Assembly (NCBI GenBank): GCA_023512475.1
Contig: JAILZL010000003.1
Coordinates: 62,001-126,000, forward strand
Direction of reading: 5' to 3'
DNA from: Syntrophobacterales bacterium
GTDB lineage: Bacteria; Desulfobacterota; Desulfobaccia; Desulfobaccales; 0-14-0-80-60-11
DNA length: 64,000 nucleotides
Part shown: positions 1-64,000 of the stretch, piece after piece
Layout: every line of letters begins with the position of its first letter
How positions within the stretch are numbered: position 1 is the first letter of the stretch
Translations under genes and position numbers: made by a program
The notes under the pieces: model-generated
Database searches by the model: none
The model's input: the letters and a program-made list of their open reading frames with translations, nothing else
Told to the model about the DNA's origin: nothing

Positions 1-641
1 GGCGGGGCCTCCCGGAGAGCGTCCATGACCTCCAGGATCCGGGCAAAGATGACGGGCCCTCCTTGGCCCGGGGTGAAATCCTCCCTCTGCAAGCCGGTGA
101 TCACGGGAAAGTCCAGAGGGTCGCCAGGGGAGAGGGGCTTGAACAGATGGCCCTGACGGTCGGCGTAGTAGAGCTCCCCCAATTGCACCAGGGCCACCGG
201 CTCCCGCTCGGTGATGCGGACCGTCAGCCCCGAAGGCCAGCGGCGGCTGACTTCGGCCCGGGCGATCCAGGGATGCGCCGCCAGCACCTGCTCCGCCCGT
301 TGGGGGCGGAAGACCAGAAGGTTGGTCTCCGGCCCCACCTGCAGCAGGTCCCGGATGAGCTCCGGGCTGAGGCGCCGGGTGCCGCTGATGTCAATGTTAT
401 TGACATCTTTAATACAAAAATAGGAACTGGTCAAGAGATGATAATAGAGTAGCACGAGCCCCACGCTCAGACCGGCCAGACTCAGGAGCCCCACCTTCAG
501 CAGCAAAAGCCGCAGCCAGAAGCGGCCCCGGCTCTCCGGCGGGCGGCGGCGGAAGGTGTTCTTGCGCCGCCGGCTCCAAAGCCGGCTCAGGAGGCCCCGG
601 CGCCGGGGCGGCGGGCTCAGCCCATATGGACTCCAGGACAT
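1..641 (-). CDS. ftsQ: Cell division protein FtsQ (partial, runs off window)
   Basis: FtsQ bridges the early and late divisome at the inner membrane. The visible part has a basic, proline-rich cytoplasmic tail (residues 1-40), one membrane segment (about 42-70) and a POTRA domain beginning around residue 75, seen in KDVNNIDISGTRRLSPELI, followed by the start of the beta domain. The ATG at 641 is preceded by AGGGAGCGG and overlaps the end of murC by 25 bp, which suggests translational coupling. The C-terminus lies beyond position 1. Identification rests on POTRA similarity, membrane topology and dcw position. murB, which often precedes ftsQ, is missing here. Confidence 0.88.
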   Translation of the reverse strand, partial: MSWSPYGLSPPPRRRGLLSRLWSRRRKNTFRRRPPESRGRFWLRLLLLKVGLLSLAGLSVGLVLLYYHLLTSSYFCIKDVNNIDISGTRRLSPELIRDLLQVGPETNLLVFRPQRAEQVLAAHPWIARAEVSRRWPSGLTVRITEREPVALVQLGELYYADRQGHLFKPLSPGDPLDFPVITGLQREDFTPGQGGPVIFARILEVMDALREAP

Positions 642-2053
642 GGTTCCGCTCCCTTGGCGGGGGCAGGGGAGGAACGCCTCCTGCCCCCCGACAGGCGCCG
701 GAGAACCTCCTCCCCCAGGCGCCAGATGTCCCCGGCCCCCAGGGTGAGGAGGACATCTCCGGGCCGCAGGCACTCCAGGAGGGCTTCGGCCAGGGTGGGC
801 TGGTCCGGGGCAAAGTAAGCCGCCGGATGCCCGTGGGCCCGGACGCCCTCCCAGATCAGCCGGCCGGAGACCCCGGGCCGGGGCGGCTCGCTGGCGGCGT
901 AGATCTCGGTGATGAATACCAGGTGGGCGGCCTCAAAGACCGGAAAGAAATCCGGCAGGAGCGCCTCCGTGCGGCTGTAGCGGTGCGGCTGGAAGGCGGT
1001 GAGCAGGCGCCGGCCGGGAAAGGCCTGGGCCAAGGCCCGGAGGGTGGCGGCGATCTCCGTGGGGTGATGGCCGTAGTCGTCTATGACCGTGATCCCCCGC
1101 ACTTCCCCTTTCACCTCCAGGCGGCGCTTCAGGCCCCCCAGGTCCGCAAGCCCCCGGGCCACCGCGCCGAAGGGCAGCCCCAGCTCCAGGGCCACGCCCG
1201 CCGCGGCCAGGGCATTGAGGACGTAGTGGGGGCCGGCCAAGGGCAGGCGCACCTCACCCAGCAGGCGCCCCCGCTGCCAGAGACGGAAACGCTGGCTCAG
1301 GCCCCGGGTCGCCAGGCGGTCGGCCCAGAGGTCCGCCCCGGGGGTGAGGCCATAGGTGAGGCGCCGGTGACGGAAGTCCCGGAGGAGTTCCTGGAGGTGC
1401 GGATCCCCCTCCCAGGCCACCACCAGGGCCCCTGCCGGCAGGTTGGCCAGATAGCCGGCGAAGACCTCTTTTACATGTTCCAGATCCCGGTAGAAGTCCA
1501 GGTGCTCCCGGTCCAGGTTGGTGATGATGCTGATGTCGGGGGTGAGATGGGTGAAGGACCCGTCGCTTTCGTCGGCTTCGGCCACAAACCACTGCCCCGC
1601 ACCCAAAACGGCGTTGCTCCCCAGGCTGTCCCACACCGCGCCCACCAGCACCGTGGGATCCAGGCCCCCGGCCCGGAGCACCGCGGCGGTCATAGCGGTG
1701 GTGGAGGTCTTGCCGTGGGCCCCGGTGACGGCGATCTGACGGTAGGGGTCCATGAGCCGGGCCTGCATCTCGCCCCGGCGCAGCACCGTAAGACCCCGGG
1801 CCCGGGCCGCGGCCAGCTCGGGGTTGTCCTCCTTCACGGCGCTGGTGTGCACCACCACCTTGGCGTCGCCCACCTGCTCCGGGGCGTGGCCCTGGTAGAT
1901 GCGCACGCCCAGGGCCTCCAGGCGCCGGGTGATGTCGTTGTGGGCCACATCGGAGCCGGTGACCGGGTGTCCCCGGCGCACCAGGAGCTCGGCCAGCCCG
2001 CTCATGCCGATGCCGCCGATGCCGATGAAGTGGTAGTGAGTGGTCTCAGTCAT
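617..2053 (-). CDS. murC: UDP-N-acetylmuramate--L-alanine ligase MurC
   Basis: Cytoplasmic Mur ligase that adds L-Ala to UDP-MurNAc using ATP. At 478 aa it has the usual family length. The N-terminal Rossmann motif GIGGIGMSGLAELL (residues 11-24) and the ATP loop GAHGKTSTTAM (about 111-121) are intact, and the central substrate region contains EADESDGSF. The start (MTETTHYHFIGIGG) matches family N-termini, but no good Shine-Dalgarno sequence precedes it. A 144-bp AT-richer gap separates it from murG upstream, so it may have its own promoter. It overlaps ftsQ downstream. Confidence 0.97.
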   Translation of the reverse strand: MTETTHYHFIGIGGIGMSGLAELLVRRGHPVTGSDVAHNDITRRLEALGVRIYQGHAPEQVGDAKVVVHTSAVKEDNPELAAARARGLTVLRRGEMQARLMDPYRQIAVTGAHGKTSTTAMTAAVLRAGGLDPTVLVGAVWDSLGSNAVLGAGQWFVAEADESDGSFTHLTPDISIITNLDREHLDFYRDLEHVKEVFAGYLANLPAGALVVAWEGDPHLQELLRDFRHRRLTYGLTPGADLWADRLATRGLSQRFRLWQRGRLLGEVRLPLAGPHYVLNALAAAGVALELGLPFGAVARGLADLGGLKRRLEVKGEVRGITVIDDYGHHPTEIAATLRALAQAFPGRRLLTAFQPHRYSRTEALLPDFFPVFEAAHLVFITEIYAASEPPRPGVSGRLIWEGVRAHGHPAAYFAPDQPTLAEALLECLRPGDVLLTLGAGDIWRLGEEVLRRLSGGRRRSSPAPAKGAEPCPGVHMG

Positions 2054-2197
2054 AGGAAAAGGTGAATAAATGATCCATGACTTAAATATTTTCTGACGAT
2101 ATCGGCTGTTGAATGACCCCCCCTATCCGGGTGGGTTCAAAAAGAGAGGGCTTAATATATACGTAACGGGTGCATCGGTATCTTCTGGCTGATTTGC

Positions 2198-3289
2198 TTA
2201 AGGGGCGATGGAACCCAACAAATCCAGACAGTCCGTAACGATCTCCTGTGCCGCCTCGGGCTTGGCCAGGGACCGGCTGGCGGCTTCCATGGCGGCCAGC
2301 CTCCCGGGGTCTTCCAGGAACTGCCCTATCTTATCAGCAAAGACCGCGGCGGTAAAATCTTTATTCACCACCACCTGAGCGGCCCCGGCGGCCTCCAGAT
2401 AGCGGGCGTTGGCCTCCTGGTGGTTGCCCGCGGCGAAGGGGTAGGGGATCAGGACCGCCGCCCGGCCCAGGGCCATGAGCTCCGCCAGGGTGGAGGCCCC
2501 GGCGCGGCAGACCACCAGATGCGCCCGGCCCATGAGGGCGGCCACCTCCGGGGAGAAGGGGGCCACCTCCGCCGCAAAGCCCGCCTCCCGGTAGCCCGCC
2601 GCCACCGCCTCATAGTCCGCCGGGCCGGTCAGATGCAGGAAACGCAGCTCCTCCCTATGGGGCGCCAGCAGGGGCAGGGCGGCCAGGACCTGGAAATTGA
2701 GATGGCGGGCCCCCTGGCTGCCGCCCATGATGAGCACGGTGAAGGGCCGCGGCGGCCGGGGCGGAGGGGGCTGGAAAAACTCCTCCCGGATGGGGTTGCC
2801 GGTCCAGCGGCACTTGTCCGCCGGCAGCCCCCGGGGGTCGGGGAAGGAAAGGAAGATGCGCCGGGCAAAGCGGGCCAGCCGCCGGTTGGTGAGCCCGGGG
2901 ACGGCATTCTGCTCGTGCAGGGCCAGGGGGAGGTGGAGACTGCGGGCGGCCAGGCCCACCGGCGCGGCGGCATACCCTCCCATGCCCAGGACCAGATGCG
3001 GCGCCAGCTCCTTCAGGCGCCGCCGGGCCGCCAGGATGTTGCCCGGCAGGCTCAGCAGGGTGCGGAGCCGGGCCCCCAAGCCCATACCCACCAGGGCCCG
3101 GCTGGCCACCGGCTCCCAGGGGAGGCCGTAGCGGCTGAGGAGCTCCCCCGTCCCCGGCTTGGGGGTGGTGAGGAAGGTGACCCGAAGGCCGCGGCGCAGG
3201 AATTCCCGGGCCACGGCGATGCCCGGAAAGAGGTGGCCGCCGGTGCCGCCGGCCACAATGACCACGTGGAGTTCAGCTACGGGGCACAC
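2198..3289 (-). CDS. murG: UDP-GlcNAc:lipid I transferase MurG
   Basis: Peripheral membrane GT-B glycosyltransferase that adds GlcNAc to lipid I to make lipid II. The visible motifs are the N-terminal G-loop GGTGGHLFPG, the C-domain loop GGSQGARH and the UDP-GlcNAc-binding CRAGASTLAELMA. I prefer the GTG start at 3289 because GGGAGG lies 5 nt upstream and only 11 residues then precede GGTGG, as in characterised MurGs. A GTG at 3313 would add eight residues. It is separated from ftsW by about 1 kb, unusual for a dcw cluster where these genes normally abut. Confidence 0.96.
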   Translation of the reverse strand: MCPVAELHVVIVAGGTGGHLFPGIAVAREFLRRGLRVTFLTTPKPGTGELLSRYGLPWEPVASRALVGMGLGARLRTLLSLPGNILAARRRLKELAPHLVLGMGGYAAAPVGLAARSLHLPLALHEQNAVPGLTNRRLARFARRIFLSFPDPRGLPADKCRWTGNPIREEFFQPPPPRPPRPFTVLIMGGSQGARHLNFQVLAALPLLAPHREELRFLHLTGPADYEAVAAGYREAGFAAEVAPFSPEVAALMGRAHLVVCRAGASTLAELMALGRAAVLIPYPFAAGNHQEANARYLEAAGAAQVVVNKDFTAAVFADKIGQFLEDPGRLAAMEAASRSLAKPEAAQEIVTDCLDLLGSIAP

Positions 3290-3719
3290 CCGGGCCTCCC
3301 GTAAGGATCGCACAGCGGGTGGTGGTGGATCCCGGGCAAAAGGGATCCGGTGCAGGATTCGAGGTGAGGCCGCTCTGGCGGGGCCCTTTCCCCCGCCCCT
3401 CCCCCTCAGGCACTCCGGCAGATCTCCCGGGAGTCGTCCTCCCTTAACAGGCGGTGGAAAAAATCTTCCCCGGAGTTTGGTGGGATGAGGCTGGCCGGTT
3501 TAACCAGTCTGGCGAAGCCAAATCCCATTTGTGGGGTTGGGGAGGGGAGGGGTCCGTGACCCCTGGCCCCCTTCCCCGCCTCACCGTTTCCAACCACCTG
3601 TTAAAGCCCGCTCCCGGGCCTCCGGCCGGAGTGGCGGCAACCCCAGTATACCAGAGAAAGAGCGGAAGGGAAAGCGCCGGCGGCCTGAAGGCAAAGCAGA
3701 GCCGCCCCAGCCCGGGGCC
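3290..3719. other. Intergenic stretch, first part of the ftsW-murG gap
   Basis: No credible coding frame was found. Its main content is a copy of the dispersed intergenic repeat at 3451-3600, listed separately. The rest is GC-rich sequence without a recognisable promoter, RNA or terminator. Confidence 0.5.
3451..3600 (+). repeat. Dispersed intergenic repeat, copy A
   Basis: Copy A of a roughly 130-150 bp repeat. In this orientation it reads GGTGGAAAAAATCTTCCCC, then GGAGTTTGGTGGGATGAGG, then CTGGCGAAGCCAAATCCCAT, then a G-rich tract, then TCCGTGACCCCTGGCCCCC and a CCAACCACC end. The reverse complement of 58801-58935 shares nearly all of these blocks. The reverse complement of 56944-57055 shares the second half, including the G-rich tract. 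It lies in the ftsW-murG gap. Confidence 0.72.
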
Positions 3720-4013
3720 TCAGCCCGGTCCCCAGGGCTCGGCAGGGAAAGGAGAGGGACAGGGCTCCTCCTCCCGGTCCGGACCCGGGGCGGGAGGGGC
3801 AGGGGACCACATCCGGGCCTGAAGGCGCTGGGCCAGAACCTGGCAGGAGGACAGCACCCGGGGGGATTTTTCCCGGTCATAGAAACAGAGCAGGCCGTCG
3901 TGGCGGCCGGATTCCGCCGCCAGGAAGTCGAACCAGCGCCGGCGTTCCGCCTCCCCGGCCGGCTGCGAGGGCACCCTCGGGCCCTCCCACTCTTTGAGCT
4001 TCGGCTGTGCCAT
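3720..4013 (-). CDS. Hypothetical protein, 97 aa, inside the dcw cluster
   Basis: I do not recognise this protein. Its composition looks protein-like, with a charged N-terminus (MAQPKLKEWEGPRVPS), a middle section RRWFDFLAAESGRHDG followed by LLCFYDREKSPRVLSS, and a proline-rich acidic C-terminus. The ATG at 4013 has GGCGGAGG directly against it and GAGGGG slightly further upstream. A GTG at 4028 in the same frame is an alternative. It is on the same strand as ftsW and murG but isolated from both by non-coding DNA. It could be a lineage-specific small protein or a chance frame in GC-rich DNA. Confidence 0.45.
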   Translation of the reverse strand: MAQPKLKEWEGPRVPSQPAGEAERRRWFDFLAAESGRHDGLLCFYDREKSPRVLSSCQVLAQRLQARMWSPAPPAPGPDREEEPCPSPFPAEPWGPG

Positions 4014-4275
4014 CCTCCGCCCCCTCACAGGGCGCCCCCCGGGGTCCGGCCGGCCGGGAGGGTTCCTCAGCCCCGGCGTCAGATAATCACCGAGTCAATG
4101 ATCAGGAAAAACCTGAGGTCAGTTTGGACAGTTGTGGAGATATTGTTAAGAACAATTTACCTTACGCCTGAGGATGACAGGTGTGGGGTGAGGCCCCACC
4201 GGCGGCCGGCGGGGCCCTCAGAAACGGCCCCCGGGGCCGGTTTCCGGCCGGCCGGGAGCCTGGTTGCCCCTGCCT
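4014..4275. other. Intergenic region with AT-rich island and hairpins downstream of ftsW
   Basis: About 90 bp (4080-4170) is markedly more AT-rich than its surroundings. It holds small inverted repeats: ATTGTT-AAG-AACAAT near 4142-4156, and CAGG-AAAAA-CCTG nearby. Closer to ftsW lie GTGGGG-TGAGG-CCCCAC (4183-4199) and CGGCCC-CCG-GGGCCG (about 4225-4239). On the minus strand the last is followed by TTTC, a weak terminator at best. The region may carry a promoter for the downstream murG-side genes, but no convincing -35/-10 pair was found. Confidence 0.4.
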
Positions 4276-5457
4276 TCAGGTCAGGCGCTCCCCGGACGCC
4301 GCCACCGGCGCGGGAGTGGCCGTCAGGCGACCGACTGCGGCCGCGGGCTGCTTCACCTGGCCGCTGATGTTGAGGAGGATGCCCACCGCCAGGAGATTGG
4401 TGAGGAGGTTGGAGCCGCCGTAGCTGAGAAAGGGCAGGGAAAGGCCTTTGGTGGGGAGAATGCCGGTGACCACCCCCATGTTGATGGCGGCCTGGAGGGT
4501 GATGATCAGGGTGAGCCCCAGGGCCAGATAGGAGCCGAAGGCGTCCGGGGCCCTCAGGCTCAGGCGCAGACCCCGGACCGCCACCAGGGTGAAGAGGGCC
4601 AGCAGCAGCACCACCCCCACCAGGCCCCATTCCTCGCTGTAAATGGCCAGGATGAAGTCGGTGTGGGCGTCCGGGAGGTAAAAGAGCTTGGCCCGGCTTT
4701 GGCCCGGCCCCACCCCGAGGAGCCCGCCGGAACCGATGGCCAGCAGGGACTGTTTGAGCTGGTAGCCCACATCCTGGCCATGTTTCCAGGGGTCCAAAAA
4801 GGAGAGGATGCGGGCGAACTTTTTGGGATCCCGGAGCACCGCCAGGGTCCCCAGCACCAGACCGGCCAGGCTGGCGAAAAAGATATACGTCACCCGGGTG
4901 CCGCCCACCAGCAGCATGGTGAGGGTGATGAGGGCCAGGGTCACCGCGGTGCCGAAGTCCGGCTCCTTGAAAATGAGGGCGATGAACACCCCCGCCACCA
5001 GCATGTGGGGGAGAAAGCCGATGGCGAAGTACTTCATCTTTTCCTGTTTGCGGGCCAGGGAGTAGGCCAGAAAAATCACCATGGCCAGCTTGGCGAACTC
5101 CGAGGGTTGCAGGGTCAGGGGGCCCAGTTTCAGCCAGCGGGCCGCGCCCCTTACTTTGGCCCCGATCCCCGGCACAAAAACGAGGATGAGGCTGATGAGG
5201 GAGAGGAGGAGGATGGGATACACCAGGGGCTTCCACCTTTGGTAGGGAATGCGGCTGGCGCCATAGAGGAGCACCAGTCCCCCCATGGCATACAGGAGCT
5301 GGCGCTTGACGAAGTAGTAGGGGTCCTGGAACTGCGCCATGGCCATGACGGTGCTGGAGGTGAAAACGGTGGTGAGCCCCAGAAGTACCAGCCCCAGGGT
5401 GGCGTAGAGCAGAAGATGGTCCTGCGGGCCGCGGGTGGCATCAGGTTTTCCGGCCAT
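4276..5457 (-). CDS. ftsW: Lipid II glycosyltransferase FtsW (SEDS family)
   Basis: Polytopic SEDS-family peptidoglycan polymerase of the divisome, 393 aa. It shows repeated hydrophobic segments and the signature region TGILPTKGLSLPFLSYGGS near the C-terminus. The start is preceded by GGGAGGAGG three bases upstream and overlaps the end of murD by 17 bp, so the two are probably coupled. murG would normally follow directly, but here about 1 kb intervenes. FtsW is preferred over RodA because of the dcw context. Confidence 0.96.
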   Translation of the reverse strand: MAGKPDATRGPQDHLLLYATLGLVLLGLTTVFTSSTVMAMAQFQDPYYFVKRQLLYAMGGLVLLYGASRIPYQRWKPLVYPILLLSLISLILVFVPGIGAKVRGAARWLKLGPLTLQPSEFAKLAMVIFLAYSLARKQEKMKYFAIGFLPHMLVAGVFIALIFKEPDFGTAVTLALITLTMLLVGGTRVTYIFFASLAGLVLGTLAVLRDPKKFARILSFLDPWKHGQDVGYQLKQSLLAIGSGGLLGVGPGQSRAKLFYLPDAHTDFILAIYSEEWGLVGVVLLLALFTLVAVRGLRLSLRAPDAFGSYLALGLTLIITLQAAINMGVVTGILPTKGLSLPFLSYGGSNLLTNLLAVGILLNISGQVKQPAAAVGRLTATPAPVAASGERLT

Positions 5458-6808
5458 AGGCCTCCTCCCGCACCAGGCGTTGAAAGGTGTCGCCCCGGTG
5501 GGCGTAATCCCGGAACATGTCGAAGCTGGCGCAGGCCGGGGACAGCAGCACCACCTCCCCGGGGCGGGCCAGCCGGCGGCAGGTGCGCACCGCCTCAGCC
5601 ATATCCGCCACCAGGTGGATGGGCGCCAGCCCCTGCCAGGCCTGGGCCAGGCGTTCCTTGCTCTCCCCCAAAAGCACCAGGTGCCGCACCCGGCCTTTCA
5701 GGATCGGGGCCAGAAGGGAGAAGTCGCTGTCCTTGTCCCGGCCACCGGCGATGAGGAGCACCGGCCGGGAGAACCCCTCCAGGGCCCGCATCACCGCCCC
5801 CACATTGGTGCCCTTGGAATCGTCGTAATAGTCCACCCCGTCGATGGTGGCCACATACTGCAGGCGATGGGGCAGGCCGGCGAAGCGGGCCAGCACCTCC
5901 CGGCAGGCCTCCGGCGCCACCCCGGCGTCCAGGGCCAAAAGCAGGGCCGCCATGATGTTTTCCAGATTGTGCCGGCCCTGCAGGCGGATTTCCTGGACCG
6001 GAAAGGCGGCTTCGGGGCCTTCGGGCAGGCGCACCCTTATAAGCTCGCCCTCCACCCAGGCCCCCCACGGCAGGGGCTCCCGGGCGGAAAAGAAGAGCAC
6101 CCGGGCCGGCCCCGCCGCCAGGGCCCGCACGGCCGGATCATCATGGTTGAGAACCCTGAGGTCGGCGGCGCCCTGGTGCCGGAAGAGGCCGGCCTTGGAG
6201 GCCACATACGCGGCGAAGTCCGGATAGCGGTCCAGATGATCCGGGGAGATGTTGAGGAGGGCCGCCCGGTGGGCATGAAACCCCGGGGCGGTGTCCAGCT
6301 GAAAGCTGGAAACCTCCAGCACCACCACGTCATGCCCGGACTGCTCCTCCACCAGGGAGATGAGGGGGATGCCGATGTTGCCCCCCACCAGGGGTCGCAG
6401 GCCTCCGGCCCGGAGGAGTTCAGCGGTGAGGGTGGTGGTGGTGGTCTTCCCGTTGGTGCCGGAGATGGCGATGAGGGGCAGGGTGAGGAAGGGGCGGGCC
6501 AGCTCCAGCTCCCCCCACACCGGGATGCCCTGACGCCGGGCCGCCTCCAGCCAGGGCAGCTCCGGGGGCACGCCCGGACTCAGGAGGATCAGGTGATAAT
6601 CCCACACCCCGGAGGGCTGGGGCACCCCCAGCTCCAGGTCCACCGGCAGCCCGGACAGGGCCTCCCGGGCCTCCGCCAGTTTCTCCGGCGGGGCCGCGTC
6701 GGTGACCGTCACCTGGGCCCCCCGTGCAGCCAGGAAGCGGGCCAGGGCCACGCCCGTGCGGGCCAGCCCCACCACCAGAATGCGGGCCCCCGTGACCTCC
6801 ATGCTCAC
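5441..6808 (-). CDS. murD: UDP-N-acetylmuramoyl-L-alanine--D-glutamate ligase MurD
   Basis: Cytoplasmic ligase that adds D-Glu to UDP-MurNAc-L-Ala, 455 aa. The ATP-binding loop [19 protein letters not shown] is intact, and the substrate region includes [10 protein letters not shown]. The C-terminal domain contains [11 protein letters not shown], typical of MurD. It overlaps mraY by 4 bp (ATGA) upstream and ftsW by 17 bp downstream, which places it firmly inside one transcription unit. Confidence 0.97.
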
Positions 6809-7884
6809 CTCAGCTTCAGGGCGCTTAAGGAGAGCAGGCCCAACACCAGGGAGATGATCCAGAAGCGCACAATCACCTTGGGCTCCGGCCAGCCCTTCAG
6901 TTCAAAGTGGTGATGGATGGGGGCCATGCGGAAGATGCGCCTGCCGTTGGTCACCTTGAAGAAGCAGACCTGCATGATGACGCTCAGGGCCTCCACCACA
7001 AAGAGGCCGCCCACCACCATCAGGAGGATCTCCTGCTTGACGGCGATGGCCGCGGTGCCCAGGATGCCCCCCAGGGCCAGGGCCCCCACATCGCCCATGA
7101 AGACCTGGGCCGGATAGGCGTTGAACCAGAGAAAGCCGATGCCGGCCCCCACCAGGGCCGCCAGGAAGATGGAGAGCTCCCCCACCCCCCGGACAAAGGG
7201 GATCTGCAGGTAAGCGGCGATGCGGGCGTTGCCCGCCAGATAGGCGAAGATGAGGTAAAAGGCGGCGGCGATGGTCACCGGCCCGATGGCCAGGCCGTCC
7301 AGGCCATCGGTGAGGTTCACCGCGTTGGCCGTGCCCACGATGATGAACACCGCCACCGGCAGGAAGGCCAGACCCAGGTTGGGGTTGAGGTCCTTGAAGA
7401 AGGGCACGGTGAGGGTGGTCTCAAAATCCGGGTACAGATAAAGGGCCAGGGCCACCAGGGTGGCCACCACCGACTGCCAGAAGAGCTTGGCCTTGCCGGA
7501 CAGCCCCCGGTTGTGTTTCTTGATGACCTTGAGGTAGTCGTCCCAGAAGCCGATGGCGCCAAACCCCAGGCTCACCCCGATGAGCAGCCAGATGTAGAAA
7601 TTGGTGAGATCGGCCCACAGGAGCGTGGTGACCACCATGGAGAAGAGAATCATCAGGCCGCCCATGGTGGGGGTGCCGGCCTTCTGATGATGGGACTGGG
7701 GGCCGTCCTCCCGGATATACTGCCCGAAACTCAGCTCCTTGAGCTTGCGGATCACCCAGGGCCCGATAATCAGGCAGATGAACAGGGCCGTGAGCACCGC
7801 GAAGATGCTCCGGAAGGTGAGGTAGCGGAAGACGTTGAAGCCTCCGAAGACCGTCTTTAAGGGATAGAGCAGATGATAGAGCAT
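6805..7884 (-). CDS. mraY: Phospho-N-acetylmuramoyl-pentapeptide transferase MraY
   Basis: Integral membrane enzyme that transfers phospho-MurNAc-pentapeptide to undecaprenyl phosphate, forming lipid I. It has 359 aa, the standard length, with about ten membrane segments. Conserved cytoplasmic loops are visible: the Asp pair in [29 protein letters not shown], and the HHHFE region near the C-terminus. It lies 48 bp after murF and overlaps murD by 4 bp. Confidence 0.97.
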
Positions 7885-7932
7885 GGTCAGCCCGGATGTT
7901 CTTGAGACCTCATGTCGTGGGTGTCGGAGGGC

Positions 7933-9336
7933 TTAAGGGGCGGCCAGGCCCGCCACCACCGCCTCCATGTGCATGGAACGGGAGCCCTTCACCAGGAGCC
8001 AGTCCCCCGGCTGCAGGAATTCCTGCAGCACCCGGACGGCCTGGGATTTGTCGGCCACCGGCCGCACCGCCGCCGCAGGGAGGCCTGCCTCCCGGGCGCC
8101 GGCGGCCACTTCCTCCCGGAAGGCGCCCACCACCGTCAGGAACTCTACCCCGGCGGCCGCGGCCCGGCGTCCCAGCTCCCGGTGGGCGGCCCGGCTCAAG
8201 CTCCCCAGCTCCAGCATGTCCCCCAGGGCGGCGGCGGCCCGGCCCCGGCCCTTCAGTTCGGCCAACAGCTCCAGGGCGGCGGCCATGGAGCCGGGATTGG
8301 CATTGTAACAGTCGTTGAGGAGATGCACCCCGGAGGGCAGGGTGAGGACTTGCGACCGCCGGTGAATGGCCGTGAAACCCGCCAGGGCGGCGCTGGCCTC
8401 GTCCGGGTTTAAGCCCAGGGCCAGTCCCACCCCCAGGGCCGCCAGGGCGTTCATGGCCATATGGCGCCCGGGGACGGCGAGGGTGAGGGTGAAGGTGCGG
8501 CCCTCCCAGGCAATCAGAGCGCTCTGGCCCCCGCTTCCTCGGGGGGTGCGGCGCAGCAGCCGCAGCCGGGCGGCGGGGGAGGCCCCGAAACCCAGCCGGG
8601 GGCCGGGATAATGGGCCGCCCGGGCCGCCACCCGGCAGTCGTCGGCATTATACACGAGCAGGGCTCCGGAAGGCAGCGCCCCCAGGATCTCGGCCTTGGC
8701 CCCGGTCACCCCCTCCAGGCAGCCCACCCCCTCGGTGTGGGCCGGGTGGACATTGAGCCACACCCCCACGCTGGGCCGGGAAATCTCCGTCAGGCGCCGG
8801 ATCTCCCCGAAGCGGTTCATGCCCATCTCCACCACCGCGGCCTCGTAGGCGCCGTCCAGCCGCAGCAGGGTCTGGGGCAGGCCGATGAGATTGTTGAGGT
8901 TGAGGTCATTTTTCAGCACCCGGAAGCGCCCCGCCAGCACCCGGGCGGTCATCTCCTTGGCGGTGGTCTTGCCGCAACTGCCGGTGATGCCCACCACCGG
9001 GCCGGAGAAACGCCGCCGCCAGGCACCGGCCAGGTCTCCCAAGGCGCGCAGGGTGTCCGGTACGGCGATGACGGTGAGGTCCGGGGGCAGGGAGCGCGCC
9101 GCCGGGGAGCGCACCCAGGACTCCGCCACCAGGACCGCCCCCGCGCCCCTCCGCAGGGCCTGGGGGATGTAGGCGTGGCCGTCGTGGCGCTCCCCTTTCA
9201 GCGGGATGAACAGGTTGCCCGCCTGGCAGGTGCGGGAATCGGTGGACACCCCGGCCCAGACGCGCCGGAGGTCCCCCTGAAGGAGGCGTCCCCCGGTGGC
9301 GGCCACAATCTCCGCGGTGGTAAAGACGGCGGTCAT
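7933..9336 (-). CDS. murF: UDP-MurNAc-tripeptide--D-alanyl-D-alanine ligase MurF
   Basis: Adds the D-Ala-D-Ala dipeptide to UDP-MurNAc-tripeptide, 467 aa. The ATP loop is GITGSCGKTTAKEMTARVL. DCYNANPGSMAAALE in the C-terminal domain is characteristic of MurF. No ddl (D-Ala-D-Ala ligase) gene is present in the window. It sits 97 bp downstream of murE and 48 bp upstream of mraY in the same orientation. Confidence 0.96.
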   Translation of the reverse strand: MTAVFTTAEIVAATGGRLLQGDLRRVWAGVSTDSRTCQAGNLFIPLKGERHDGHAYIPQALRRGAGAVLVAESWVRSPAARSLPPDLTVIAVPDTLRALGDLAGAWRRRFSGPVVGITGSCGKTTAKEMTARVLAGRFRVLKNDLNLNNLIGLPQTLLRLDGAYEAAVVEMGMNRFGEIRRLTEISRPSVGVWLNVHPAHTEGVGCLEGVTGAKAEILGALPSGALLVYNADDCRVAARAAHYPGPRLGFGASPAARLRLLRRTPRGSGGQSALIAWEGRTFTLTLAVPGRHMAMNALAALGVGLALGLNPDEASAALAGFTAIHRRSQVLTLPSGVHLLNDCYNANPGSMAAALELLAELKGRGRAAAALGDMLELGSLSRAAHRELGRRAAAAGVEFLTVVGAFREEVAAGAREAGLPAAAVRPVADKSQAVRVLQEFLQPGDWLLVKGSRSMHMEAVVAGLAAP

Positions 9337-9433
9337 GGGACGAGAATCCTCAGCCGGTAGTCCATAAAGATGTCAGGTCAGGGGCAGACCGGCCTGCGGC
9401 CGGGTGTGCGGGCCCTCCTTAAAGGGCCGGTTC

Positions 9434-10972
9434 TCAGTCCGGCTCCCAGCCTTTCTCCCGGAGGGCCTGCCGCACCTCCTCCCGGTCGTCAAAGGGGAGC
9501 TTCCGGGTGCCCCAGATCTGGTAGTCCTCATGGCCCTTGCCGGCCACCAGCACCGCCTCTCCCGGTGCCGCCAGCCGCACCGCCAGCCGGATGGCCTCCC
9601 GGCGGTCCGGCACCACCAGATACCCGGGCTCCCCCCGCCGGATGGCGGCCAGCCCCACCGGCCGCAACCCCGCCTCGGCCAGCCCCGCCTCAATGTCCGC
9701 AATGATACCCAGGGGGTCCTCGGTGCGGGGATTGTCGGTGGTGACGATCACCAGGCGGCTGCCCTCGGCGGCGGCCTGGCCCATGAGCGGCCGCTTGCTC
9801 CGGTCCCGGTCGCCGCCGCAGCCGAACACGGTGGTGAGGCGGGAAAACCCCAGGGTCCGGAGGGCCGCCAGCACCGAGGCCAGGGCGTCGGGGGTGTGGG
9901 CGTAGTCCACAAAGACGTGGGGGCCTTCCGGCGGCCCGAAGCGCTCCAGGCGGCCGGGCACCCCCCGCAGGTCCGCCACCCCGGCGGCGACGGCTTCCGG
10001 AGCCACCCCCAGCCCCAGGGCGGCGGCGGCGGCGGCCAGGATATTGGCCAGATTGAAGGGGCCCACCAGCCGGGAGCGGAGGTGCAGCTCCCCCCAGGGG
10101 GTGGTGAGGCGGGCCGTGAGGCCATCCTGACGGAACTCGGTCCACACCGGCCTCACCTGGGCCTCGAAGTGGCGCCCGAAGGTGAGGACCGGTCCGGGCA
10201 CCCGGGCCCACAGGCGGCGCACCCAGGGGTCATCCACATGCAGCACCGCCAGCCCCCGGGGGCCGCCGTCCCCTAAAATCTCCAGAAACAACCGGGATTT
10301 GGCCTGGAAGTAGGTCTCCAGATCCCGGTGGTAATCCAGGTGGTCCTGGGAAAGGTTGGTGAAGATGGCGGCGTCAAAGGCCACCCGGTCCACCCGCTTC
10401 AGGTCCAGGGCGTGGGAGGAGACCTCCATGACCGCATGGGTGGCCCCGGCCTGGCGCATCTCCCGGAGATAACGATTGAGATCCAGGCTCTCGGGGGTGG
10501 TGACCGGCGCCGGCCAGCGCCGCTCCCCCAGGCGGTAATTCACCGTGCCCAGGACCCCCACCCGGTGGCCGGCCGCGGTGAGGACGGCCTCCAAAAGATA
10601 GGCGGTGGTGGTCTTGCCGTTGGTGCCGGTGATGCCGATGAGAGTGAGCTCCCGGCTGGGGTGGCCGAAGAAGGCGGCGCTCAGGTGCGCCAAGGCCAGC
10701 CGGGGGTCGGGCACCTGCACCAGGGTGACCCCCTCCGGCAGGGGGAGGTCCCGGTCGCTCACCACGATGCGGGCCCCCTGCTCCAGGGCCGCGGGCACGT
10801 AGAGCAGGCCGTCGGTGGTGAGGCCCCGCAGGGCCACAAACACCCCGCCGGGCACCACCTCCCGGGAATGGTAGGCGATCCCCGGGACCGGCACGGAGTC
10901 GTCCCCCACGACCCGGCAGCCCTCCAGGCCTTCCAGGAGGCCTCGCAGCGTGGGGAATCGGGCGGGGAGCAT
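9434..10972 (-). CDS. murE: UDP-MurNAc-L-Ala-D-Glu--meso-diaminopimelate ligase MurE
   Basis: Adds the third stem-peptide residue. The ATP loop is [19 protein letters not shown]. The motif DNPR (in TTDNPRTEDP) predicts meso-diaminopimelate specificity rather than lysine. I prefer the ATG at 10972, giving MLPARFPTLRGLLEGLEG, because GAGG lies 5 nt upstream. An in-frame ATG at 11008 has no obvious ribosome site and would add 12 residues. There is a 101-bp gap to the ftsI stop codon. Confidence 0.95.
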   Translation of the reverse strand: MLPARFPTLRGLLEGLEGCRVVGDDSVPVPGIAYHSREVVPGGVFVALRGLTTDGLLYVPAALEQGARIVVSDRDLPLPEGVTLVQVPDPRLALAHLSAAFFGHPSRELTLIGITGTNGKTTTAYLLEAVLTAAGHRVGVLGTVNYRLGERRWPAPVTTPESLDLNRYLREMRQAGATHAVMEVSSHALDLKRVDRVAFDAAIFTNLSQDHLDYHRDLETYFQAKSRLFLEILGDGGPRGLAVLHVDDPWVRRLWARVPGPVLTFGRHFEAQVRPVWTEFRQDGLTARLTTPWGELHLRSRLVGPFNLANILAAAAAALGLGVAPEAVAAGVADLRGVPGRLERFGPPEGPHVFVDYAHTPDALASVLAALRTLGFSRLTTVFGCGGDRDRSKRPLMGQAAAEGSRLVIVTTDNPRTEDPLGIIADIEAGLAEAGLRPVGLAAIRRGEPGYLVVPDRREAIRLAVRLAAPGEAVLVAGKGHEDYQIWGTRKLPFDDREEVRQALREKGWEPD

Positions 10973-11109
10973 GGCAACCTCAGGCAGCGGGCGAGACCGG
11001 TATGACATGTCAGAATGACGGGAGAGGCGGTCCGGACTGACTCTTGCGGTCCGCGCTCACATCCTATCCAAACTCGGCCGGCTTGACAACCTCCCCCCGA
11101 GGCCGCAGT

Positions 11110-13194
11110 TCACAGGGGGGAGCGGAATTTCACCGAACAGACCGCACCGGGGGTCAACTCCGCGCCCGGGGCCGGATCCTGCTCCACCGCCAGGCCGCTG
11201 CCTTCCAGCTGGCAGCGCACCCCGGCCTGGTGCAAGAGATCCAGCACCTGCCGGATGGTGAGGCCCCGGACATCAGGCATGACTCTCAGGGGCTCCCCTG
11301 GCTTGGGGGACGGCGCGGCCGCCGGCACCACCACTTCCGGGAGCAGCTCCGGAATGGCCAAAACCGAGGCGGGCGTCACCCCGCCGTTTTGGCGGCCCGC
11401 CGGAGGTTCCGGGGTTTTCTTGGCCCCCGCCAAGACCGGCAGGTTGGGGGTCGGGGGGTGATACCCCAGGACCCTGAGGACCTGGGTGGCGATTTCCCGG
11501 AAAATGGGGGCCGCCACCACCCCGCCGTAGATGGCCCCTTTGGATTCGTCGATGATCACCGTGATGGCCAAAACCGGCTGCTCCGCGGGCACCAGCCCCA
11601 CGAAGACGGAATTGAATTTGCTGTGGGAAAAGGCCCGGCCCACCACCTTCTGGGCGGTGCCGGTCTTGCCCGCGGCGGTGAAGCCCGGCGGCGCCATCCC
11701 GGCGGCGGTGCCCCCGGGCTCGGTCACGGTCTGCATCATGGCCAGGATCTGCCGGGCGGCCTGGGAGGACAACACCCGGCGCACCGGATAGGGCGGGAAT
11801 TCCCGGACCTTTTCCCCCTGGGCGGTGACGATCTCCTTGACCAGCAGGGGCCGCATGAGCACCCCGTCATTCCCCAGGGCCGCCAGGGCGGTGGTGAGCT
11901 GCAGCACGGAGACGGAGATGCCCTGCCCAAAGGCGGTGGTGGCCCGATCCAGGGGGGAGCGGATGCGGCTGTGATTCTTCACCAGTCCGGGGGTCTCCCC
12001 GGGGAAGGGGATGCCGGTGCGGGACCCGAAGCCGAAGGCCCGGAGATAATCGTCCAGCCGGGCCGGCCCCAGGCGGTTGGCGATCTTGGCGGAGCCGATA
12101 TTGCTGGATTTCTGGATGATCTGCTGCACCGTCAGGCCGCCGTAGGGGTGCACGTCCCGGATGCGCTCCTTGGCCGTCAGGTACCAGATGCCGTTTTCAC
12201 AATGGTAGCGGTCGGAGGGCTTCACCAGGCCGGCGTCCAGCGCCGAGGCCACGACGAAGATCTTGAAGGCGCTGCCCGGCTCCAGGGCTTCGGTGAGGTT
12301 ACGGTTCTTGCGGGCCACCTCCGGGTACCGCCCGGGCTGGTTGGGGTCCATGGTGGGAAGTTGGGCCATGGCCAGGATCTCCCCGGTCTGGGGCCGCATC
12401 ACCATGGCATAGCCGCCGGCGGCGTTCCACTTGGCCACCCCCTTGGCCAGCTCCTTTTCCACGATATATTGAATGGTGCGGTCGATGGTCAGCACCAGGT
12501 TGTGGCCCCGGACCTCCGGGTCGAAGGCCTTCTCCTCGGTGACCACGATGCGGCCCCGGGCGTCCATGAGCCGCTGCACCTTTTTGGGCTTGCCGTAGAG
12601 TTCCCGGTCAAACTGGTATTCCAGCCCCTCCAGCCCCACGCCATCGATATTGCAGAAGCCCAAAATGGGCCCGGCCAGGGTCTGCTGCGGATAGAAACGC
12701 TTGGATTCCGGCAAAAGATAGATGGCGTCCTCCTCCTGCCGGCCGGCGGCGCCCTTTTTCTGGGCCCGCTCCTGCACCCGTTCCTGCCAGGCCCGGAACG
12801 CGGCTTCCCGCTCCGGGGTGAGGTGGCGCTTCAGCCACACAAAGGGCTGCTCCGAGGTGAGCAGCTCCTGGAGCTCCTTGACGTCCAGGCCCAGAACCGG
12901 GGCCAGCTCCCTGGCCAGCCGCTGGGGGTTTTTAAGCTGCCGGGGGTGGGCCACCGCGGAGTAGACCCGGGTGCTCACCGCCAGCTCGGCCCCGTGGCGG
13001 TCCAGGATGAGACCCCGCTCGGGCAAGACCGGGGTCATCTTGCGGAGATAGGCCTCGGCCTCCTCCCGCAGGGCCCCGCCCTGGAGGACCTGCAGGTGGA
13101 GGAAGCGTCCGGTCACCAGCAGGCCCAGGCCTGCCAGAAACACGCCCACCAGCACCAGGCGCAGGCGCACCCACTTGTTGAGGAAGTAGCTCAT
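11110..13194 (-). CDS. ftsI: Division transpeptidase FtsI (PBP3-type) with C-terminal PASTA domain
   Basis: Septal class B penicillin-binding protein, 694 aa, with one N-terminal membrane anchor (about residues 12-32), a PBP dimerisation domain and a transpeptidase domain. The catalytic motifs are visible: SAFK in EPGSAFKIF (near residue 307), SSN in KSSNIGS, and KTG in AGKTGTAQK (near 512). The last 60 residues form a PASTA domain (MPDVRGLTIRQVLDLLHQAG), which E. coli FtsI lacks but many Desulfobacterota and Gram-positive homologues have. It overlaps ftsL by 4 bp. Confidence 0.96.
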   Translation of the reverse strand: MSYFLNKWVRLRLVLVGVFLAGLGLLVTGRFLHLQVLQGGALREEAEAYLRKMTPVLPERGLILDRHGAELAVSTRVYSAVAHPRQLKNPQRLARELAPVLGLDVKELQELLTSEQPFVWLKRHLTPEREAAFRAWQERVQERAQKKGAAGRQEEDAIYLLPESKRFYPQQTLAGPILGFCNIDGVGLEGLEYQFDRELYGKPKKVQRLMDARGRIVVTEEKAFDPEVRGHNLVLTIDRTIQYIVEKELAKGVAKWNAAGGYAMVMRPQTGEILAMAQLPTMDPNQPGRYPEVARKNRNLTEALEPGSAFKIFVVASALDAGLVKPSDRYHCENGIWYLTAKERIRDVHPYGGLTVQQIIQKSSNIGSAKIANRLGPARLDDYLRAFGFGSRTGIPFPGETPGLVKNHSRIRSPLDRATTAFGQGISVSVLQLTTALAALGNDGVLMRPLLVKEIVTAQGEKVREFPPYPVRRVLSSQAARQILAMMQTVTEPGGTAAGMAPPGFTAAGKTGTAQKVVGRAFSHSKFNSVFVGLVPAEQPVLAITVIIDESKGAIYGGVVAAPIFREIATQVLRVLGYHPPTPNLPVLAGAKKTPEPPAGRQNGGVTPASVLAIPELLPEVVVPAAAPSPKPGEPLRVMPDVRGLTIRQVLDLLHQAGVRCQLEGSGLAVEQDPAPGAELTPGAVCSVKFRSPL

Positions 13195-13544
13195 GGCACC
13201 CGGACGATCTGAGAGGGCTCCGGCGGCAGCATGCCGTATTTCTCCGCCAGCTTCTCCAGCCGGGAGGCCCCGGTGAGATTGGCGTATTCAATGAGGAGCT
13301 TCTCGTGGAGTTCCCGATGCTGTTTCTGAATCTCCTTGGCCTGGGAAATCTGATACTGCAGCTCCACCACCTGGACGCTGCTCCAGGCCCAGATGAGGGA
13401 GGTGGCCACCAGGCCGAGGGTGGCACAGATGAGCACGGTCACCGCCACCCGGCCCACCCGGTTCTCGGAGCGCGCCAGCTTGCGGTTCTTGGCGAACAGG
13501 GCATGATTGACGGCTTGGAGACGCAGAGTCAGCGGGGCGGGCAT
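13191..13544 (-). CDS. ftsL: Cell division protein FtsL
   Basis: Short bitopic divisome protein of 117 aa. It has a basic cytoplasmic tail, one membrane segment (VAVTVLICATLGLVATSLIW) and a periplasmic leucine-zipper-like coiled coil (VVELQYQISQAKEIQKQHRE). The ATG at 13544 is chosen because AGGAGG lies 5 nt upstream; a TTG directly before it is also open. Sequence conservation in FtsL is low, so the call relies on size, topology and position between rsmH and ftsI. Confidence 0.88.
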   Translation of the reverse strand: MPAPLTLRLQAVNHALFAKNRKLARSENRVGRVAVTVLICATLGLVATSLIWAWSSVQVVELQYQISQAKEIQKQHRELHEKLLIEYANLTGASRLEKLAEKYGMLPPEPSQIVRVP

Positions 13545-13562
13545 CAAGACCTCCTGTGCGAC

Positions 13563-14465
13563 TCAGATTTTTTCCGCAATGCGCAGGCGGGCGGTGCGGG
13601 CCCGGGGGTTGGCCCGGACCTCCGCCGCCGTGGGCCTCAGGGGCTTTTTGGTCAGCCGCCGGCACAGGCCCTGACGCTCCCAGGCCAGAAAGTGCTGTTT
13701 CACCAGGCGGTCCTCCAGGGAGTGGTAGGAGAGGATCACCAGGCGGCCGCCGGGCTCCAGCCAGGCCGGGGCCTGACGGAGAAAGGCCTCCAGTTCCTCC
13801 AGTTCCCGGTTCACCGCGATCCTCAGGGCCTGAAAGATGCGGGTGGCCGGGTGCAGGCGGCTGCCGGGCCGGGGGCGGAGCACCGGGCTCACCGCCTCCA
13901 GAAGGTCGCCGGTGGTCCGCAGCGGCCGGCGCCGCCTGGCCTCCACCACCAGCCGGGCCACCTGCCGGGCCCGGGGCTCCTCGCCATATTCCCAAAAGAT
14001 CCGGGCCAGCTCGGCTTCGGGCAGGGTGTTCACCAGCTCCGCCGCGGGGGGCAGGGGCTCCCCGGGGTTGTAGCGCATGTCCAGGGGCTCGTCCCGGCGG
14101 AAGCTGAAGCCCCGGCCGGAGCGCTCCAGGAGATAGGAGGAGAGGCCCAAGTCCAGCAGGATGCCGGCGGCCTGACTCCGCCCCAGGGCCGCCAGCACCT
14201 CCCCCAGGCGGCTGAACGGGGCGGGAAAGAGAAAAAAGCGGGAGGTGTAGGGGGCCAGCCGCCGGGCGGTCGCTTCAAGAACGACTGGATTGCGATCCAG
14301 TCCCACCAGCTCCCCCTCTTGAGCGATACGGTCCAGGATGGCCACTGCGTGTCCCCCCTCGCCGATGGTGCCATCCACATACAGACGGCCGGGCCGGCAA
14401 TTGAGGCCCCCTAGCACCTCCGCTACCATCACCGGTGCGTGCACCGGGCTCTGGTCTGGGCTCAA
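13563..14465 (-). CDS. rsmH: 16S rRNA (cytosine(1402)-N(4))-methyltransferase RsmH (MraW)
   Basis: SAM-dependent methyltransferase modifying C1402 of 16S rRNA, 300 aa. The N-terminus HAPVMVAEVLGGL and the SAM-binding YVDGTIGEGGHAVAIL are typical, as are ILLDLGLSSYLLE and the C-terminal ILSYHSLEDRLVKQHF. It overlaps mraZ by 4 bp upstream and is followed 18 bp later by ftsL. Confidence 0.97.
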   Translation of the reverse strand: MSPDQSPVHAPVMVAEVLGGLNCRPGRLYVDGTIGEGGHAVAILDRIAQEGELVGLDRNPVVLEATARRLAPYTSRFFLFPAPFSRLGEVLAALGRSQAAGILLDLGLSSYLLERSGRGFSFRRDEPLDMRYNPGEPLPPAAELVNTLPEAELARIFWEYGEEPRARQVARLVVEARRRRPLRTTGDLLEAVSPVLRPRPGSRLHPATRIFQALRIAVNRELEELEAFLRQAPAWLEPGGRLVILSYHSLEDRLVKQHFLAWERQGLCRRLTKKPLRPTAAEVRANPRARTARLRIAEKI

Positions 14466-14896
14466 ATCAGCAATTCGTGCAACACCTCTTCGTTGATGGA
14501 TTCTTCCAGCTGCCTGCGGTGGGCCTCAAAGGCGGCCCGGTCCCAGATCTCAAAGCAGCGCACCGCGCCCACCAGGGCCACGTCCCGGGTGAGTTTGGCG
14601 TAATCCCGCAGGTTCTGGGGGATGAGGATGCGGCCCTGACGGTCCAGGGGGCATTCCTCCGCCCCGGAAATGATAAACCGCTGAAACGCCCGGAGATCTT
14701 TGCGAAAGAGGGCCAGCTCCCCGATCTTGGCCTCCACCTTGATCCATTCGGACATGGGGAAGGCCAGGATGTAGCCGTCCCAATTGGTGAGCACGAGTTG
14801 CCGGTCCTGGCGCTCCTGCAGGATGTCCCGGTAGCGGGAGGGGATGCTCACCCGTCCCTTGTTGTCCATGGAGTGGAAGAAGCTACCGGTGAACAC
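14462..14896 (-). CDS. mraZ: Transcriptional regulator MraZ
   Basis: Dodecameric AbrB-like repressor of the dcw operon. Both SpoVT/AbrB half-repeats are visible, with DNA-binding signatures NKGRVSIPSRYRD near the N-terminus and RQGRILIPQNLRDYA in the second half. The GTG start at 14896 gives VFTGSFFHSMDNKGR, aligning with E. coli MFRGATLVNLDSKGR, and AAAGGGGGAG lies just upstream. An in-frame GTG at 14920 would add eight residues but overlaps the third MraZ box. First gene of the cluster, so autoregulation is expected. Confidence 0.95.
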   Translation of the reverse strand: MFTGSFFHSMDNKGRVSIPSRYRDILQERQDRQLVLTNWDGYILAFPMSEWIKVEAKIGELALFRKDLRAFQRFIISGAEECPLDRQGRILIPQNLRDYAKLTRDVALVGAVRCFEIWDRAAFEAHRRQLEESINEEVLHELLI

Positions 14897-14919
14897 CGCT
14901 CCCCCTTTATGGCCCGGCA

Positions 14920-14945
14920 CTCCACTTTAACCCACAATTCCCCAC
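14920..14945 (-). promoter_or_regulatory. MraZ-binding boxes (three direct repeats, 10-bp period)
   Basis: On the minus strand GTGGGG (14940-14945), GTGGGT (14930-14935) and GTGGAG (14920-14925) occur exactly 10 bp apart. This matches the known MraZ operator, repeats of TGGG with a helical-turn spacing. They lie just downstream of the -10 element, as in E. coli. Confidence 0.82.
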
Positions 14946-14955
14946 ACGGGAACCA

Positions 14956-14983
14956 ATTTCAGCCTTTTTCAGGGAATTGTCAA
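14956..14983 (-). promoter_or_regulatory. Sigma-70 promoter of the dcw cluster
   Basis: On the minus strand a perfect -35 TTGACA (14978-14983) is followed after 16 bp by TGAAAT (14956-14961). Transcription would begin just before the MraZ boxes, so MraZ binding could block initiation or promoter clearance. Confidence 0.72.
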
Positions 14984-15156
14984 GGAAAAAAATCTCTTCG
15001 GAAAAGTTTCACAAACGTGGCCCTAAAAAAATGAATATCCAGATAAATCAACTAGATATCCCTGCAAGGCCCCGCCGCCCGCCCGGCCTTCTCTCAGTGA
15101 ATTAAGAAGGAAATTCTCAGGAAATTCCTTAGGGGAAGGACTGGAAAAGGGAAGAC

Positions 15157-15594
15157 TTAGTCCCGGTGCCGCCGGTCCAGGTAGCCCTGCAAAATGAGGG
15201 TGGCGGCCACCTGATCCACCACCCGCCGCCGTTTGGCGCGGCTCACGTCCGCCGCCACCAGCAGGCGCTCCGCCTCCTGGGTGCTGAGGCGTTCATCCCA
15301 GGGGATGACGGGCACCCCCAGCTCCCGGCCCAGGGCCTCCGCCAGCTCTTGGGCCATGCCGGCATGGGTCCCGGGCCGCCCGTTAAGGTGCCGGGGGAAT
15401 CCCACCACGATCTCCTGGATGGCATAATCCGCCACCAGGGCCTTCAGGGCCGCCACATCCCGGGCCAGATCCCGCCGCACCACCACCCCCAGGCCCTGGG
15501 CGGTGAGCCCCAGGGGGTCACTGATGGCCACGCCGATGCGTTTCTCCCCCACGTCCAGGGCCAGGATGCGGATTTCCTTTTCCATGCCGGTCAT
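15157..15594 (-). CDS. ruvX: RuvX/YqgF-family putative Holliday junction resolvase
   Basis: RNase H-fold nuclease implicated in 16S rRNA 5' maturation and/or Holliday junction resolution. Motifs are ILALDVGEKRIGVAISDP (first catalytic Asp), EIVVGFPRHLNG and WDERLST. The ATG at 15594 has AAGGGG 6 nt upstream. An upstream in-frame codon at 15633 lacks support. It is followed by about 240 bp of AT-richer non-coding DNA, including the mraZ promoter, so it is separate from the dcw operon. Confidence 0.93.
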   Translation of the reverse strand: MTGMEKEIRILALDVGEKRIGVAISDPLGLTAQGLGVVVRRDLARDVAALKALVADYAIQEIVVGFPRHLNGRPGTHAGMAQELAEALGRELGVPVIPWDERLSTQEAERLLVAADVSRAKRRRVVDQVAATLILQGYLDRRHRD

Positions 15595-15823
15595 CGGGTC
15601 CCCTTGGCCTGTCCGTGGGAGTGGCCACAGCAAGGGGTTCTATGCCAGCCCCGCCGGGTGGGGGCGCCGCAGAGCTGTCCGCCCCGGCGCCTCCAGGCAG
15701 GGCCGACGGGCCGGACCAGGGCCTCACGTCCGCCCGCCCCGGGGAAGAAAGGCTTGCCGCCGGGTGCTCTGCCTGATGGCCCCCCGGACCTTCCGCCGGC
15801 GGGGCACAGGGCGGCCGTAGGCC

Positions 15824-16240
15824 TCACTCCGACAGGAGCCAGCCCGCCGCCAGCGCCAGGGCGATGCCCCCCAGGTGCCTCAGGGTCAGGGTTTCCTGCA
15901 ACAAAAGTCGGCTTAAGAGCACCGTGATCACCGGATACAGACTGGTGAGGGGCACCACCACCGCCGCCGGGCCCCGGGCCAGGGCGCCGTAGAAGCACAG
16001 GAGGCCCACCGAGGTGCACAGGCCCGCCCCCAAGGCCGCGGCCCAGCCCGCCGGGTGCCAGGGGAGGCGGCCGCCGGTGGTGAGCAGCACCGTCAGGACC
16101 GTGGCCAGATGCCCCAGCACCCCCACGGCATACACCGCCTGGAAGGGCAGGCTCCGGGCCGCCAGTTTGCCCAGCACCCCCCAGGCTCCCCACAGAACGA
16201 TGGCCGCCAGGGCCAGCCAGAACCAGCCTGCCACCCTCAC
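15824..16240 (-). CDS. EamA-domain membrane protein (single-domain DMT transporter)
   Basis: 138 aa with four or five hydrophobic segments and one EamA domain, half the length of ordinary ten-segment drug/metabolite transporters. Signatures are IVLWGAWGVLGKLAARSLP at the start and LLQETLTLRHLGGIALALA at the end. Single-domain members usually work as dimers. The substrate cannot be inferred. The start is GTG, with GGAGG partly overlapping it. No adjacent partner is on the same strand. Confidence 0.85.
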   Translation of the reverse strand: MRVAGWFWLALAAIVLWGAWGVLGKLAARSLPFQAVYAVGVLGHLATVLTVLLTTGGRLPWHPAGWAAALGAGLCTSVGLLCFYGALARGPAAVVVPLTSLYPVITVLLSRLLLQETLTLRHLGGIALALAAGWLLSE

Positions 16241-16384
16241 CTCCGGGCCCGGGCTCCCGCTTGTTTTTCCGCCGGGATCCTGCGATGATTAAGCGAATCT
16301 CCCGCAGGGGAGCCGCCTTGCCCTCACTTTACCGCAAAGGGGGCGGCGGCGGAAGACCCGGCACGAAAACGGGGGCGAAGCGGT

Positions 16385-17086
16385 ATGTACATCATGGGTC
16401 ACCGGGGCGCTGCGGGACTGGAGCCGGAAAACACCCTCCTCAGCATTCGGCGGGCCCTGGAGCTGGGGGTCACGGCGGTGGAGGTGGACGTGCACCTCTC
16501 CCGGGACGGCCGCCTGGTGGTCATTCACGATGACACCGTGGACCGCACCACCAACGGCCGGGGCCGGGTGCGGGACCTCACCTTCGCGGAGCTCCGGCGC
16601 CTGGACGCCGGCAAAGGGGAGCGCCTCCCCAGCCTGGAGGAGGTGGCCGACCTGGTGGCGCACCGGGCCCACCTGGTGGTGGAGGTGAAGGCCCCGGAGG
16701 CCGGCCCGGTGCTCACGGACTTCATCCGGGGGGCGGGGCTGTTTGAGCGGGTGCACGCCATCTCCTTCTGGCACCCGGTGGTGAAGGCCATGAAGGAAGA
16801 AGAACCCCGCCTGCGCACCGGGGTCCTGCTGGTGGGCTGCCCGGCGGACCCGGCGGGCCTGGCCCGGGCCGCCCGGGCCGACGCCCTGGTCTTGCACTAT
16901 GCCTACATCACCCCGGAGCTGGTGGCCCAGGCCCATGCCGCCCAGCTGTTGGTGTTTGTCTGGAATATCGATGACATCGAGACCCTGAAACCCTACCTCG
17001 CCCTGGATCTGGACGGCATCGGCACCAACCGTCCGGATGTGGTGGTGGAGTTTGTGCGGCGGTGGAGGCAGGGCCAGGGAACCTGA
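16385..17086 (+). CDS. Glycerophosphodiester phosphodiesterase (GDPD family)
   Basis: Hydrolyses glycerophosphodiesters to sn-glycerol 3-phosphate and an alcohol. It has 233 aa, the UgpQ-like cytoplasmic size, and no signal peptide. Catalytic features are GHRGAAGLEPENT (first His), AVEVDVHLSRDG (metal-binding Glu/Asp) and VIHDDTVDRTTNG (second His). The C-terminal DGIGTNRPD is also typical. The ribosome site is weak. It is followed by a hairpin and then aconitase. Confidence 0.94.
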   Translation: MYIMGHRGAAGLEPENTLLSIRRALELGVTAVEVDVHLSRDGRLVVIHDDTVDRTTNGRGRVRDLTFAELRRLDAGKGERLPSLEEVADLVAHRAHLVVEVKAPEAGPVLTDFIRGAGLFERVHAISFWHPVVKAMKEEEPRLRTGVLLVGCPADPAGLARAARADALVLHYAYITPELVAQAHAAQLLVFVWNIDDIETLKPYLALDLDGIGTNRPDVVVEFVRRWRQGQGT

Positions 17087-17132
17087 CGCCCTGACCGCCT
17101 CCCACCCAGGCCGTGTATCTGAAACAAAGGGA

Positions 17133-17164
17133 AAGGGGCGAGGGCCGCTTCTCCTCGGCCCCTT
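17133..17164 (+). promoter_or_regulatory. Strong hairpin between GDPD gene and aconitase
   Basis: AAGGGGCGAGG (17133-17143) pairs with CCTCGGCCCCTT (17153-17164) with one bulged C and a 9-nt loop. No T-run follows, so it is more likely a leader or mRNA-stability structure than an intrinsic terminator. Confidence 0.45.
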
Positions 17165-17194
17165 ACTCCCTCGGATCCGCATGAAGGAAAGGCC

Positions 17195-19120
17195 ATGGCG
17201 CAGACCCTTGTCGAGCAGATCCTTCAGGCCCATCTGGTGGAGGGGGAGCTCGTCCCCGGCACCGAGATCGGCCTTCGGATAGACCACACCCTGACCCAGG
17301 ACGCCACCGGCACCCTGGCCTATCTGGAGTTTGAGGCCATGGGGGTGCCCCGGGTGCAGACCGAGGTGGCGGTGAGCTACGTGGATCACAACCTCATGCA
17401 GGCGGACTTCCGCAACGCCGACGATCACCGCTTTCTGCGCACCGTGGCGGCCCGCTACGGCCTCTACTTTTCGCCGCCGGGCAACGGTATCTGCCACCAG
17501 GTGCACCTGGAGCGCTTCAGCGCCCCGGGCAAGACCCTCATCGGCTCGGACAGCCACACCCCCACCGCCGGGGGGGCCGGCATGCTGGCCTTCGGGGCCG
17601 GGGGCCTGGATGTGGCCCTGGCCATGGCGGGGCAGCCCTTCTATCTCCCCATGCCCCGGGTGCTGGGGGTGCGTCTCCTGGGGCGGCTGCCGGACTGGGT
17701 CTCGGCCAAGGATGTCATCCTGGCGCTCCTGGGCCGCCTCACCGTCCGGGGCGGCCGGGGCTACATCCTGGAGTACTTCGGCCCGGGGGTGAAGACCCTG
17801 AGCGTACCGGAACGGGCGGCCATCGCCAACATGGGGGCGGAGCTGGGGGCCACCTCCTCGATTTTCCCCTCCGATGACCAGACCCGGGCCTTCCTGCGCC
17901 TGCAGGGCCGGGAAGCGGACTGGCGGCCCCTCAAGGCCCAGGGCGCCCCCGGCTACCAGCGGGTGGAGGAGGTGAATCTGTCCGCCCTGGAGCCTCTGGT
18001 GGCCCAGCCGTCCTCCCCGGACAACGTGGTGCCGGTGCGGGAGGCGGAGGGGATTCCGGTGGACCAGGTGCTCATCGGTTCCTGCGCCAACTCCTCCTTC
18101 CGGGACCTCATGGTGGTGGCCAGGGCCCTGCAGGGGAAAAAGGTGCACCCCCGGGTGAGTCTGGAGATCAACCCCGGCTCCCGCCAGGTGCTGGAGAACC
18201 TCATCCTGGCCGGGGGCCTGGTGCCGCTTTTGGAGGCCGGGGCCCGCCTCATGCCGCCGGGCTGCTGGGGCTGCATCGGCATCGGCCAGGCGCCGGCCAC
18301 GGACGCGGTGAGCGTGCGCACCTTCACCCGCAACTTCCCGGGGCGCAGCGGCACCAAGGGGGACCAGGTCTTCCTGGTGAGCCCGGAGACCGCCGCGGCC
18401 ACGGCCATTTACGGCGAAATCACCGATCCCCGGCGTCTGGGGGCCGCCCCCCGTATCCCCCCGCCCCGGTATTTCGTGGTGGACGGCAAGCATCTGGTGC
18501 CGCCGCTGCCGCCGGAGGAGGCCGCCCGGGTGGAGGTCCTCCGGGGGCCCAACATCGTGCCCTTCCCGGAGCTGGCGCCCCTGCCCGACACCTGGCGGGG
18601 CGAGGTCTGGCTGGTCACCGGCGACAACGTCAGCACCGATGACATCCTGCCCGCAGGCAGCAAGATTTTGCCCCTGCGCAGCAATCTGCCGGCCATCAGT
18701 GAGTTTGCCTTTACCCGTCTGGACCCCGAATTCCCCCGGCGGGTGAAGGGCCGGGGCGAAGGGGCCATTGTGGGGGGGGACAACTACGGCCAGGGCTCCT
18801 CCCGGGAGCACGCCGCCCTGGCCCCCCGCTATCTGGGGGTCCGGGTGAAGCTGGTGCGGAGCTTTGCCCGCATCCACCTGGCCAACCTCATCAATTTCGG
18901 CATCCTGCCCCTCACTTTCGAGGACCCGGCGGATTATGCCTGCCTGCACGAGGGCCAGGAGCTGGAGCTTCCCGAGGTCAAGGCCCGGCTGCTGGCGGGG
19001 GAGGAGAGCCTGCCCCTGAGGGTGAACGGCCGGGAGATCCGGGTGAAGGCCGAGCTGACGCCCCGGCAGCGCAAAATCCTGGCCCTGGGCGGCGCCCTGA
19101 ACCTGGCCCGGGGCAAATGA
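17195..19120 (+). CDS. Aconitate hydratase (short Aquifex-type)
   Basis: Interconverts citrate and isocitrate with a [4Fe-4S] cluster, 641 aa. This is the shorter aconitase/LeuCD-like type of anaerobes and Aquifex, not the roughly 890-aa AcnA/B. Landmarks are GSDSHTPTAGGAGMLAFG, the cluster cysteine in LIGSCANSSFRDL, the CWGC cluster pair in PPGCWGCIGIG, and the C-terminal swivel domain with GDNYGQGSSREHAAL. AAGGAAAGG lies 3 nt before the ATG. In a sulfate reducer it could serve an oxidative or biosynthetic branch of the citric acid cycle. Confidence 0.93.
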   Translation: MAQTLVEQILQAHLVEGELVPGTEIGLRIDHTLTQDATGTLAYLEFEAMGVPRVQTEVAVSYVDHNLMQADFRNADDHRFLRTVAARYGLYFSPPGNGICHQVHLERFSAPGKTLIGSDSHTPTAGGAGMLAFGAGGLDVALAMAGQPFYLPMPRVLGVRLLGRLPDWVSAKDVILALLGRLTVRGGRGYILEYFGPGVKTLSVPERAAIANMGAELGATSSIFPSDDQTRAFLRLQGREADWRPLKAQGAPGYQRVEEVNLSALEPLVAQPSSPDNVVPVREAEGIPVDQVLIGSCANSSFRDLMVVARALQGKKVHPRVSLEINPGSRQVLENLILAGGLVPLLEAGARLMPPGCWGCIGIGQAPATDAVSVRTFTRNFPGRSGTKGDQVFLVSPETAAATAIYGEITDPRRLGAAPRIPPPRYFVVDGKHLVPPLPPEEAARVEVLRGPNIVPFPELAPLPDTWRGEVWLVTGDNVSTDDILPAGSKILPLRSNLPAISEFAFTRLDPEFPRRVKGRGEGAIVGGDNYGQGSSREHAALAPRYLGVRVKLVRSFARIHLANLINFGILPLTFEDPADYACLHEGQELELPEVKARLLAGEESLPLRVNGREIRVKAELTPRQRKILALGGALNLARGK

Positions 19121-19146
19121 ACGGGAGCGGGAGGGGGAGTCCCTTG

Positions 19147-19173
19147 CCCTGCCCGGGGAGCAAACGGGCAGGG
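19147..19173 (+). promoter_or_regulatory. Perfect 9-bp hairpin between aconitase and DUF502 genes
   Basis: CCCTGCCCG (19147-19155), a 9-nt loop, then CGGGCAGGG (19165-19173). No U-tract follows. It is possibly an mRNA processing or stability element between two co-oriented genes. Confidence 0.4.
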
Positions 19174-19204
19174 AAATGCGCATCCCTGCGCCCCAGGAAA
19201 CGCC

Positions 19205-19945
19205 ATGTCTGAGACACATCCCGAGCCCCTGGTGGGTTCCCGGAAAGCCTACCTCATGGCGGGGGTGATCACGGTCATCCCCCTGCTCATCACCTGGTGG
19301 GTGGTGCGCTTCATCGTCACTGTGCTGCGGGATTTCGGCGGCCCGGCGGTGAGCTGGCTGCACCTGGCCCTACGGCCTTGGGCCCCGGATTTGGCCCACC
19401 TGCTTCTCCACCCCTGGTTCGAGGCGGTGCTGGCGGTGATTCTGGCCTTGGCCGGCTTTTATCTCCTGGGCTGGGGGGCCACCCGGGTGGTGGGGCGCCG
19501 GCTTCTGGCCTTCCTGGACGCCCTGGTGCACCGCATTCCCTTCGTCAACACGGTGTACGGCGGGGTGCAGAAATTCCTGGCGGTCCTGCAACAGAAGCCC
19601 GACGGGGTGGACCGGGTGGTGCTCATTGATTTTCCCTCGCCGGAGATGAAGACCGTGGGCTTTGTCACCCGCACCCTGGTGGATGCCGCCACCGGCCGCC
19701 CGCTGGCGGCGGTCTATGTCCCCACCACCCCCAACCCCACCTCGGGCTATCTGGAGATTGTGCCCTTGGACAAAGTGATCTCCACGGATTGGACCATGGA
19801 CGAGGCCATGGCCTTCATTATGTCCGGGGGCGCAGTGGCCCCGCCTGCCATGCGTTATTATCCGGAGAAGGAAGTCCCGCCGCCGGAGCGCCGGGAAGAA
19901 GCCCCCGGGGCGGAAAACCCTCCGCAGGAAGGGGAGAGACCATGA
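19205..19945 (+). CDS. DUF502 family membrane protein
   Basis: 246 aa. It has two membrane segments (about residues 16-38 and 75-98) separated by a short loop, then a soluble domain with HRIPFVNTVYGGVQKFLAV and the conserved YVPTTPNPTSGYLEIVP, both signatures of DUF502. The family's function is unknown. Its stop overlaps the ATG of the aldehyde dehydrogenase by 4 bp (ATGA), so the two are translationally coupled. Confidence 0.9.
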   Translation: MSETHPEPLVGSRKAYLMAGVITVIPLLITWWVVRFIVTVLRDFGGPAVSWLHLALRPWAPDLAHLLLHPWFEAVLAVILALAGFYLLGWGATRVVGRRLLAFLDALVHRIPFVNTVYGGVQKFLAVLQQKPDGVDRVVLIDFPSPEMKTVGFVTRTLVDAATGRPLAAVYVPTTPNPTSGYLEIVPLDKVISTDWTMDEAMAFIMSGGAVAPPAMRYYPEKEVPPPERREEAPGAENPPQEGERP

Positions 19946-21363
19946 AGGGCCTAACCTGCTTTATCAACAACACCTGGCAGGAGACCGGTGCTCTCCTTCC
20001 GGTGCGCTCGCCCTGGTCCGGGGCGGTGGTGGGGGAGGTGGGTCTGGCCGGTGAGAAGGAGTGGGAGGCGGCCATCCAGGGGGCCCAGGCCGCGGCCGGG
20101 GTGCTGAAGAAGTTCTCCAGCTATGAGCGTCGCCGCCTCCTGGAAGCCCTGGTGGCCGGGGTGAAGGAGCGCCAGGAGGAGTTCGCCCGCACCATCGTGG
20201 CGGAAGGGGGCAAACCCATCACCTACGCCCGGGCGGAGATGGCCCGGGGGGTGACCACCCTGACCCTGGCGGCGGAGGAGGCGGCCCGCTTCGGGGGCGA
20301 GTTTCTGCCCCTGGACACCCTGCCCGCCACCAAGGGCCGTTTCGGCCTCACCCGGCGCTTTCCTTTGGGGCCGGTTTTGGGCATCACCCCCTTCAACTTC
20401 CCCTTTAACCTCATGGCCCACAAGGTGGGGCCGGCTTTGGCCGCGGGCAACCCCATCCTTATCAAGCCCGCCTCCGCCACGCCCCTCACCGCCCTGAAGC
20501 TGGCGGAGATCTATGAGGAAGTGGGCGGACCCCCCGGGGGCTTCCAGGTGCTCCCCAGCCCGGCGGCGGTGGCGGAGCGGGCCGTGGCCGATGAGCGCCT
20601 CAAGGCCCTCACCTTCACCGGCAGCTCCCAGGTGGGCTGGCACCTGAAGAGCGTGGCCGGCCGGAAGCGGGTGCTCCTGGAGCTGGGGGGGAATGCCGCC
20701 CTCATCGTGGATCAGGACGCCGACCTGAAAACCGCCGCCCACCGGGCCGCCATCGGCGGCTTCGCGCATGCTGGGCAGGTGTGCATTGCGGTGCAGCGCC
20801 TCCTGGTTGTGGCCCCGGTATATGAGCGCTTCCGGGAGCTTTTCCTCGCCGCCGTCGGGGAGCTGGTCACCGGGGATCCCGCCCGGGAGGAGACGGTGGT
20901 GGGGCCCCTCATCAATGACGAGGCGGCTACGCGGGTGCGGGCCTGGATCACCGAGGCCCTGGAGGGCGGGGCCCGCCTCCTGGCCGGCGGCCTGGGGGAG
21001 GGCCGCCTCATCCCGCCCACCGTCCTGGAGAACGTCCGCCGGGAGATGAAGGTCTGGCGGGAGGAGATCTTCGGACCGGTGGTCACCCTCACCCCCTGCC
21101 GGGATTTCGCCCAGGCCCTGGCGTTGGCCAATGATTCCGTCTATGGCCTCCAGGCCGGGGTCTTCACCCGCAACCTGACCCACGCCTGGCAGGCCTTTGA
21201 GGAGCTGGAGGTGGGTGGGGTGATCCTCAATGACGCGCCGGTCTTCCGGGTGGACCACATGCCCTACGGCGGCGTCAAGGCCTCGGGGCTGGGCCGGGAG
21301 GGGGTGCGCCTGGCCATGGAGGAACTGAGCGAACTGCGCCTACTGGCCCTGAAGCCGGAATGA
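19942..21363 (+). CDS. NAD(P)-dependent aldehyde dehydrogenase
   Basis: Aldehyde dehydrogenase superfamily, 473 aa, cytoplasmic. The cofactor-binding lysine is in NPILIKPASATPLTALKLAE. The general base Glu is residue 247 (LELGGNAALIV) and the nucleophilic Cys is residue 281 (AHAGQVCIAVQR). The resemblance is to the lactaldehyde/succinate-semialdehyde/non-phosphorylating GAPDH group, and the exact substrate cannot be settled. The ATG at 19942 is preceded by GGGGAGAG and overlaps the DUF502 stop. Confidence 0.92.
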   Translation: MKGLTCFINNTWQETGALLPVRSPWSGAVVGEVGLAGEKEWEAAIQGAQAAAGVLKKFSSYERRRLLEALVAGVKERQEEFARTIVAEGGKPITYARAEMARGVTTLTLAAEEAARFGGEFLPLDTLPATKGRFGLTRRFPLGPVLGITPFNFPFNLMAHKVGPALAAGNPILIKPASATPLTALKLAEIYEEVGGPPGGFQVLPSPAAVAERAVADERLKALTFTGSSQVGWHLKSVAGRKRVLLELGGNAALIVDQDADLKTAAHRAAIGGFAHAGQVCIAVQRLLVVAPVYERFRELFLAAVGELVTGDPAREETVVGPLINDEAATRVRAWITEALEGGARLLAGGLGEGRLIPPTVLENVRREMKVWREEIFGPVVTLTPCRDFAQALALANDSVYGLQAGVFTRNLTHAWQAFEELEVGGVILNDAPVFRVDHMPYGGVKASGLGREGVRLAMEELSELRLLALKPE

Positions 21364-21400
21364 GGGGCCCAAGGGAGCCCCACACGCACGGGAGATGGCT

Positions 21401-22204
21401 ATGTTAGTGGCGGCGGTGCAGATGCAGTCCACCGCGGAGATGGCGGCCAACCTGGCCGCGGCCCGGGAACTGGTGCAGGAGGCGGCGGCCCATGGGGCCA
21501 TGCTGGTGGCCCTGCCGGAGCACTTTGCCTATCTGGGCCCGGAGGAGGCCGCGCCCCCGTCGGCCCAGCCCCTCACCGGGCCCCTGGTGCAGGAATTCGG
21601 AGAACTGGCCCGGCAGCTGGGGATTTTTCTGTTGTTGGGCTCCTTTCCGGAGACCACCGACCCCGGGCGCCTGCCCTACAACACCAGCGTCTTTCTGGCG
21701 CCGGACGGCAAGGTGCTGGCGGCCTACCGCAAGATCCACCTCTTTGATGTGGAGCTGACGGACGGGCCCCGCTACCAGGAGTCCCGATCCGTGCGGCCGG
21801 GCCATGAGCTGGTGGTGGCGCCCATTCCCCGCACGCCCTTCCTGGCGGGGATGTCCATCTGCTATGATCTGCGCTTTCCGGAGCTCTATCGGGCACTGTC
21901 CGCCCAGGGGGCCGATCTCTTCTTCATCCCCGCGGCCTTCACCCTCACCACCGGCCGGGATCATTGGGAGGTATTGGTCAGGGCCCGGGCCATCGAGAAC
22001 CTGGCCTACGTGGTGGCCCCGGCGCAATGGGGCCGGCACTCCCCGGGGAGAACGAGCTATGGCCGCTCCCTGATCGTGGATCCCTGGGGCACGGTGCTGG
22101 CCCAGGCCCCGGACGGCCAGGGGGTGATTTACGCCGAGCTGAACCACCAGCGCCTCACCCGCCTGCGCCAGGAACTCCCCTGCCTGAAACACCGCCGCCT
22201 GTAA
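21401..22204 (+). CDS. Carbon-nitrogen hydrolase (nitrilase superfamily, Nit1-like amidase)
   Basis: 267 aa nitrilase-fold hydrolase. The catalytic triad is visible as Glu40 (ALPEHFAYL), Lys111 (YRKIHLFDV) and Cys154 (SICYDLRFPELYR). The pattern matches the Nit1/omega-amidase branch, including deaminated-glutathione amidases. The second of two nearby ATGs (21401) is chosen because GGGAG lies 6 nt upstream; at 21395 the spacing would be zero. It is followed closely by an intrinsic terminator and probably ends the aconitase-side gene run. Confidence 0.92.
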   Translation: MLVAAVQMQSTAEMAANLAAARELVQEAAAHGAMLVALPEHFAYLGPEEAAPPSAQPLTGPLVQEFGELARQLGIFLLLGSFPETTDPGRLPYNTSVFLAPDGKVLAAYRKIHLFDVELTDGPRYQESRSVRPGHELVVAPIPRTPFLAGMSICYDLRFPELYRALSAQGADLFFIPAAFTLTTGRDHWEVLVRARAIENLAYVVAPAQWGRHSPGRTSYGRSLIVDPWGTVLAQAPDGQGVIYAELNHQRLTRLRQELPCLKHRRL

Positions 22205-22214
22205 GGGGGACATG

Positions 22215-22251
22215 GAGGGGCAGAGCCGGGGGACCGGAGGCCCCTCTTTTT
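22215..22251 (+). terminator. Intrinsic terminator after the nitrilase-family gene
   Basis: GAGGGGC (22215-22221) pairs with GCCCCTC (22240-22246), with an inner CCGG/CCGG stem, followed by TTTTT (22247-22251). Confidence 0.75.
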
Positions 22252-22309
22252 CCCCGGCGGCCCGCCTTCCTCGAAGACCGGGGAGATGGAGGCCGGGCCC
22301 TCCCCAGAC

Positions 22310-22338
22310 AAAAAAGGCAGGAGGGGTCGCCTCCTGCC
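22310..22338 (-). terminator. Intrinsic terminator after the DksA/TraR gene
   Basis: A perfect 9-bp stem GGCAGGAGG/CCTCCTGCC (22316-22324 and 22330-22338) with a 5-nt loop. On the minus strand it is followed by six T residues (22310-22315). Confidence 0.9.
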
Positions 22339-22361
22339 CGTCATGGTGGGGTGGTGGGTCC

Positions 22362-22751
22362 TCAGCGCACGGCCGCGGCCTTGGCCAGCTTCTCCTTCAG
22401 GGACATGCAGGCGCGACAGAAGGGGGTTTCGGGCATGACCTCCAGGCGCCGGGGTTCGATGGGCTGGCCGCAGGATTCGCACAGGCCGTAGGTGCCGTTT
22501 TCCAGGCGCTGCAGGGCCTCCTCGATGGCCTCCAGCTCCTGGCGTTTGGGCCCCAGGAGGGTGAGCTGGGTTTCGGCCAGGAGGCTCACCGTGGCCTGGT
22601 CCTCTTCATCCCGGGCGGTGGAGAGCATTTCCTGGTAGCCGTCGCCGATGTTGCTCCGGAGCTGATCCTTGACCTCCTGCCAGAGGCGCCGTTTGCGCTC
22701 CAGAAGCCGCTCTTTCACTTCCGCCAATTTTTCCGCGTTCGGTCCTGCCAT
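22362..22751 (-). CDS. DksA/TraR family zinc-finger regulator
   Basis: 129 aa. An N-terminal coiled coil (about residues 8-75) is followed by a C4 zinc finger, CESCGQPIEPRRLEVMP then FCRACMSLKEKL. Proteins of this family bind the RNA polymerase secondary channel and mediate ppGpp effects. An acidic coiled-coil tip like DksA's DxxDxA is suggested by ARDEEDQATV. It follows the sigma factor gene by 43 bp and is closed by a strong terminator, so the two are probably co-transcribed. Confidence 0.93.
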   Translation of the reverse strand: MAGPNAEKLAEVKERLLERKRRLWQEVKDQLRSNIGDGYQEMLSTARDEEDQATVSLLAETQLTLLGPKRQELEAIEEALQRLENGTYGLCESCGQPIEPRRLEVMPETPFCRACMSLKEKLAKAAAVR

Positions 22752-22794
22752 CCGTGCTCCTTTGTCAAGGGGCCAGGGCCACTGGCCGCCGGGC

Positions 22795-24090
22795 TTACTC
22801 CAGGAAGTCCTCCAGGGCAGCCTTCCGGGTGGGATGTTTCAGGCGCTTGAGGGCCTTTTTCTCGATCTGGCGGATGCGCTCCCGGGAGACCTTGAAGGCC
22901 CGGCCGATCTCCTCCAGGGTGTGCTCCACCTCGTCGCCGATGCCGAAGCGCATCTTCATGATCTTCTCTTCCCGCTGGGTGAGGGTGTTGAGGATGAGGG
23001 CCGTCTTCTGGGTCAGCTCGGACTCCAGAATGCCCTCATAGGGGGAGACGGCCTTGTCGTTCTTGATGAAATCGCCCAGGCGGTCCCCCTCGTCCCCCAC
23101 CGGGGTCTCCAGGGAGATGAGCTCATCGGACAGATTGGTGACCATGAGGATCTTGTCCTCGCTCACCCCGGAGCGCTCGGAGATCTCCTTGAGGGTGGGC
23201 TCCCGGCCCAGCTCCTTGAGGAGGTCGTAGAAGGCCCGGTAGCAGCGGTTGCGGATCTCCTGGAGGTGCACCGGAATCCGGATGGTCCGGGTCTTGTCGT
23301 AGATGGCCCGGGTGATGGTCTGCCGGATCCACCAGGAGGCGAAGGTGCTCAGCCGGTAGCCGGTGGTGTAGTCATAGCGGGTCACCGCCTTCATCAGCCC
23401 CAGGTTGCCTTCCTGGATGAGGTCCGAGAAGGTGAGACCCCGGTGCAGGTACTTTTTGGCGATGCTCACCACCAGGCGCAGGTTGGCCTTGATCATCTTG
23501 TCCCGGGCCTCGGTGACCTCGGCCTCGGTGGCCTGGATGCGCTCCGCCAGCTCCCGGATCTCCGCGTCCTCCGGATGCTGCTTGAGATAGCGCTGCAGCG
23601 TCTGGTGAATGAGGCGGAAGAGTTTCTCCTTGGCCTGGGCGCTCTTTTCCGGCGCCTGGAACCAGGCCTCCACCTTCTTCTGCAGGTACTTGATCTCCTC
23701 CAGGTCGGATTTCACCCCCAGGACGAACTGCAGGACGGCCTCCTGACCGTGCTTGATGATGCGCCCCAGCTCCCGCTCCTCTTCCGGGGTGAGGATGGAG
23801 TAGCGCAGCATCTCCCGGAAATACGCGGCCACCAGGCCTTCATGTTCGGGGATCTCTTCGGCTTCCAGGCCCTCTTCCAGGGCCCCCTCGGGGAGCTCCT
23901 CCTCCAGGCCATAGGGCGTCAGGGCGAACTGGTCCGTCACTTCCAGCTCCTCTTCGGGGGCGAGGTCGTAGTTCTCCCGAAAGGAGAGGTCCCCCTCCTC
24001 CTCGGGGATGAAGTAGGAGAGCTGATCGTAGGCAATGAGATCATTGCCGGGGTTCAGGTCCAAAAACTTTTTCAGATACTCTTTTTCCAT
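22795..24090 (-). CDS. RNA polymerase sigma-70 family factor (group 1/2, lacking region 1.1)
   Basis: 431 aa. Region 1.2 (YFREMLRYSILTPEEEREL), regions 2.3-2.4 (YRLSTFASWWIRQTITRAI) and the region 4.2 helix-turn-helix (VSRERIRQIEKKALKRL) are all intact. The N-terminus is a short acidic stretch without the long region 1.1 and the non-conserved insert of a full RpoD, so it looks more like an RpoS-like group 2 factor. The housekeeping role cannot be excluded from one window. A strong -35/-10 lies upstream and a dksA-like gene downstream. Confidence 0.9.
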   Translation of the reverse strand: MEKEYLKKFLDLNPGNDLIAYDQLSYFIPEEEGDLSFRENYDLAPEEELEVTDQFALTPYGLEEELPEGALEEGLEAEEIPEHEGLVAAYFREMLRYSILTPEEERELGRIIKHGQEAVLQFVLGVKSDLEEIKYLQKKVEAWFQAPEKSAQAKEKLFRLIHQTLQRYLKQHPEDAEIRELAERIQATEAEVTEARDKMIKANLRLVVSIAKKYLHRGLTFSDLIQEGNLGLMKAVTRYDYTTGYRLSTFASWWIRQTITRAIYDKTRTIRIPVHLQEIRNRCYRAFYDLLKELGREPTLKEISERSGVSEDKILMVTNLSDELISLETPVGDEGDRLGDFIKNDKAVSPYEGILESELTQKTALILNTLTQREEKIMKMRFGIGDEVEHTLEEIGRAFKVSRERIRQIEKKALKRLKHPTRKAALEDFLE

Positions 24091-24141
24091 AGATATCTGG
24101 GCGGGTGCCCTGCCTCACAGGTGAAGTCAATCAAAACTCCA

Positions 24142-24169
24142 ATTTTAAATTGTTTAGATTCCTTGTCAA
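24142..24169 (-). promoter_or_regulatory. Sigma-70 promoter of the sigma factor-dksA unit
   Basis: Minus strand TTGACA (24164-24169), a 16-bp spacer, then TAAAAT (24142-24147). One of the best promoter matches in the window, in an AT-rich patch. Confidence 0.8.
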
Positions 24170-24262
24170 GGGAAAAATTAATCCCCCTCCGCCCACTTAT
24201 CGGCACAGGGGTTCAGTTATAAAATAATTCGTGCATACGCCCTGTCAAGACATCCCTCAGGC

Positions 24263-24291
24263 TTGACCGGAGGCCCACCCAGGGATAGGAT
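24263..24291 (+). promoter_or_regulatory. Promoter of the YhaM-like gene
   Basis: TTGACC (24263-24268), a 17-bp spacer, then TAGGAT (24286-24291), about 45 bp before the predicted ATG. Divergent from the sigma factor promoter. Confidence 0.6.
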
Positions 24292-24341
24292 GAGGCCAGG
24301 GTCGGGCCCGGCTCTCCGGCCGCGGCCCGCAGGGAGGCCGT

Positions 24342-25331
24342 ATGGAGCATCGCTTCCTCCGGGAGCTGAAGGACGGGGAGGTGGTGAAGCAGTGTTTCCT
24401 GCTGCGCCGCTTCGAGGCCCGGGCCTACGGCGAGGGCAAGGTGCGCTGGGACCTGGAACTGGCGGACCGCAGCGGCGTGATGAGAGCCGTGGTCTGGGAC
24501 GACGTCATCGCCAAATGCCCCGGGCCCCTGACCCCGGGGGAACCGGTGGCGGTCAAAGGTCAGGTGACCACCTACCGCCAGGAGCTGCAGCTGCGGGTGG
24601 ACTTCATCAGCATGGTGGCGGATCTCAAGGCCCGGGGCCGGGATCCGGGCTGCGATCTGGACCTGCTCCTCTTTGCCACCCCTTATGACCGGGAGACCCT
24701 GTGGCGGGAGCTCAACGAGCTGGCCCTCACCCACCTGCGTCCCCCCTTACAGGAGCTGGTGCTCCACCTCCTGACGGTGTATGAGCCCGAATTTCAAACC
24801 CATCCGGCGGCCCGGAAGAATCATCACCCCTATCTTGGGGGCCTCCTGGAGCACACCTGGAGCCTCACCCGCCTGGCCCTGCAGGTGCTGGAGGTCTACC
24901 CCTGGCTGCACCGGGACCTGGTGCTGGCGGGGGTGATCCTCCATGATGTGGGCAAGCTCAAGGAGTTCACCCGGCCGGCGGCCCCGGAGCTCACCCCGGC
25001 GGGGGGCCTGGTGGGGCACATCGCCCTGGGCTGGGAGATGGTGCGCACCGCCGCCCGGGAGATCGGCTTTCCGGACGAGGAGCTCCTGTTGCAGTTGGAA
25101 CACATCCTTCTTTCCCATCACGGCTCCCTGGAGAACGGCTCGCCGGTGCCGCCCCGGACTCCGGAGGCCCTGCTGGTGCACTACCTGGACGACCTGGACG
25201 CCAAGCTGAAGATGATGCAGGACCACCTGGAGGGGGACTCGACCCCCGGCCCCTTCACCTCCTGGCACAGCCTTCTGGAGCGGCGGCTCTTCAAGCCCCG
25301 GGTGCGGCTGGAGGAAGGGGAGGAGATTTAA
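24342..25331 (+). CDS. YhaM-like OB-fold/HD-domain 3'-5' exoribonuclease
   Basis: 329 aa. An N-terminal OB-fold (residues 1-100, LELADRSGVMRAVVWDDV and VAVKGQVTTYRQELQLRV) is joined to an HD phosphohydrolase domain. Metal ligands are in GGLLEHTWSLTRLAL and VILHDVGKLKEFTRP, with a further conserved HHGSLENGSP. This is the arrangement of Bacillus YhaM, a 3'-5' exonuclease. A later lysine-rich tail is lacking. It stands alone between two promoters. Confidence 0.88.
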   Translation: MEHRFLRELKDGEVVKQCFLLRRFEARAYGEGKVRWDLELADRSGVMRAVVWDDVIAKCPGPLTPGEPVAVKGQVTTYRQELQLRVDFISMVADLKARGRDPGCDLDLLLFATPYDRETLWRELNELALTHLRPPLQELVLHLLTVYEPEFQTHPAARKNHHPYLGGLLEHTWSLTRLALQVLEVYPWLHRDLVLAGVILHDVGKLKEFTRPAAPELTPAGGLVGHIALGWEMVRTAAREIGFPDEELLLQLEHILLSHHGSLENGSPVPPRTPEALLVHYLDDLDAKLKMMQDHLEGDSTPGPFTSWHSLLERRLFKPRVRLEEGEEI

Positions 25332-25353
25332 CCGGGACAGACGCCGACATGCA

Positions 25354-25382
25354 TTGACGCCGGCGGCACCGCCCCTTATGTT
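25354..25382 (+). promoter_or_regulatory. Promoter of the first universal stress protein gene
   Basis: TTGACG (25354-25359), a 17-bp spacer, then TATGTT (25377-25382), about 65 bp upstream of the ATG. Confidence 0.6.
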
Positions 25383-25446
25383 ATGGACAAATATGTCAGT
25401 GAACCCGGGCGGCGACCCGCATGTCACCCTGGAAGGAGGAACGGCG

Positions 25447-25929
25447 ATGTTCAAGAAGATCCTGGTACCCCTGGATGGCTCCGCCCTGGCAGCCAAGATT
25501 CTCCCTCAGGTGGTGGATCTGGCCAAGGCGCACCAGGCCCATGTGACTCTGCTCTATGTCTATTATCCCCAGGTGGCGGAGGCCACTCCGGGCGTGATCC
25601 AGGAGGCGCTGGCCCAGGAACGCAAAAGCTGCGAGCTGTTTCTGGCCGAGACCGCCAGGAACCTGAAGGACCAGGGGCTGTCAGTGGACTTTGCCTGCGT
25701 GGAGGGCCAGCCCGCCCGGGAGATCATCGGCTACGCCGACAAAAACGGCTATGACCTCATCGCCATGGCCACCCACGGCAAGGGCGAAGTGGCCTGGGTG
25801 CTGGGGAGCACCGCGGAAAAGGTGGTCACCCACGCCACGGTACCGGTGCTGCTCTACCGGGTCATGGAGGCCAAACCGCCGGTGACCAAGGAGGAATTTG
25901 ACGAGCTGATGCTCCGGGGCCTGCCGTAA
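25447..25929 (+). CDS. Universal stress protein (UspA family)
   Basis: 160 aa single-domain USP. The N-terminus MFKKILVPLDGSALAAKIL and the C-terminal ATP-binding loop ATHGKGEVAWVLGSTAEKVV are visible; the pattern G-2x-G-9x-G(S/T) is nearly kept, suggesting nucleotide binding. The ATG at 25447 has AAGGAGGA 7 nt upstream. It is a tandem paralogue of the gene at 26123, and the 3' halves are almost identical in DNA while the 5' halves have diverged. Confidence 0.93.
   Translation: MFKKILVPLDGSALAAKILPQVVDLAKAHQAHVTLLYVYYPQVAEATPGVIQEALAQERKSCELFLAETARNLKDQGLSVDFACVEGQPAREIIGYADKNGYDLIAMATHGKGEVAWVLGSTAEKVVTHATVPVLLYRVMEAKPPVTKEEFDELMLRGLP
25714..25840 (+). repeat. Near-identical 127-bp block shared by tandem USP genes (copy 1)
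   Basis: This block matches 26399-26525 with only two mismatches that I can see, while the flanking parts of the two genes are clearly more diverged. It points to recent duplication with gene conversion. Confidence 0.8.
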
Positions 25930-26019
25930 TCGGCCCGGCCCTCAGGACCGCGTCCCGGAAAACCAGGAGGCGTTCCCGTTAAATGCAATATTTCACAAGA
26001 ATTTTCCGCCAAGATTCCG

Positions 26020-26048
26020 TTGACAGGCTGGGGTTTTTGTCTTAGGCT
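26020..26048 (+). promoter_or_regulatory. Promoter of the second universal stress protein gene
   Basis: A perfect -35 TTGACA (26020-26025), a 17-bp spacer, then TAGGCT (26043-26048). It gives the second USP independent transcription. Confidence 0.6.
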
Positions 26049-26122
26049 GGCAGGCAATCGGACGGGACCGGACGGGTGGGCCCGGCCTTCAGCACGAGAT
26101 CACCATAAACCAGGAGGATGGA

Positions 26123-26593
26123 ATGTTTAACAAGATTTTGGTCCCGTTGGATGGATCGGATCTGGCTGCCAAAATCCTCCCGCAGGTGGTGGAATTGGCC
26201 AAGACCTTCAAGTCCCAGGTCACCCTCCTCCATGTCTGCCACACGGAGGCCTTCGGCGTCAGCGAGGCCGCCCCGGGAGTCATCGAGACGGCCCCGGTGG
26301 CGGAAAAGAAGGCCTGCGAGGCCTTCCTCTCCAAGGTCGGGGCGGATCTCAAGGCCCAGGGGATCAACGTCGACTGGGCCTGCGTGGAGGGGGTGCCGGC
26401 CCGGGAGATCATCGGCTACGCCGACAAAAACGGCTATGATCTCATCGCCATGGCCACCCACGGCAAGGGCGAAGTGGCCTGGGTGCTGGGGAGCACCGCG
26501 GAAAAGGTGGTCTCCCACGCCACGGTGCCGGTCCTGCTCTTCCGGGTGATGGAGTTCAAACCGCCGGTGCTGAAAGAGGAATTCTTCCTGTAA
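26123..26593 (+). CDS. Universal stress protein (UspA family), tandem paralogue
   Basis: 156 aa. MFNKILVPLDGSDLAAKIL at the start and THGKGEVAWVLGSTAEKVV near the end mark a UspA-type nucleotide-binding protein. CAGGAGGATGGA precedes the ATG. Its own promoter and a strong terminator make it a single-gene unit. The middle of the protein (residues 40-90) differs most from its neighbour, so the pair may respond to different conditions while sharing the nucleotide-binding end. Confidence 0.93.
   Translation: MFNKILVPLDGSDLAAKILPQVVELAKTFKSQVTLLHVCHTEAFGVSEAAPGVIETAPVAEKKACEAFLSKVGADLKAQGINVDWACVEGVPAREIIGYADKNGYDLIAMATHGKGEVAWVLGSTAEKVVSHATVPVLLFRVMEFKPPVLKEEFFL
26399..26525 (+). repeat. Near-identical 127-bp block shared by tandem USP genes (copy 2)
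   Basis: Partner of 25714-25840. It covers the codons for the ATP-binding loop. Confidence 0.8.
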
Positions 26594-26633
26594 ATCCCGT
26601 GGCTGTCTCTCTGCCGGGGCGGAAGGCCTGCCG

Positions 26634-26661
26634 GGCCGGGGTGATCCCCGGCCTTTTTTTT
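26634..26661 (+). terminator. Intrinsic terminator after the second USP gene
   Basis: GGCCGGGG-TGAT-CCCCGGCC (26634-26653) followed by eight T residues (26654-26661). A textbook rho-independent terminator. Confidence 0.93.
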
Positions 26662-26677
26662 CAGGATCATGCGGGGG

Positions 26678-27997
26678 TCAGGCCGGGGGGCCGGGGGGCA
26701 GGAGGAGGTCTTTCAGGCTCAGGCGGGCCAGGTCCCGGGGCCAGGACTTCTCCCGGAGGAATCTGAGCGCCGCCGCCACTTGGGGCGCCTCCTCCGCCAG
26801 CCGGGCCAGCTGGCCGGCCCGTCCCCGGCCCACGCGGGCCAGGACCTCCCCCACCAAGAGCTGCTCCGGGGGGATGGCCGGCACCAGGACGCCGTCTCCC
26901 AGGTGGCCGTTGGCCTCCAGCACCAGGCCGCAGTCCACCAGGGCCGCCACCGCCCGCCGCCCCTCCTCCTCCGGCCCCGCCGCCAGCGTCAGCTCCACCT
27001 CCTGGCGGGTCAAGAGGGCCTCCCGGGCCAGATACGGCCGGCAGATGAGGAGCAGGGCCGTCAGGGCCAGGTACTCATCCACCGGTTCCGGCTCGGCCCC
27101 GGCAATCCGGCGGGCGGCGCTCAATCGGCTCAGATGCTGACAGGCGCAGGCGATCTCATTGCCGAACAGCACCACCAGCCAGCTCCAGAAGATCCACATC
27201 ACCAAAAAGAGCAGGTGATGGAGGGCGCCGTAGATGGCGTTGTAGTAAGTGGCCATGCCCTGAAACCAGGCGAAGACGGCGTGGGCCCCCTGCCACAGGG
27301 TGCCGCCCAGGATGCCCCCCAAAAGGGCCGCCGGAAACCGCACCCGGGTGTTGGGCATCACCAGATAGATGAAGGTGAAGGCCACCCACAGCAGCCCCAG
27401 GGACAACAGGGAGGAGGTGATGCCGAACAGGGCCTCAGGCATGAAGGACGACAGAAAGCGCCGCAGATCCGGCTGGCTCAGCAGGCCGCTGGTCACAGAC
27501 AGCCCCACCGCCATCAGGAGGGGGAGGAGGAGAAAGATGCTGAGATAATCGCTGAGCCGCCGGCTCCAGGGCCGGATGCGGGACACCTGCCAGGTGGTGT
27601 TGAAGGCCGCCTCCACGTCGGACATCAGAAGGATGAGGGCGGCCAAAAGCCAGATGACCCCGAAGACCCCCAGGGAGGCCACCTGGGTGCCCTCCACGTA
27701 TTCCAGGATCTGGAGGGCGAACTCATGGGAGCCCGGGGAGAGGCGGTCCATGAGATGCGCCGCCAGCAGCCGCTGGATTCCCAGACTCTTGAGGATGGCA
27801 AAGAGCAGGGCCAACAGCGGGATGAGGGCCAGGATGGTGACATAGGCCAGGGAGGCGGCCGTGAGATACGAGCGGTGGCGCACCAGACCCTGCAGGGCCA
27901 GCACCACCAGGCGCAGGGCCAGTTTGGCGGGGCGGTCCTCCCCCAGCCACAGGCGGGTGCGCACATATTCCTGGCTGCGGGCGATGAGATCGTACAC
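26678..27997 (-). CDS. YihY/BrkB family membrane protein
   Basis: 439 aa. The N-terminal two thirds is a six-segment membrane domain typical of YihY/BrkB (formerly mislabelled RNase BN), with AASLAYVTILALIPLLALLF and FPAALLGGILGGTLWQGAHA. The C-terminal 140 residues are soluble and resemble a winged-helix fold (AREALLTRQEVELTLAAGP), an extension found in many proteobacterial members. The start is GTG with no strong ribosome site. The family's transport role is unproven. Confidence 0.88.
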   Translation of the reverse strand: MYDLIARSQEYVRTRLWLGEDRPAKLALRLVVLALQGLVRHRSYLTAASLAYVTILALIPLLALLFAILKSLGIQRLLAAHLMDRLSPGSHEFALQILEYVEGTQVASLGVFGVIWLLAALILLMSDVEAAFNTTWQVSRIRPWSRRLSDYLSIFLLLPLLMAVGLSVTSGLLSQPDLRRFLSSFMPEALFGITSSLLSLGLLWVAFTFIYLVMPNTRVRFPAALLGGILGGTLWQGAHAVFAWFQGMATYYNAIYGALHHLLFLVMWIFWSWLVVLFGNEIACACQHLSRLSAARRIAGAEPEPVDEYLALTALLLICRPYLAREALLTRQEVELTLAAGPEEEGRRAVAALVDCGLVLEANGHLGDGVLVPAIPPEQLLVGEVLARVGRGRAGQLARLAEEAPQVAAALRFLREKSWPRDLARLSLKDLLLPPGPPA

Positions 27998-28034
27998 GCG
28001 TCTTGGGCCTCGGTGCTGCAGCCTCCCTCCGCCC

Positions 28035-28700
28035 TTACGGGCGCTTCAGATCCCTCAGGCGGGGATCATCCTCCCGCAGCTCCACCGTCACGGCCTTACC
28101 GGTATTCAGGCCCAGCTTTTCCAGGGCCGCCACCAGGAGGGGGTCCACCGCCTGGCGCAGATCCCCGGTGGTGCCGGAGCTGCGGGCCTCCCCCACCCAC
28201 AGGGGGCGGGAGGTCTTTTTCTCCCGGTAGTCCCGGCCGGCCACCACGTTGAGGAGGACCCAGCACTCATAGACGGCGGCGGTGGAGTAGGTGGTGAAGC
28301 CCGGCCAGAAAAAGACGTACCCGCCGTGCCAGAAGCGGCCGGCCCCCACCCCAAAGCTCCACTCCGGCGAGATCACGGTGCGGGCGGCCCCCGGGCCGAT
28401 GCCGTAAGTGAACAGCATCACGAAGTCCGCCTGTTCACACGGCGCCAGCCCAAAGCCCCTGCGGCTGAGCAGGCGTTCAAGCTTGGCCTTGATCTCCCGC
28501 TCCAGCAGGGGATTGGGCGCCTGGGGGTTTTCCGCCACGCAGAAGCGGGCCCCCGGCGCCAGATGCACCACCGCGGCGGGGTCGGTATAGCCGTTCACCG
28601 ACACCGGCAGGGTGGCGGCACAGCCCGTCAGGCTGATTAGGAGCAGGCCAATCAGGCCTGGGAGCCAAAGGCGGGTCTGGTAGCTCTTGGTATCCGGCAT
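28035..28700 (-). CDS. Putative outer-membrane lipoprotein, DUF4136-like
   Basis: 221 aa from the ATG at 28700. The signal peptide ends in a lipobox (LLISLTGCAATL), so it is probably lipid-anchored. The mature part has the alternating beta-strand pattern of DUF4136-like proteins, with LLSRRGFGLAPCEQADFVM and a C-terminal YECWVLLNVVAGRDYREKK stretch. An in-frame upstream start at 28757 is less likely because it would bury the signal peptide. Function unknown. Confidence 0.78.
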   Translation of the reverse strand: MPDTKSYQTRLWLPGLIGLLLISLTGCAATLPVSVNGYTDPAAVVHLAPGARFCVAENPQAPNPLLEREIKAKLERLLSRRGFGLAPCEQADFVMLFTYGIGPGAARTVISPEWSFGVGAGRFWHGGYVFFWPGFTTYSTAAVYECWVLLNVVAGRDYREKKTSRPLWVGEARSSGTTGDLRQAVDPLLVAALEKLGLNTGKAVTVELREDDPRLRDLKRP

Positions 28701-28869
28701 GTAAAGTTTCTCCACAACCAGGCCCTCAGGATAGGCCGGGGACGGAGGGGGGCGCAAGGACGCCCGGGCTCCAGCATCTGTCTCCTTCCGTCTTGCCCCC
28801 GCTCTTGAGGGCAGGGGCGCAGAAAGGCGGGCGCTTCCGGCCCTCCGGGAAGAACACTCCTTCCCCGCC

Positions 28870-29559
28870 TCAGGGGGTCACCTGGGCCAGGATGTCGTTC
28901 AGTTTGCCCTTGATGTGGCCCAGCGGCGGCAGCACCGGCAGGGCCGGCACCTCTTCCTCGGTCAACCTGCGGCGTTTGAAGCGCATGCGGGTGGAGAGTT
29001 CCTCCCGCTCCGGGGCGAACAGGCCGCCGGAGATCACTTCGCCGCCCCCCTCCATGGCCTCGATCTGGGCGGCAATGAGGCCGAAGTCGAAGGAGGCGTT
29101 GAATTTCTGAATGTCCTCGTTGAGCAGGGTGAGGTGCATCTGGAGCTTGTGGTGACGCTCCTTCAGGGCGGCCAGGGCCTGCTGCAGCTCCTCATAGATC
29201 CCCAACACCAGGTTGCGGAACCGGCGCCAGGCGGTGAGGCCTCGGGCGGGGCGGTGGGCCAGCAGGGCCTGGCGCTGGGCCGGGGTAAGCTGCCGGAATT
29301 CCTCGTAGAAAGGCCAGGGACTCAGCCCCAGGGCCGCCATGACCCGGGAGATCACCCGCTCCTCCTTCAAGGCGGCGTAGAGGGCGTGGAAAAGCCGGGC
29401 CGCCTTGGCCACCTCCTCCCGGTAGGCCTTGGCCTCCTCCTCCAGGGCCCGGGTCTCCTCCTCCAGATAGACCCGCTCAGCGAAGTAATGATCCACAATC
29501 TCCTTTTTGATCTGAAACTTGAGCGAATCCAGTGCCTTTTCCAGATCGTCTTCGGTCAT
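28870..29559 (-). CDS. Hypothetical coiled-coil protein downstream of ricT
   Basis: 229 aa, cytoplasmic, not recognised beyond its fold. Long helical segments occupy residues 15-80 (YLEEETRALEEEAKAYREEV) and 120-165 (YEELQQALAALKERHHKLQM). The C-terminus is basic then proline-rich (RFKRRRLTEEEVPALPVLPP). Its start overlaps the ricT stop by 4 bp, so it belongs to the holB-ricT unit. A role linked to RicT or the replisome is only suggested by position. Confidence 0.78.
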   Translation of the reverse strand: MTEDDLEKALDSLKFQIKKEIVDHYFAERVYLEEETRALEEEAKAYREEVAKAARLFHALYAALKEERVISRVMAALGLSPWPFYEEFRQLTPAQRQALLAHRPARGLTAWRRFRNLVLGIYEELQQALAALKERHHKLQMHLTLLNEDIQKFNASFDFGLIAAQIEAMEGGGEVISGGLFAPEREELSTRMRFKRRRLTEEEVPALPVLPPLGHIKGKLNDILAQVTP

Positions 29560-30410
29560 GGCTCACTCCCGGGGGGGGACTCGTCGGGCTCCGAAGCGCC
29601 CGCCGCGGCAGGCAGGGGAGCCAGGGGCAGCTCCTCCAGGGGCAGCTCCCGTTCCTCGCCGGAGGCGGTCTCCAGGGTGACGGTCTGGCGGATGATGTTA
29701 TAGCGGATGATCTTGGCGTCGCCGTCCGGGAGGTGCACCCGTTTCCCCACCCGGGGCAGATGCCGGCGGATCTCCTGATAGGCGGCGTATTCGTAAGTGA
29801 GGCAGCACATGAGGCGGCCGCAGACCCCGGAGATCTTGTTGGGGTTGAGACTGAGCTGCTGCTCCTTGGCCATGCGCACGCTCACCGGCTCAAAGTCCCG
29901 GATGAAGCTGGCGCAGCAGAGCTTCTGGCCGCAGACCCCCAGCCCCCCCACCATCTTGGCCCGGTGGCGCACCCCGATCTGGCGGAGCTCAATGCGGTTG
30001 CGGAACTCCTGCACCAGATCCTTGACCAATTCCCGAAAATCCACCCGGCCCGGCGCGGTGAAGTAAAAAATGATCTTGCTGCCGTCAAAGAGCACATGGG
30101 CCCGCACCAGGTGGATGGGGAGCTGGCGGGCCAGGATGCGGTCCTGGCAGAAGGCGAAGGCCCGGGCGGCCAGGGCCCGGTTCTTGTCCGCCTGCTCCAG
30201 GTCCGCGGGGGTGGCCCGGCGCAGGAGGGTTTTGAGATTCTCCGGGACCCGCTGGAGCTCCAGATGGCGGTAGATGGTCTCCACCCTGCCCAGTTCCGGG
30301 CCGTCCTCCAGGGCCACCACGACCCAATCGCCCCGTTGCAGGTCTTCTGCGCCGGTGGCCAGAGAGCAGCAGTGGCTGCCGCCGTTCAGTCGCACTTTGA
30401 TCAGGTCCAT
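29556..30410 (-). CDS. ricT: PSP1 domain protein RicT (YaaT)
   Basis: 284 aa. The PSP1 domain covers about residues 40-145. The conserved cysteines are visible in GVCGQKLCCASFIRDFEPVS and SGVCGRLMCCLTYEYAAYQ. In Bacillus, RicT forms a Fe-S-bearing complex with RicA/RicF that stimulates RNase Y. The Desulfobacterota role is inferred. It lies 3 bp after holB, the usual neighbour in many genomes. Confidence 0.92.
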   Translation of the reverse strand: MDLIKVRLNGGSHCCSLATGAEDLQRGDWVVVALEDGPELGRVETIYRHLELQRVPENLKTLLRRATPADLEQADKNRALAARAFAFCQDRILARQLPIHLVRAHVLFDGSKIIFYFTAPGRVDFRELVKDLVQEFRNRIELRQIGVRHRAKMVGGLGVCGQKLCCASFIRDFEPVSVRMAKEQQLSLNPNKISGVCGRLMCCLTYEYAAYQEIRRHLPRVGKRVHLPDGDAKIIRYNIIRQTVTLETASGEERELPLEELPLAPLPAAAGASEPDESPPGSEP

Positions 30411-30413
30411 AAC

Positions 30414-31451
30414 TCACGTCGTCGCCAGGCGGAAGCCCAGGATGTCCAGGGTCAGCTCCGGGTTGAGATTGGCGGCCAGATGGCGTTGGGCCCGGGAGAG
30501 GGCCAGGAGCCGGGTGAGCCAGGTCTCCGGCCGGCCGCTCAGGCTCTCCCCCTGAAGCTCCGGCAGCCGGTCCTGGTGCGCCAGGAGCTCCGGAGGCCCC
30601 CCGGCCCGCAGCACCAGGAGGTCCCGGTACCATAAGGCGGCCAGGGTGAGGAAGGTGTCCGCCTCCGCCACACTTTTGGCCAGCCGCTGGGCCCAGGCCA
30701 GGATGTCCGCGGCTCCGCCCCGGGAGAGGGTGTCCAGATCGGAGAGCACCTGATCCCGCTGGGTCAGGAGGACCTCAGGGTCCAGGGCCAGGGCCCGGCC
30801 CAGAGAGCCGCCGCTTAACGCCGCGGCCAGGGCCGCCTGGGCCGGCGGCCGCCCCCGCTTCTCCAGCTCCTGGCGGATGAGGGCCGGGGGCAGGGGGGCA
30901 AAGGTGAGCTTCTGGCAGCGGGACACCAGGGTGGGGAACAGGTCCCCTTCCTGGGCCGCGGCCAGGATGATCAGGTGCCGGGGCGGCGGCTCCTCCAGGG
31001 TCTTTAACAGGGCGTTGGCCGCGGCGTCATTCAGGGCCGCGGCGGGTTTGATGAGGGCCACCCGCCAGCCGCCCCCCACCGGCGGGTAGGCGGTGAGCTG
31101 GCGGAACTCCCGGATCTGCTCGATTTTGATCTGGGGCTGCCGGCCCTCGGAGGTGGGCCGCAGGAGGTAAAAATCCGGGTGTGTGCCCGCCGCCAGCCGC
31201 CGGCAGGAGGGGCACACCCCGCAGGCCTCGCCTTCGGGGGTGGGCCCGGCGCAGTTGAGGCGGGCCGCCAGGGCGGTGGCCGCGGCCGCCCGACCCACGC
31301 CCTCGGGACCCACAAAGAGGTAGGCGTGGGCCAGCCGCCCCTGACTCAGGGCCATGGCAAGATAGCCCAACGCCCGCGCCTGCCCCAGGATGTCCCGGAA
31401 GAACAGGGTGGGGGTGACTTCGCTCTGTGGGCCGCGCTCCTTGTCCGTCAT
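30414..31451 (-). CDS. holB: DNA polymerase III delta-prime subunit HolB
   Basis: 345 aa clamp-loader AAA+ subunit. The Walker A region is VGPEGVGRAAAATALAARL, where the usual GxxGxGKT Lys is changed to Arg, as is common in catalytically inactive delta-prime. The zinc-binding CGVCPSCRRL and the arginine-finger region LVSRCQKLTF are present. It overlaps nothing upstream; a 54-bp gap separates it from the selenoprotein gene end at 31506. Confidence 0.93.
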   Translation of the reverse strand: MTDKERGPQSEVTPTLFFRDILGQARALGYLAMALSQGRLAHAYLFVGPEGVGRAAAATALAARLNCAGPTPEGEACGVCPSCRRLAAGTHPDFYLLRPTSEGRQPQIKIEQIREFRQLTAYPPVGGGWRVALIKPAAALNDAAANALLKTLEEPPPRHLIILAAAQEGDLFPTLVSRCQKLTFAPLPPALIRQELEKRGRPPAQAALAAALSGGSLGRALALDPEVLLTQRDQVLSDLDTLSRGGAADILAWAQRLAKSVAEADTFLTLAALWYRDLLVLRAGGPPELLAHQDRLPELQGESLSGRPETWLTRLLALSRAQRHLAANLNPELTLDILGFRLATT

Positions 31452-31505
31452 TTTCCTCTTTCAGGAAATCCGCCCGGCCGGCGGAAAGATCCTGACCCTC
31501 TTCCC

Positions 31506-32258
31506 TTACCCCCTGGGCTTGCGGCCCCGGAGCAGGACCCCCCGGGTGAGGGGGGAGCTGTTCAGGCCGGTTGGCCCCACCAATTCCGCCTCATGAAAAC
31601 CCGCTTGTCGCATCAGGGCCAGGAAAACCTTTCCCGGCACAGCCCCGCCCAGTCAGCGGGCCCAGTTTGCCACCCGCGCCTCCGGGCCGGGGGGCGGCTC
31701 TCCGGTGAGCACCTGGTCGGCCACCCAAAACCAGCTTCCCGGTTTCAGGACCCTGAAGACCTCGGCCAAGGCCGTGACCTTGTCCACCACCAGGTTGAAG
31801 GCGCCGTTGGAGATGACCGCGTCAAAGAGGTTCTCCGGGACGGGCAGCCGGGAGGCGGTGGCCACCAGGAAGAGGAGATTTCCGAGACCCATGAGCCGGG
31901 CGTTCTCCCGGGCCCGGGCCAGCATTTCGGGAACCAGGTCGATGCCGATGACCCTCCCTTGGGGGCCTGTCAGGGTGGCTGCCAGGATGGCGTCCACCCC
32001 GGCGCCGCAGCCCAGATCAAGAACTGTATCCCCGCTTGAGATACGCCCCAGGGAGAAGGGATTGCCCACCCCGCAGAAGGACCCGGCCACCTGCTCTGGG
32101 AGTTCCCGGAGAAAAGGGGCGGGGTAATGCAGGGCCTCCAATCCGGCCCGGCCGGTGGGGTACCTGAAGCATCCCGCCGGGCTGACCGCCACCTGGGCGT
32201 ATTTCTGCCGGATGGCGGCGGCGATGCGCTCCTCGTCCTCCCGACTCAGCTTCTCCAT
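31506..32258 (-). CDS. ArsM-like SAM methyltransferase, selenoprotein (UGA at 31653-31655 read as Sec)
   Basis: SAM-dependent methyltransferase of 250 aa when the in-frame TGA at codon 202 is read as selenocysteine. Motif I is LDLGCGAGVDAI (81-92). Up to the TGA the sequence tracks arsenite methyltransferase (ArsM), and the frame continues after it with LGGAVPGKVFLALMRQAGF to a TAA at 31506. The ArsM alignment places a catalytic Cys (WxxC-xGGA) exactly at the UGA. A SECIS-like hairpin follows. ArsM's Cys in SNCVxNL is Gly152 here, while Cys62 in SFCGVGNP is kept. I recall a methyltransferase selenoprotein family called MduS but cannot confirm membership. Automatic annotation would stop at 31653. 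Confidence 0.85.
31618..31655 (-). promoter_or_regulatory. Bacterial SECIS element with its UGA codon
   Basis: On the minus strand the UGA (31655-31653) is followed 15 nt later by a 9-bp stem (31618-31638), G-CC-G-GG-AAA pairing with UUU-CC-U-GG-C, including one G-U pair. The apical loop is GGU. E. coli fdhF SECIS has a GGU loop at nearly the same distance from UGA. The stem is itself coding. Confidence 0.82.
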
Positions 32259-32321
32259 AAAACCGCCCCGGTCAGCCCGGCCGGTCTGCCTTCCGTCCGG
32301 GGGATCCGGTCCCTCCCCGGC

Positions 32322-33872
32322 TCATTCCCATTCGATGGTGGCCGGGGGCTTGCTGGAGATGTCATAGACCACCCGGTTGACCCCCTTCACCTCATTGATG
32401 AGGCGGTTGGCCAGGTGGGCCAGGAATTCGTGGGGCAGGCGGGTCCAGTCCGCGGTCATGGCGTCGGTGGAGTCCACCACCCGGAGGGCCACCACGTGCT
32501 CGTAAGTGCGCTCATCCCCCATCACCCCCACGGTGCGCACGGGCAAGAGCACCGCGAAGGCCTGCCAGACCTTGCGGTACCAGCCGGTGCGCTGCATCTC
32601 CTCCTGGACGATGGCGTCGGCCTCCCGGAGGATGGCCAGGCGCTCCGGGGTCACCTCCCCCAGGATGCGGATGGCCAGGCCCGGCCCGGGGAAGGGATGC
32701 CGCCACAGCAGGGAGTCGGGCAGGCCCAGCTCCTTCCCCACCTCCCGGACCTCATCCTTGAAGAGCTCCCGCAGGGGCTCGATCAGCTGAAGGGGCATAA
32801 CCTGGGGCAGGGCCCCCACATTGTGATGCGTCTTGATGGTGGCGGAGGGGCCTTTGAAGGAGACGCTCTCGATGACGTCCGGGTAGAGGGTCCCCTGGGC
32901 CAGATATCTGACCCCGCCGATTTTTCCGGCCTCCTCGGCGAAGACCTCGATGAACTCCCGGCCGATGCGCCGGCGCTTCTCTTCGGGGTCGGTCACCCCT
33001 TTCAGCAGGGCCAGGAAGCGCTCGCTGGCATCCACATAGATGAGGTTCAGGTGCTCCCGGTCCCGGAAGAGGCGCACCACCTCCTCGGCCTCGCCTTTGC
33101 GGAGCAGACCGTTGTTCACAAAGATGCAGGTGAGGCGGTCTCCCACCGCCCGGTGCACCAGCACCGCGGTGACCGAGGAGTCCACCCCGCCGGAGAGGGC
33201 GCAGATGACCCGCTCTGCGGGCCCCACCTGCCGGCGGATGGCCTGGACCGTGGCCTCGATGAAGGAGTGCATGGTCCACAGGCCCGAGAGCCGGCAGATG
33301 CGGAAAAGGAAATTTTTCAGAATCTCCCGGCCGTGGGGGGTGTGCTTCACCTCGGGGTGGAACTGCACCCCGTACAGCCGGCGGCGCACGTCCCGGATGG
33401 CCCCCACTGGGGAGGCGTCGCTGCCGCCGAGGATCTCAAAGCCCGGCGGCGGCTTTTCCACCAGGTCGCCGTGGCTCATCCAGACGGTCTCCTGGGGGGC
33501 CAGCCCGTGGAAGAGATCGTCGAAATAATGGATGGTGAAGGTCTTGCGGCCGTATTCCCGGCTGGCGGCGGGCACCACCGTCCCCCCCAGCATATGGCTC
33601 AGAAGCTGCAGGCCGTAGCAGATGCCCAGAACCGGCACCCCCAGCTCCAGGACCCGGGGGTCCAGCCGGGGGGCGTCCCCTTCATAGACGCTCCGGGGGC
33701 CCCCGGAGAGGATGATGCCCTGGGGCGCGAATTTCCGGATCTCCTCCAGGGGCATGGAGTAGGGGTGGATCTCACAATACACCCTGAGCTCCCGCACCCG
33801 CCGGGCGATGAGTTGGGTGTACTGGGAGCCGAAGTCCAAAATGAGGATCTTTTCCTGGTGGGGATCGGGCAT
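32322..33872 (-). CDS. guaA: GMP synthase (glutamine-hydrolysing)
   Basis: Converts XMP to GMP with ATP and glutamine, 516 aa. The N-terminal class I amidotransferase has the nucleophile in [16 protein letters not shown] and the His/Glu in [11 protein letters not shown]. The ATP-pyrophosphatase domain has the PP-loop [14 protein letters not shown], and the C-terminal dimerisation domain ends in [15 protein letters not shown] lies 7 nt before the ATG, and a strong promoter is present about 60 bp upstream. No purine riboswitch was recognised in the short leader. Confidence 0.97.
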
Positions 33873-33937
33873 CGACGGGTCCTTGATGGGGCAAACCGGT
33901 GAACCTGAGAGGGGTTCCAGACCCGGTTTTTACTTTC

Positions 33938-33966
33938 ATTATAGCCCCATCGGGAGGGAAAGACAA
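33938..33966 (-). promoter_or_regulatory. Sigma-70 promoter of guaA
   Basis: Minus strand TTGTCT (33961-33966), a 17-bp spacer and a perfect TATAAT (33938-33943). Confidence 0.8.
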
Positions 33967-33990
33967 CGACGGGAGGGGCCGGGCGGGGGA

Positions 33991-34019
33991 GACCCCTCAG
34001 GTCCCTTGCCTCAGGGGTC
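33991..34019. other. Hairpin between divergent guaA and zinc-ribbon genes
   Basis: GACCCCT-C-AGG (from 33991) pairs with CCT-C-AGGGGTC (to 34019) around a TCCCTTG loop, with one C-C mismatch. It could be a leader hairpin of the plus-strand gene or an operator. No T-run is adjacent. Confidence 0.4.
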
Positions 34020-34103
34020 GGAAAGGGTTAGGTTAGGGGGAGGGAATCCGGAGCCGGTTCCCCGGCCGCCGGGGTTTCAGCCATTTCATCGGGAGGTCTG
34101 AGC

Positions 34104-34286
34104 ATGTCCAAACGCAAGTACACCGTCCGGGCCGAATGCCCCGCCTGCGCCTGCGGGGACATCACCTTCCTGGGGCCGGAAAAGCTCCGGGAAAAATTCA
34201 TCGGCGACGAAAAGGAGATTGATATCCTCTGCCCCATGTGCGGCACCAAGACCAAGGGCACGGTGGAGGAAGAGGAGCCGAAGTAA
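34104..34286 (+). CDS. Small zinc-ribbon protein (60 aa)
   Basis: 60 aa. Two CxxC-type knuckles, AECPACACGD and ILCPMCGTKT, are spaced as in a zinc ribbon, flanked by basic N-terminal and acidic C-terminal ends. GGGAGG lies 8 nt upstream of the ATG. No specific partner or function is recognised. It is convergent with pckA, whose stop lies 43 bp downstream. Confidence 0.78.
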   Translation: MSKRKYTVRAECPACACGDITFLGPEKLREKFIGDEKEIDILCPMCGTKTKGTVEEEEPK

Positions 34287-34328
34287 GCGGGGGAGGGGCC
34301 CCTCGCGCCCCTCCTCCGGCGGGCAGGT

Positions 34329-35918
34329 TCAGGCCGGGCCGCCGGGGCCGGCGTCCCGGACCGTCGGCTCCACCGTGCCGGCGTACTGGGCGAAGTTCTG
34401 GCGGAAACGGGCAATGAGCTCCTGGGCGGTGCGGTCGTAGGCCTCGGGGTCGGCCCAGGTGTTCCGGGGGTGGAGCAGGCGCTCCGGCACCCCGGGGCAG
34501 GCGTCCGGCACCAGCAGTCCGAAGGCGGGGTCCGGGTGGCAGGGGACCCCTTCCAGGGCGCCGCTCAAGGCCGCCCGCAGCAGGGCCCGGGAGTGGGCGA
34601 TGTCAATACGGTGTCCCACGCCGTAAGGGCCCTCGGTCCAGCCGGTGTTCACCAGCCAGCACTGCACCTGGCTCTCCTTGATCTTCTCCCGGAAGAGGCG
34701 GGCATAGACGGAGGCGGGCAGGGCCATGAAGGGCGCGCCGAAGCAGGTGCTGAAGGTGGCCTGGGGCTCCTTGATGCCCCGTTCGGTGCCCGCCACCTTG
34801 GCGGTGTAGCCGCTGAGGAAATGGTAGGTGGCCTGCTCCGGGCTCAGCCTGGCGATGGGGGGCAGCACCCCGAAGGCGTCGCAGGTGAGCATGAAGATGT
34901 GGCTGGGGGGCGGCCCCACCCCGGAGCGCACGATGTTTTTCAGGTGGGTGATGGGGTAGGCGGCCCGGGTGTTCTCCGTCAGGGAGTCGTCATCCAGATC
35001 CAGGCGCCGGGTCACCGGGTCGATGGTGACGTTTTCCAGGACCGTGCCGAAGCGCCGGGTGCATTCATAGATGTCCGGCTCCGCCAGAGGGTTGAGGCGG
35101 ATGACCTTGGCATAGCAGCCCCCTTCGAAGTTGAAGATGCCCTCTTTCCACCAGCCGTGTTCGTCGTCGCCGATGAGGCGGCGTTCCGGATCGGCGGACA
35201 GGGAGGTCTTGCCGGTGCCCGACAGTCCGAAGAACAGGGCGGTGTCCCCCTTTTCCCCCATGTTGGCGGCGCAGTGCATGGACAGCACCTCCTGCTGGGG
35301 GAGGTAGTAATTGAGGATGGTGAAGATGGATTTTTTGATTTCGCCCCCGTAGCTGGTGCCGCCGATGAGGATGAGGCGCCGGCCGAAATTCACGAGGATG
35401 AAGGCCTCGGAGTTGGTGCCGTCCAGCTCCGGGACGGCGTGGAAGGAGGGGGCGCTGATGACGGTGAACTTTGGGCGGTGCGTCTCCAGGAGCTGACGGT
35501 CCTTGATCTGGATGAACATGTTCCGGGCGAAGAGGTTCTGCCAGGCATAGGTGGTGATGACCCGGATGGGGATCTGGTAACGGGGGTCGGCCCCGGCATA
35601 GCAGTCCTGGATGAAGATCTCCCGCCCCTGGAGGTAGGCCAGGAGCCGGTAATAGAGCAGATCGAACTTTTCCGGGTCCAGGGGGGTGTTCTGCTCCCCC
35701 CAGGCGATGTGCGGGGCGCTACTGGGCTCATAGACAATGAACTTGTCTTTGGGGGAGCGGCCGGTGTAGGTGCCGGTGCGCACCACCACCGGGCCCAGGT
35801 GGGCGATGAGGCCTTCCCCCCGGGAGACGATCTTCTCATAAAGAGCCGGAGTGGTGAGATTCCAGTGGGCGGCGGCCACGTTGCGGATGCCGTGGTATTC
35901 CAGACCGTAGGCGGGCAT
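34329..35918 (-). CDS. pckA: Phosphoenolpyruvate carboxykinase (ATP)
   Basis: Interconverts oxaloacetate and PEP using ATP, 529 aa from the ATG at 35918, which has AAGGAG 5 nt upstream. The substrate loop is TGRSPKDKFIVYEP, the P-loop GLSGTGKTSLSA and the metal site LIGDDEHGWW; FEGGCYAK is also visible. Either gluconeogenesis or anaplerosis is possible. It is the ATP type, not GTP type. Divergent from the CBS-HPP pair. Confidence 0.97.
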   Translation of the reverse strand: MPAYGLEYHGIRNVAAAHWNLTTPALYEKIVSRGEGLIAHLGPVVVRTGTYTGRSPKDKFIVYEPSSAPHIAWGEQNTPLDPEKFDLLYYRLLAYLQGREIFIQDCYAGADPRYQIPIRVITTYAWQNLFARNMFIQIKDRQLLETHRPKFTVISAPSFHAVPELDGTNSEAFILVNFGRRLILIGGTSYGGEIKKSIFTILNYYLPQQEVLSMHCAANMGEKGDTALFFGLSGTGKTSLSADPERRLIGDDEHGWWKEGIFNFEGGCYAKVIRLNPLAEPDIYECTRRFGTVLENVTIDPVTRRLDLDDDSLTENTRAAYPITHLKNIVRSGVGPPPSHIFMLTCDAFGVLPPIARLSPEQATYHFLSGYTAKVAGTERGIKEPQATFSTCFGAPFMALPASVYARLFREKIKESQVQCWLVNTGWTEGPYGVGHRIDIAHSRALLRAALSGALEGVPCHPDPAFGLLVPDACPGVPERLLHPRNTWADPEAYDRTAQELIARFRQNFAQYAGTVEPTVRDAGPGGPA

Positions 35919-36029
35919 AGGCACTCCTTCGGAGGGGGGAATGTCGGGCTCCTGGCCGGGGGCAAAAACAGCCCGGGTCGGGCTCCGGGGGCGCCGGTCT
36001 CCCGACGCGCTCCGACATATGAACTTATC

Positions 36030-36037
36030 ATTATAAT
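36030..36037. promoter_or_regulatory. Overlapping -10 elements on both strands, pckA / CBS-HPP intergenic
   Basis: ATTATAAT contains TATAAT on the plus strand (36032-36037) and on the minus strand (36035-36030). A plausible -35 is not clear on either side, so this is a candidate divergent core promoter only. Confidence 0.4.
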
Positions 36038-36126
36038 TTACTCCCCTGAACGGGAAGGGGGAAAATTTTTCCACCCGGACCCCGCCGTCCCCAGGGAAGG
36101 CGCGGGAACCGGGCCGGGAGGCCGCC

Positions 36127-36741
36127 ATGAGCCGGGAAATCGCCCCGGACGCCGGAGCGGGGGAATTCCCCCTCAGCGATGAGGATATCTACGAAGCCAT
36201 GAAGGAAATCCCCGGGTATCTGGACATCACCCCGGGGAGCTTCCGGGAGCTCTACCGGCTGGCATACCGTCTGGCCCGGCAGCGTCTCTTTCAGGAGGTG
36301 ACCGCGGCCCGGATCATGACCCGGGAGGTAATTGCGGTGGGCCCGGACACCCCGGTGGCGGAGGTGGCCGAAGCCATGGGGCGGGCGGGCGTCTCCGGGG
36401 TGCCGGTGGTGGAGGCGGACGGCCGGGTGGTGGGGGTGATCAGCGAACGGGATTTCCTCCGGCAGATGGGGTCCGGGGAGGCCAATTTCATGAGCCTGGT
36501 GGCCGCCTGCCTGCGCGCCCGGGGGTGTGTGGCCCTGCCCATCAGGAAAAAGGCGGCGGCGGAGCTGATGAGCGCCCCGGCGGTGACGGTGCACCCGGAG
36601 ACCACCGTCCGGGAGGTGGCCGAGGTGCTGGCGGCCCACCGCATCAACCGGGTGCCGGTGGTGGATGGCGGGGGCCGGCTGGTGGGGATCGTCAGCCGGG
36701 GGGACCTGCTCAAGGCCCTCCAGGGCGGGGTGTCCCCATGA
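36127..36741 (+). CDS. Tandem CBS-domain protein
   Basis: 204 aa. An N-terminal helical lead (residues 1-60) is followed by two CBS motifs, VTAARIMTREVIAVGPDTPV onward and AAELMSAPAVTVHPETTVRE onward, with a conserved VGVISERDFLRQM. This Bateman module probably senses an adenine nucleotide. Its stop codon overlaps the ATG of the HPP membrane protein, so it is very likely the regulatory partner of that transporter-like protein. In other bacteria the two domains occur fused. Confidence 0.9.
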   Translation: MSREIAPDAGAGEFPLSDEDIYEAMKEIPGYLDITPGSFRELYRLAYRLARQRLFQEVTAARIMTREVIAVGPDTPVAEVAEAMGRAGVSGVPVVEADGRVVGVISERDFLRQMGSGEANFMSLVAACLRARGCVALPIRKKAAAELMSAPAVTVHPETTVREVAEVLAAHRINRVPVVDGGGRLVGIVSRGDLLKALQGGVSP

Positions 36742-37280
36742 TCCGGGCCTATTGGGGGAAGATGCGGGGCACCTCCATCAGCCCGCCCCGGGTGGATGCC
36801 TTAGAGATCCTCTTCTCCGGCCTGGGGGGCTTTCTGGGTCTGGGGCTGGTGGCCTTCCTGGAGGCGCAGTTCTTCCAGGAAAGCGACCTTCTCCTCCTCA
36901 TTGCGCCCTTCGGGGCCTCGGCGGTGCTCCTCTACGGGGCGGTGAAAAGCCCCCTGGCCCAACCCCGGAATCTGGTGGGGGGCCATCTCCTCTCCGCCGC
37001 GGTGGGGGTCACGGCCCTGAAACTGTTGGGCCCCCATCCGGCGCTGGCCGTGGCGGTGGCGGTGTCGGTGAGCATCATGCTCATGCACGCCACCCGGACC
37101 CTCCACCCCCCCGGGGGGGCCACCGCCCTGGTGGCCATTCTCGGGGGCCCCAAGATCCAGAATCTGGGCTATCTCTTCGTGCTGATGCCGGTGGGCGCGG
37201 GGGTGCTGCTGCTGCTTGTGGTGGCGCTCCTCTTCAACAACCTCATCCCCCGCCGGCGCTATCCGGAGTTCTGGTGGTGA
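36738..37280 (+). CDS. HPP family integral membrane protein
   Basis: 180 aa with four or five membrane segments and the family signature TRTLHPPGGATALVAILGG. Cyanobacterial and chloroplast HPP proteins have been linked to nitrite transport. The substrate here is unknown. The start at 36738 overlaps the CBS stop (ATGA), implying coupled translation and a fixed ratio of the two proteins. Confidence 0.9.
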   Translation: MIRAYWGKMRGTSISPPRVDALEILFSGLGGFLGLGLVAFLEAQFFQESDLLLLIAPFGASAVLLYGAVKSPLAQPRNLVGGHLLSAAVGVTALKLLGPHPALAVAVAVSVSIMLMHATRTLHPPGGATALVAILGGPKIQNLGYLFVLMPVGAGVLLLLVVALLFNNLIPRRRYPEFWW

Positions 37281-37311
37281 GGCGGGCTGAGGGAGGGGCG
37301 GAACCGGGGGC

Positions 37312-37524
37312 TCAGGGCGCCGGCTCCAGGCAGGGAGCGGGGGTCTGGGTGAGCTTGTCCGGCCAGGAATAGACACAGTAGTAGTAGAAGGGCTGCTCGC
37401 AGAAGCACACCGGGTTTTCTTCGTGCATCAGATAGGGGCACTCAAAGCAGCAGGCCGGAAGCTCCTCCGCCTGGCTGAAGGGCACCCCGTAGCGGCCGGC
37501 CCGGAATTCCTCCAGACGAAACAT
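37312..37524 (-). CDS. Small cysteine-rich protein (70 aa)
   Basis: 70 aa from the ATG at 37524, or 98 aa from 37608. It is unusual for a run of cysteines and aromatics, PACCFECPYLMHEENPVCFC then EQPFYYYCVYSWPD, which suggests metal or Fe-S binding. AGGTGG lies upstream of the 37524 start. I do not recognise the family. It is convergent with the HPP gene and divergent from the next small membrane protein gene. Confidence 0.6.
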   Translation of the reverse strand: MFRLEEFRAGRYGVPFSQAEELPACCFECPYLMHEENPVCFCEQPFYYYCVYSWPDKLTQTPAPCLEPAP

Positions 37525-37726
37525 CCCTTGCGCCACCTGTACCGGGAAAGGATAAGCTCTCTCAGTAAGGACGGTTTGGTCCCGGGGAAAGCCGGAGGCC
37601 CCCCGCACTTTGAGGCCATCTTACCAGGGCGGGGCCGGCGGGGCAAGCCTCCCTTGCACTTTCGGGCAGGTAGGCTACAATCAGGCCAGTGCCTGCGGAT
37701 CAGGTTTGGGTCCGGTGGACACCGCC

Positions 37727-38035
37727 ATGATCAGAATCCTCTTCCCGTTTGCGGTCCGGCTGTTCCTTTCGTTTCTGGCGGCCAAATTTCTGTTAGGCCT
37801 CCTGGGGGTGGGAAGCCCCCGGGCCCTCCTCCTCCTCTCCCTGGCCCTGGTGGGGAACATCTATCTCTTCGACCTCCTGGACCGCTACTATGAAGGTGCC
37901 TGGCGGCGGGCTCTCAGCCCCCGGGAGCTGGGCTGGCGGGCGGCCCGGCTGTCGGTGTGGCTCAACCGGGTGCGGCGCCGACGGGAATCCCCGGAGGCCC
38001 CCCGGCCGCCGGAGGCGGGGGCCTCTGGGAAATGA
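37727..38035 (+). CDS. Small membrane protein upstream of the dsr locus
   Basis: 102 aa. Two hydrophobic segments (residues 2-24 and 31-50, with NIYLFDLLDRYYEGAWRRAL after them) are followed by a basic amphipathic C-terminal tail rich in Arg and Pro. GGTGG lies about 7 nt before the ATG. Not recognised. It is co-oriented with the dsr genes, but a promoter lies between, so co-transcription is not required. Confidence 0.6.
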   Translation: MIRILFPFAVRLFLSFLAAKFLLGLLGVGSPRALLLLSLALVGNIYLFDLLDRYYEGAWRRALSPRELGWRAARLSVWLNRVRRRRESPEAPRPPEAGASGK

Positions 38036-38081
38036 GAGGGGGTGGCGGGGGAAGACCCCGGGCTGGGGCGAAATTTTTTCC

Positions 38082-38110
38082 ATTGACGCAGAATTTGCGA
38101 TTGTTGTAAC
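38082..38110 (+). promoter_or_regulatory. Promoter of the dsr locus
   Basis: TTGACG (38082-38087), a 17-bp spacer, then TGTAAC (38105-38110), about 20 bp before the RsbRD-like ATG. The surrounding DNA is AT-rich compared with the flanks. The -10 element lies inside a palindrome described separately. Confidence 0.58.
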
Positions 38111-38119
38111 ATTCACAAC
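38103..38119. promoter_or_regulatory. Palindromic operator candidate over the dsr promoter -10
   Basis: GTTGT-AACATTC-ACAAC: arms of five perfectly matched bases, with further partial symmetry inside (A at 38109 pairs with T at 38113). The TTGT-N7-ACAA layout resembles CRP/FNR-family sites such as those of HcpR, but is not a full match to any consensus I know. Confidence 0.5.
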
Positions 38120-38132
38120 GTCTGAGGTGCCC

Positions 38133-38645
38133 ATGACCTTGAAGCGACTCCTGAGCGAGCGCCGGGCCGCCATTCTGGAGAAGTGGCGGGACCGGGTTTT
38201 TGCCTGTTATCCCCCGGAAACCGCCAGTTTTCTCAAGCGGGAGGCCGACCGGTTCAGCAACCCGGTGGCCCATCGCCTCACCGAGGGGCTCAAAGGGATT
38301 TATGCCACCTTGTTGGGGGAGGCCCCGGCGGCGGAGGTCACGGCCCAGCTGGATGAGGTGCTGCGCATCTGGGCGGTGCAGGATTTCACCCCCTCCCAGG
38401 CTTTGGCGTTCGTCTTTTTTCTCAAGCCCATCATACGGGAGGAGCTGGCAGGTGAGCTCAAGGCCGATGCCGGCCTGACGGCGGAGCTGCTGGATCTGGA
38501 ATCCCGCCTGGACGGGGTGGCCCTCCTGGGCTTCGACGTCTACATGCGCAGGCGGGAGAAGCTCTCCGATTTAAAGGTATCGGAGATGAAGGCCCGGATC
38601 AGCGGCCTGCTCCGGCGGGTGGGGGTGGACCCCTCCACCCTGTGA
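38133..38645 (+). CDS. RsbRD N-terminal-like domain protein, first gene of the dsr locus
   Basis: 170 aa, all-helical, resembling the N-terminal sensor domain of RsbR-type proteins (MTLKRLLSERRAAILEKWRD, RFSNPVAHRLTEGLKGIY, LRIWAVQDFTPSQALAFVFF). No STAS domain follows. Such genes are commonly found directly upstream of dsrM in sulfate reducers, which suggests a sensing or regulatory role for the complex. The ATG at 38133 follows GAGGTG. dsrM starts 41 bp downstream. Confidence 0.85.
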   Translation: MTLKRLLSERRAAILEKWRDRVFACYPPETASFLKREADRFSNPVAHRLTEGLKGIYATLLGEAPAAEVTAQLDEVLRIWAVQDFTPSQALAFVFFLKPIIREELAGELKADAGLTAELLDLESRLDGVALLGFDVYMRRREKLSDLKVSEMKARISGLLRRVGVDPSTL

Positions 38646-38685
38646 CCCGGGCGGCGCCGGCCAAATCTAGACGAGGTGACGGTAC

Positions 38686-39744
38686 ATGAATTTTACCCAA
38701 CGTCATATCACGGTGGCCCTGGCGGCGGTCCTGGGACTCATCGCCGTGGCCTACGTGGGGGTGCAGGGGAACCTCCAGCTCCTCTTCGGGGTGGTGGTGC
38801 CGTATCTGGCTCTCCTGCTCTTCTTTGAGGGGATCATCTACCGGGTCATCAAATGGGCCCGCTCCCCGGTCCCCTTCAAAATCCCCACCACCGCCGGGCA
38901 GGTGAAGTCCCTGCCGTGGGTTCCCCGGACTTTGGGGGACAAACTGGACAACCCGGAGAGCAAGGCCTGGGTTCTGGGCCGCATGGCCCTGGAAGTGCTG
39001 GCCTTCCGCAGCCTGTTCCGCAACACCCGCACCGAGCTGGTGCCCGACCCCAAGTTCCCGGAAAAGGCCCGTCTGGTGCACTGGTCCTACAAGTGGCTGT
39101 GGCTGGGGGCCATCGCCTTCCATTACGCCTTTCTCATCATCGTGCTGCGGCACCTGCGCTTCTTCTTTGAGCCCACCCCCCATGCCATCGCCCTGCTGGG
39201 GGAGATCGACGGTTTCTGGCAGTTCTTCATCCCCACCTTTTATCTGACGGACATCATCATCGTGCTGGCCCTCCTGTATCTCCTGGGCCGACGGCTGGCC
39301 AACGCCAATCTGCGCTACATCACTCTGGCCTCGGATTACTTCCCGCTGTTTCTCATCCTGGGGATTGTCAGCACCGGCATCCTGATGCGCTACTTCTTCA
39401 AGACCGACATCACCGCCGTGAAGCAGCTCATCATGGGCCTGGTGAGTCTGAAGCCGGTGATTCCGGCCGGGATTTCGCCCCTGTTTTATGTGCATCTCTT
39501 CCTGGTGTGCGTGCTGTTGGCCTACTTCCCCTACAGCAAGCTCCTGCATGCCCCGGGGGTCTTCTTCAGCCCCACCCGCAACCTCCCGGGCGACAACCGC
39601 TGGGCGCTGCACGTCAACCCCTGGAATTATCCGGTGAAGTTCCATCCCTATATGGAATATGAGGATCAGTTCCGGGATGCCATGTATGAGGCCGGAATTC
39701 CGGTGGAAAAAGAACCTGAGACCGCGGAAGTGGAAGAGGAGTAA
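38686..39744 (+). CDS. dsrM: Sulfite reduction-associated complex protein DsrM (cytochrome b subunit)
   Basis: 352 aa NarI-like membrane subunit that passes electrons between menaquinone and DsrK. It has an N-terminal pair of membrane segments, then a NarI-like core with His-containing helices (AIAFHYAFLIIVLRHLRFFF and PLFYVHLFLVCVLLAYFPYS) that supply haem b ligands. The C-terminus ends in an acidic tail. dsrK begins 3 bp after its stop. The full dsrMKJOP set is present, so the assignment is secure. Confidence 0.96.
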   Translation: MNFTQRHITVALAAVLGLIAVAYVGVQGNLQLLFGVVVPYLALLLFFEGIIYRVIKWARSPVPFKIPTTAGQVKSLPWVPRTLGDKLDNPESKAWVLGRMALEVLAFRSLFRNTRTELVPDPKFPEKARLVHWSYKWLWLGAIAFHYAFLIIVLRHLRFFFEPTPHAIALLGEIDGFWQFFIPTFYLTDIIIVLALLYLLGRRLANANLRYITLASDYFPLFLILGIVSTGILMRYFFKTDITAVKQLIMGLVSLKPVIPAGISPLFYVHLFLVCVLLAYFPYSKLLHAPGVFFSPTRNLPGDNRWALHVNPWNYPVKFHPYMEYEDQFRDAMYEAGIPVEKEPETAEVEEE

Positions 39745-39747
39745 CCG

Positions 39748-41382
39748 ATGAGTCTTCCGAAGCCTGAAGAACTTGCCCGCGTCAATTACCAGCCCCCGGC
39801 CCGGGGCTGGATGGAGGTCAAACCCGATTTTCGCCCCGGCACCTACTGCAACGCCGCCTCCCCCAAGTGGCTGGAGTGGATCGATTATCCTTACCCCCGG
39901 CAGTGGTCCGTGGCCGAGGAGGACTGGCAGCTCCCGGAGAACTGGAAGGAGATCGTCCTCGAAGGCATGGAGGACCGCCTGGCCCGCTTCCGCTCCCTCA
40001 AGCTCTTCTTTGACATCTGCGTGCGCTGCGGCGCCTGTGCCGACAAGTGCCACTTCTTTCTGGGCACCGGCGACCCCAAGAACATGCCGGTGCTGCGGGC
40101 GGAACTGCTGCGCAGCGTCTACAAGCGCTACTTCACCCGCATCGGCAAGGCCCTGGGCGAACTGGTGGGGGCCCGGGACCTGGATGAGAAGGTCATCAAG
40201 GAGTGGTTCTTCTACCTCTACCAGTGCACCATCTGCCGGCGCTGCTCCCTCTTCTGCCCCTATGGCATCGACATGGCGGAGATGACCCTGTTGGGCCGGG
40301 AGATGCTGGCCTCCATCGGCATCAACATCGACTGGGCCATGGCCTCGGTGGCCCAGTGTTACGACAAGGGCAGCCATATCGGCGCCACCCCCCAAGCCTT
40401 CAAGGACATGATCGACTTTTTGGCGGAGGAAAACGAGCGCATCACCGGCATCAAGACGCCGGTGTCCTACAATCGCAAGGGCGCCGAGATCCTCTTTGTC
40501 ACCCCCTCCGGCGACTATTTCGCCGACCCCGGGACCTTCACCCTGATGGGGTATCTGCTGCTCTTCACCTATCTGGACCTGGACTGGACCTTCAGCACCT
40601 ACGCGGCGGAAGGCGGCAACTTCGGCTGGTTCGTCTCCCATGAGATGGGCAAACGCCTCAACGCCAAGATCTACCACGAAGCCGAGCGCCTCAAGGTGAA
40701 GTGGATCCTGGGGGGCGAATGCGGCCATATGTGGCGGGTGTGCAATCAGTACATGCCCACCTGGTTCGGCCAGGTGCCCAGCTTCCTGGAGGTGCCGGTG
40801 TCCCCCGTCACCGGGACGGTGTTTGAAAACGCCCGGGTGCACAAGATGGTGCACATCTCGGAGTTCACCGCCGATCTCCTCCGGCACAACAAGCTGAAGC
40901 TGGACCCGCAGCGCAACGCCCACATCAAGCTCACCTTCCACGACTCCTGCAACACCTCCCGGGGCATGGGCATCTTTGAGGAGCCCCGCTACATTATCCA
41001 GCATGTGCTGCCGGAGGGCCATTTCTTTGAGATGCCCCCCAACACCATCCGGGAGAAGACCTTCTGTTGCGGCAGCTCCAGCGGCATCAACGCCAATGAG
41101 AACATGGAGCTGAGGATGCAGGGCGGCTTCCCCCGGGCCAACGCCGTGCGCTATGTGCATGAGCGCTACGGGGTCAACCACCTGGGCTGCATCTGTGCCC
41201 TGGACCGGGCCACCCTGCCCACCCTGCTGCAGTACTGGGTGCCGGAAGTGGAAGTCACCGGCATCACCGAGCTGGTGGGCAACGCCCTCGTCTTTGAGGG
41301 TGAGATCGAGCGCACCACCGACCTCCGGGATCGGGACCTGGTGGGTGTCGGCGAACAAGAAGGCGGGGAGGAAGAGGAATAA
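39748..41382 (+). CDS. dsrK: DsrK, HdrD-like iron-sulfur subunit
   Basis: 544 aa cytoplasmic subunit believed to reduce the DsrC trisulfide. Two [4Fe-4S] motifs, CVRCGACADKC and CTICRRCSLFC followed by PYGIDM, are followed by CCG domains with GGECGHMWRVC, HDSCNTSRGMGI and FCCGSSSGIN, which bind the catalytic non-cubane cluster as in heterodisulfide reductase HdrB/D. No signal peptide is present. It directly abuts dsrJ. Confidence 0.96.
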   Translation: MSLPKPEELARVNYQPPARGWMEVKPDFRPGTYCNAASPKWLEWIDYPYPRQWSVAEEDWQLPENWKEIVLEGMEDRLARFRSLKLFFDICVRCGACADKCHFFLGTGDPKNMPVLRAELLRSVYKRYFTRIGKALGELVGARDLDEKVIKEWFFYLYQCTICRRCSLFCPYGIDMAEMTLLGREMLASIGINIDWAMASVAQCYDKGSHIGATPQAFKDMIDFLAEENERITGIKTPVSYNRKGAEILFVTPSGDYFADPGTFTLMGYLLLFTYLDLDWTFSTYAAEGGNFGWFVSHEMGKRLNAKIYHEAERLKVKWILGGECGHMWRVCNQYMPTWFGQVPSFLEVPVSPVTGTVFENARVHKMVHISEFTADLLRHNKLKLDPQRNAHIKLTFHDSCNTSRGMGIFEEPRYIIQHVLPEGHFFEMPPNTIREKTFCCGSSSGINANENMELRMQGGFPRANAVRYVHERYGVNHLGCICALDRATLPTLLQYWVPEVEVTGITELVGNALVFEGEIERTTDLRDRDLVGVGEQEGGEEEE

Positions 41383-41862
41383 ATGGCTGACTATAAGAAC
41401 GAATTCGGCTGGTTCGCGCCCAAGCCCACCGTGGAGAAGAAGATTTACAACCTCACGGCCGTGGCCGTGGGGCTGGGGATCTTCCTGGTGGTGTTCGGCG
41501 CCCCCGTGCTCCTGAATATGGGGAAAGTCCATCCGGTGCCCCAGCCCAGTGTGGACACTCCGGCCATCCAGAAGCTGGCGGAGAAGGAGCGCCAGTGCGT
41601 GGAGCCCACCGAGTGGATGCGGGCCAACCACATGCAGCTCCTGTGGGATTGGCGGGAGCAGGTCGTCCGGACCGGCGAGCGCTATTACACCACCTCCCGG
41701 GGGAAGAAGGTATTGGCCAGCCTGTCCAACAACTGCATGGAGTGCCACACCAACAAGAGCCAATTCTGTGATCAGTGCCACAATTACGTGGCGGTGGCCC
41801 CCAACTGCTGGGGCTGCCACCTCCCCAAGGAGCAGAACGTGGCAAAGGCGGAGGGGAAGTGA
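41383..41862 (+). CDS. dsrJ: DsrJ, periplasmic trihaem cytochrome c
   Basis: 159 aa. An uncleaved N-terminal signal anchor (about residues 22-45) is followed by exactly three haem c motifs: CMECH (118-122), CDQCH (129-133) and CWGCH (142-146). Cys72 in ERQCVEPTEW corresponds to the unusual axial cysteine ligand described for DsrJ of Allochromatium. The stop codon overlaps the dsrO start by one base (TGATG). Confidence 0.95.
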   Translation: MADYKNEFGWFAPKPTVEKKIYNLTAVAVGLGIFLVVFGAPVLLNMGKVHPVPQPSVDTPAIQKLAEKERQCVEPTEWMRANHMQLLWDWREQVVRTGERYYTTSRGKKVLASLSNNCMECHTNKSQFCDQCHNYVAVAPNCWGCHLPKEQNVAKAEGK

Positions 41863-42659
41863 TGGGCATCAACCGACGCGACTTTCTCAAATTGGCCGGC
41901 CTGCTGGGGCTGGGTGGCAAAGCGGCCTTTGAACTGGTGCTCCCCGGGGAGGTGGAGGCGGCGGTGGCCAAGACCCAGGCCGCCGGCACCCGCTGGGCCC
42001 TGGTGGTGGACATGCGCAAGCTCACCGACAAGGTGGCGGCCCGCTGCATCGAGGCCTGCCACACCCTGCACAATGTCCCCAACTACCTGGAGCCCCCGGA
42101 TCCCAAGCTGGCCCTCTCCGAAGACCTGAAAAACCGCTGGCAGATCAAATGGATCTGGACCGACGTCTATGAGCATGCCTTTGTGGGCTTCGAGCAGGAT
42201 CATCAGTGGGAAAAACTGCAGGGCATGAACTTCCTGCTCCTGTGCAACCACTGCGACAATCCGCCCTGCGTGAGGGTGTGCCCCACCCAGGCCACCTACC
42301 GGCGGCCCGATGGCATCGTCATGATGGACATGCACCGCTGCATCGGCTGCCGCTTCTGCATGGCCGGCTGCCCCTATGCGGCCCGCAGCTTCAACTGGCG
42401 GGACCCCCGGCCCTACATCCCCAAGATCAATCCCGATTATCCCACCCGGGAGATCGGGGTGGTGGAGAAATGCCTCCTCTGCGAGGAGCGCCTGGCCCAG
42501 GGCCAGCAGCCCGCCTGCGTGGAAGCCTCGGGCGGGGCGTTGATCTTCGGCAACCTGAACGAGGAAAATTCCCCGGTGAGGGCCGCCTTGCGGGCGCATT
42601 ACACCATCCGGCGCAAGCCCTACCTGGGGACCAACCCGCAGGTGTACTACATCGTGTGA
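41862..42659 (+). CDS. dsrO: DsrO, Tat-exported ferredoxin-like subunit
   Basis: 265 aa periplasmic iron-sulfur protein. A twin-arginine signal (INRRDFLKLAGLLGLGG) starts at the ATG at 41862. Several [4Fe-4S] motifs follow: CNHCDNPPCVRVCPTQ, CIGCRFCMAGCPYAAR and CLLCEERLAQGQQPACVEA, as in the NrfC/HybA family. It pairs with DsrP, 7 bp downstream, as an electron-transfer module linked to the quinone pool. Confidence 0.95.
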   Translation: MGINRRDFLKLAGLLGLGGKAAFELVLPGEVEAAVAKTQAAGTRWALVVDMRKLTDKVAARCIEACHTLHNVPNYLEPPDPKLALSEDLKNRWQIKWIWTDVYEHAFVGFEQDHQWEKLQGMNFLLLCNHCDNPPCVRVCPTQATYRRPDGIVMMDMHRCIGCRFCMAGCPYAARSFNWRDPRPYIPKINPDYPTREIGVVEKCLLCEERLAQGQQPACVEASGGALIFGNLNEENSPVRAALRAHYTIRRKPYLGTNPQVYYIV

Positions 42660-42666
42660 GGTCATC

Positions 42667-43824
42667 ATGCTGGAATACGCCTTTGTCGGAACCCGACGCT
42701 ATTACACGCTGCTGGCGGTCCTGGCCACCCTCGCGGCCGTGGGCTTTCTCGTCTACCTCAAGCAGCTCTCCTTCGGTCTGGGCATCACCGGCATGAGCCG
42801 GGACGTCTCCTGGGGCTTCTACATCGCCCAGTTCACCTATCTGGTCGGCGTGGCGGCCTCCGCGGTGATGGTGGTGCTCCCCTATTATCTCCACGACTAC
42901 AAGGCCTTCGGCCGGGTCACCATCCTGGGGGAATTTCTGGCGGTGGCCGCGGTGACCATGTGCCTGCTGTTCATCATCGTGGACCTGGGGCGGCCGGACC
43001 GGCTGTTCAATCTCATCAAGTACCCCACCCCCAACTCGGTGCTCTTCTGGGACATGATCGTCTTAAACGGCTATCTGTTCCTCAATATCATCTGCGGCTG
43101 GCTGGTACTGGAGGCGGAGCGCAATCAGGTGCCGCCCCCCAAGTGGCTGAAGCCCCTGATTCTGCTCTCCATCCCCTGGGCGCCCTCCATCCACACCGTC
43201 ACCGCCTTTCTGTACGCCGGTCTGCCGGGGCGGGGCTACTGGCTCACCGCCATCATGGCCCCCCGCTTTCTGTCCTCGGCCTTCGCCTCAGGTCCGGCCC
43301 TGCTCATCCTGCTGGCCCTGCTGGTGCGGCGCTTTACCCAGTTTGACCCCGGCCGGGAGCAGATCCAGACCCTGGCCAAGATCGTCACCTACGCCATCCT
43401 GGTAAACGTGTTCTTCTTCTTCTGCGAACTCTTCACCGTGTTTTACAGCCGCATCCCGGAGCACATGGACCATTTTTACTACCTGTTCTACGGCCTCCAG
43501 GGCAAGGGCTGGCTGGTGCCGTGGATGTGGTTCTCCATCGTGGGCATGTGCATCGCCGCCCTGCTCATGGTGTCGCCCAAAATCCGGCAGAACGAGACCA
43601 CCCTGGCCCTCACCTGCGGGCTCATCATCATCACCACTTACATTGACAAGGGCCTGGGCCTGATCAGCGGCGGTTTTGTGCCCAATCCCCTGCACCAGGT
43701 GAACGAATACATGCCCACCGTCCCCGAGATTCTCATCACCCTGGGGGTGTGGGCCACCGGGTTCCTCATCCTCACCATCCTCTACAAGGTGGCGGTGAGC
43801 GTGAAGGAGGAGATCCGGGCCTAG
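42667..43824 (+). CDS. dsrP: DsrP, NrfD-family membrane subunit
   Basis: 385 aa with about ten membrane segments and no cofactor motif, as in NrfD/PsrC quinone-interacting subunits. Recognisable stretches are SWGFYIAQFTYLVGVAASAV, IIVDLGRPDRLFNLI and PWAPSIHTVTAFLYAGLPGR. It completes dsrMKJOP. The universal stress protein gene 92 bp downstream, before the terminator, is probably co-transcribed. Confidence 0.95.
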   Translation: MLEYAFVGTRRYYTLLAVLATLAAVGFLVYLKQLSFGLGITGMSRDVSWGFYIAQFTYLVGVAASAVMVVLPYYLHDYKAFGRVTILGEFLAVAAVTMCLLFIIVDLGRPDRLFNLIKYPTPNSVLFWDMIVLNGYLFLNIICGWLVLEAERNQVPPPKWLKPLILLSIPWAPSIHTVTAFLYAGLPGRGYWLTAIMAPRFLSSAFASGPALLILLALLVRRFTQFDPGREQIQTLAKIVTYAILVNVFFFFCELFTVFYSRIPEHMDHFYYLFYGLQGKGWLVPWMWFSIVGMCIAALLMVSPKIRQNETTLALTCGLIIITTYIDKGLGLISGGFVPNPLHQVNEYMPTVPEILITLGVWATGFLILTILYKVAVSVKEEIRA

Positions 43825-43903
43825 CGGGCCAGTCCGGCCACGGACCGGGGCGGGATGGGCGGCTGGCCCGCCCCGACCGCCGCAGCTGTGAATTCGTGCA
43901 TAT

Positions 43904-43915
43904 GGGAGGCCTCCC
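43904..43915 (+). promoter_or_regulatory. Palindromic ribosome-binding site of the dsr-linked USP gene
   Basis: GGGAGGCCTCCC is a perfect 12-bp palindrome whose first half is the Shine-Dalgarno sequence, 7 nt before the ATG at 43917. In RNA it could dimerise or pair with other copies, limiting translation. Confidence 0.45.
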
Positions 43916-43916
43916 T

Positions 43917-44384
43917 ATGGAAGTGAAGACCATCCTCTGGCCCACCGACCTGTCCAGGAACTCCCTCAAGGCCCTGCGCCATGTGGTGTCCCTGGCGGAG
44001 AAATACGGCGCCAAGGTCGTGGTGCTCTATGTGGGCACCGATCTGACCGGCATGCTCACCGCCTACGGCTACCCCAATGAGGAGCATCTGCAGCACTTCC
44101 GGGAATGGGAACTCAAGCATGCCCGGGAAGAGATCCAGAAGTTATGCGCGCCGGAGCTGAAAGCCTGCCGCTCTCTGGAAATCAAACTGGTGGAGGGGGA
44201 CGCGGCCACAGAAATCCTGAAGACGGCAGACGAGGTCCAGGCGGATATGATCGTGCTCACCACCCATGGCCGGGGGCATGGGGAGCTGGATCAGCGCACC
44301 CCGGCCTTCGGCAGTGTAGCCGCCAAGGTGGTCCGGGGCGCCAAGGTCCCCATCCACATCGTCAATCCCTTTATGGAGAGCTGA
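43917..44384 (+). CDS. Universal stress protein at the end of the dsr operon
   Basis: 155 aa UspA-family protein. The start is MEVKTILWPTDLSRNSLKAL and the end has ADMIVLTTHGRGHGELDQRT then VAAKVVRGAKVPIHIV. The G-2x-G-9x-G nucleotide motif is altered (HGRGHGELDQ), so ATP binding is uncertain. It lies after dsrP on the same strand with no promoter recognised between, and is closed by a strong terminator. Sequence differs clearly from the tandem USP pair at 25-26 kb. Confidence 0.9.
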   Translation: MEVKTILWPTDLSRNSLKALRHVVSLAEKYGAKVVVLYVGTDLTGMLTAYGYPNEEHLQHFREWELKHAREEIQKLCAPELKACRSLEIKLVEGDAATEILKTADEVQADMIVLTTHGRGHGELDQRTPAFGSVAAKVVRGAKVPIHIVNPFMES

Positions 44385-44408
44385 CCGGCGGCCAGGCCAG
44401 ACAACCCC

Positions 44409-44438
44409 GGGGCCTGAAAAGGCCCCTTTTTCTTTTTT
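44409..44438 (+). terminator. Intrinsic terminator ending the dsr locus
   Basis: GGGGCCT-GAAA-AGGCCCC (44409-44426) followed by TTTTTCTTTTTT (44427-44438). Confidence 0.93.
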
Positions 44439-44496
44439 GGCCCTTGGGGGTAACCCGAAAAATGAGCTGGGACAGTCCGGAAGGGTCCCCCCTCTT

Positions 44497-45213
44497 TCAG
44501 GGGCCGGCCAGCAGGCGGGCGAATCTTTGGGCGTCCTCCCACATGCTCAGGTTATTGAAGAGCACGTAGGCCTCCTGCCGCTCCTTTACCAGACGGGCCA
44601 GCTGCGCCAGGTCCGCATCGGTGTAGCGGTAGCGGTACCCGCCTTGGCCGTGGAGGCGGAAATACGCCAGGGGCCCGGGGAAGGATGGTGTAGCCAGGGG
44701 GTCCACCACCGGCAGGAGCCTGAGCTCCCGGCACAGCCGCTCCACCTCCTCCCGGGGCCAGGCGCCCCGGGGCTCCCAGGCCAGGAGGAGATCGTCCCGG
44801 GTAATGCCCCGGAAGAAGGCGGTGAGATGCTCCCGGTGTTCCGGGGTGGGGGTGAAGGAAGCGGGGCACTGGAAGACCACCACCCGGGCCTCGAGGGCGG
44901 CGGCCACCTCCCGGGTCACCTCCCAGGCCTCCCTCACCACCTGAGTGGGCCGGAAGGCCCCGGCCTGCCGGCGCTCCGCCTCGCTTAAGGGCCGCGTCAG
45001 GCGCCGGTAGGTGGGGCTTTTGGCTTCGTGGGTGATGAGCTGCCAGGCCTTGAGGGTGAAGCAGGCCTCCGGGGGCGCCTCCTGCCGCCAGCGCCGGGCG
45101 GTCTCGGCCCTGGGGGGCTGGTAGAAGGTCTGCTGGATCTCCACCAGCTGCAGATGCCGGAAATACTCCCGCCGGTTGACGGGAAAGCCGCAGCAGCCGA
45201 CCTTGATGGTCAT
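44497..45213 (-). CDS. DUF72 domain protein
   Basis: 238 aa TIM-barrel-like protein of the DUF72 (YecE) family. Signatures are IKVGCCGFPVNRREYFRHL at the start, a central VVFQCPASFTPTPEHREHL, and YFRLHGQGGYRYRYTDADL then YVLFNNLSMWEDAQRFARL near the end. Function is unknown; some members have been proposed to act on nucleic acids. It is the last of a co-oriented group with two small zinc proteins. Confidence 0.92.
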   Translation of the reverse strand: MTIKVGCCGFPVNRREYFRHLQLVEIQQTFYQPPRAETARRWRQEAPPEACFTLKAWQLITHEAKSPTYRRLTRPLSEAERRQAGAFRPTQVVREAWEVTREVAAALEARVVVFQCPASFTPTPEHREHLTAFFRGITRDDLLLAWEPRGAWPREEVERLCRELRLLPVVDPLATPSFPGPLAYFRLHGQGGYRYRYTDADLAQLARLVKERQEAYVLFNNLSMWEDAQRFARLLAGP

Positions 45214-45270
45214 GGCGGTCTTTGAGCCTCACGGGCCCCGGTCAAAGGAGGGCGGGAAGAGAGCCCGCCG

Positions 45271-45795
45271 TCACCACAGCCGGGCCTTCAGGGCCTCCCA
45301 GAGGGCGGTGAAGAAGGCCACCGCCGCCGGATCCCGGTGGGTTGCGTCCCACAGGTGCCGGGCCCAGCCCACCTGGGCCAGGGCGTACACCCCTGCCGCC
45401 ACCTGCCCCACCGCCACGTAGCCCACCGCCACCTGGCCCACGGCGACCAGGACGCTCACCGCCACCTGGGCCAGGGCGGTGCCCCCCAGGATGAATTGGC
45501 CTGCTCCGAAGAGCACCCCCACCCCGAACTGGGCCACGGTGATAAGTCCCACCCCGAACTGGCCCACCGCGATGATGCCCTTGGCCACCCGCAGGCGGCC
45601 CTCTGGGTTACGCCCCACGGCCACGTGCACCACCGGCCAGCCCGCGATCTCCCGCTGGGAGCGCCATTCAAAGCCCCAACTCCCCCGCCAGGGCCGGCGG
45701 GGGGCCGCCCCGGGACTCGGCGCCCCGCAGTGGGGACAGCTGAGGGCCTCGGTGCTGAGCTCCCGGCCGCACTCCCGGCAGGGGGTGAGGCTCAT
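45271..45795 (-). CDS. Zinc-ribbon protein with Ala/Val/Gly-Gln repeat domain
   Basis: 174 aa. An N-terminal zinc ribbon (CRECGRELSTEALSCPHCG) is followed by a conserved WPVVHVAVGRNPEGRLRVAK linker and then about seven copies of a degenerate repeat (A/V)xGQxxVG between residues 75 and 150, for example VAVGQVAVGYVAVGQVAAG. The repeat region is hydrophobic with regular Gln and Gly and may form a stacked membrane-associated fold. Similar proteins exist in Planctomycetes and Bacteroidetes, but I know no function. GGAGGGAG precedes the ATG. Confidence 0.8.
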   Translation of the reverse strand: MSLTPCRECGRELSTEALSCPHCGAPSPGAAPRRPWRGSWGFEWRSQREIAGWPVVHVAVGRNPEGRLRVAKGIIAVGQFGVGLITVAQFGVGVLFGAGQFILGGTALAQVAVSVLVAVGQVAVGYVAVGQVAAGVYALAQVGWARHLWDATHRDPAAVAFFTALWEALKARLW

Positions 45796-45823
45796 AATTC
45801 TCCCTCCATCCGGGGAGCACCCG

Positions 45824-46015
45824 TCAATGAAAATCCAGCTCGTCCTTTTCCACCGTGATCAGGGCTGCCTGCTCCCGGCCGCAGCAGGAGAACACGGCCC
45901 GCCAATGGGTGAAAAAGGCCTCTGCGGCCAGGGGTTCCGGGGTCACCGGCCGCCACCTGCCGCAGAGCTCGCAGCGCCCCCAAAAAAGGCCGTTTTCCCA
46001 CTTGCCCGCCGCCAT
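45824..46015 (-). CDS. Small C4 zinc-binding protein (63 aa)
   Basis: 63 aa from the ATG at 46015, with AAAAAGGA upstream. Two cysteine pairs, GRCELCGRWRPV and VFSCCGREQAALI, suggest a compact zinc knuckle; aromatic residues (LFWG, AFFTHW) are frequent. It precedes the zinc-ribbon repeat protein by 28 bp, so the two may be co-expressed. Function unknown. Confidence 0.68.
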   Translation of the reverse strand: MAAGKWENGLFWGRCELCGRWRPVTPEPLAAEAFFTHWRAVFSCCGREQAALITVEKDELDFH

Positions 46016-46247
46016 CACGTCCTTTTTCCGCCCTGGGGGGCAGGGCCTCCTCCCGAAATCCCATGCATCTCCGGGCCTGGCGTGGGATAATAATACCACA
46101 TGCCGGCGGGCGGCGGGGCACAGGTCAGGAAAGGCGGCAGAAAAAAGGACGCCTGGCCCAGGGGCCGGGAGTCCCGGGTGGTGCCGCCTCTTCCCCGGTC
46201 TGGGAGGCCGCGGCCCCGGCAGGCGAAAAAGGAGGGGAGGCATAACC

Positions 46248-47396
46248 ATGGCGGCGCCCGCGGCCGGTCGCACCGGTCTCACCCTGTTTCGGATCGCCGG
46301 GATCCGCATCACCCTGGATTTTTCCTGGTTTGTGGTCTTCACCCTGGTCCTGGTGGCCCTGGCGGTGGGGTATTTCCCCCGGAATTTCCCGGGGCATGAC
46401 ACCCAGGCGTACTGGCTGGCGGGACTGGCGGCCACCCTGTTGTTTTTCACCTCCGTCCTGCTTCACGAGCTGACCCATTCCCTGGTGGCCAAAAGAAACG
46501 GTCTGGAGATTCCCGAGATCACCCTGTTTATTTTCGGTGGGGTGGCCAAAATGGGGGAGGAGCCCAAAGATCCCCGGGTGGAGCTCAAGGTGGCCATTGT
46601 GGGCCCGCTGTGCAGCTTTGCTCTGGCCGCCTTCTTCGGCCTGGCGAAAGGTGTCCTGGCGGGCTTCGCCTCCGCCTTGACGGTGGCGGTGGCCGGCTAC
46701 CTTGCCTGGATCAACCTGGCCCTGGGGTTTTTCAACCTCATCCCCGGCTTCCCCCTGGACGGCGGCCGGGTGCTGCGGGCCATCCTGTGGTGGCGCACCG
46801 GCTCCCAGACCTATGCCACCAAGGTGGCCAGCGACATCGGCAAGGGCTTTGCCGTGGCCCTGATGCTGTTGGGGGCCCTGCAGATCTTCGCCGGCGCCCT
46901 CATCAACGGCCTGTGGCTCCTGTTCATCGGCATGTTTCTGAGGAGCATGTCCGCCCATGGCTACGAGGAGCTGGTCATCCGCAAGGCCCTGGAGAGCGTA
47001 CCCCTCCGGGAGGTCATGGTGCGGGAGGTGGTCCAGGTGCCCCCGGATCTGCCCATTTCCCAGCTGGTGCAGGACTATATCCTGCGCTACGGCTACCGGG
47101 GCTTCCCGGTGGCGGAGGACGGCCGCATCGTGGGGGTGGTGAGCCTGAACGAGGTGCGGGAGGTGCCCCGGCCGCGTCAGGACGAGGTCCGGGTCCGGGA
47201 TATCATGCTGCCCCTGTCCGAGGATCTCATCATTGATCCGGAGGCCACCCTGGCCCAGGCCCTGGCCCGCATGCTGAAAAGCGGCGAAGAGCGCCTTCTG
47301 GTGATGGCCGACGGCCGCCTGACGGGTCTCATCACCAAAACCGGACTCCTCCGGTTCGTGCAGATCAAGCAGGTGCTGGGGGAGGCGGCGGCCTGA
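46248..47396 (+). CDS. Site-2 protease-like M50 metalloprotease with two CBS domains
   Basis: 382 aa. Membrane segments surround the zinc-binding motif HELTH (in LLHELTHSLVAKRNG) and the second-metal motif NLIPGFPLDGGRVLRAI. The C-terminal half carries two CBS domains (VPLREVMVREVVQVPPDLPI and VRDIMLPLSEDLIIDPEATL). Intramembrane proteases of this type cleave anti-sigma factors or other membrane substrates, and the CBS pair probably senses nucleotides. AGGAGGGGAGG lies 7 nt before the ATG. The secreted protein gene follows 7 bp later. Confidence 0.93.
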   Translation: MAAPAAGRTGLTLFRIAGIRITLDFSWFVVFTLVLVALAVGYFPRNFPGHDTQAYWLAGLAATLLFFTSVLLHELTHSLVAKRNGLEIPEITLFIFGGVAKMGEEPKDPRVELKVAIVGPLCSFALAAFFGLAKGVLAGFASALTVAVAGYLAWINLALGFFNLIPGFPLDGGRVLRAILWWRTGSQTYATKVASDIGKGFAVALMLLGALQIFAGALINGLWLLFIGMFLRSMSAHGYEELVIRKALESVPLREVMVREVVQVPPDLPISQLVQDYILRYGYRGFPVAEDGRIVGVVSLNEVREVPRPRQDEVRVRDIMLPLSEDLIIDPEATLAQALARMLKSGEERLLVMADGRLTGLITKTGLLRFVQIKQVLGEAAA

Positions 47397-47403
47397 GGGC
47401 GCA

Positions 47404-47991
47404 ATGCCTGGACACTGCCGCAGCCGGGGTCGCGCCCCGGGAGTCCGGGTCCAGGGGCGGCCTGGGGCGAGGTTCTTTTTGGGGGTGGCCCTCCTGGGGT
47501 GGTTCCTGGTGGGCCTGATGGCTGCGCCGGCTGCGGCCCAGGTCAGCGCCACCCTCTCCTGCAAGTCCTGGCCGCCCGGCTACTTCCTCCGGGACTTCTC
47601 CCCGTCGCCGGCCCGTCGCCAGACCCTCCTCATCCACATCGCCCGGGAGCTGGAAGGCCTGAACGCCCGGGGGGAGTGCCTGGTGGTGAAGGGCACCATG
47701 CTGGAGCCCCCGGACATCCGGCGCCCCCTTTATGATAAAATAACGGTATTGGACGACAGCGGCCTGAAAGTGATAGTCCGGCGGGTGCCCAATCTCTACT
47801 ACCGCTGGCCCGGCCCCCCGGAGCGGCTCAACCGCAATGTCTATCTGGTGGCCCGCCGCCTGAAAGTCCGGGAAGTCGAAAGCCGCCTCAGCGACAGCTT
47901 CATCATCGAAGGGGAATTTGTCGCCTACGCCGGCAGATACCTGGAGGCCCTGGGGGAATCCCTGCGCCGGGGCGCCGGGCCGGAGGACTGA
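47404..47991 (+). CDS. Hypothetical secreted protein next to the site-2 protease
   Basis: 195 aa. A basic N-terminus and hydrophobic stretch (FFLGVALLGWFLVGLMAAPA) ending in AAAQ suggest a cleaved signal peptide. The mature part is about 150 aa with a mix of strands (GECLVVKGTMLEPPDIRRPL, YDKITVLDDSGLKVIVRRVP) and two cysteines that could form a disulfide. Not recognised. It is probably co-transcribed with the protease upstream. Confidence 0.7.
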   Translation: MPGHCRSRGRAPGVRVQGRPGARFFLGVALLGWFLVGLMAAPAAAQVSATLSCKSWPPGYFLRDFSPSPARRQTLLIHIARELEGLNARGECLVVKGTMLEPPDIRRPLYDKITVLDDSGLKVIVRRVPNLYYRWPGPPERLNRNVYLVARRLKVREVESRLSDSFIIEGEFVAYAGRYLEALGESLRRGAGPED

Positions 47992-48063
47992 GGGCTCACT
48001 TTTCCCGGCGGGCGGATTCCCGGACCGGGGGGCTTCCTTATCCTGGTGCGGTTTCCAGGGGGG

Positions 48064-48102
48064 CAGGTTTGATGCCCCCGGGGGGCGCCTGACACTTTTT
48101 TT
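48064..48102 (+). promoter_or_regulatory. Hairpin plus T7 tract abutting the lepA start codon
   Basis: CAGG (48064-48067) pairs with CCTG (48088-48091) around an inner GCCCC/GGGGC stem, and seven Ts (48096-48102) run directly into the ATG. It looks like a terminator or attenuator ending at the lepA start. No Shine-Dalgarno sequence is visible. Confidence 0.45.
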
Positions 48103-49899
48103 ATGCAGCAGATTCGCAACTTCAGCATCATCGCCCACATTGACCATGGGAAGTCCACCCTGGCGGACCGCCTCATCCAGGCCACCATCATGGTGCCGGA
48201 GCGGCTGCGCCGGGACCAGATGCTGGACACCATGGATCTGGAACGGGAGCGGGGCATCACCATCAAGAGCAACACCATCACCCTGCCCTATGTGGCGGCG
48301 GACGGGCAGGAGTACGCCCTCAACCTCATCGACACCCCGGGGCATGTGGATTTTTCCTATGAGGTCTCCCGGGCCCTGGCCTCCTGCGAGGGGGTGCTCC
48401 TGCTGGTGGACGCCTCCCAGGGGGTGGAGGCCCAGACCCTGGCCAACCTCTACCTCGCCCTGGAGCACGACCTGGCCATCATCCCGGTGATCAACAAGAT
48501 TGACCTGCCCCAGGCGGACATTCCCGGGACCAAGGAGCAGATCCGCCGGGAGCTGGGGCTGGACCCGGAGAGCGCGGTGCTCTGCTCCGCCAAGGAGGGG
48601 ATCGGCATCACCGAGGTCCTGGAGGCCATCGTCCGGCGCATCCCGCCCCCCCGGGGCAGCCCCGAGGAGCCGTTGCGGGCCCTGATCTTCGACGCCCAGT
48701 ATGATTCCTTCCGGGGCACGGTGGTGAGCCTGAGGCTCTTTGACGGCGAGGTCCGGCCCGGGGATGTCATCCGCCTCATGTCCACCCGGGCCACCTACAA
48801 GGTGGAGGAGGTGGGCCTCTTCGGCCTCAGCCGCCAGCCCGCGGCCAGGCTCCGCGCCGGCCAGGTGGGCTATCTCATCGCCGGCATCAAGCAGGTGAGC
48901 GACACCCGCATCGGCGACACCATCACCCTGGACGCCCGCCCCGCCGCCGCGCCGCTTCCCGGCTTCAAGGAGGTGAAGCCGGTGGTCTTCGCCTCCATCT
49001 ACCCGGTGAGCAACGACGACTACCCGGCCCTGGCCGACGCCCTGGAGAAATACAAGCTCAACGACGCCTCCCTGGTGTACCAGAAGGACTCCTCCGCCGC
49101 CCTGGGGCAGGGGTTCCGCTGCGGCTTTCTGGGGCTGCTGCACCTGGAGATCGTCCAGGAGCGCCTGGCCCGGGAGTTCGGCCAGTCCCTCATCATGACG
49201 GTGCCGGGGGTGCGCTATGAGTTCACCCTCACCGACGGCACCACCCTGGCGGTGGACAACCCCCAGCACTATCCGGACCCGGTGAAGATCAAGGAGACCC
49301 GGGAGCCCTATATCCGGGCCTCCATCATCATTCCGGAGCGCTATGTGGGCGCGGTGATGAAACTCTGCCTGGAGCGCCGGGGGGTCAACCCCCATTTCAT
49401 CAACCCCTCCCCCGGCCGGGTGGAGCTGCGCTATGACCTGCCCCTGGCGGAGGTCATCATCGACTTCTACGACAAGCTGAAAAGCGTCACCCAGGGCTAC
49501 GGCTCCTTCGATTATGAGCTCATCGGCTACCGGCCCAGCGATCTGGTGAAGCTGGACATCCTGCTGAACGGCGAGAAGGTGGACGCCCTGTCCATGATCG
49601 TGCACCGGGAACGGGCCCGGGAATGGGCCGTCCGGGTGTGCGAGCGCCTCAAGGAGGAGATCCCCCGGCAGCAGTTCAAGATCGCCATCCAGGGGGCCAT
49701 CGGCGGCAAGGTCATCGCCCGGGAGACCATCAGCGCCTTCCGGAAGGACGTCACCGCCAAATGCTATGGGGGCGACGTCACCCGCAAGCGCAAGCTCCTG
49801 GAACGACAAAAGGAAGGGAAGAAGCGCCTGAAAATGGTGGGCTCCGTCACCATCCCCCAGAGCGCCTTTGTGGCGGTGCTGAAGACCAAAAATGAGTGA
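48103..49899 (+). CDS. lepA: Elongation factor 4 (LepA)
   Basis: 598 aa translational GTPase that can back-translocate stalled ribosomes. G1 is [16 protein letters not shown]3 [12 protein letters not shown] and G4 [10 protein letters not shown]. The LepA-specific C-terminal domain is present ([20 protein letters not shown]). The start [19 protein letters not shown] matches the family exactly, although there is no ribosome site. It overlaps hemW by 8 bp. The upstream T-tract hairpin suggests unusual control. Confidence 0.97.
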
Positions 49900-51046
49900 G
49901 GGGAACACGGAGAAAGAAAAGGAAGGGGCTCAGGGCCCTGCCCCCGGCCTTTATGTGCATGTGCCCTTCTGCCGGGGCAAATGTCCGTACTGCGGCTTTC
50001 ATTCCTCCACCGACCTGACCCTGGTGCCGCCCTGGCTGGCGGCCCTGGAGGAGGAGGCGGGGCGTTATCGGGAGGCGTTTCCCGCCTTTGACACGCTGTA
50101 CCTGGGCGGGGGCACCCCCAGTCTGCTGTCCCTGGGGGACCTGGAGCGCCTGCTCGCTTTTGTGAGGCGCCTGTTTGCCTTTGCGCCGGGAAGCGAAATC
50201 ACCCTGGAGGCCAACCCCGATGACCTTACCCCGGACAAGCTCCGGGGCTACCGGGAGCTGGGCATCACCCGCCTGTCTCTGGGGGTGCAGTCCCTGGAAG
50301 ACCGGGAGCTGCGCTTCCTGGGCCGGCGTCACACCGCCGCCCAGGCGGAGTGGGCCCTCAATGCCGCGCTGACCGCCGGTTTCGCCGCCGTGGCGGTGGA
50401 CCTCATCTACGGCCTGCCCGGCCAATCCCTGCTTACCTGGGAAAGCACCTTGAACCGCCTCCTGGCCTACCGGCCCCAGCATCTGTCCTGTTACCAGCTC
50501 ACCGCCGAAGCCGGCACAATCCTTATGGCCCGGCTGGAGCAGGGGGAGTTCGCCCTGCCCGGCGAGGAGGACGGCCTGGCCTTCTTTCTCTTCACCTCGG
50601 AATTTCTGGGCGATCAGGGCTACTGCCATTACGAGGTCTCCAATTTTGCCCGGGGCCAGGAGAACATCTCCCGCCACAACCGGAAGTACTGGCAGCATGT
50701 GCCCTACCTCGGCTTGGGGCCGGCGGCCCATTCCTTTGCGGAGGGGCGGCGCTGGTGGAACCAGGCCGACCTGACCGCGTACCTGAAGGCCCTGGCCCGG
50801 GGGGAGACGCCGGTGGCCGGCCGGGAGGTCCTCACGCCCGAACAGCTCCGCCTGGAGGCTTTGCTCCTGGGTTTCCGGACCCGTTTCGGGGTGGAGGTGG
50901 GTCTGCTGTTGGCCGCCCCAAACGGGCAGGAAAACCTGGCGCGGCTTAGGGAGACGGGTCTGGTGGAGCTCTCCGACGGGCTGGCCATTCCCACCCGGGA
51001 GGGCCTGGCCGTGGCCGACCGCCTGCCGGAGCTCTTTCTGGAGTAA
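49892..51046 (+). CDS. hemW: HemW-like radical SAM haem chaperone
   Basis: 384 aa. The radical SAM motif is [10 protein letters not shown] (CxxxCxxC), preceded by GLYVHVPF as in HemW, with [11 protein letters not shown] and [11 protein letters not shown] following. The HemW-type C-terminal domain includes [16 protein letters not shown]. HemN would have an N-terminal extension, which is missing here. Related proteins bind haem and deliver it to respiratory enzymes, fitting a cytochrome-rich anaerobe. It overlaps lepA by 8 bp. Confidence 0.93.
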
Positions 51047-51060
51047 AGGGCTTCCGGGAG

Positions 51061-51180
51061 TGCCGGGTGAGTGAAGAAGGCTATCCGGGGCAGAGGCCGG
51101 GGGGCACAGATCCCCGCCCCCATCCCCGAACCCCTTCCCCTGCCCTATAGATGGGAGGTGGCTGCGCTGGGGGGGACAGC
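51061..51180 (-). repeat. Dispersed intergenic repeat, copy D (diverged)
   Basis: Between convergent hemW and the PP-loop gene. It shares with copy B the run GGGCACAGAnnCCCCGCCCCC, a C-rich tract, and ATAGATGGGAGGTGGCT (B has ATAAAAGGGAGGTGGCTT). The match is weaker than among copies A, B and C. No other feature was seen in this 186-bp gap. Confidence 0.45.
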
Positions 51181-51232
51181 CGCCCGGCCTTGATCGGCCG
51201 GCCAGGGGGGTTCCCTCCCCTGGGGTTCTCCC

Positions 51233-52213
51233 TCAAATCAGCCAGCGGGCGAATTCGCCCTTCTCCGGGGTGAGGAGGGTGAGGCGCCGGGGGCCGGCCC
51301 CTTCCGCCTGCACCGTCACCTCCGTGCCGGGGCGGGCGTCGCTGTAGGCTGCGGCCAGCCGGGCGGCCTGGCGCAGCGCCTCCTCTCCCCCGCCCCCCGG
51401 GATCAGCACCAGGGGGCCGGGCACCCCCAGCACCTTCAGCACCAGGTCACCGGGCCGGGTCAGGGCGGCCAGGGCCTCGTTTTCCTTCCGGGTGCGGCCC
51501 ACCACCGCCTTGGGCCCTTCCGGCAGGCGGAAGTGTCTCCCCCACTTGAGAAGCTCCAGATCCTCCCGGGCCACCTGCGGCTGATGGGCCAAAAGCTCCT
51601 TGAGCCGGGCGGCGTAACCCGGATCGGTGAGGAGGCAGCCGCCTGCGGGGGAGGGGTAGTCCCGGAGCCCGAACTTCTCCGCCAGCTCCATCTGGCGCTT
51701 GCGGCCCCGGCCGCTGAGATCCAGGAGGCGTTCCCGGTCCACCCAGCCTTCCCGCTCCGGAAGCGTGGGAGGCAGCAGTTTGGCGGAGAGAGGCCGCAGC
51801 ACCAGATCCGGGACGCCGGAGCCTTTGGCCACCAGCTCCAGGGCCTGGCGGTTCTGGCTCATGGGCCGCTGCCCCAGGACCTCCCCGGTGAAAAGGAAGT
51901 TAAAGCTTTCCTGGTGCATCACCGCCGCGGCTTCCCTCAGCATCAGGATGTGGCAGTCGATGCAGGGGTTGTGGCCCTTGCCGAAGCCGTAGCGGGGCGA
52001 AAACAGGAGCGGATAAAACTTCTCGGTGATATCCCGCTCCCGGAGGGGCAGGCCCAGCACCGCCGCCGATTTCCGGGCCCGCTCGGCCCCGAAGAAGGGG
52101 GTGATGAAGGTGAGGAGCTCCACCTCCACCCCCTGCTCGGTGAGCACCCGGGCGGCCAGCATGCTGTCCAGACCGCCGGAGAACACCCCCAGGCCGCGGA
52201 TGGTCTCCTTCAT
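51233..52213 (-). CDS. PP-loop ATPase, ThiI/MnmA-like sulfur-transfer protein
   Basis: 326 aa. An N-terminal PP-loop (GVFSGGLDSMLAARVLTEQG) and two cysteine sites, NPCIDCHILMLREA and PSPAGGCLLTDPG, resemble the tRNA 2-thiouridine synthetase family. The C-terminal about 120 residues (VVGRTRKENEALAALTRPGD) look like an NFACT-R/DUF814 domain, probably an RNA-binding unit. It is likely a tRNA thiolation or related sulfurtransferase, but the target base is not deducible. It overlaps arsC by 4 bp. Confidence 0.83.
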   Translation of the reverse strand: MKETIRGLGVFSGGLDSMLAARVLTEQGVEVELLTFITPFFGAERARKSAAVLGLPLRERDITEKFYPLLFSPRYGFGKGHNPCIDCHILMLREAAAVMHQESFNFLFTGEVLGQRPMSQNRQALELVAKGSGVPDLVLRPLSAKLLPPTLPEREGWVDRERLLDLSGRGRKRQMELAEKFGLRDYPSPAGGCLLTDPGYAARLKELLAHQPQVAREDLELLKWGRHFRLPEGPKAVVGRTRKENEALAALTRPGDLVLKVLGVPGPLVLIPGGGGEEALRQAARLAAAYSDARPGTEVTVQAEGAGPRRLTLLTPEKGEFARWLI

Positions 52214-52635
52214 GTCCGGCCGCGGGCCTTCTCCCGCAGGAGGGGGATGAGCGTCGCCCGCATGTCATCCCGCACCTGCCGGAACACGGCCATGATCTCC
52301 TCGTCGCTGCCGGTGGCCTTGGCAGGATCCGGAAAGCCCACATGCAGCACTTCCGTGGGCCCGGGGAAGAAGGGGCACTGCTCCTGGGCCTGATCGCAGA
52401 CAGTGATCACCAGGTCGAAGCTCTGCCCGGCCAGGTCGTCCACCGACTTGGAAAAGTGGCCGCTGATGTCGATGCCCAGCTCCGCCATGGCCCGGATGGC
52501 CCGGGGATTCACCCGGGTGGGCCGCACCCCGGCGGAGAAGGCCCGCACCTCACCGGCCAGGTCGTGATTCACCAGCCCTTCCGCCATCTGGGAGCGGCAG
52601 GCGTTTTCCGTACACAAGAAAAGCACCGTGAACAT
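52210..52635 (-). CDS. arsC: Arsenate reductase ArsC (low-molecular-weight phosphatase type)
   Basis: 141 aa. The P-loop CTENACRSQMAEG carries the nucleophilic Cys. The paired redox cysteines are VCDQAQEQCPFFPG. The layout is that of thioredoxin-coupled ArsC of Staphylococcus/Bacillus type, so it probably reduces As(V) to As(III); a tyrosine phosphatase role is less likely given the extra cysteines. It overlaps the PP-loop gene. An ArsM-like selenoprotein lies about 20 kb away, but no arsR or efflux pump is nearby. Confidence 0.92.
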   Translation of the reverse strand: MFTVLFLCTENACRSQMAEGLVNHDLAGEVRAFSAGVRPTRVNPRAIRAMAELGIDISGHFSKSVDDLAGQSFDLVITVCDQAQEQCPFFPGPTEVLHVGFPDPAKATGSDEEIMAVFRQVRDDMRATLIPLLREKARGRT

Positions 52636-52690
52636 GGTGGGTATTCATCCTCCGTCTGCACGGGCGTCCGGGAGCCGGCGGCGCCGCGCT

Positions 52691-53515
52691 TTACGCCGCC
52701 GACGGCCGCAGGGCCGCCAGCTCCCAGCTGTGCCAGCCTTCCCGGGCCAGGCGGGCCGTAAAGGCCCTCTGGCTCGCAGGAACCAGGAAGTCGGCCCACC
52801 GGTCCGGCGGCAGCTCCAGGCGCACTCCGGTGCCCGTCACCCGCAGGCGCACCGCCGGGAAGCCCCGGAGCGTCAGCCAGGCCTCCAGCCGCCCCACCCG
52901 GGCCAGGTCCGCCGGGGTGAAGCGGGTATCATAGGGAAAGCGGGTGGCCAGGCAGCTCTGGGAGGGGCGATCGGCCGGCAGCCCGAAGGCCGCACTCAGG
53001 CGCCGGATGGCCGCCTTGCCCAGGCCGGCCGCAAGCAGCGGGCTCATCACCCCCGCCTCCCGGGCGGCCCTAAGCCCGGGGCGGAAGTCCGTGAGGTCGT
53101 CCCGGTTGGTGCCGTCCCAGATGACCTCGGCTCCCACCTCTCCGGCCAGCTCCCGGGCCAGGGCGATGACGCCCTTTTTGCAGACATAGCAGCGCTCCCG
53201 GGTGTTGCCCCGGAATTCCGGCAGGGCCAGGGGGTCAAAGAGCCGCACCCGGTGGCGCACCCCGAAGCGCCGGGCCAGGGCCACGGCCCGGGCCAGCTCC
53301 CCCGGGGCGCTGTGGGGGCCGCTCACGGTCAGGGCGGTGAGTCCCGGCCCCAAAGCCTGGGCCCCCGCGGCCAACAGCAGGCTGGAGTCCAGCCCGCCGG
53401 AAAAAAGGAGCACCGCCCGCCGCCACCCTCTCAGGATCCGGAGCAGCTCAGCCCCGGGGTCCGGCGCGGCCCCGGCCGGCGGCCCGGCTCCCCGCATTTC
53501 AGCTCTCCCGGGCAT
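52691..53515 (-). CDS. larE: LarE-like sacrificial sulfur transferase
   Basis: 274 aa PP-loop enzyme. The motif is LLFSGGLDSSLLLAAG. CYVCKKGV and the sulfur-donor region SQSCLATRFPYDTRF are present. LarE adenylates pyridinium-3,5-dicarboxylate mononucleotide and replaces its oxygens with sulfur to build the nickel-pincer nucleotide cofactor of lactate racemase and related enzymes. larB and larC are not in the window. Its start overlaps the DUF39 gene by 17 bp. Confidence 0.9.
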   Translation of the reverse strand: MPGRAEMRGAGPPAGAAPDPGAELLRILRGWRRAVLLFSGGLDSSLLLAAGAQALGPGLTALTVSGPHSAPGELARAVALARRFGVRHRVRLFDPLALPEFRGNTRERCYVCKKGVIALARELAGEVGAEVIWDGTNRDDLTDFRPGLRAAREAGVMSPLLAAGLGKAAIRRLSAAFGLPADRPSQSCLATRFPYDTRFTPADLARVGRLEAWLTLRGFPAVRLRVTGTGVRLELPPDRWADFLVPASQRAFTARLAREGWHSWELAALRPSAA

Positions 53516-54707
53516 AGGTGGGGGCCAGGGGGGTCTCCTCCGCCGTGGGGAGGAGCTCCACCGGCTCCCCCAGAAGGAAGCGGCCCGCCATGATCCATTC
53601 CTTGAGAGTCTGGGCCACTTCCCGGGCCCGCACCAGACTGGAGAGGGGCACGGTGGCCACCTCCTTGCCGTTTAAGGTGATGCTGCCGCTCTTGAGCTGG
53701 GCATAGCTCACATGCCCCAACACCCGGCCGGTGGCCTGAGGATAATCGGTGCCGTAATCCACGATGGGGGCTAAAAGCTCCTCATCGCTCACGGCGCAGA
53801 AATGGGCCATCTCCTCATTGAGGAGGGGGATGGGGATCCCCAGCCCCACGGTGAGGGAGCAGCCATAGCCCAGAAGACTCACCCCCACCAGATGCCGGGG
53901 GCTCATCTGCTTCAGGTCGCCGATGACCATGAGGGTGCCGGCAGGACTTAAGGGGATGCCGTGTTCGTTGCGGGGTTTCCCCGGGTGATGCTGGGTGCCG
54001 GGGAAGCAGACATACCCCACCCCGCCGCCCAGGAAGATGCGGGTGCCGATGCCGATGGTGCGGTAGTAGGGGTCGTTGAACAGGGGACTCAAAGCCCCGG
54101 AAGTACAGTAGTTGGCATTGGCGGCCCGGGGTTTCAACGGCCCCATGTAGGTGTAGATGATGCGGTTGCTCAGGTTCACCGCCACGTTGTAGTTCTGGTA
54201 GCAGTTGCGGGGGTTGCAGAGGATGGCGTTCACCATCTGCTTCAGGGTGATCTCCTTTTCCACCCGCTTGTTGGGGTAGCAGTCGGTGCCATAGGCCTCC
54301 GCCACCAGGTGCACCGGTTTGCCCGCCACCAGATCCTGGATGACATGGCCGCCGCCGTACTTGAATTCCCCGGGGTAGACCTTGTTCAAGGGGTCATCCG
54401 CCGCGGGCTCGGTGGCGCCGATATAGACATCCACCGCCGCCAGCCCGGCGTAGGCCGGCACGTTGTTGAGCCACACCCGGGCGGCCTTGATGGGGGGCCG
54501 GGTGTGGCCGAAATTGAGGAAGGCGCCGGAGGAGCACATGGGGGAGAAGGTGCCGGTGGTGACCACATCCACCGTCCGGGCGGCCTCCACCTCGCCCTTT
54601 TCCCGGACGATGCCGATGATCTCCTCTGCGGTGACCACCACCGCCTTCCCCTGCTTGATTTTCTCGTTGATTTCCTGGTATGTCTTATTCACCTGATAGT
54701 GCGCCAT
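53499..54707 (-). CDS. Homocysteine biosynthesis protein (DUF39, aspartate-semialdehyde sulfurtransferase)
   Basis: 402 aa. Strong family markers are TYQEINEKIKQGKAVVVTAE, GTFSPMCSSGAFLNFGHTRP, GGGHVIQDLVAGKPVHLVAE and ILCNPRNCYQNYNVAVNLS. In methanogens and Desulfovibrio, DUF39 proteins with a NIL-ferredoxin partner convert aspartate semialdehyde to homocysteine using sulfide. No NIL-ferredoxin gene lies beside it. It heads a unit with larE, arsC and the PP-loop gene, all involved in sulfur or oxyanion chemistry. Confidence 0.93.
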   Translation of the reverse strand: MAHYQVNKTYQEINEKIKQGKAVVVTAEEIIGIVREKGEVEAARTVDVVTTGTFSPMCSSGAFLNFGHTRPPIKAARVWLNNVPAYAGLAAVDVYIGATEPAADDPLNKVYPGEFKYGGGHVIQDLVAGKPVHLVAEAYGTDCYPNKRVEKEITLKQMVNAILCNPRNCYQNYNVAVNLSNRIIYTYMGPLKPRAANANYCTSGALSPLFNDPYYRTIGIGTRIFLGGGVGYVCFPGTQHHPGKPRNEHGIPLSPAGTLMVIGDLKQMSPRHLVGVSLLGYGCSLTVGLGIPIPLLNEEMAHFCAVSDEELLAPIVDYGTDYPQATGRVLGHVSYAQLKSGSITLNGKEVATVPLSSLVRAREVAQTLKEWIMAGRFLLGEPVELLPTAEETPLAPTYARES

Positions 54708-54892
54708 GGGTTGTCCTCATCCCGCCCGGGACCCGCCGGCAGGCAGCCGGGGGGTCCCCAGGTCAGGAGGTGGGAGGTGATTTTTCATCGGGTCTCGGAC
54801 CGGCGCGGCCCGGTCCGGGGGCGACGCGAGGGGCCTGAGGCGGGCACCCCGCCGGGCCCGGACGGGGCCGGAGGGAGGGCGATGGGGGCGCC

Positions 54893-55543
54893 ATGGTGAC
54901 GGAATTTGCCGGCCACGCTTTGCATCTGTTTGTCACCAGTCTGGTGAGCCTCTGGGTCATCGTGGATCCGCCGGGGAACATCCTGGCCTATCTGACCCTG
55001 TCTGCGGGCTTTGACCCCGAGGCCGCCCGGGATCTGGCCCGGCGGGCCTGCCTGTTTTCCTTCCTCGTGCTCACGACTTTCATCGTGGCCGGCCGCCTGA
55101 TCCTGGCCTTCTTCGGCATCACCCTGCCCGCCTTCCAGATCGCCGGCGGCCTCATCCTGTTCCGCATCGCCTTCGACATGCTGGAGGCCCGGGGGCACTT
55201 CCACCGCCTGGACACCTCCTCCAGTCTGGTGGCGGAGGACTACCGGGACATCGCCCTGGTGCCCCTGGCGGTGCCCCTGCTCTCCGGCCCCGGGGCCATC
55301 TCCACCATCCTGGTGCTCACCAGCCGCTCCCGGAACCTCATGGAGGACGGCCTCATCTTCCTGGCCCTGGGGCTGGTGATGCTCAGCACCTACGCCGCCT
55401 TCCGCTTCGCCGAGCCCCTCCTGGGGCTCCTCCGGGAGACAGGCATCCGCCTCCTCACCCGGCTCATGGGTCTGATCCTGGCGGCCCTGGCGGTGCAGTT
55501 CATCCTGGACGGCCTGCGGGCCGCTTTCAGCCGTTTCCCTTAG
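54893..55543 (+). CDS. MarC family membrane protein
   Basis: 216 aa with six membrane segments. MarC signatures are LVSLWVIVDPPGNILAYLTL near the N-terminus, FQIAGGLILFRIAFDML and ALVPLAVPLLSGPGAISTIL. Despite the name, MarC proteins are not proven drug exporters. The ATG at 54893 follows GGGGGCGCC; a stronger GGAGGGAGGG lies 16 nt upstream. It is convergent with the radical SAM gene, overlapping its stop region by 4 bp. Confidence 0.93.
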   Translation: MVTEFAGHALHLFVTSLVSLWVIVDPPGNILAYLTLSAGFDPEAARDLARRACLFSFLVLTTFIVAGRLILAFFGITLPAFQIAGGLILFRIAFDMLEARGHFHRLDTSSSLVAEDYRDIALVPLAVPLLSGPGAISTILVLTSRSRNLMEDGLIFLALGLVMLSTYAAFRFAEPLLGLLRETGIRLLTRLMGLILAALAVQFILDGLRAAFSRFP

Positions 55544-56856
55544 TAAAAATCCACCGGATCGATGCGCCGGTGCACTGCCCAGCGGAAAAAGAGATTGCTG
55601 GGCAGCCCCTGAAACACGTAGCGGGTGGGGGGCCACAGCAGCCGCCGGAAGATGGAGCCCAGGGAGTAGAATTTCCGGAAGCACTCCCAGACCCCTTCTT
55701 CGCACTCCTCCGGGGTCATGTGCCGGGGGACGAAGTTGCACACCATGCCCAGGTATTTCTCCGCCTCGGGGTTGTGCACCCGCCCCTCCTTGGCCAGCTG
55801 CTCCCACATGGGGGTGCCCCTCCGGGGGGTGGCCACATTGAAGAAGGCCATGGGCGCCTTGACCCGCTCCAGAAAATCCAGGGTTTCGGCGAAGAGCTCT
55901 TTGGTGTCCCCGTCCAGCCCGAACATGAAGTTGAGGGAGTAAAACAGGCCCCGCTCCCGGAGGCGGGCCAGCATGTCCTCATAGTCCTTCACCCGGTTCT
56001 GCACCTTGTCGATGGAGGTGATGGATTCCTGGCAGACATTTTCTATCCCGATATTGATGTGAAAACAACCCGAATCCCGGGCCAGGTCCAGGAGCTCCTC
56101 ATCCCGGCTGGTGTTGATGGTCCACAGACAGCTCCAGCGGATATTCAAGGGGATCAGGGCCTTGAAGAGATCCTTGGCATACTCCCGGTGGCCGGTGAGG
56201 TTGTCGTCGATGAAATAAATCTTGCGCAGCCCTGTCAGGGCGACGTTGGTCTTGATCTCCTCGATGACCTCGCCGATGGGCCGGCGGCGGTAGGTGTGGC
56301 CATAGACGATGGGCACCTCGCAGAAGGCGCAGTGATACGGACAGCCCCGGGAGGTCTGGGTGGGGAGGATCTTTACCCGGTAACGGCGAAAGTCCACCAG
56401 CTCCAGGCGGGGGCGGGGCAGGCCCGCCAGGTCATGGAAGCCCTCGGCCTGATAGCGGGGCTGCAGGCGCCGGCGGCGGGCGTCCTCCACCACCTGGGGC
56501 CACACCCCTTCGGCCTCCCCCACCACCACCGCGTCGGCATGCTCCAGGGCCTCCTCGGGGTGCAGGCTCACATGGAAGCCGCCCATGACCACCGGCACGC
56601 CCCGGCGGCGGAATTCGGCGGCGATCTCATAGGCCCGCTCGGAGGTGGCGCAGGTGGCGGTGATCCCCACCAGATCGTAGCGGCGCTCATAAGGAATGGG
56701 GGAGAGGCGGTCATCCACCAGCTCCACATCCACTCCCGGGGGGGTGAGGGCCGCCAGGTAGGGCAGGGTGATGCCCAGAAGCCAGCGTTTGCGGCTCCGG
56801 AGCGGGCGCCGGTCCGGGTATTTGGTCGTGGGTTGCACCAACAGGATCCGCATCAT
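55540..56856 (-). CDS. B12-binding radical SAM protein
   Basis: 438 aa. An N-terminal cobalamin-binding-like Rossmann domain (residues 1-140, RILLVQPTTKYPDRRPLRSR) is followed by a radical SAM core with CPYHCAFCEVP (CxxxCxxC). A C-terminal helical domain is present (WECFRKFYSLGSIFRRLLWP). The group resembles uncharacterised BchE-like enzymes. GGGGGGAGG abuts the first of two ATGs, so 56853 is equally possible; an in-frame TTG at 56874 is unlikely. No biosynthetic partner lies next to it, so the substrate is unknown. Confidence 0.9.
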   Translation of the reverse strand: MMRILLVQPTTKYPDRRPLRSRKRWLLGITLPYLAALTPPGVDVELVDDRLSPIPYERRYDLVGITATCATSERAYEIAAEFRRRGVPVVMGGFHVSLHPEEALEHADAVVVGEAEGVWPQVVEDARRRRLQPRYQAEGFHDLAGLPRPRLELVDFRRYRVKILPTQTSRGCPYHCAFCEVPIVYGHTYRRRPIGEVIEEIKTNVALTGLRKIYFIDDNLTGHREYAKDLFKALIPLNIRWSCLWTINTSRDEELLDLARDSGCFHINIGIENVCQESITSIDKVQNRVKDYEDMLARLRERGLFYSLNFMFGLDGDTKELFAETLDFLERVKAPMAFFNVATPRRGTPMWEQLAKEGRVHNPEAEKYLGMVCNFVPRHMTPEECEEGVWECFRKFYSLGSIFRRLLWPPTRYVFQGLPSNLFFRWAVHRRIDPVDFY

Positions 56857-56943
56857 CCTCCCCCCGAGGCCCAAAAAGGGAAAGCAATCCTAAAAAATAT
56901 AAAACACTCAGAGGGGGAATAAAAGAGAGATGTGCGCCTGGCG

Positions 56944-57055
56944 GGTGGTTGAACAAGGTGAATCGGGGAAGGGGCCTAAGGGTCACAGACTCCTGCCCCC
57001 TCCCCCCACCCCATAAAAGGGAGGTGGCTTGGCCCAAGCGGCAAATTCGGCGGGC
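56944..57055 (-). repeat. Dispersed intergenic repeat, copy B
   Basis: Inverted relative to copy A. Its reverse complement contains GGGCCAAGCC, CCCTTTTATGGGGTGGGG, GTCTGTGACCC, GGCCCCTTCCCCGATTCACC and TTCAACCACC, all matching the second half of copy A in order. It fills most of the gap upstream of the radical SAM gene. Confidence 0.65.
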
Positions 57056-57056
57056 C

Positions 57057-57365
57057 TCAGGATTTGCGGGGGAGAGGGATAACCTTGCCCGGCTTGCCTT
57101 CCGGGGCGGGCTCCGGTTCCGGGGCCGGAGGGGGCTTCCGGGGCACCAGGGCCAGGCGCATGGGCCGGCCGCCCATGGTGAAGTCCTGGCCGTTGATCTG
57201 GTCTTCGTCCAGGATCCAGGTGACCAGCTGCGGGGGGAGCGTCAGCACCAGGAGCTCCACCTGGTACCAGCCCTTTTTGACGTCCGGGCGCAGCTCCTCG
57301 ATGCGGGCGTAAAACGCCGGCCGGTGATCCACATACACCAGAACCAGGTCATTGACGCCGGCCAT
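57057..57365 (-). CDS. Conserved hypothetical protein (102 aa)
   Basis: 102 aa, cytoplasmic. The N-terminal 75 residues look folded (LVLVYVDHRPAFYARIEELR then WYQVELLVLTLPPQLVTWIL), and the rest is a proline/lysine-rich tail. No domain is recognised. The spacing of aromatic and hydrophobic residues suggests a small beta-barrel. The ATG at 57365 is preceded only by GAGAG. Confidence 0.7.
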   Translation of the reverse strand: MAGVNDLVLVYVDHRPAFYARIEELRPDVKKGWYQVELLVLTLPPQLVTWILDEDQINGQDFTMGGRPMRLALVPRKPPPAPEPEPAPEGKPGKVIPLPRKS

Positions 57366-57653
57366 GGCTCTCAGGGTCCCGTTCGGGCTGTCCGGGGTGA
57401 AAAATGCCCCTGACCCCTCGGGTGCAGAGGCTCCGGGTTAGGGCGGCGAAACAACGCCGCCAACCGAAATTTTCCGGGAAGGCTGCCGCTCTCCCTTCCG
57501 CCTCCCCACCTCCTCCCCCGGGGTGGAGACCCCAGAGAAATCCCAGCCCCCGGCCCGGGCGGAGAGCCCCGGGTTCCGGCTCCATACACTCCCGCCGGAG
57601 GCAAACCCGGATTCCCCCATTGCCCCGGAGCCCGGCCACCTGCGGACCCGGCC
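57366..57653. other. Intergenic region upstream of the 102-aa protein
   Basis: GC-rich sequence with open frames on both strands, none with a convincing start, ribosome site or composition. I see no promoter, RNA or repeat in it. Confidence 0.4.
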
Positions 57654-58538
57654 TCACGGGCGGCCGGGGGCGGGTCCGTCCGCCGGTCGGAGCTCGCCCT
57701 GGGACTCACCGGGCTTTTCCCCACTCCCGGGGGGCGTCCAGGGCTCCTCCACATGCACCCAGAGGCAGCCCCGCTTGTGCACCGGGTAGGTCTTGCCCTC
57801 CCGGGTCAGGGTGCCGTCGGTCCGGCTCACCGTGATGACCCACCAGCCGGGTTGGTCCAGGGTGACGGTGAAATAGCCGTTGAGATCGGTCTTGGCGGTG
57901 CGGTTCAATAAGGGCGAGTTTTCCCGGCCGAAACGGTCCCGGGGGCGCCTATCGGGGGGGACAGGGAAGCCGCTCAGTCTCTCCACCTCCACCACCGCCC
58001 GGGTGAGGGGGGCGTTTTTGAAGACCGCCTTGCCGGTGAAGGCCACTCCCGCGGGCCAGCCGTAGGGCCGGGTGAGGGGGACGATCTCCACCTCCAGGCC
58101 CAGGGTGTCGTCCCAACCCCGTTCCACATCCACATGCCAGATGCCCTTGACCCAGTCCCGGCAGAAGGCCTTGTCCTCGGGGATGAAGACCGGCGGGCTC
58201 TCCAACACCAGGTAATAGTCCCCCCGCCCGTCGGGGGTGAATTCCGCCTCAAAGGCCCGGCGGTTCTGGCCGCGCTCGCCGTCCTGGAGGCGGATCTCCC
58301 TGAGCACCACCGGCCCCTTGCGGCCCTCGGGTCCCCGGACCCATGCCTTGGGCGGCAGGGCGTCATCCACCAGCATCTCCGTGGGGTGGCCCCAGAAAAG
58401 GGTCCAGACCGCGGCTTCGCCGCTTCGGCCGTAGCACCCCGGGGTTTTCGGCCACAGGACGTGGACGTGGGCCGCCAGCCCGGCGGGCAGGAGGAGCACT
58501 ACCGCCAATACCGCCGCCAGCTGCAGACGTATTCTCAT
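57654..58538 (-). CDS. DUF4198 periplasmic protein
   Basis: 294 aa from the ATG at 58538, which follows GAGGGTGAG. A signal peptide (LQLAAVLAVVLLLPAGLAAH) precedes an HVHVLWP mature N-terminus. The all-beta architecture, GGxWxVTVSRxDGT-like C-terminus (WWVITVSRTDGTLTREGKT) and central NGYFTVTLDQPGW match DUF4198/CbiK-like proteins associated with Co/Ni uptake. No transporter is adjacent, so the metal role is an inference. The C-terminal tail is Pro/Gly-rich. Confidence 0.85.
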   Translation of the reverse strand: MRIRLQLAAVLAVVLLLPAGLAAHVHVLWPKTPGCYGRSGEAAVWTLFWGHPTEMLVDDALPPKAWVRGPEGRKGPVVLREIRLQDGERGQNRRAFEAEFTPDGRGDYYLVLESPPVFIPEDKAFCRDWVKGIWHVDVERGWDDTLGLEVEIVPLTRPYGWPAGVAFTGKAVFKNAPLTRAVVEVERLSGFPVPPDRRPRDRFGRENSPLLNRTAKTDLNGYFTVTLDQPGWWVITVSRTDGTLTREGKTYPVHKRGCLWVHVEEPWTPPGSGEKPGESQGELRPADGPAPGRP

Positions 58539-58562
58539 GGCCGGACTCACCCTCGTCAGCCA

Positions 58563-58592
58563 TCTTTACCAGAAGCCCTTTCCCCTTGTCAA
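58563..58592 (-). promoter_or_regulatory. Promoter of the DUF4198 gene
   Basis: Minus strand TTGACA (58587-58592), an 18-bp spacer, then TAAAGA (58563-58568), about 25 bp from the ATG. Confidence 0.5.
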
Positions 58593-58800
58593 ATAGAACC
58601 GGGGAGACCGCGGGCTTGGGCAACCGGCAGCGCCCCGGGAAAGAGGGGGATCTCCGGAAGATTCCCCGGGTCGCGGCCTGGCGGGGCAGGTAATGGGCCG
58701 TCGCGGCCTCAGAGGAGCCGGAAAAGGGGGCTACGGCCGGGGGCCGGGGAGCTGAGGGGCGGCGCCGACACGGGTCTTCCCGGCCCCGTTGCCGCCCTGA

Positions 58801-58935
58801 GGTTGCGGAAAAAGGTGATTCACAGCAGGGGGCCAGGGGTCACAGACCTCTGCCGATGGGATTCGGCTTCGCCAGGCGGGCAGAATCGGCAGCCTCATCC
58901 CACCAAGCTCCGGGAAAGAGAGTCTTTCCACCGTC
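58801..58935 (-). repeat. Dispersed intergenic repeat, copy C
   Basis: Inverted relative to copy A. Its reverse complement has GGTGGAAAGACTCTCTTTCC, GGAGCTTGGTGGGATGAGG, CTGGCGAAGCCGAATCCCAT and GTCTGTGACCCCTGGCCCCC in the same order as copy A, but without the long G-rich tract found in copies A and B. Confidence 0.72.
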
Positions 58936-59048
58936 TGCCGGGCCGGTTTTCCCGGGCGGAGCGGCTGGCCTGCTCTGCGTTCTTTCCCCCATCCCCCCGA
59001 CACCTGGAGCCGCCTGAGAAAGGTGTCCTGGGCCGGGCGGAGGCGTGG

Positions 59049-59999
59049 CTAGCCGTGAGGGAGGAGCCGGTCCAGGAAGCGGCGCACCTGCTGGAGCAGG
59101 CGCAGATCGAACTCAGTGCCGTTGGCGCCGGAGTAGAGCATGCAGCCCAGGGCCTTGGCGGGACTCAAGGGAGGCCGCCACGGGCGCAACGAGGTCAGGG
59201 CCTCGAAGGTGTCCAGGATCCGGAGCAGACGGGCGTAGGGGTGGATGGCGGCCAGGGGCAGGCCCAGGGGGTAGCCGCTGCCGTCGGCATTTTCGTGGTG
59301 CTGGGCCACCATGAGGAAGACCTTTCCGGGGAGGAGGGGGAAGGGTTTCAGGAGCTGCACCCCGCCCTGGGGGTGGCGCCGCAGCAGCTCCAGTTCGTCG
59401 CCGCTCAAGGGGCCGCTCTTCTCCCAGGCGCCGGGGAGGGCCGTCATCCCCAGATCATGAAGGAGCGCGCCCAGCCCCAGGGTGCGGGCGGCGGTCTCCG
59501 GCCAGGAGTTGTGGCGGGCATACCCGAGGGCGAGGAGGCAGACATTGAGGCAGTGGCCCGCCAGCCCGGCGTCCAGGCGGCGGAAGCTGAGGGCCAGGAG
59601 ACCCAGATGAGGGGCGGCGGCCAGCAGGCGGTAGAGGGTGCCCACCAGGTCCCGGGCCAGGTCCAGGAGGGGGCCGGAGCGGCATTCCGGGGTGTCGTAG
59701 AACTGCCGGGTCCAGGCCAACAGGAGGTCATAGAGCAGGGCGCCCTTCTCCTCCGGCGAGGGGCCGTCGTCGTGCACCAGGGCCTGCATGGCCTGGCGCA
59801 TGGTCACCAACAGGCGCTGGGAATTGGCTTTCAGGCCCCGGGGCTCGGTCGCGGCCGGGGTCTCCCCGTAAGAGCTCTCGGCCGCCGGCACGGGCAGGCC
59901 GGGGGGCGTCTCCGGGATCCGCTGTGCCGCCGCGCAGTGCTTCCCTTTTCCGGCCACCGCCGGGGTGGCGCTCTTTCCAGCCGGTTCCGCCTGACTCAT
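59049..59999 (-). CDS. HD-GYP domain protein
   Basis: 316 aa. A low-complexity N-terminal region of about 70 residues precedes an HD-GYP domain, with HD in GALLHDLGMTALPG, HHENADGSGYPLGLPL (HHExxDGxGYP) and RILDTFEALTSLRPWRPP. It probably hydrolyses cyclic-di-GMP or cGAMP, though the usual HDIGK Lys is Met here. No receiver or membrane sensor is attached. GAGG lies 8 nt upstream of the ATG at 59999. c-di-GMP involvement agrees with the nearby PilZ-like gene. Confidence 0.87.
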   Translation of the reverse strand: MSQAEPAGKSATPAVAGKGKHCAAAQRIPETPPGLPVPAAESSYGETPAATEPRGLKANSQRLLVTMRQAMQALVHDDGPSPEEKGALLYDLLLAWTRQFYDTPECRSGPLLDLARDLVGTLYRLLAAAPHLGLLALSFRRLDAGLAGHCLNVCLLALGYARHNSWPETAARTLGLGALLHDLGMTALPGAWEKSGPLSGDELELLRRHPQGGVQLLKPFPLLPGKVFLMVAQHHENADGSGYPLGLPLAAIHPYARLLRILDTFEALTSLRPWRPPLSPAKALGCMLYSGANGTEFDLRLLQQVRRFLDRLLPHG

Positions 60000-60164
60000 C
60001 TTTTCATCCTCGTTTGCCCGGGGTCTCCACCCAGGGAGGCGCCCACCAGGTTCGGTCCACCCGGCCCCAGGCCTGCGGCTTGGGGGCAGAGTAAGGGCCT
60101 CCCCCCGCCCGGTCCGCAACTCGAAGGCCTCCGCCCGAGGCATACCTACCAGAAGGAAGCCAGA

Positions 60165-60210
60165 TGCAGGGCCATCCGCCCGTCCGGTGCAGGGCCATCC
60201 GCCCGCCCGG
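60165..60210. repeat. 23-bp tandem repeat, two copies
   Basis: TGCAGGGCCATCCGCCCG followed by TCCGG (60165-60187), then the same with CCCGG (60188-60210): one mismatch in 23. Confidence 0.8.
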
Positions 60211-60335
60211 CCTTAGACTGCCCCCGGGCACTGCCCCAGGGAGGCTTTCCGGTGCTCCCGGTTCGGAGGGGCATCACCCCGGGCGATCCCCGGCTTTCCG
60301 GCCCCCAGGGGCGGCATGCATTTCGGCCCCCGCCT

Positions 60336-60419
60336 CACCCTGCGCTCTGGGGTCGGCCGTAAAGATGACCAGCGGGGACAGCGTCATTATGCGCCGCACC
60401 CTGCACCCTGGGGTCGGCC
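60336..60419. repeat. Interspersed 23-bp direct repeat pair
   Basis: CACCCTG-CGCTC-TGGGGTCGGCC at 60336-60358 and CACCCTG-CACCC-TGGGGTCGGCC at 60397-60419, starts 61 bp apart, two mismatches. Confidence 0.6.
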
Positions 60420-60490
60420 CTGCCATCCCCCCGGTGCCTTTCCGCCGCCCGCCGGGCCCCTGTGCCGGATATATTATCTTGGGTACCATG

Positions 60491-60542
60491 CCGTGCCCCG
60501 CCGCCGTGCCCCGCCGCCGTGGCCCGCCGCCGTGCCCCGCCT
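60491..60542. repeat. 13-bp tandem repeat, four copies
   Basis: CCGTGCCCCGCCG repeated four times (60491, 60504, 60517, 60530) with one mismatch in each of the last two copies. A likely slippage-prone tract. Confidence 0.8.
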
Positions 60543-60712
60543 CCGCCGTGGACGCGCCGCCCGCCTTCCTGCGCCGGCCCGCGCGCGGGTGATCGCCCCC
60601 GCGGTCCATGCCGGCAGCCGGGCATCTTTCCCCGGAGGGGCTGCCGCGCAAGGGTTAGTGCCCCTCCCCCCAGAGTCTGCCTCCGGCCGGTCTTATCCCT
60701 CCTGCGGCCCCC

Positions 60713-61719
60713 TTACGCCGGGGCCAGGCGCCAGAGGCGGGCCATGGTGCCCACGGGGCGATTCTCTTCGGCCTGACGGGCCTCCTCCGGGTGGACGGAG
60801 ACTCCGGGCAGGCTGGCCCGGGCCACCAGCTCGGCGATGGCCTCCAGATCCCGCACCGCCTGTCCCTTTTCCTGGCGCAGCGGGAAAGGCATCATCTGAT
60901 TGACCGCCGCCTCCACCGCCGGATCGTAGGACAGCCGCCCCAGGATCCGGGGGGAGATGCTGAGGAAGGAGGTGCAGACCCGCTCCACGATGGCCCCGGC
61001 CTGGAAGTCCCGGTCGCTCTTCACCATGTTCACCACCAGGTTGACCCGGAAATCCCGGAGCAGTTCCACCAGCCGCTGGTGCGCCTCCGGCTCGGTCTGC
61101 TTGAGCTTGAGGAGGACGTCATGCATGGACTTCACCTGCTCGGGGGCATCCTTGAGGTCGGTCTGCTGCAGCAGGTCCAACACCCGGGGGTGTTTGGCGA
61201 ATTCCCGGGAAATCTGCCGGTACAGGCCGCTTTTGATGAAGCCGTAGACATTCTGCAGGGACGTGGCCTGGCTGGTCAAAACGCAGATCTTCCCGGGCGA
61301 ATAGTTGAAGAAGTCCAGGACATTGAAGGAGGTGCCGCGCCCAGATCCAGGAGCACCAGGTCCGCGGGCAGATCCTCGATCTGGTTGAGCAGACGCACCT
61401 TCTGGGCATAGGTGGGGTTGGCCGCCCCGAGGATGTCGTCGGCGCCGCAGATCAGGCCGATGCCGGCGATCTGGGTCTCGATGATGAGGTCCTCCAGGCG
61501 GCTGACCCGTTTCAGGAGGAAGTCCTCCAGGGTGAGGGGCGGATAGCGCACTCCCATCAGCGTGTGGAGGTTGGCGCCGCCCAGGTCGGCGTCCACCAGA
61601 ATGACCTTCTTGCCCAGGCGGGCCAGGCAGATTCCCAGCCCCAGGGTGAAGACGCTTTTGCCCACTCCGCCTTTGCCGCCGCCGATGCTCCACAGTTTTT
61701 TCACGCTCAGGTCCTGCAT
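60713..61719 (-). pseudogene. MinD/ParA-family ATPase with a single-base frameshift
   Basis: Deviant Walker A ATPase, FlhG/MinD-like. The N-terminus has WSIGGGKGGVGKSVFTLGLG and LVDADLGGANLHTL, and the first frame runs to LPADLVLLDLGA. The protein then continues in another frame with GTSFNVLDFFNYSPGKI and goes on through NLVVNMVKSDRDFQAG to a stop at 60713. Near 61336 a missing base breaks GAGTSF. Joined, the product would be about 335 aa, the usual length. It may be a pseudogene, a sequencing error, or less likely programmed frameshifting. The ATG at 61719 has GGGAG upstream. The PilZ gene lies 28 bp upstream. Confidence 0.8.
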
Positions 61720-61747
61720 CGCCACTCCCTTGTGCATTCCGCCCGGG

Positions 61748-62347
61748 CTAGGACCGGGAAGCGGCCCGTCCCCGCCAGAGGCTCCAGAGGCTTTTGGCGG
61801 CCATCATCAGGCAGCCGTAGAGGGCCAGGATGCAGCCGTACAGCTTCAGGGTGTCCGGGCCGGCCAGATACAGGGTGGTGCCGGCGGCCACCGCCCCCAC
61901 CCCCACCAGATAGGCGGCCTGCTCCGCCACCTGGGCCGGGCGGCGGTGATGCACCTCATCCCAGGCGTCCCACAGTTCTTTGAGGTCCCGGGGGAAAGAC
62001 CCCAGGTGTTCTTCCAGCACCCGGCGCACCTCCAGTTCCGGTTCCTTGAGCTCGAAGGCCACGATGAAGCCCTGGGCCGCCGCCCGGGTCCAGGAGATGC
62101 GGCCCTCGATGTCCCGCACGGGGGAGGAGGCGGAGGGGACCGTGATCACGGCCTCCCGGCCGCTCAAGGAGAAAAAAGCCGGCGGGGCGTCGCGGTCCGG
62201 GATCTCCAGCAGTGCCCCGGTGGCTGACAGGCTGTTGATCCGCACCGGGAGCCGCAGGGGCTCCCGATCCCGTCCCCGGGGGGGCACGGAGAGGATGAGG
62301 TTCCCCGTCTCCCCGGAGGAGGTCTTCGGGCCATGGTGAGTGCTCAT
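61748..62347 (-). CDS. PilZ-like protein with two C-terminal membrane segments
   Basis: 199 aa. Residues 15-105 resemble a PilZ beta-barrel, with INSLSATGALLEI in place of the usual DxSxxG motif. A canonical RxxxR before it is not clear (RGRDREPLRL), so c-di-GMP binding is uncertain. A helical region (about 105-145) and two hydrophobic segments (AAYLVGVGAVAAGTTLYLAG and YGCILALYGCLMMAAKSLW) anchor it in the membrane. Its ATG at 62347 overlaps the previous stop by 4 bp. It links a primase-like protein and a MinD-like ATPase in one unit. Confidence 0.75.
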   Translation of the reverse strand: MSTHHGPKTSSGETGNLILSVPPRGRDREPLRLPVRINSLSATGALLEIPDRDAPPAFFSLSGREAVITVPSASSPVRDIEGRISWTRAAAQGFIVAFELKEPELEVRRVLEEHLGSFPRDLKELWDAWDEVHHRRPAQVAEQAAYLVGVGAVAAGTTLYLAGPDTLKLYGCILALYGCLMMAAKSLWSLWRGRAASRS

Positions 62348-63765
62348 TCCTGCCACCACGATCGATACCATCCCTTCTTCGGCTTTTTGGCGGTCAGCTG
62401 CTGGCGGAGATACTCCAGCTCCGCAGTCCACTGACTCTCCAGCTTGTCCCGGAGGGCCTTGTTCTGCCGGTTCTCCCGCCGGAAGAATTCCTGCAGGGCC
62501 CCCAGCTTCCCCAGCTCATAGATCATGGCCTCGTAGCGCCGGCGCTCCACCAGGAGATTTTCCTGGGTGAGGCGCAGCATCTCCTGCCAGGTGGGGGGGA
62601 GGGGGCCCCCGGGCTCGGGCCGGGCATGGCCGTTGCCCCCGGGAGGGGAGGGCACCATGCCCGCGTAAGGCGCGGCCTCCGGAGGGCCGGGCAGGGGAGC
62701 CCCGGGGTCTGTGGCGGCGGGAGAGCCGGCCTGCGGTCCCGGACCCGGGGGATTATCCGGGGACAGCGGCTCCACCCCGGAGAGGGACTGCTTCACCAGC
62801 TCCTCCAGGTGGGCCGCCTTCTCCCAGGAATCCCGGGTGTCCCCCAGGGGCGCATGCCACAGCAGCCCCATCAGCACCGCCGGATCCTCCAGCCCCACGG
62901 CCCGGGCCTCCATCAGCAGGGTGCGGTAGTAGGCCTCAAAGGAGGTGGCCGGGGCCAGCAAGGCCTGGAGTATGCGGGGGTGGGGCTGGATCAGCGGGTA
63001 GATGCGGCTCCAGGCCATGACCTCCGGCAAGGGTCGGGCCTGCTCCGCCTGAAGGCGCGGGGCGTGGTCGCTGATGAAGCGGCACAGCGCCGGGGAGGGC
63101 CGGGTGGGGGGGCTCTCCCACGGCGGCCGCAGCCACCGCAGGTTGGTCTGCAGCTGGGGCTCCATGGAGGGCGGCGCCAGCACCAGGCCCCCCTCTCCGA
63201 AGATCATGATCTGGAAGCCTTCCAGGAAAAAGGACGACGGCGGCTGCCAGCCCTTGGGCAGGGTATAGTAGTGCTGCTCCCGTTGCAGACCCACTTCCGC
63301 CACACAGCCGGAGCCCCACTCCCCCCGGCGGTCGAAGGGGGGGCGGCTCTCCTCCCGGTGCACCTCCACCACCAGCAGCCGGGAAGGGGCGCCGGTGCGG
63401 ATGCCCAGGTTCACCTGGTAGCCCTCCAGGCTCCAATCCGCCAGCCGGGCCGCCCAGGCCTCCTCCGCCTCCCGGAAATCCAGGTCATAGGCGGGTTCCC
63501 CCCTCAGATTGACGGCCACCAGCTCCCAGCCCATTTTGCGGTACTTCCCGGCGTATTGGATCAGGGTGTCAGAGTAATCCAGATTCCGTTTCAGATGCAG
63601 GATGCGGTCCAGCTCCTCCTCCCTCAGGCCAGAGAAGTTCCGCTGCGGGGCCGGGCGCTCTCCGGAGGCGCCTTTGCCGCGTCGGGGGCTGCCGCTTGTG
63701 CCCCCCTCGGCGGCCGCCTCCTGGGGGAGGCCCCGGCCGCTGTGCCTCAGGAAAGTGTCCTCCAC
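62344..63765 (-). CDS. Degenerate primase-polymerase-like protein with C-terminal coiled coil
   Basis: 473 aa from a GTG at 63765, with GAGG 7 nt upstream. The frame stays open towards 63993, but the upstream residues look non-coding. Residues 45-200 resemble the bifunctional primase-polymerase (AEP) fold: GYQVNLGIRTGAPSRLLVVE, EQHYYTLPKGWQ and MIFGEGGLVLAPPS. The catalytic DxD appears as EVH and the third motif Asp as Met, so it is probably inactive. A helical middle, a Pro/Gly-rich linker and a C-terminal coiled coil (TQENLLVERRRYEAMIYELG) follow. No helicase domain is present. Confidence 0.65.
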   Translation of the reverse strand: MEDTFLRHSGRGLPQEAAAEGGTSGSPRRGKGASGERPAPQRNFSGLREEELDRILHLKRNLDYSDTLIQYAGKYRKMGWELVAVNLRGEPAYDLDFREAEEAWAARLADWSLEGYQVNLGIRTGAPSRLLVVEVHREESRPPFDRRGEWGSGCVAEVGLQREQHYYTLPKGWQPPSSFFLEGFQIMIFGEGGLVLAPPSMEPQLQTNLRWLRPPWESPPTRPSPALCRFISDHAPRLQAEQARPLPEVMAWSRIYPLIQPHPRILQALLAPATSFEAYYRTLLMEARAVGLEDPAVLMGLLWHAPLGDTRDSWEKAAHLEELVKQSLSGVEPLSPDNPPGPGPQAGSPAATDPGAPLPGPPEAAPYAGMVPSPPGGNGHARPEPGGPLPPTWQEMLRLTQENLLVERRRYEAMIYELGKLGALQEFFRRENRQNKALRDKLESQWTAELEYLRQQLTAKKPKKGWYRSWWQE

Positions 63766-64000
63766 GATTGATCCTCGACCCCTGGATAAGTGGACGGCGG
63801 GCTTGGGGTGCCTGAACAGCCGCCCGGAACTGTCCCCTGGGCGGCGCCCGATGAGACGTTCCGGACGCTTTCCCGCCAGGAAACCCGGCCAACGGGCGCC
63901 CCCGCCTGGCTCCCGCGCTGCCGCTCCCCCCCTTGCACTCCCCGGTTCTTCCCCGGCCGCCCGCTGGCCCCTGAACCGCAAGCCCGGAGCCACGCCCCTC
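63766..64000. other. Window end, no gene assigned
   Basis: GC-rich sequence. On the minus strand the frame of the primase-like gene continues open but with Arg/Gly/Pro-rich low-complexity translation. I see no promoter. Confidence 0.4.

Follow-up and report, generated by a model that had tools for sequence, protein, structure and literature searches.

An unannotated ArsM-like methyltransferase gene with an in-frame UGA codon and a SECIS-type hairpin

The window analyzed here, a 64,000-nucleotide stretch of DNA from a Syntrophobacterales bacterium, carries on its minus strand a methyltransferase reading frame that meets a TGA at codon 202 and then continues through 48 sense codons (203–250) to a TAA. 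The gene lies between guaA and a holB-like gene, and its features are collected in Table 1; the coordinates that an earlier, sequence-only annotation (hereafter the first-pass annotation) had assigned to the frame, the TGA and the TAA are all correct. No ars gene is found among the neighbors of the methyltransferase gene in the window, and no partner gene is shared by the Sec methyltransferase genes of the genomes compared, where the neighbors differ; gene context, considered as a clue to the substrate, yielded none.

Table 1. Features of the methyltransferase locus (window coordinates).
Feature	Position	Strand	Remarks
Methyltransferase readthrough CDS, 250 aa	31506..32258	-	Start ATG 32258, stop TAA 31508-31506
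In-frame TGA, predicted selenocysteine (Sec) codon 202, at the ArsM Cys224 position	31653..31655	-	TGA in all same-family copies; C/U in 49/49 aligned proteins
SECIS hairpin, 9 bp, GGU loop 31629-31627	31618..31638	-	23 nt past the UGA
SAM-binding motif VLDLGCGAG, residues 79-87	31998..32024	-	Pfam Methyltransf_31 7.6e-29, and alignment
Gly152 codon, replacing arsenic ligand Cys174 of CmArsM (ISNG vs ISNC)	31803..31805	-	phmmer alignment to 5evj
Cys62 codon (FCGVGNP), two residues ahead of the CmArsM Cys72 site	32073..32075	-	Constant only in the window's branch
guaA (GMP synthase), upstream neighbor	32322..33872	-	Ordinary TGA stop
holB-like (DNA polymerase III delta'), downstream neighbor	30414..31451	-	

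The in-frame TGA is conserved well beyond the window. A search of 59 related genomes returned 23 matches with a single in-frame TGA, one of them the window; the TGA is present in every match with more than 48% identity and in all 22 same-family matches, i.e., the window and 21 other copies. Sec-type homologues with an in-frame TGA occur in Actinomycetota, Chloroflexota, Acidobacteriota, Planctomycetota, Gemmatimonadota, Nitrospirota and other phyla, and homologues from Pseudomonadota and Campylobacterota carry Cys at the orthologous place. All 49 aligned proteins have either Sec or Cys, and no third residue, at position 202. In the segment encoded past the UGA, identity to the three nearest relatives is 63–67% and dN is far smaller than dS (0.27 and 0.97, respectively, against the close relative L016).

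The UGA is followed, after 23 nt, by a hairpin with a 9-bp stem and a three-nucleotide GGU loop (–11.8 kcal/mol), which falls within the limits published for bacterial SECIS elements: a stem of 4–16 bp, a loop of 3–9 nt with G in the first two positions, a distance of 16–37 nt from the UGA, and a minimum free energy of –7.5 or below (PMC13188914). Loose bacterial-SECIS rules are satisfied after 434 of 2448 codon positions (18%) in the neighboring genes, and an equally stable hairpin appeared in 1111 of 20000 synonymous randomizations (5.6%). We rejected such rules as proof of recoding since they are satisfied too often in GC-rich DNA, and in sequence of this kind the hairpin taken alone is weak evidence.

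It is the conservation of the hairpin, beyond its mere presence, that surpasses chance. When scanned with the demand for a G within the first two loop positions, 18 of 19 fetched close copies have the hairpin at a spacing of 23 nt, and the remaining copy at 22 nt. Over an alignment of 20 sequences, standard pairs fill 95.6% of pair cells and three pairs have changed on both sides, with the loop-closing pair present as AU (11), GC (7) or CG (1). The covariation score is higher than in all 500 shuffles, and six controls with a slid register scored far lower on cells paired. Across the hairpin codons, synonymous codon identity reaches 0.75, compared with 0.55 for codons 1–201, and the 9-codon windows of highest synonymous conservation in the whole gene all lie around the UGA and the hairpin. 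Cys-bearing paralogues have no such hairpin; the Sec homologues fetched from other phyla within the Gly152 clade (see below) have a comparable one 17–23 nt after the UGA, with one exception (L084). A search of Rfam gave only sub-threshold hits and no SECIS-type match.

The window genome (2.78 Mb in 73 contigs, approximately 100% complete) encodes the complete machinery for Sec insertion: selA (contig C14, 620 bits), selB (C17, 361 bits), a tRNA-Sec (selC) with anticodon tca (C49, 73.8 bits), and selD (C32, 364 bits). The selD gene (L054, G000:C32:44857-45774) has an in-frame TGA of its own, and selenophosphate synthetase is apparently a selenoprotein here too. Among relatives, presence and absence of selB against that of the Sec gene is uninformative, with selB found nearly everywhere. 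As guaA ends in TGA, UGA otherwise acts as a stop in this genome.

Based on the conservation of the UGA and of the SECIS, the Sec/Cys exchange, the presence of the sel genes, and the fold and clade of the protein, we propose that the UGA at 31655–31653 is recoded as Sec, and that this is a genuine selenoprotein gene (probability about 0.95). The first-pass annotation had come to the same view, an unannotated ArsM-like selenoprotein with in-frame UGA and SECIS, which is well supported: the hairpin it described (31638–31618) is real, the homology it saw past the UGA is borne out and belongs to the predicted fold, and of the findings that it had named as grounds for abandoning the idea, a genome devoid of selB and selC, or a site devoid of Cys or Sec homologues and of downstream conservation, none was encountered.

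Two accounts would dispense with Sec. If the UGA were a true stop, the product would be a truncated methyltransferase of 201 residues and the remaining codons a relic, in line with where mechanical ORF calling ends the gene and with the normal use of UGA in guaA. We consider this highly improbable, given that purifying selection persists past the UGA, that many species have kept both the codon and an open frame beyond it, that the hairpin is conserved, and that truncation would cost two strands of the predicted sheet. Alternatively, another amino acid might be inserted by near-cognate readthrough or through a change of the code; the frame is open whatever the UGA encodes, but the termination of guaA at TGA, the complete Sec machinery, the SECIS-type hairpin, and the fact that Cys is the sole exchange partner at the site in 49 sequences leave very little credence for such a reading. 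With recoding as Sec, SelB and Sec-tRNA(UCA) would enable the ribosome to decode the UGA, directed by the GG-loop hairpin downstream, and the readthrough product would be a 250-residue SAM-dependent methyltransferase of the ArsM fold.

The AlphaFold2 model of this product (alignment of 49 sequences) has a pLDDT of 94.9 over 250 residues, and two strands encoded past the UGA, 222–229 and 238–246, lie within the predicted fold. The best matches among solved folds are CmArsM and CrArsM (Z-scores 25.2 to 23.6), with CmArsM 4fr0 as the top match (Z-score 25.2, rmsd 2.3, 207 aligned residues), and as judged by this comparison the predicted model has the ArsM fold. In the phmmer alignment to CrArsM (5evj), Sec202 is placed opposite the Cys of GECLAGAL, Gly152 opposite the Cys of VISNC, and Val64 opposite the Cys of GCGNP, which we take to be Cys224, Cys174 and Cys72 in CmArsM numbering, from published positions and general knowledge of that structure. 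The window protein, with Val64, Gly152 and Sec202, thus retains one of the three positions, and that as Sec. All three cysteines are reported to be conserved in ArsM (PMC5552862), and a single-cysteine ArsM from Thermus methylates arsenite (PMC8649762). Another cysteine, Cys62, does not vary within the window's branch, while most other branches have Ala there; judged from the alignment, a Cys62–Sec202 pair could be relevant solely in that branch. PADLOC returned a generic methyltransferase-domain match only (mad2, 83 bits).

The best NCBIfam matches cover the whole 250 residues, and each is below its cut-off: NF041537 (351.6 bits over residues 3–248, cut-off 510), NF041536 (339.6 bits, cut-off 575) and NF047649 (311.3 bits, cut-off 460). 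NF041537 and NF041536 describe arsenite methyltransferase/AhpD and arsenite methyltransferase/DUF2284 domain selenoproteins, respectively, and are listed in a review (PMC13188914, citing Haft and Tolstoy 2025). They share with the window protein the same methyltransferase domain end to end (residues 3–249) and the same UxxG Sec site, and the two closest sequences (L016 and L017, 64–66% identity) carry a DUF2284 domain; however, both families have a second domain and a second Sec, which the window protein lacks. Likewise, NF047649, the methyltransferase/UXPK-star double selenoprotein, has the domain and the Sec site in common with the window protein, and tails of its kind (e.g., GGA-U-APK) follow the domain in many same-family genomes, whereas the UXPK tail with the second Sec is missing here. 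A split second-domain partner elsewhere in the genome was considered and rejected: no DUF2284 match is found anywhere in the window genome, and its one CMD/AhpD protein is on another contig and has no in-frame stop. The first-pass annotation had suggested MduS as a family that might already cover the gene. In MduS, too, Sec occurs together with a SAM methyltransferase domain (PF13649 type), but the family has a CxxU motif and two Sec (PMC13188914) in place of UxxG and one, and we rejected it on motif and Sec count. The window protein is a standalone, single-Sec relative of catalogued selenoproteins, below every curated cut-off.

The arsenite methyltransferase model NF008823 divides these proteins further. 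The window protein fails it (175.2 bits, cut-off 263), as do eight tested Sec members and one Cys member (L068) of the Gly152 clade. It is passed at 297 bits by an ArsM selenoprotein from Clostridium senegalense (L089), a protein of the type of WP_011987699 (Fomenko et al. 2007, cited in PMC13188914). Similar to the window protein, L089 belongs to the ArsM family and has Sec at the Cys224 position within a UxxG motif, but it keeps the ISNC cysteine where the window protein has Gly, and it falls in another clade. In a tree of the 49 proteins, a split with 99/96 support divides all 38 rows with Gly152 (33 Sec, 5 Cys) from all 11 rows with Cys152, and L089 is the single Sec row among the latter. 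Since L089 keeps ISNC, passes NF008823 and lies outside the Gly152 clade, its Sec probably arose separately, and from the alignment and tree, Sec at the site equivalent to ArsM Cys224 was probably gained at least twice. The L089 gene itself (4001-4684) presents an ArsM with both Sec and the ISNC cysteine, apparently an independent gain of Sec.

How far the ArsM-like label carries over to function is a separate matter: fold and ancestry speak for it, while the missing arsenic ligand Cys174 and the failed NF008823 model speak against it. The protein could be an ordinary ArsM arsenite methyltransferase with Sec at Cys224, serving arsenic detoxification. Its nearest solved folds are ArsM enzymes, its Sec occupies a catalytic Cys site, the window genome encodes an ACR3 arsenite pump, and the one-cysteine Thermus enzyme is active on arsenite (PMC8649762). 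Still, we regard an ordinary ArsM as unlikely: Gly and Val replace two of the conserved ArsM cysteines (PMC5552862), the Clostridium selenoprotein passes the arsenite methyltransferase model that the window protein fails, the clade is separate and well supported, and no ars gene is adjacent. In particular, the replacement of Cys174 by Gly152 suggests that the standard two-thiol arsenite mechanism is not used. SAM-dependent methyl transfer is likely, and we lean, with less assurance, towards Sec202 as a ligand or nucleophile for a soft substrate, with arsenite itself unlikely to be that substrate. The selenolate may bind such a substrate, whether a metalloid, a metal or a chalcogen species, or it may serve as nucleophile or redox group beside the SAM methyl. 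We give an even chance to a broader proposal, namely that (i) the Gly152 clade forms a selenoenzyme family of its own that acts on another substrate and is misnamed as arsenite methyltransferase in current models, (ii) the double-Sec fusions are a derived subset of it, and (iii) one selenolate replaces two or three ArsM thiols.

Selenoproteins of the ArsM-methyltransferase kind are already catalogued, and what is added here is the standalone single-Sec form and the Gly152/Sec202 signature. Gene finders would truncate the protein after residue 201, and none of the curated selenoprotein models names it; hence, single-domain forms across many phyla probably carry wrong annotations. With the Gly152/Sec202 pairing, such enzymes can be told from true ArsM by a simple sequence test, and the pairing argues against giving them the arsenite methyltransferase name without a test. 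It also raises the question of which substrate is methylated by an ArsM-fold enzyme with one selenolate.

The window protein and its congener L018 consist of the methyltransferase domain alone, and their sisters in the tree are the DUF2284 fusions L016 and L017; in other genomes of the family the domain is followed by a UXPK-like tail or an AhpD-like domain, as assigned by eye from the tails. One relative (G013) has three Sec methyltransferase copies (L016, L146, L149). Within the genus, the gene again sits between guaA and holB in one genome (G001), and another (G002; L151/L155) lacks it and has a different AT-rich stretch between guaA and holB; with one of three same-genus genomes devoid of it, the methyltransferase gene appears dispensable. 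In G001 (L154, about 2270-3010; L150), the 3' end of guaA recurs after the methyltransferase gene as an 87-bp repeat (98.9%). Between this repeat and holB comes a stretch of about 26% GC that holds a membrane-protein-like ORF of 187 residues. This arrangement resembles an insertion at the 3' end of guaA, and the guaA–holB interval seems liable to insertion and loss. Among Cys orthologues, a 453-residue protein from Sulfurimonas (L072, 3971-5332; also L080) has an apparent second methyltransferase domain, in two stretches, and in L072 its gene comes directly after a DsbD-thioredoxin gene. A second, different methyltransferase gene lies near the Sec or Cys methyltransferase gene at two further loci (L074, 4978-5589; L067, 3232-3918).
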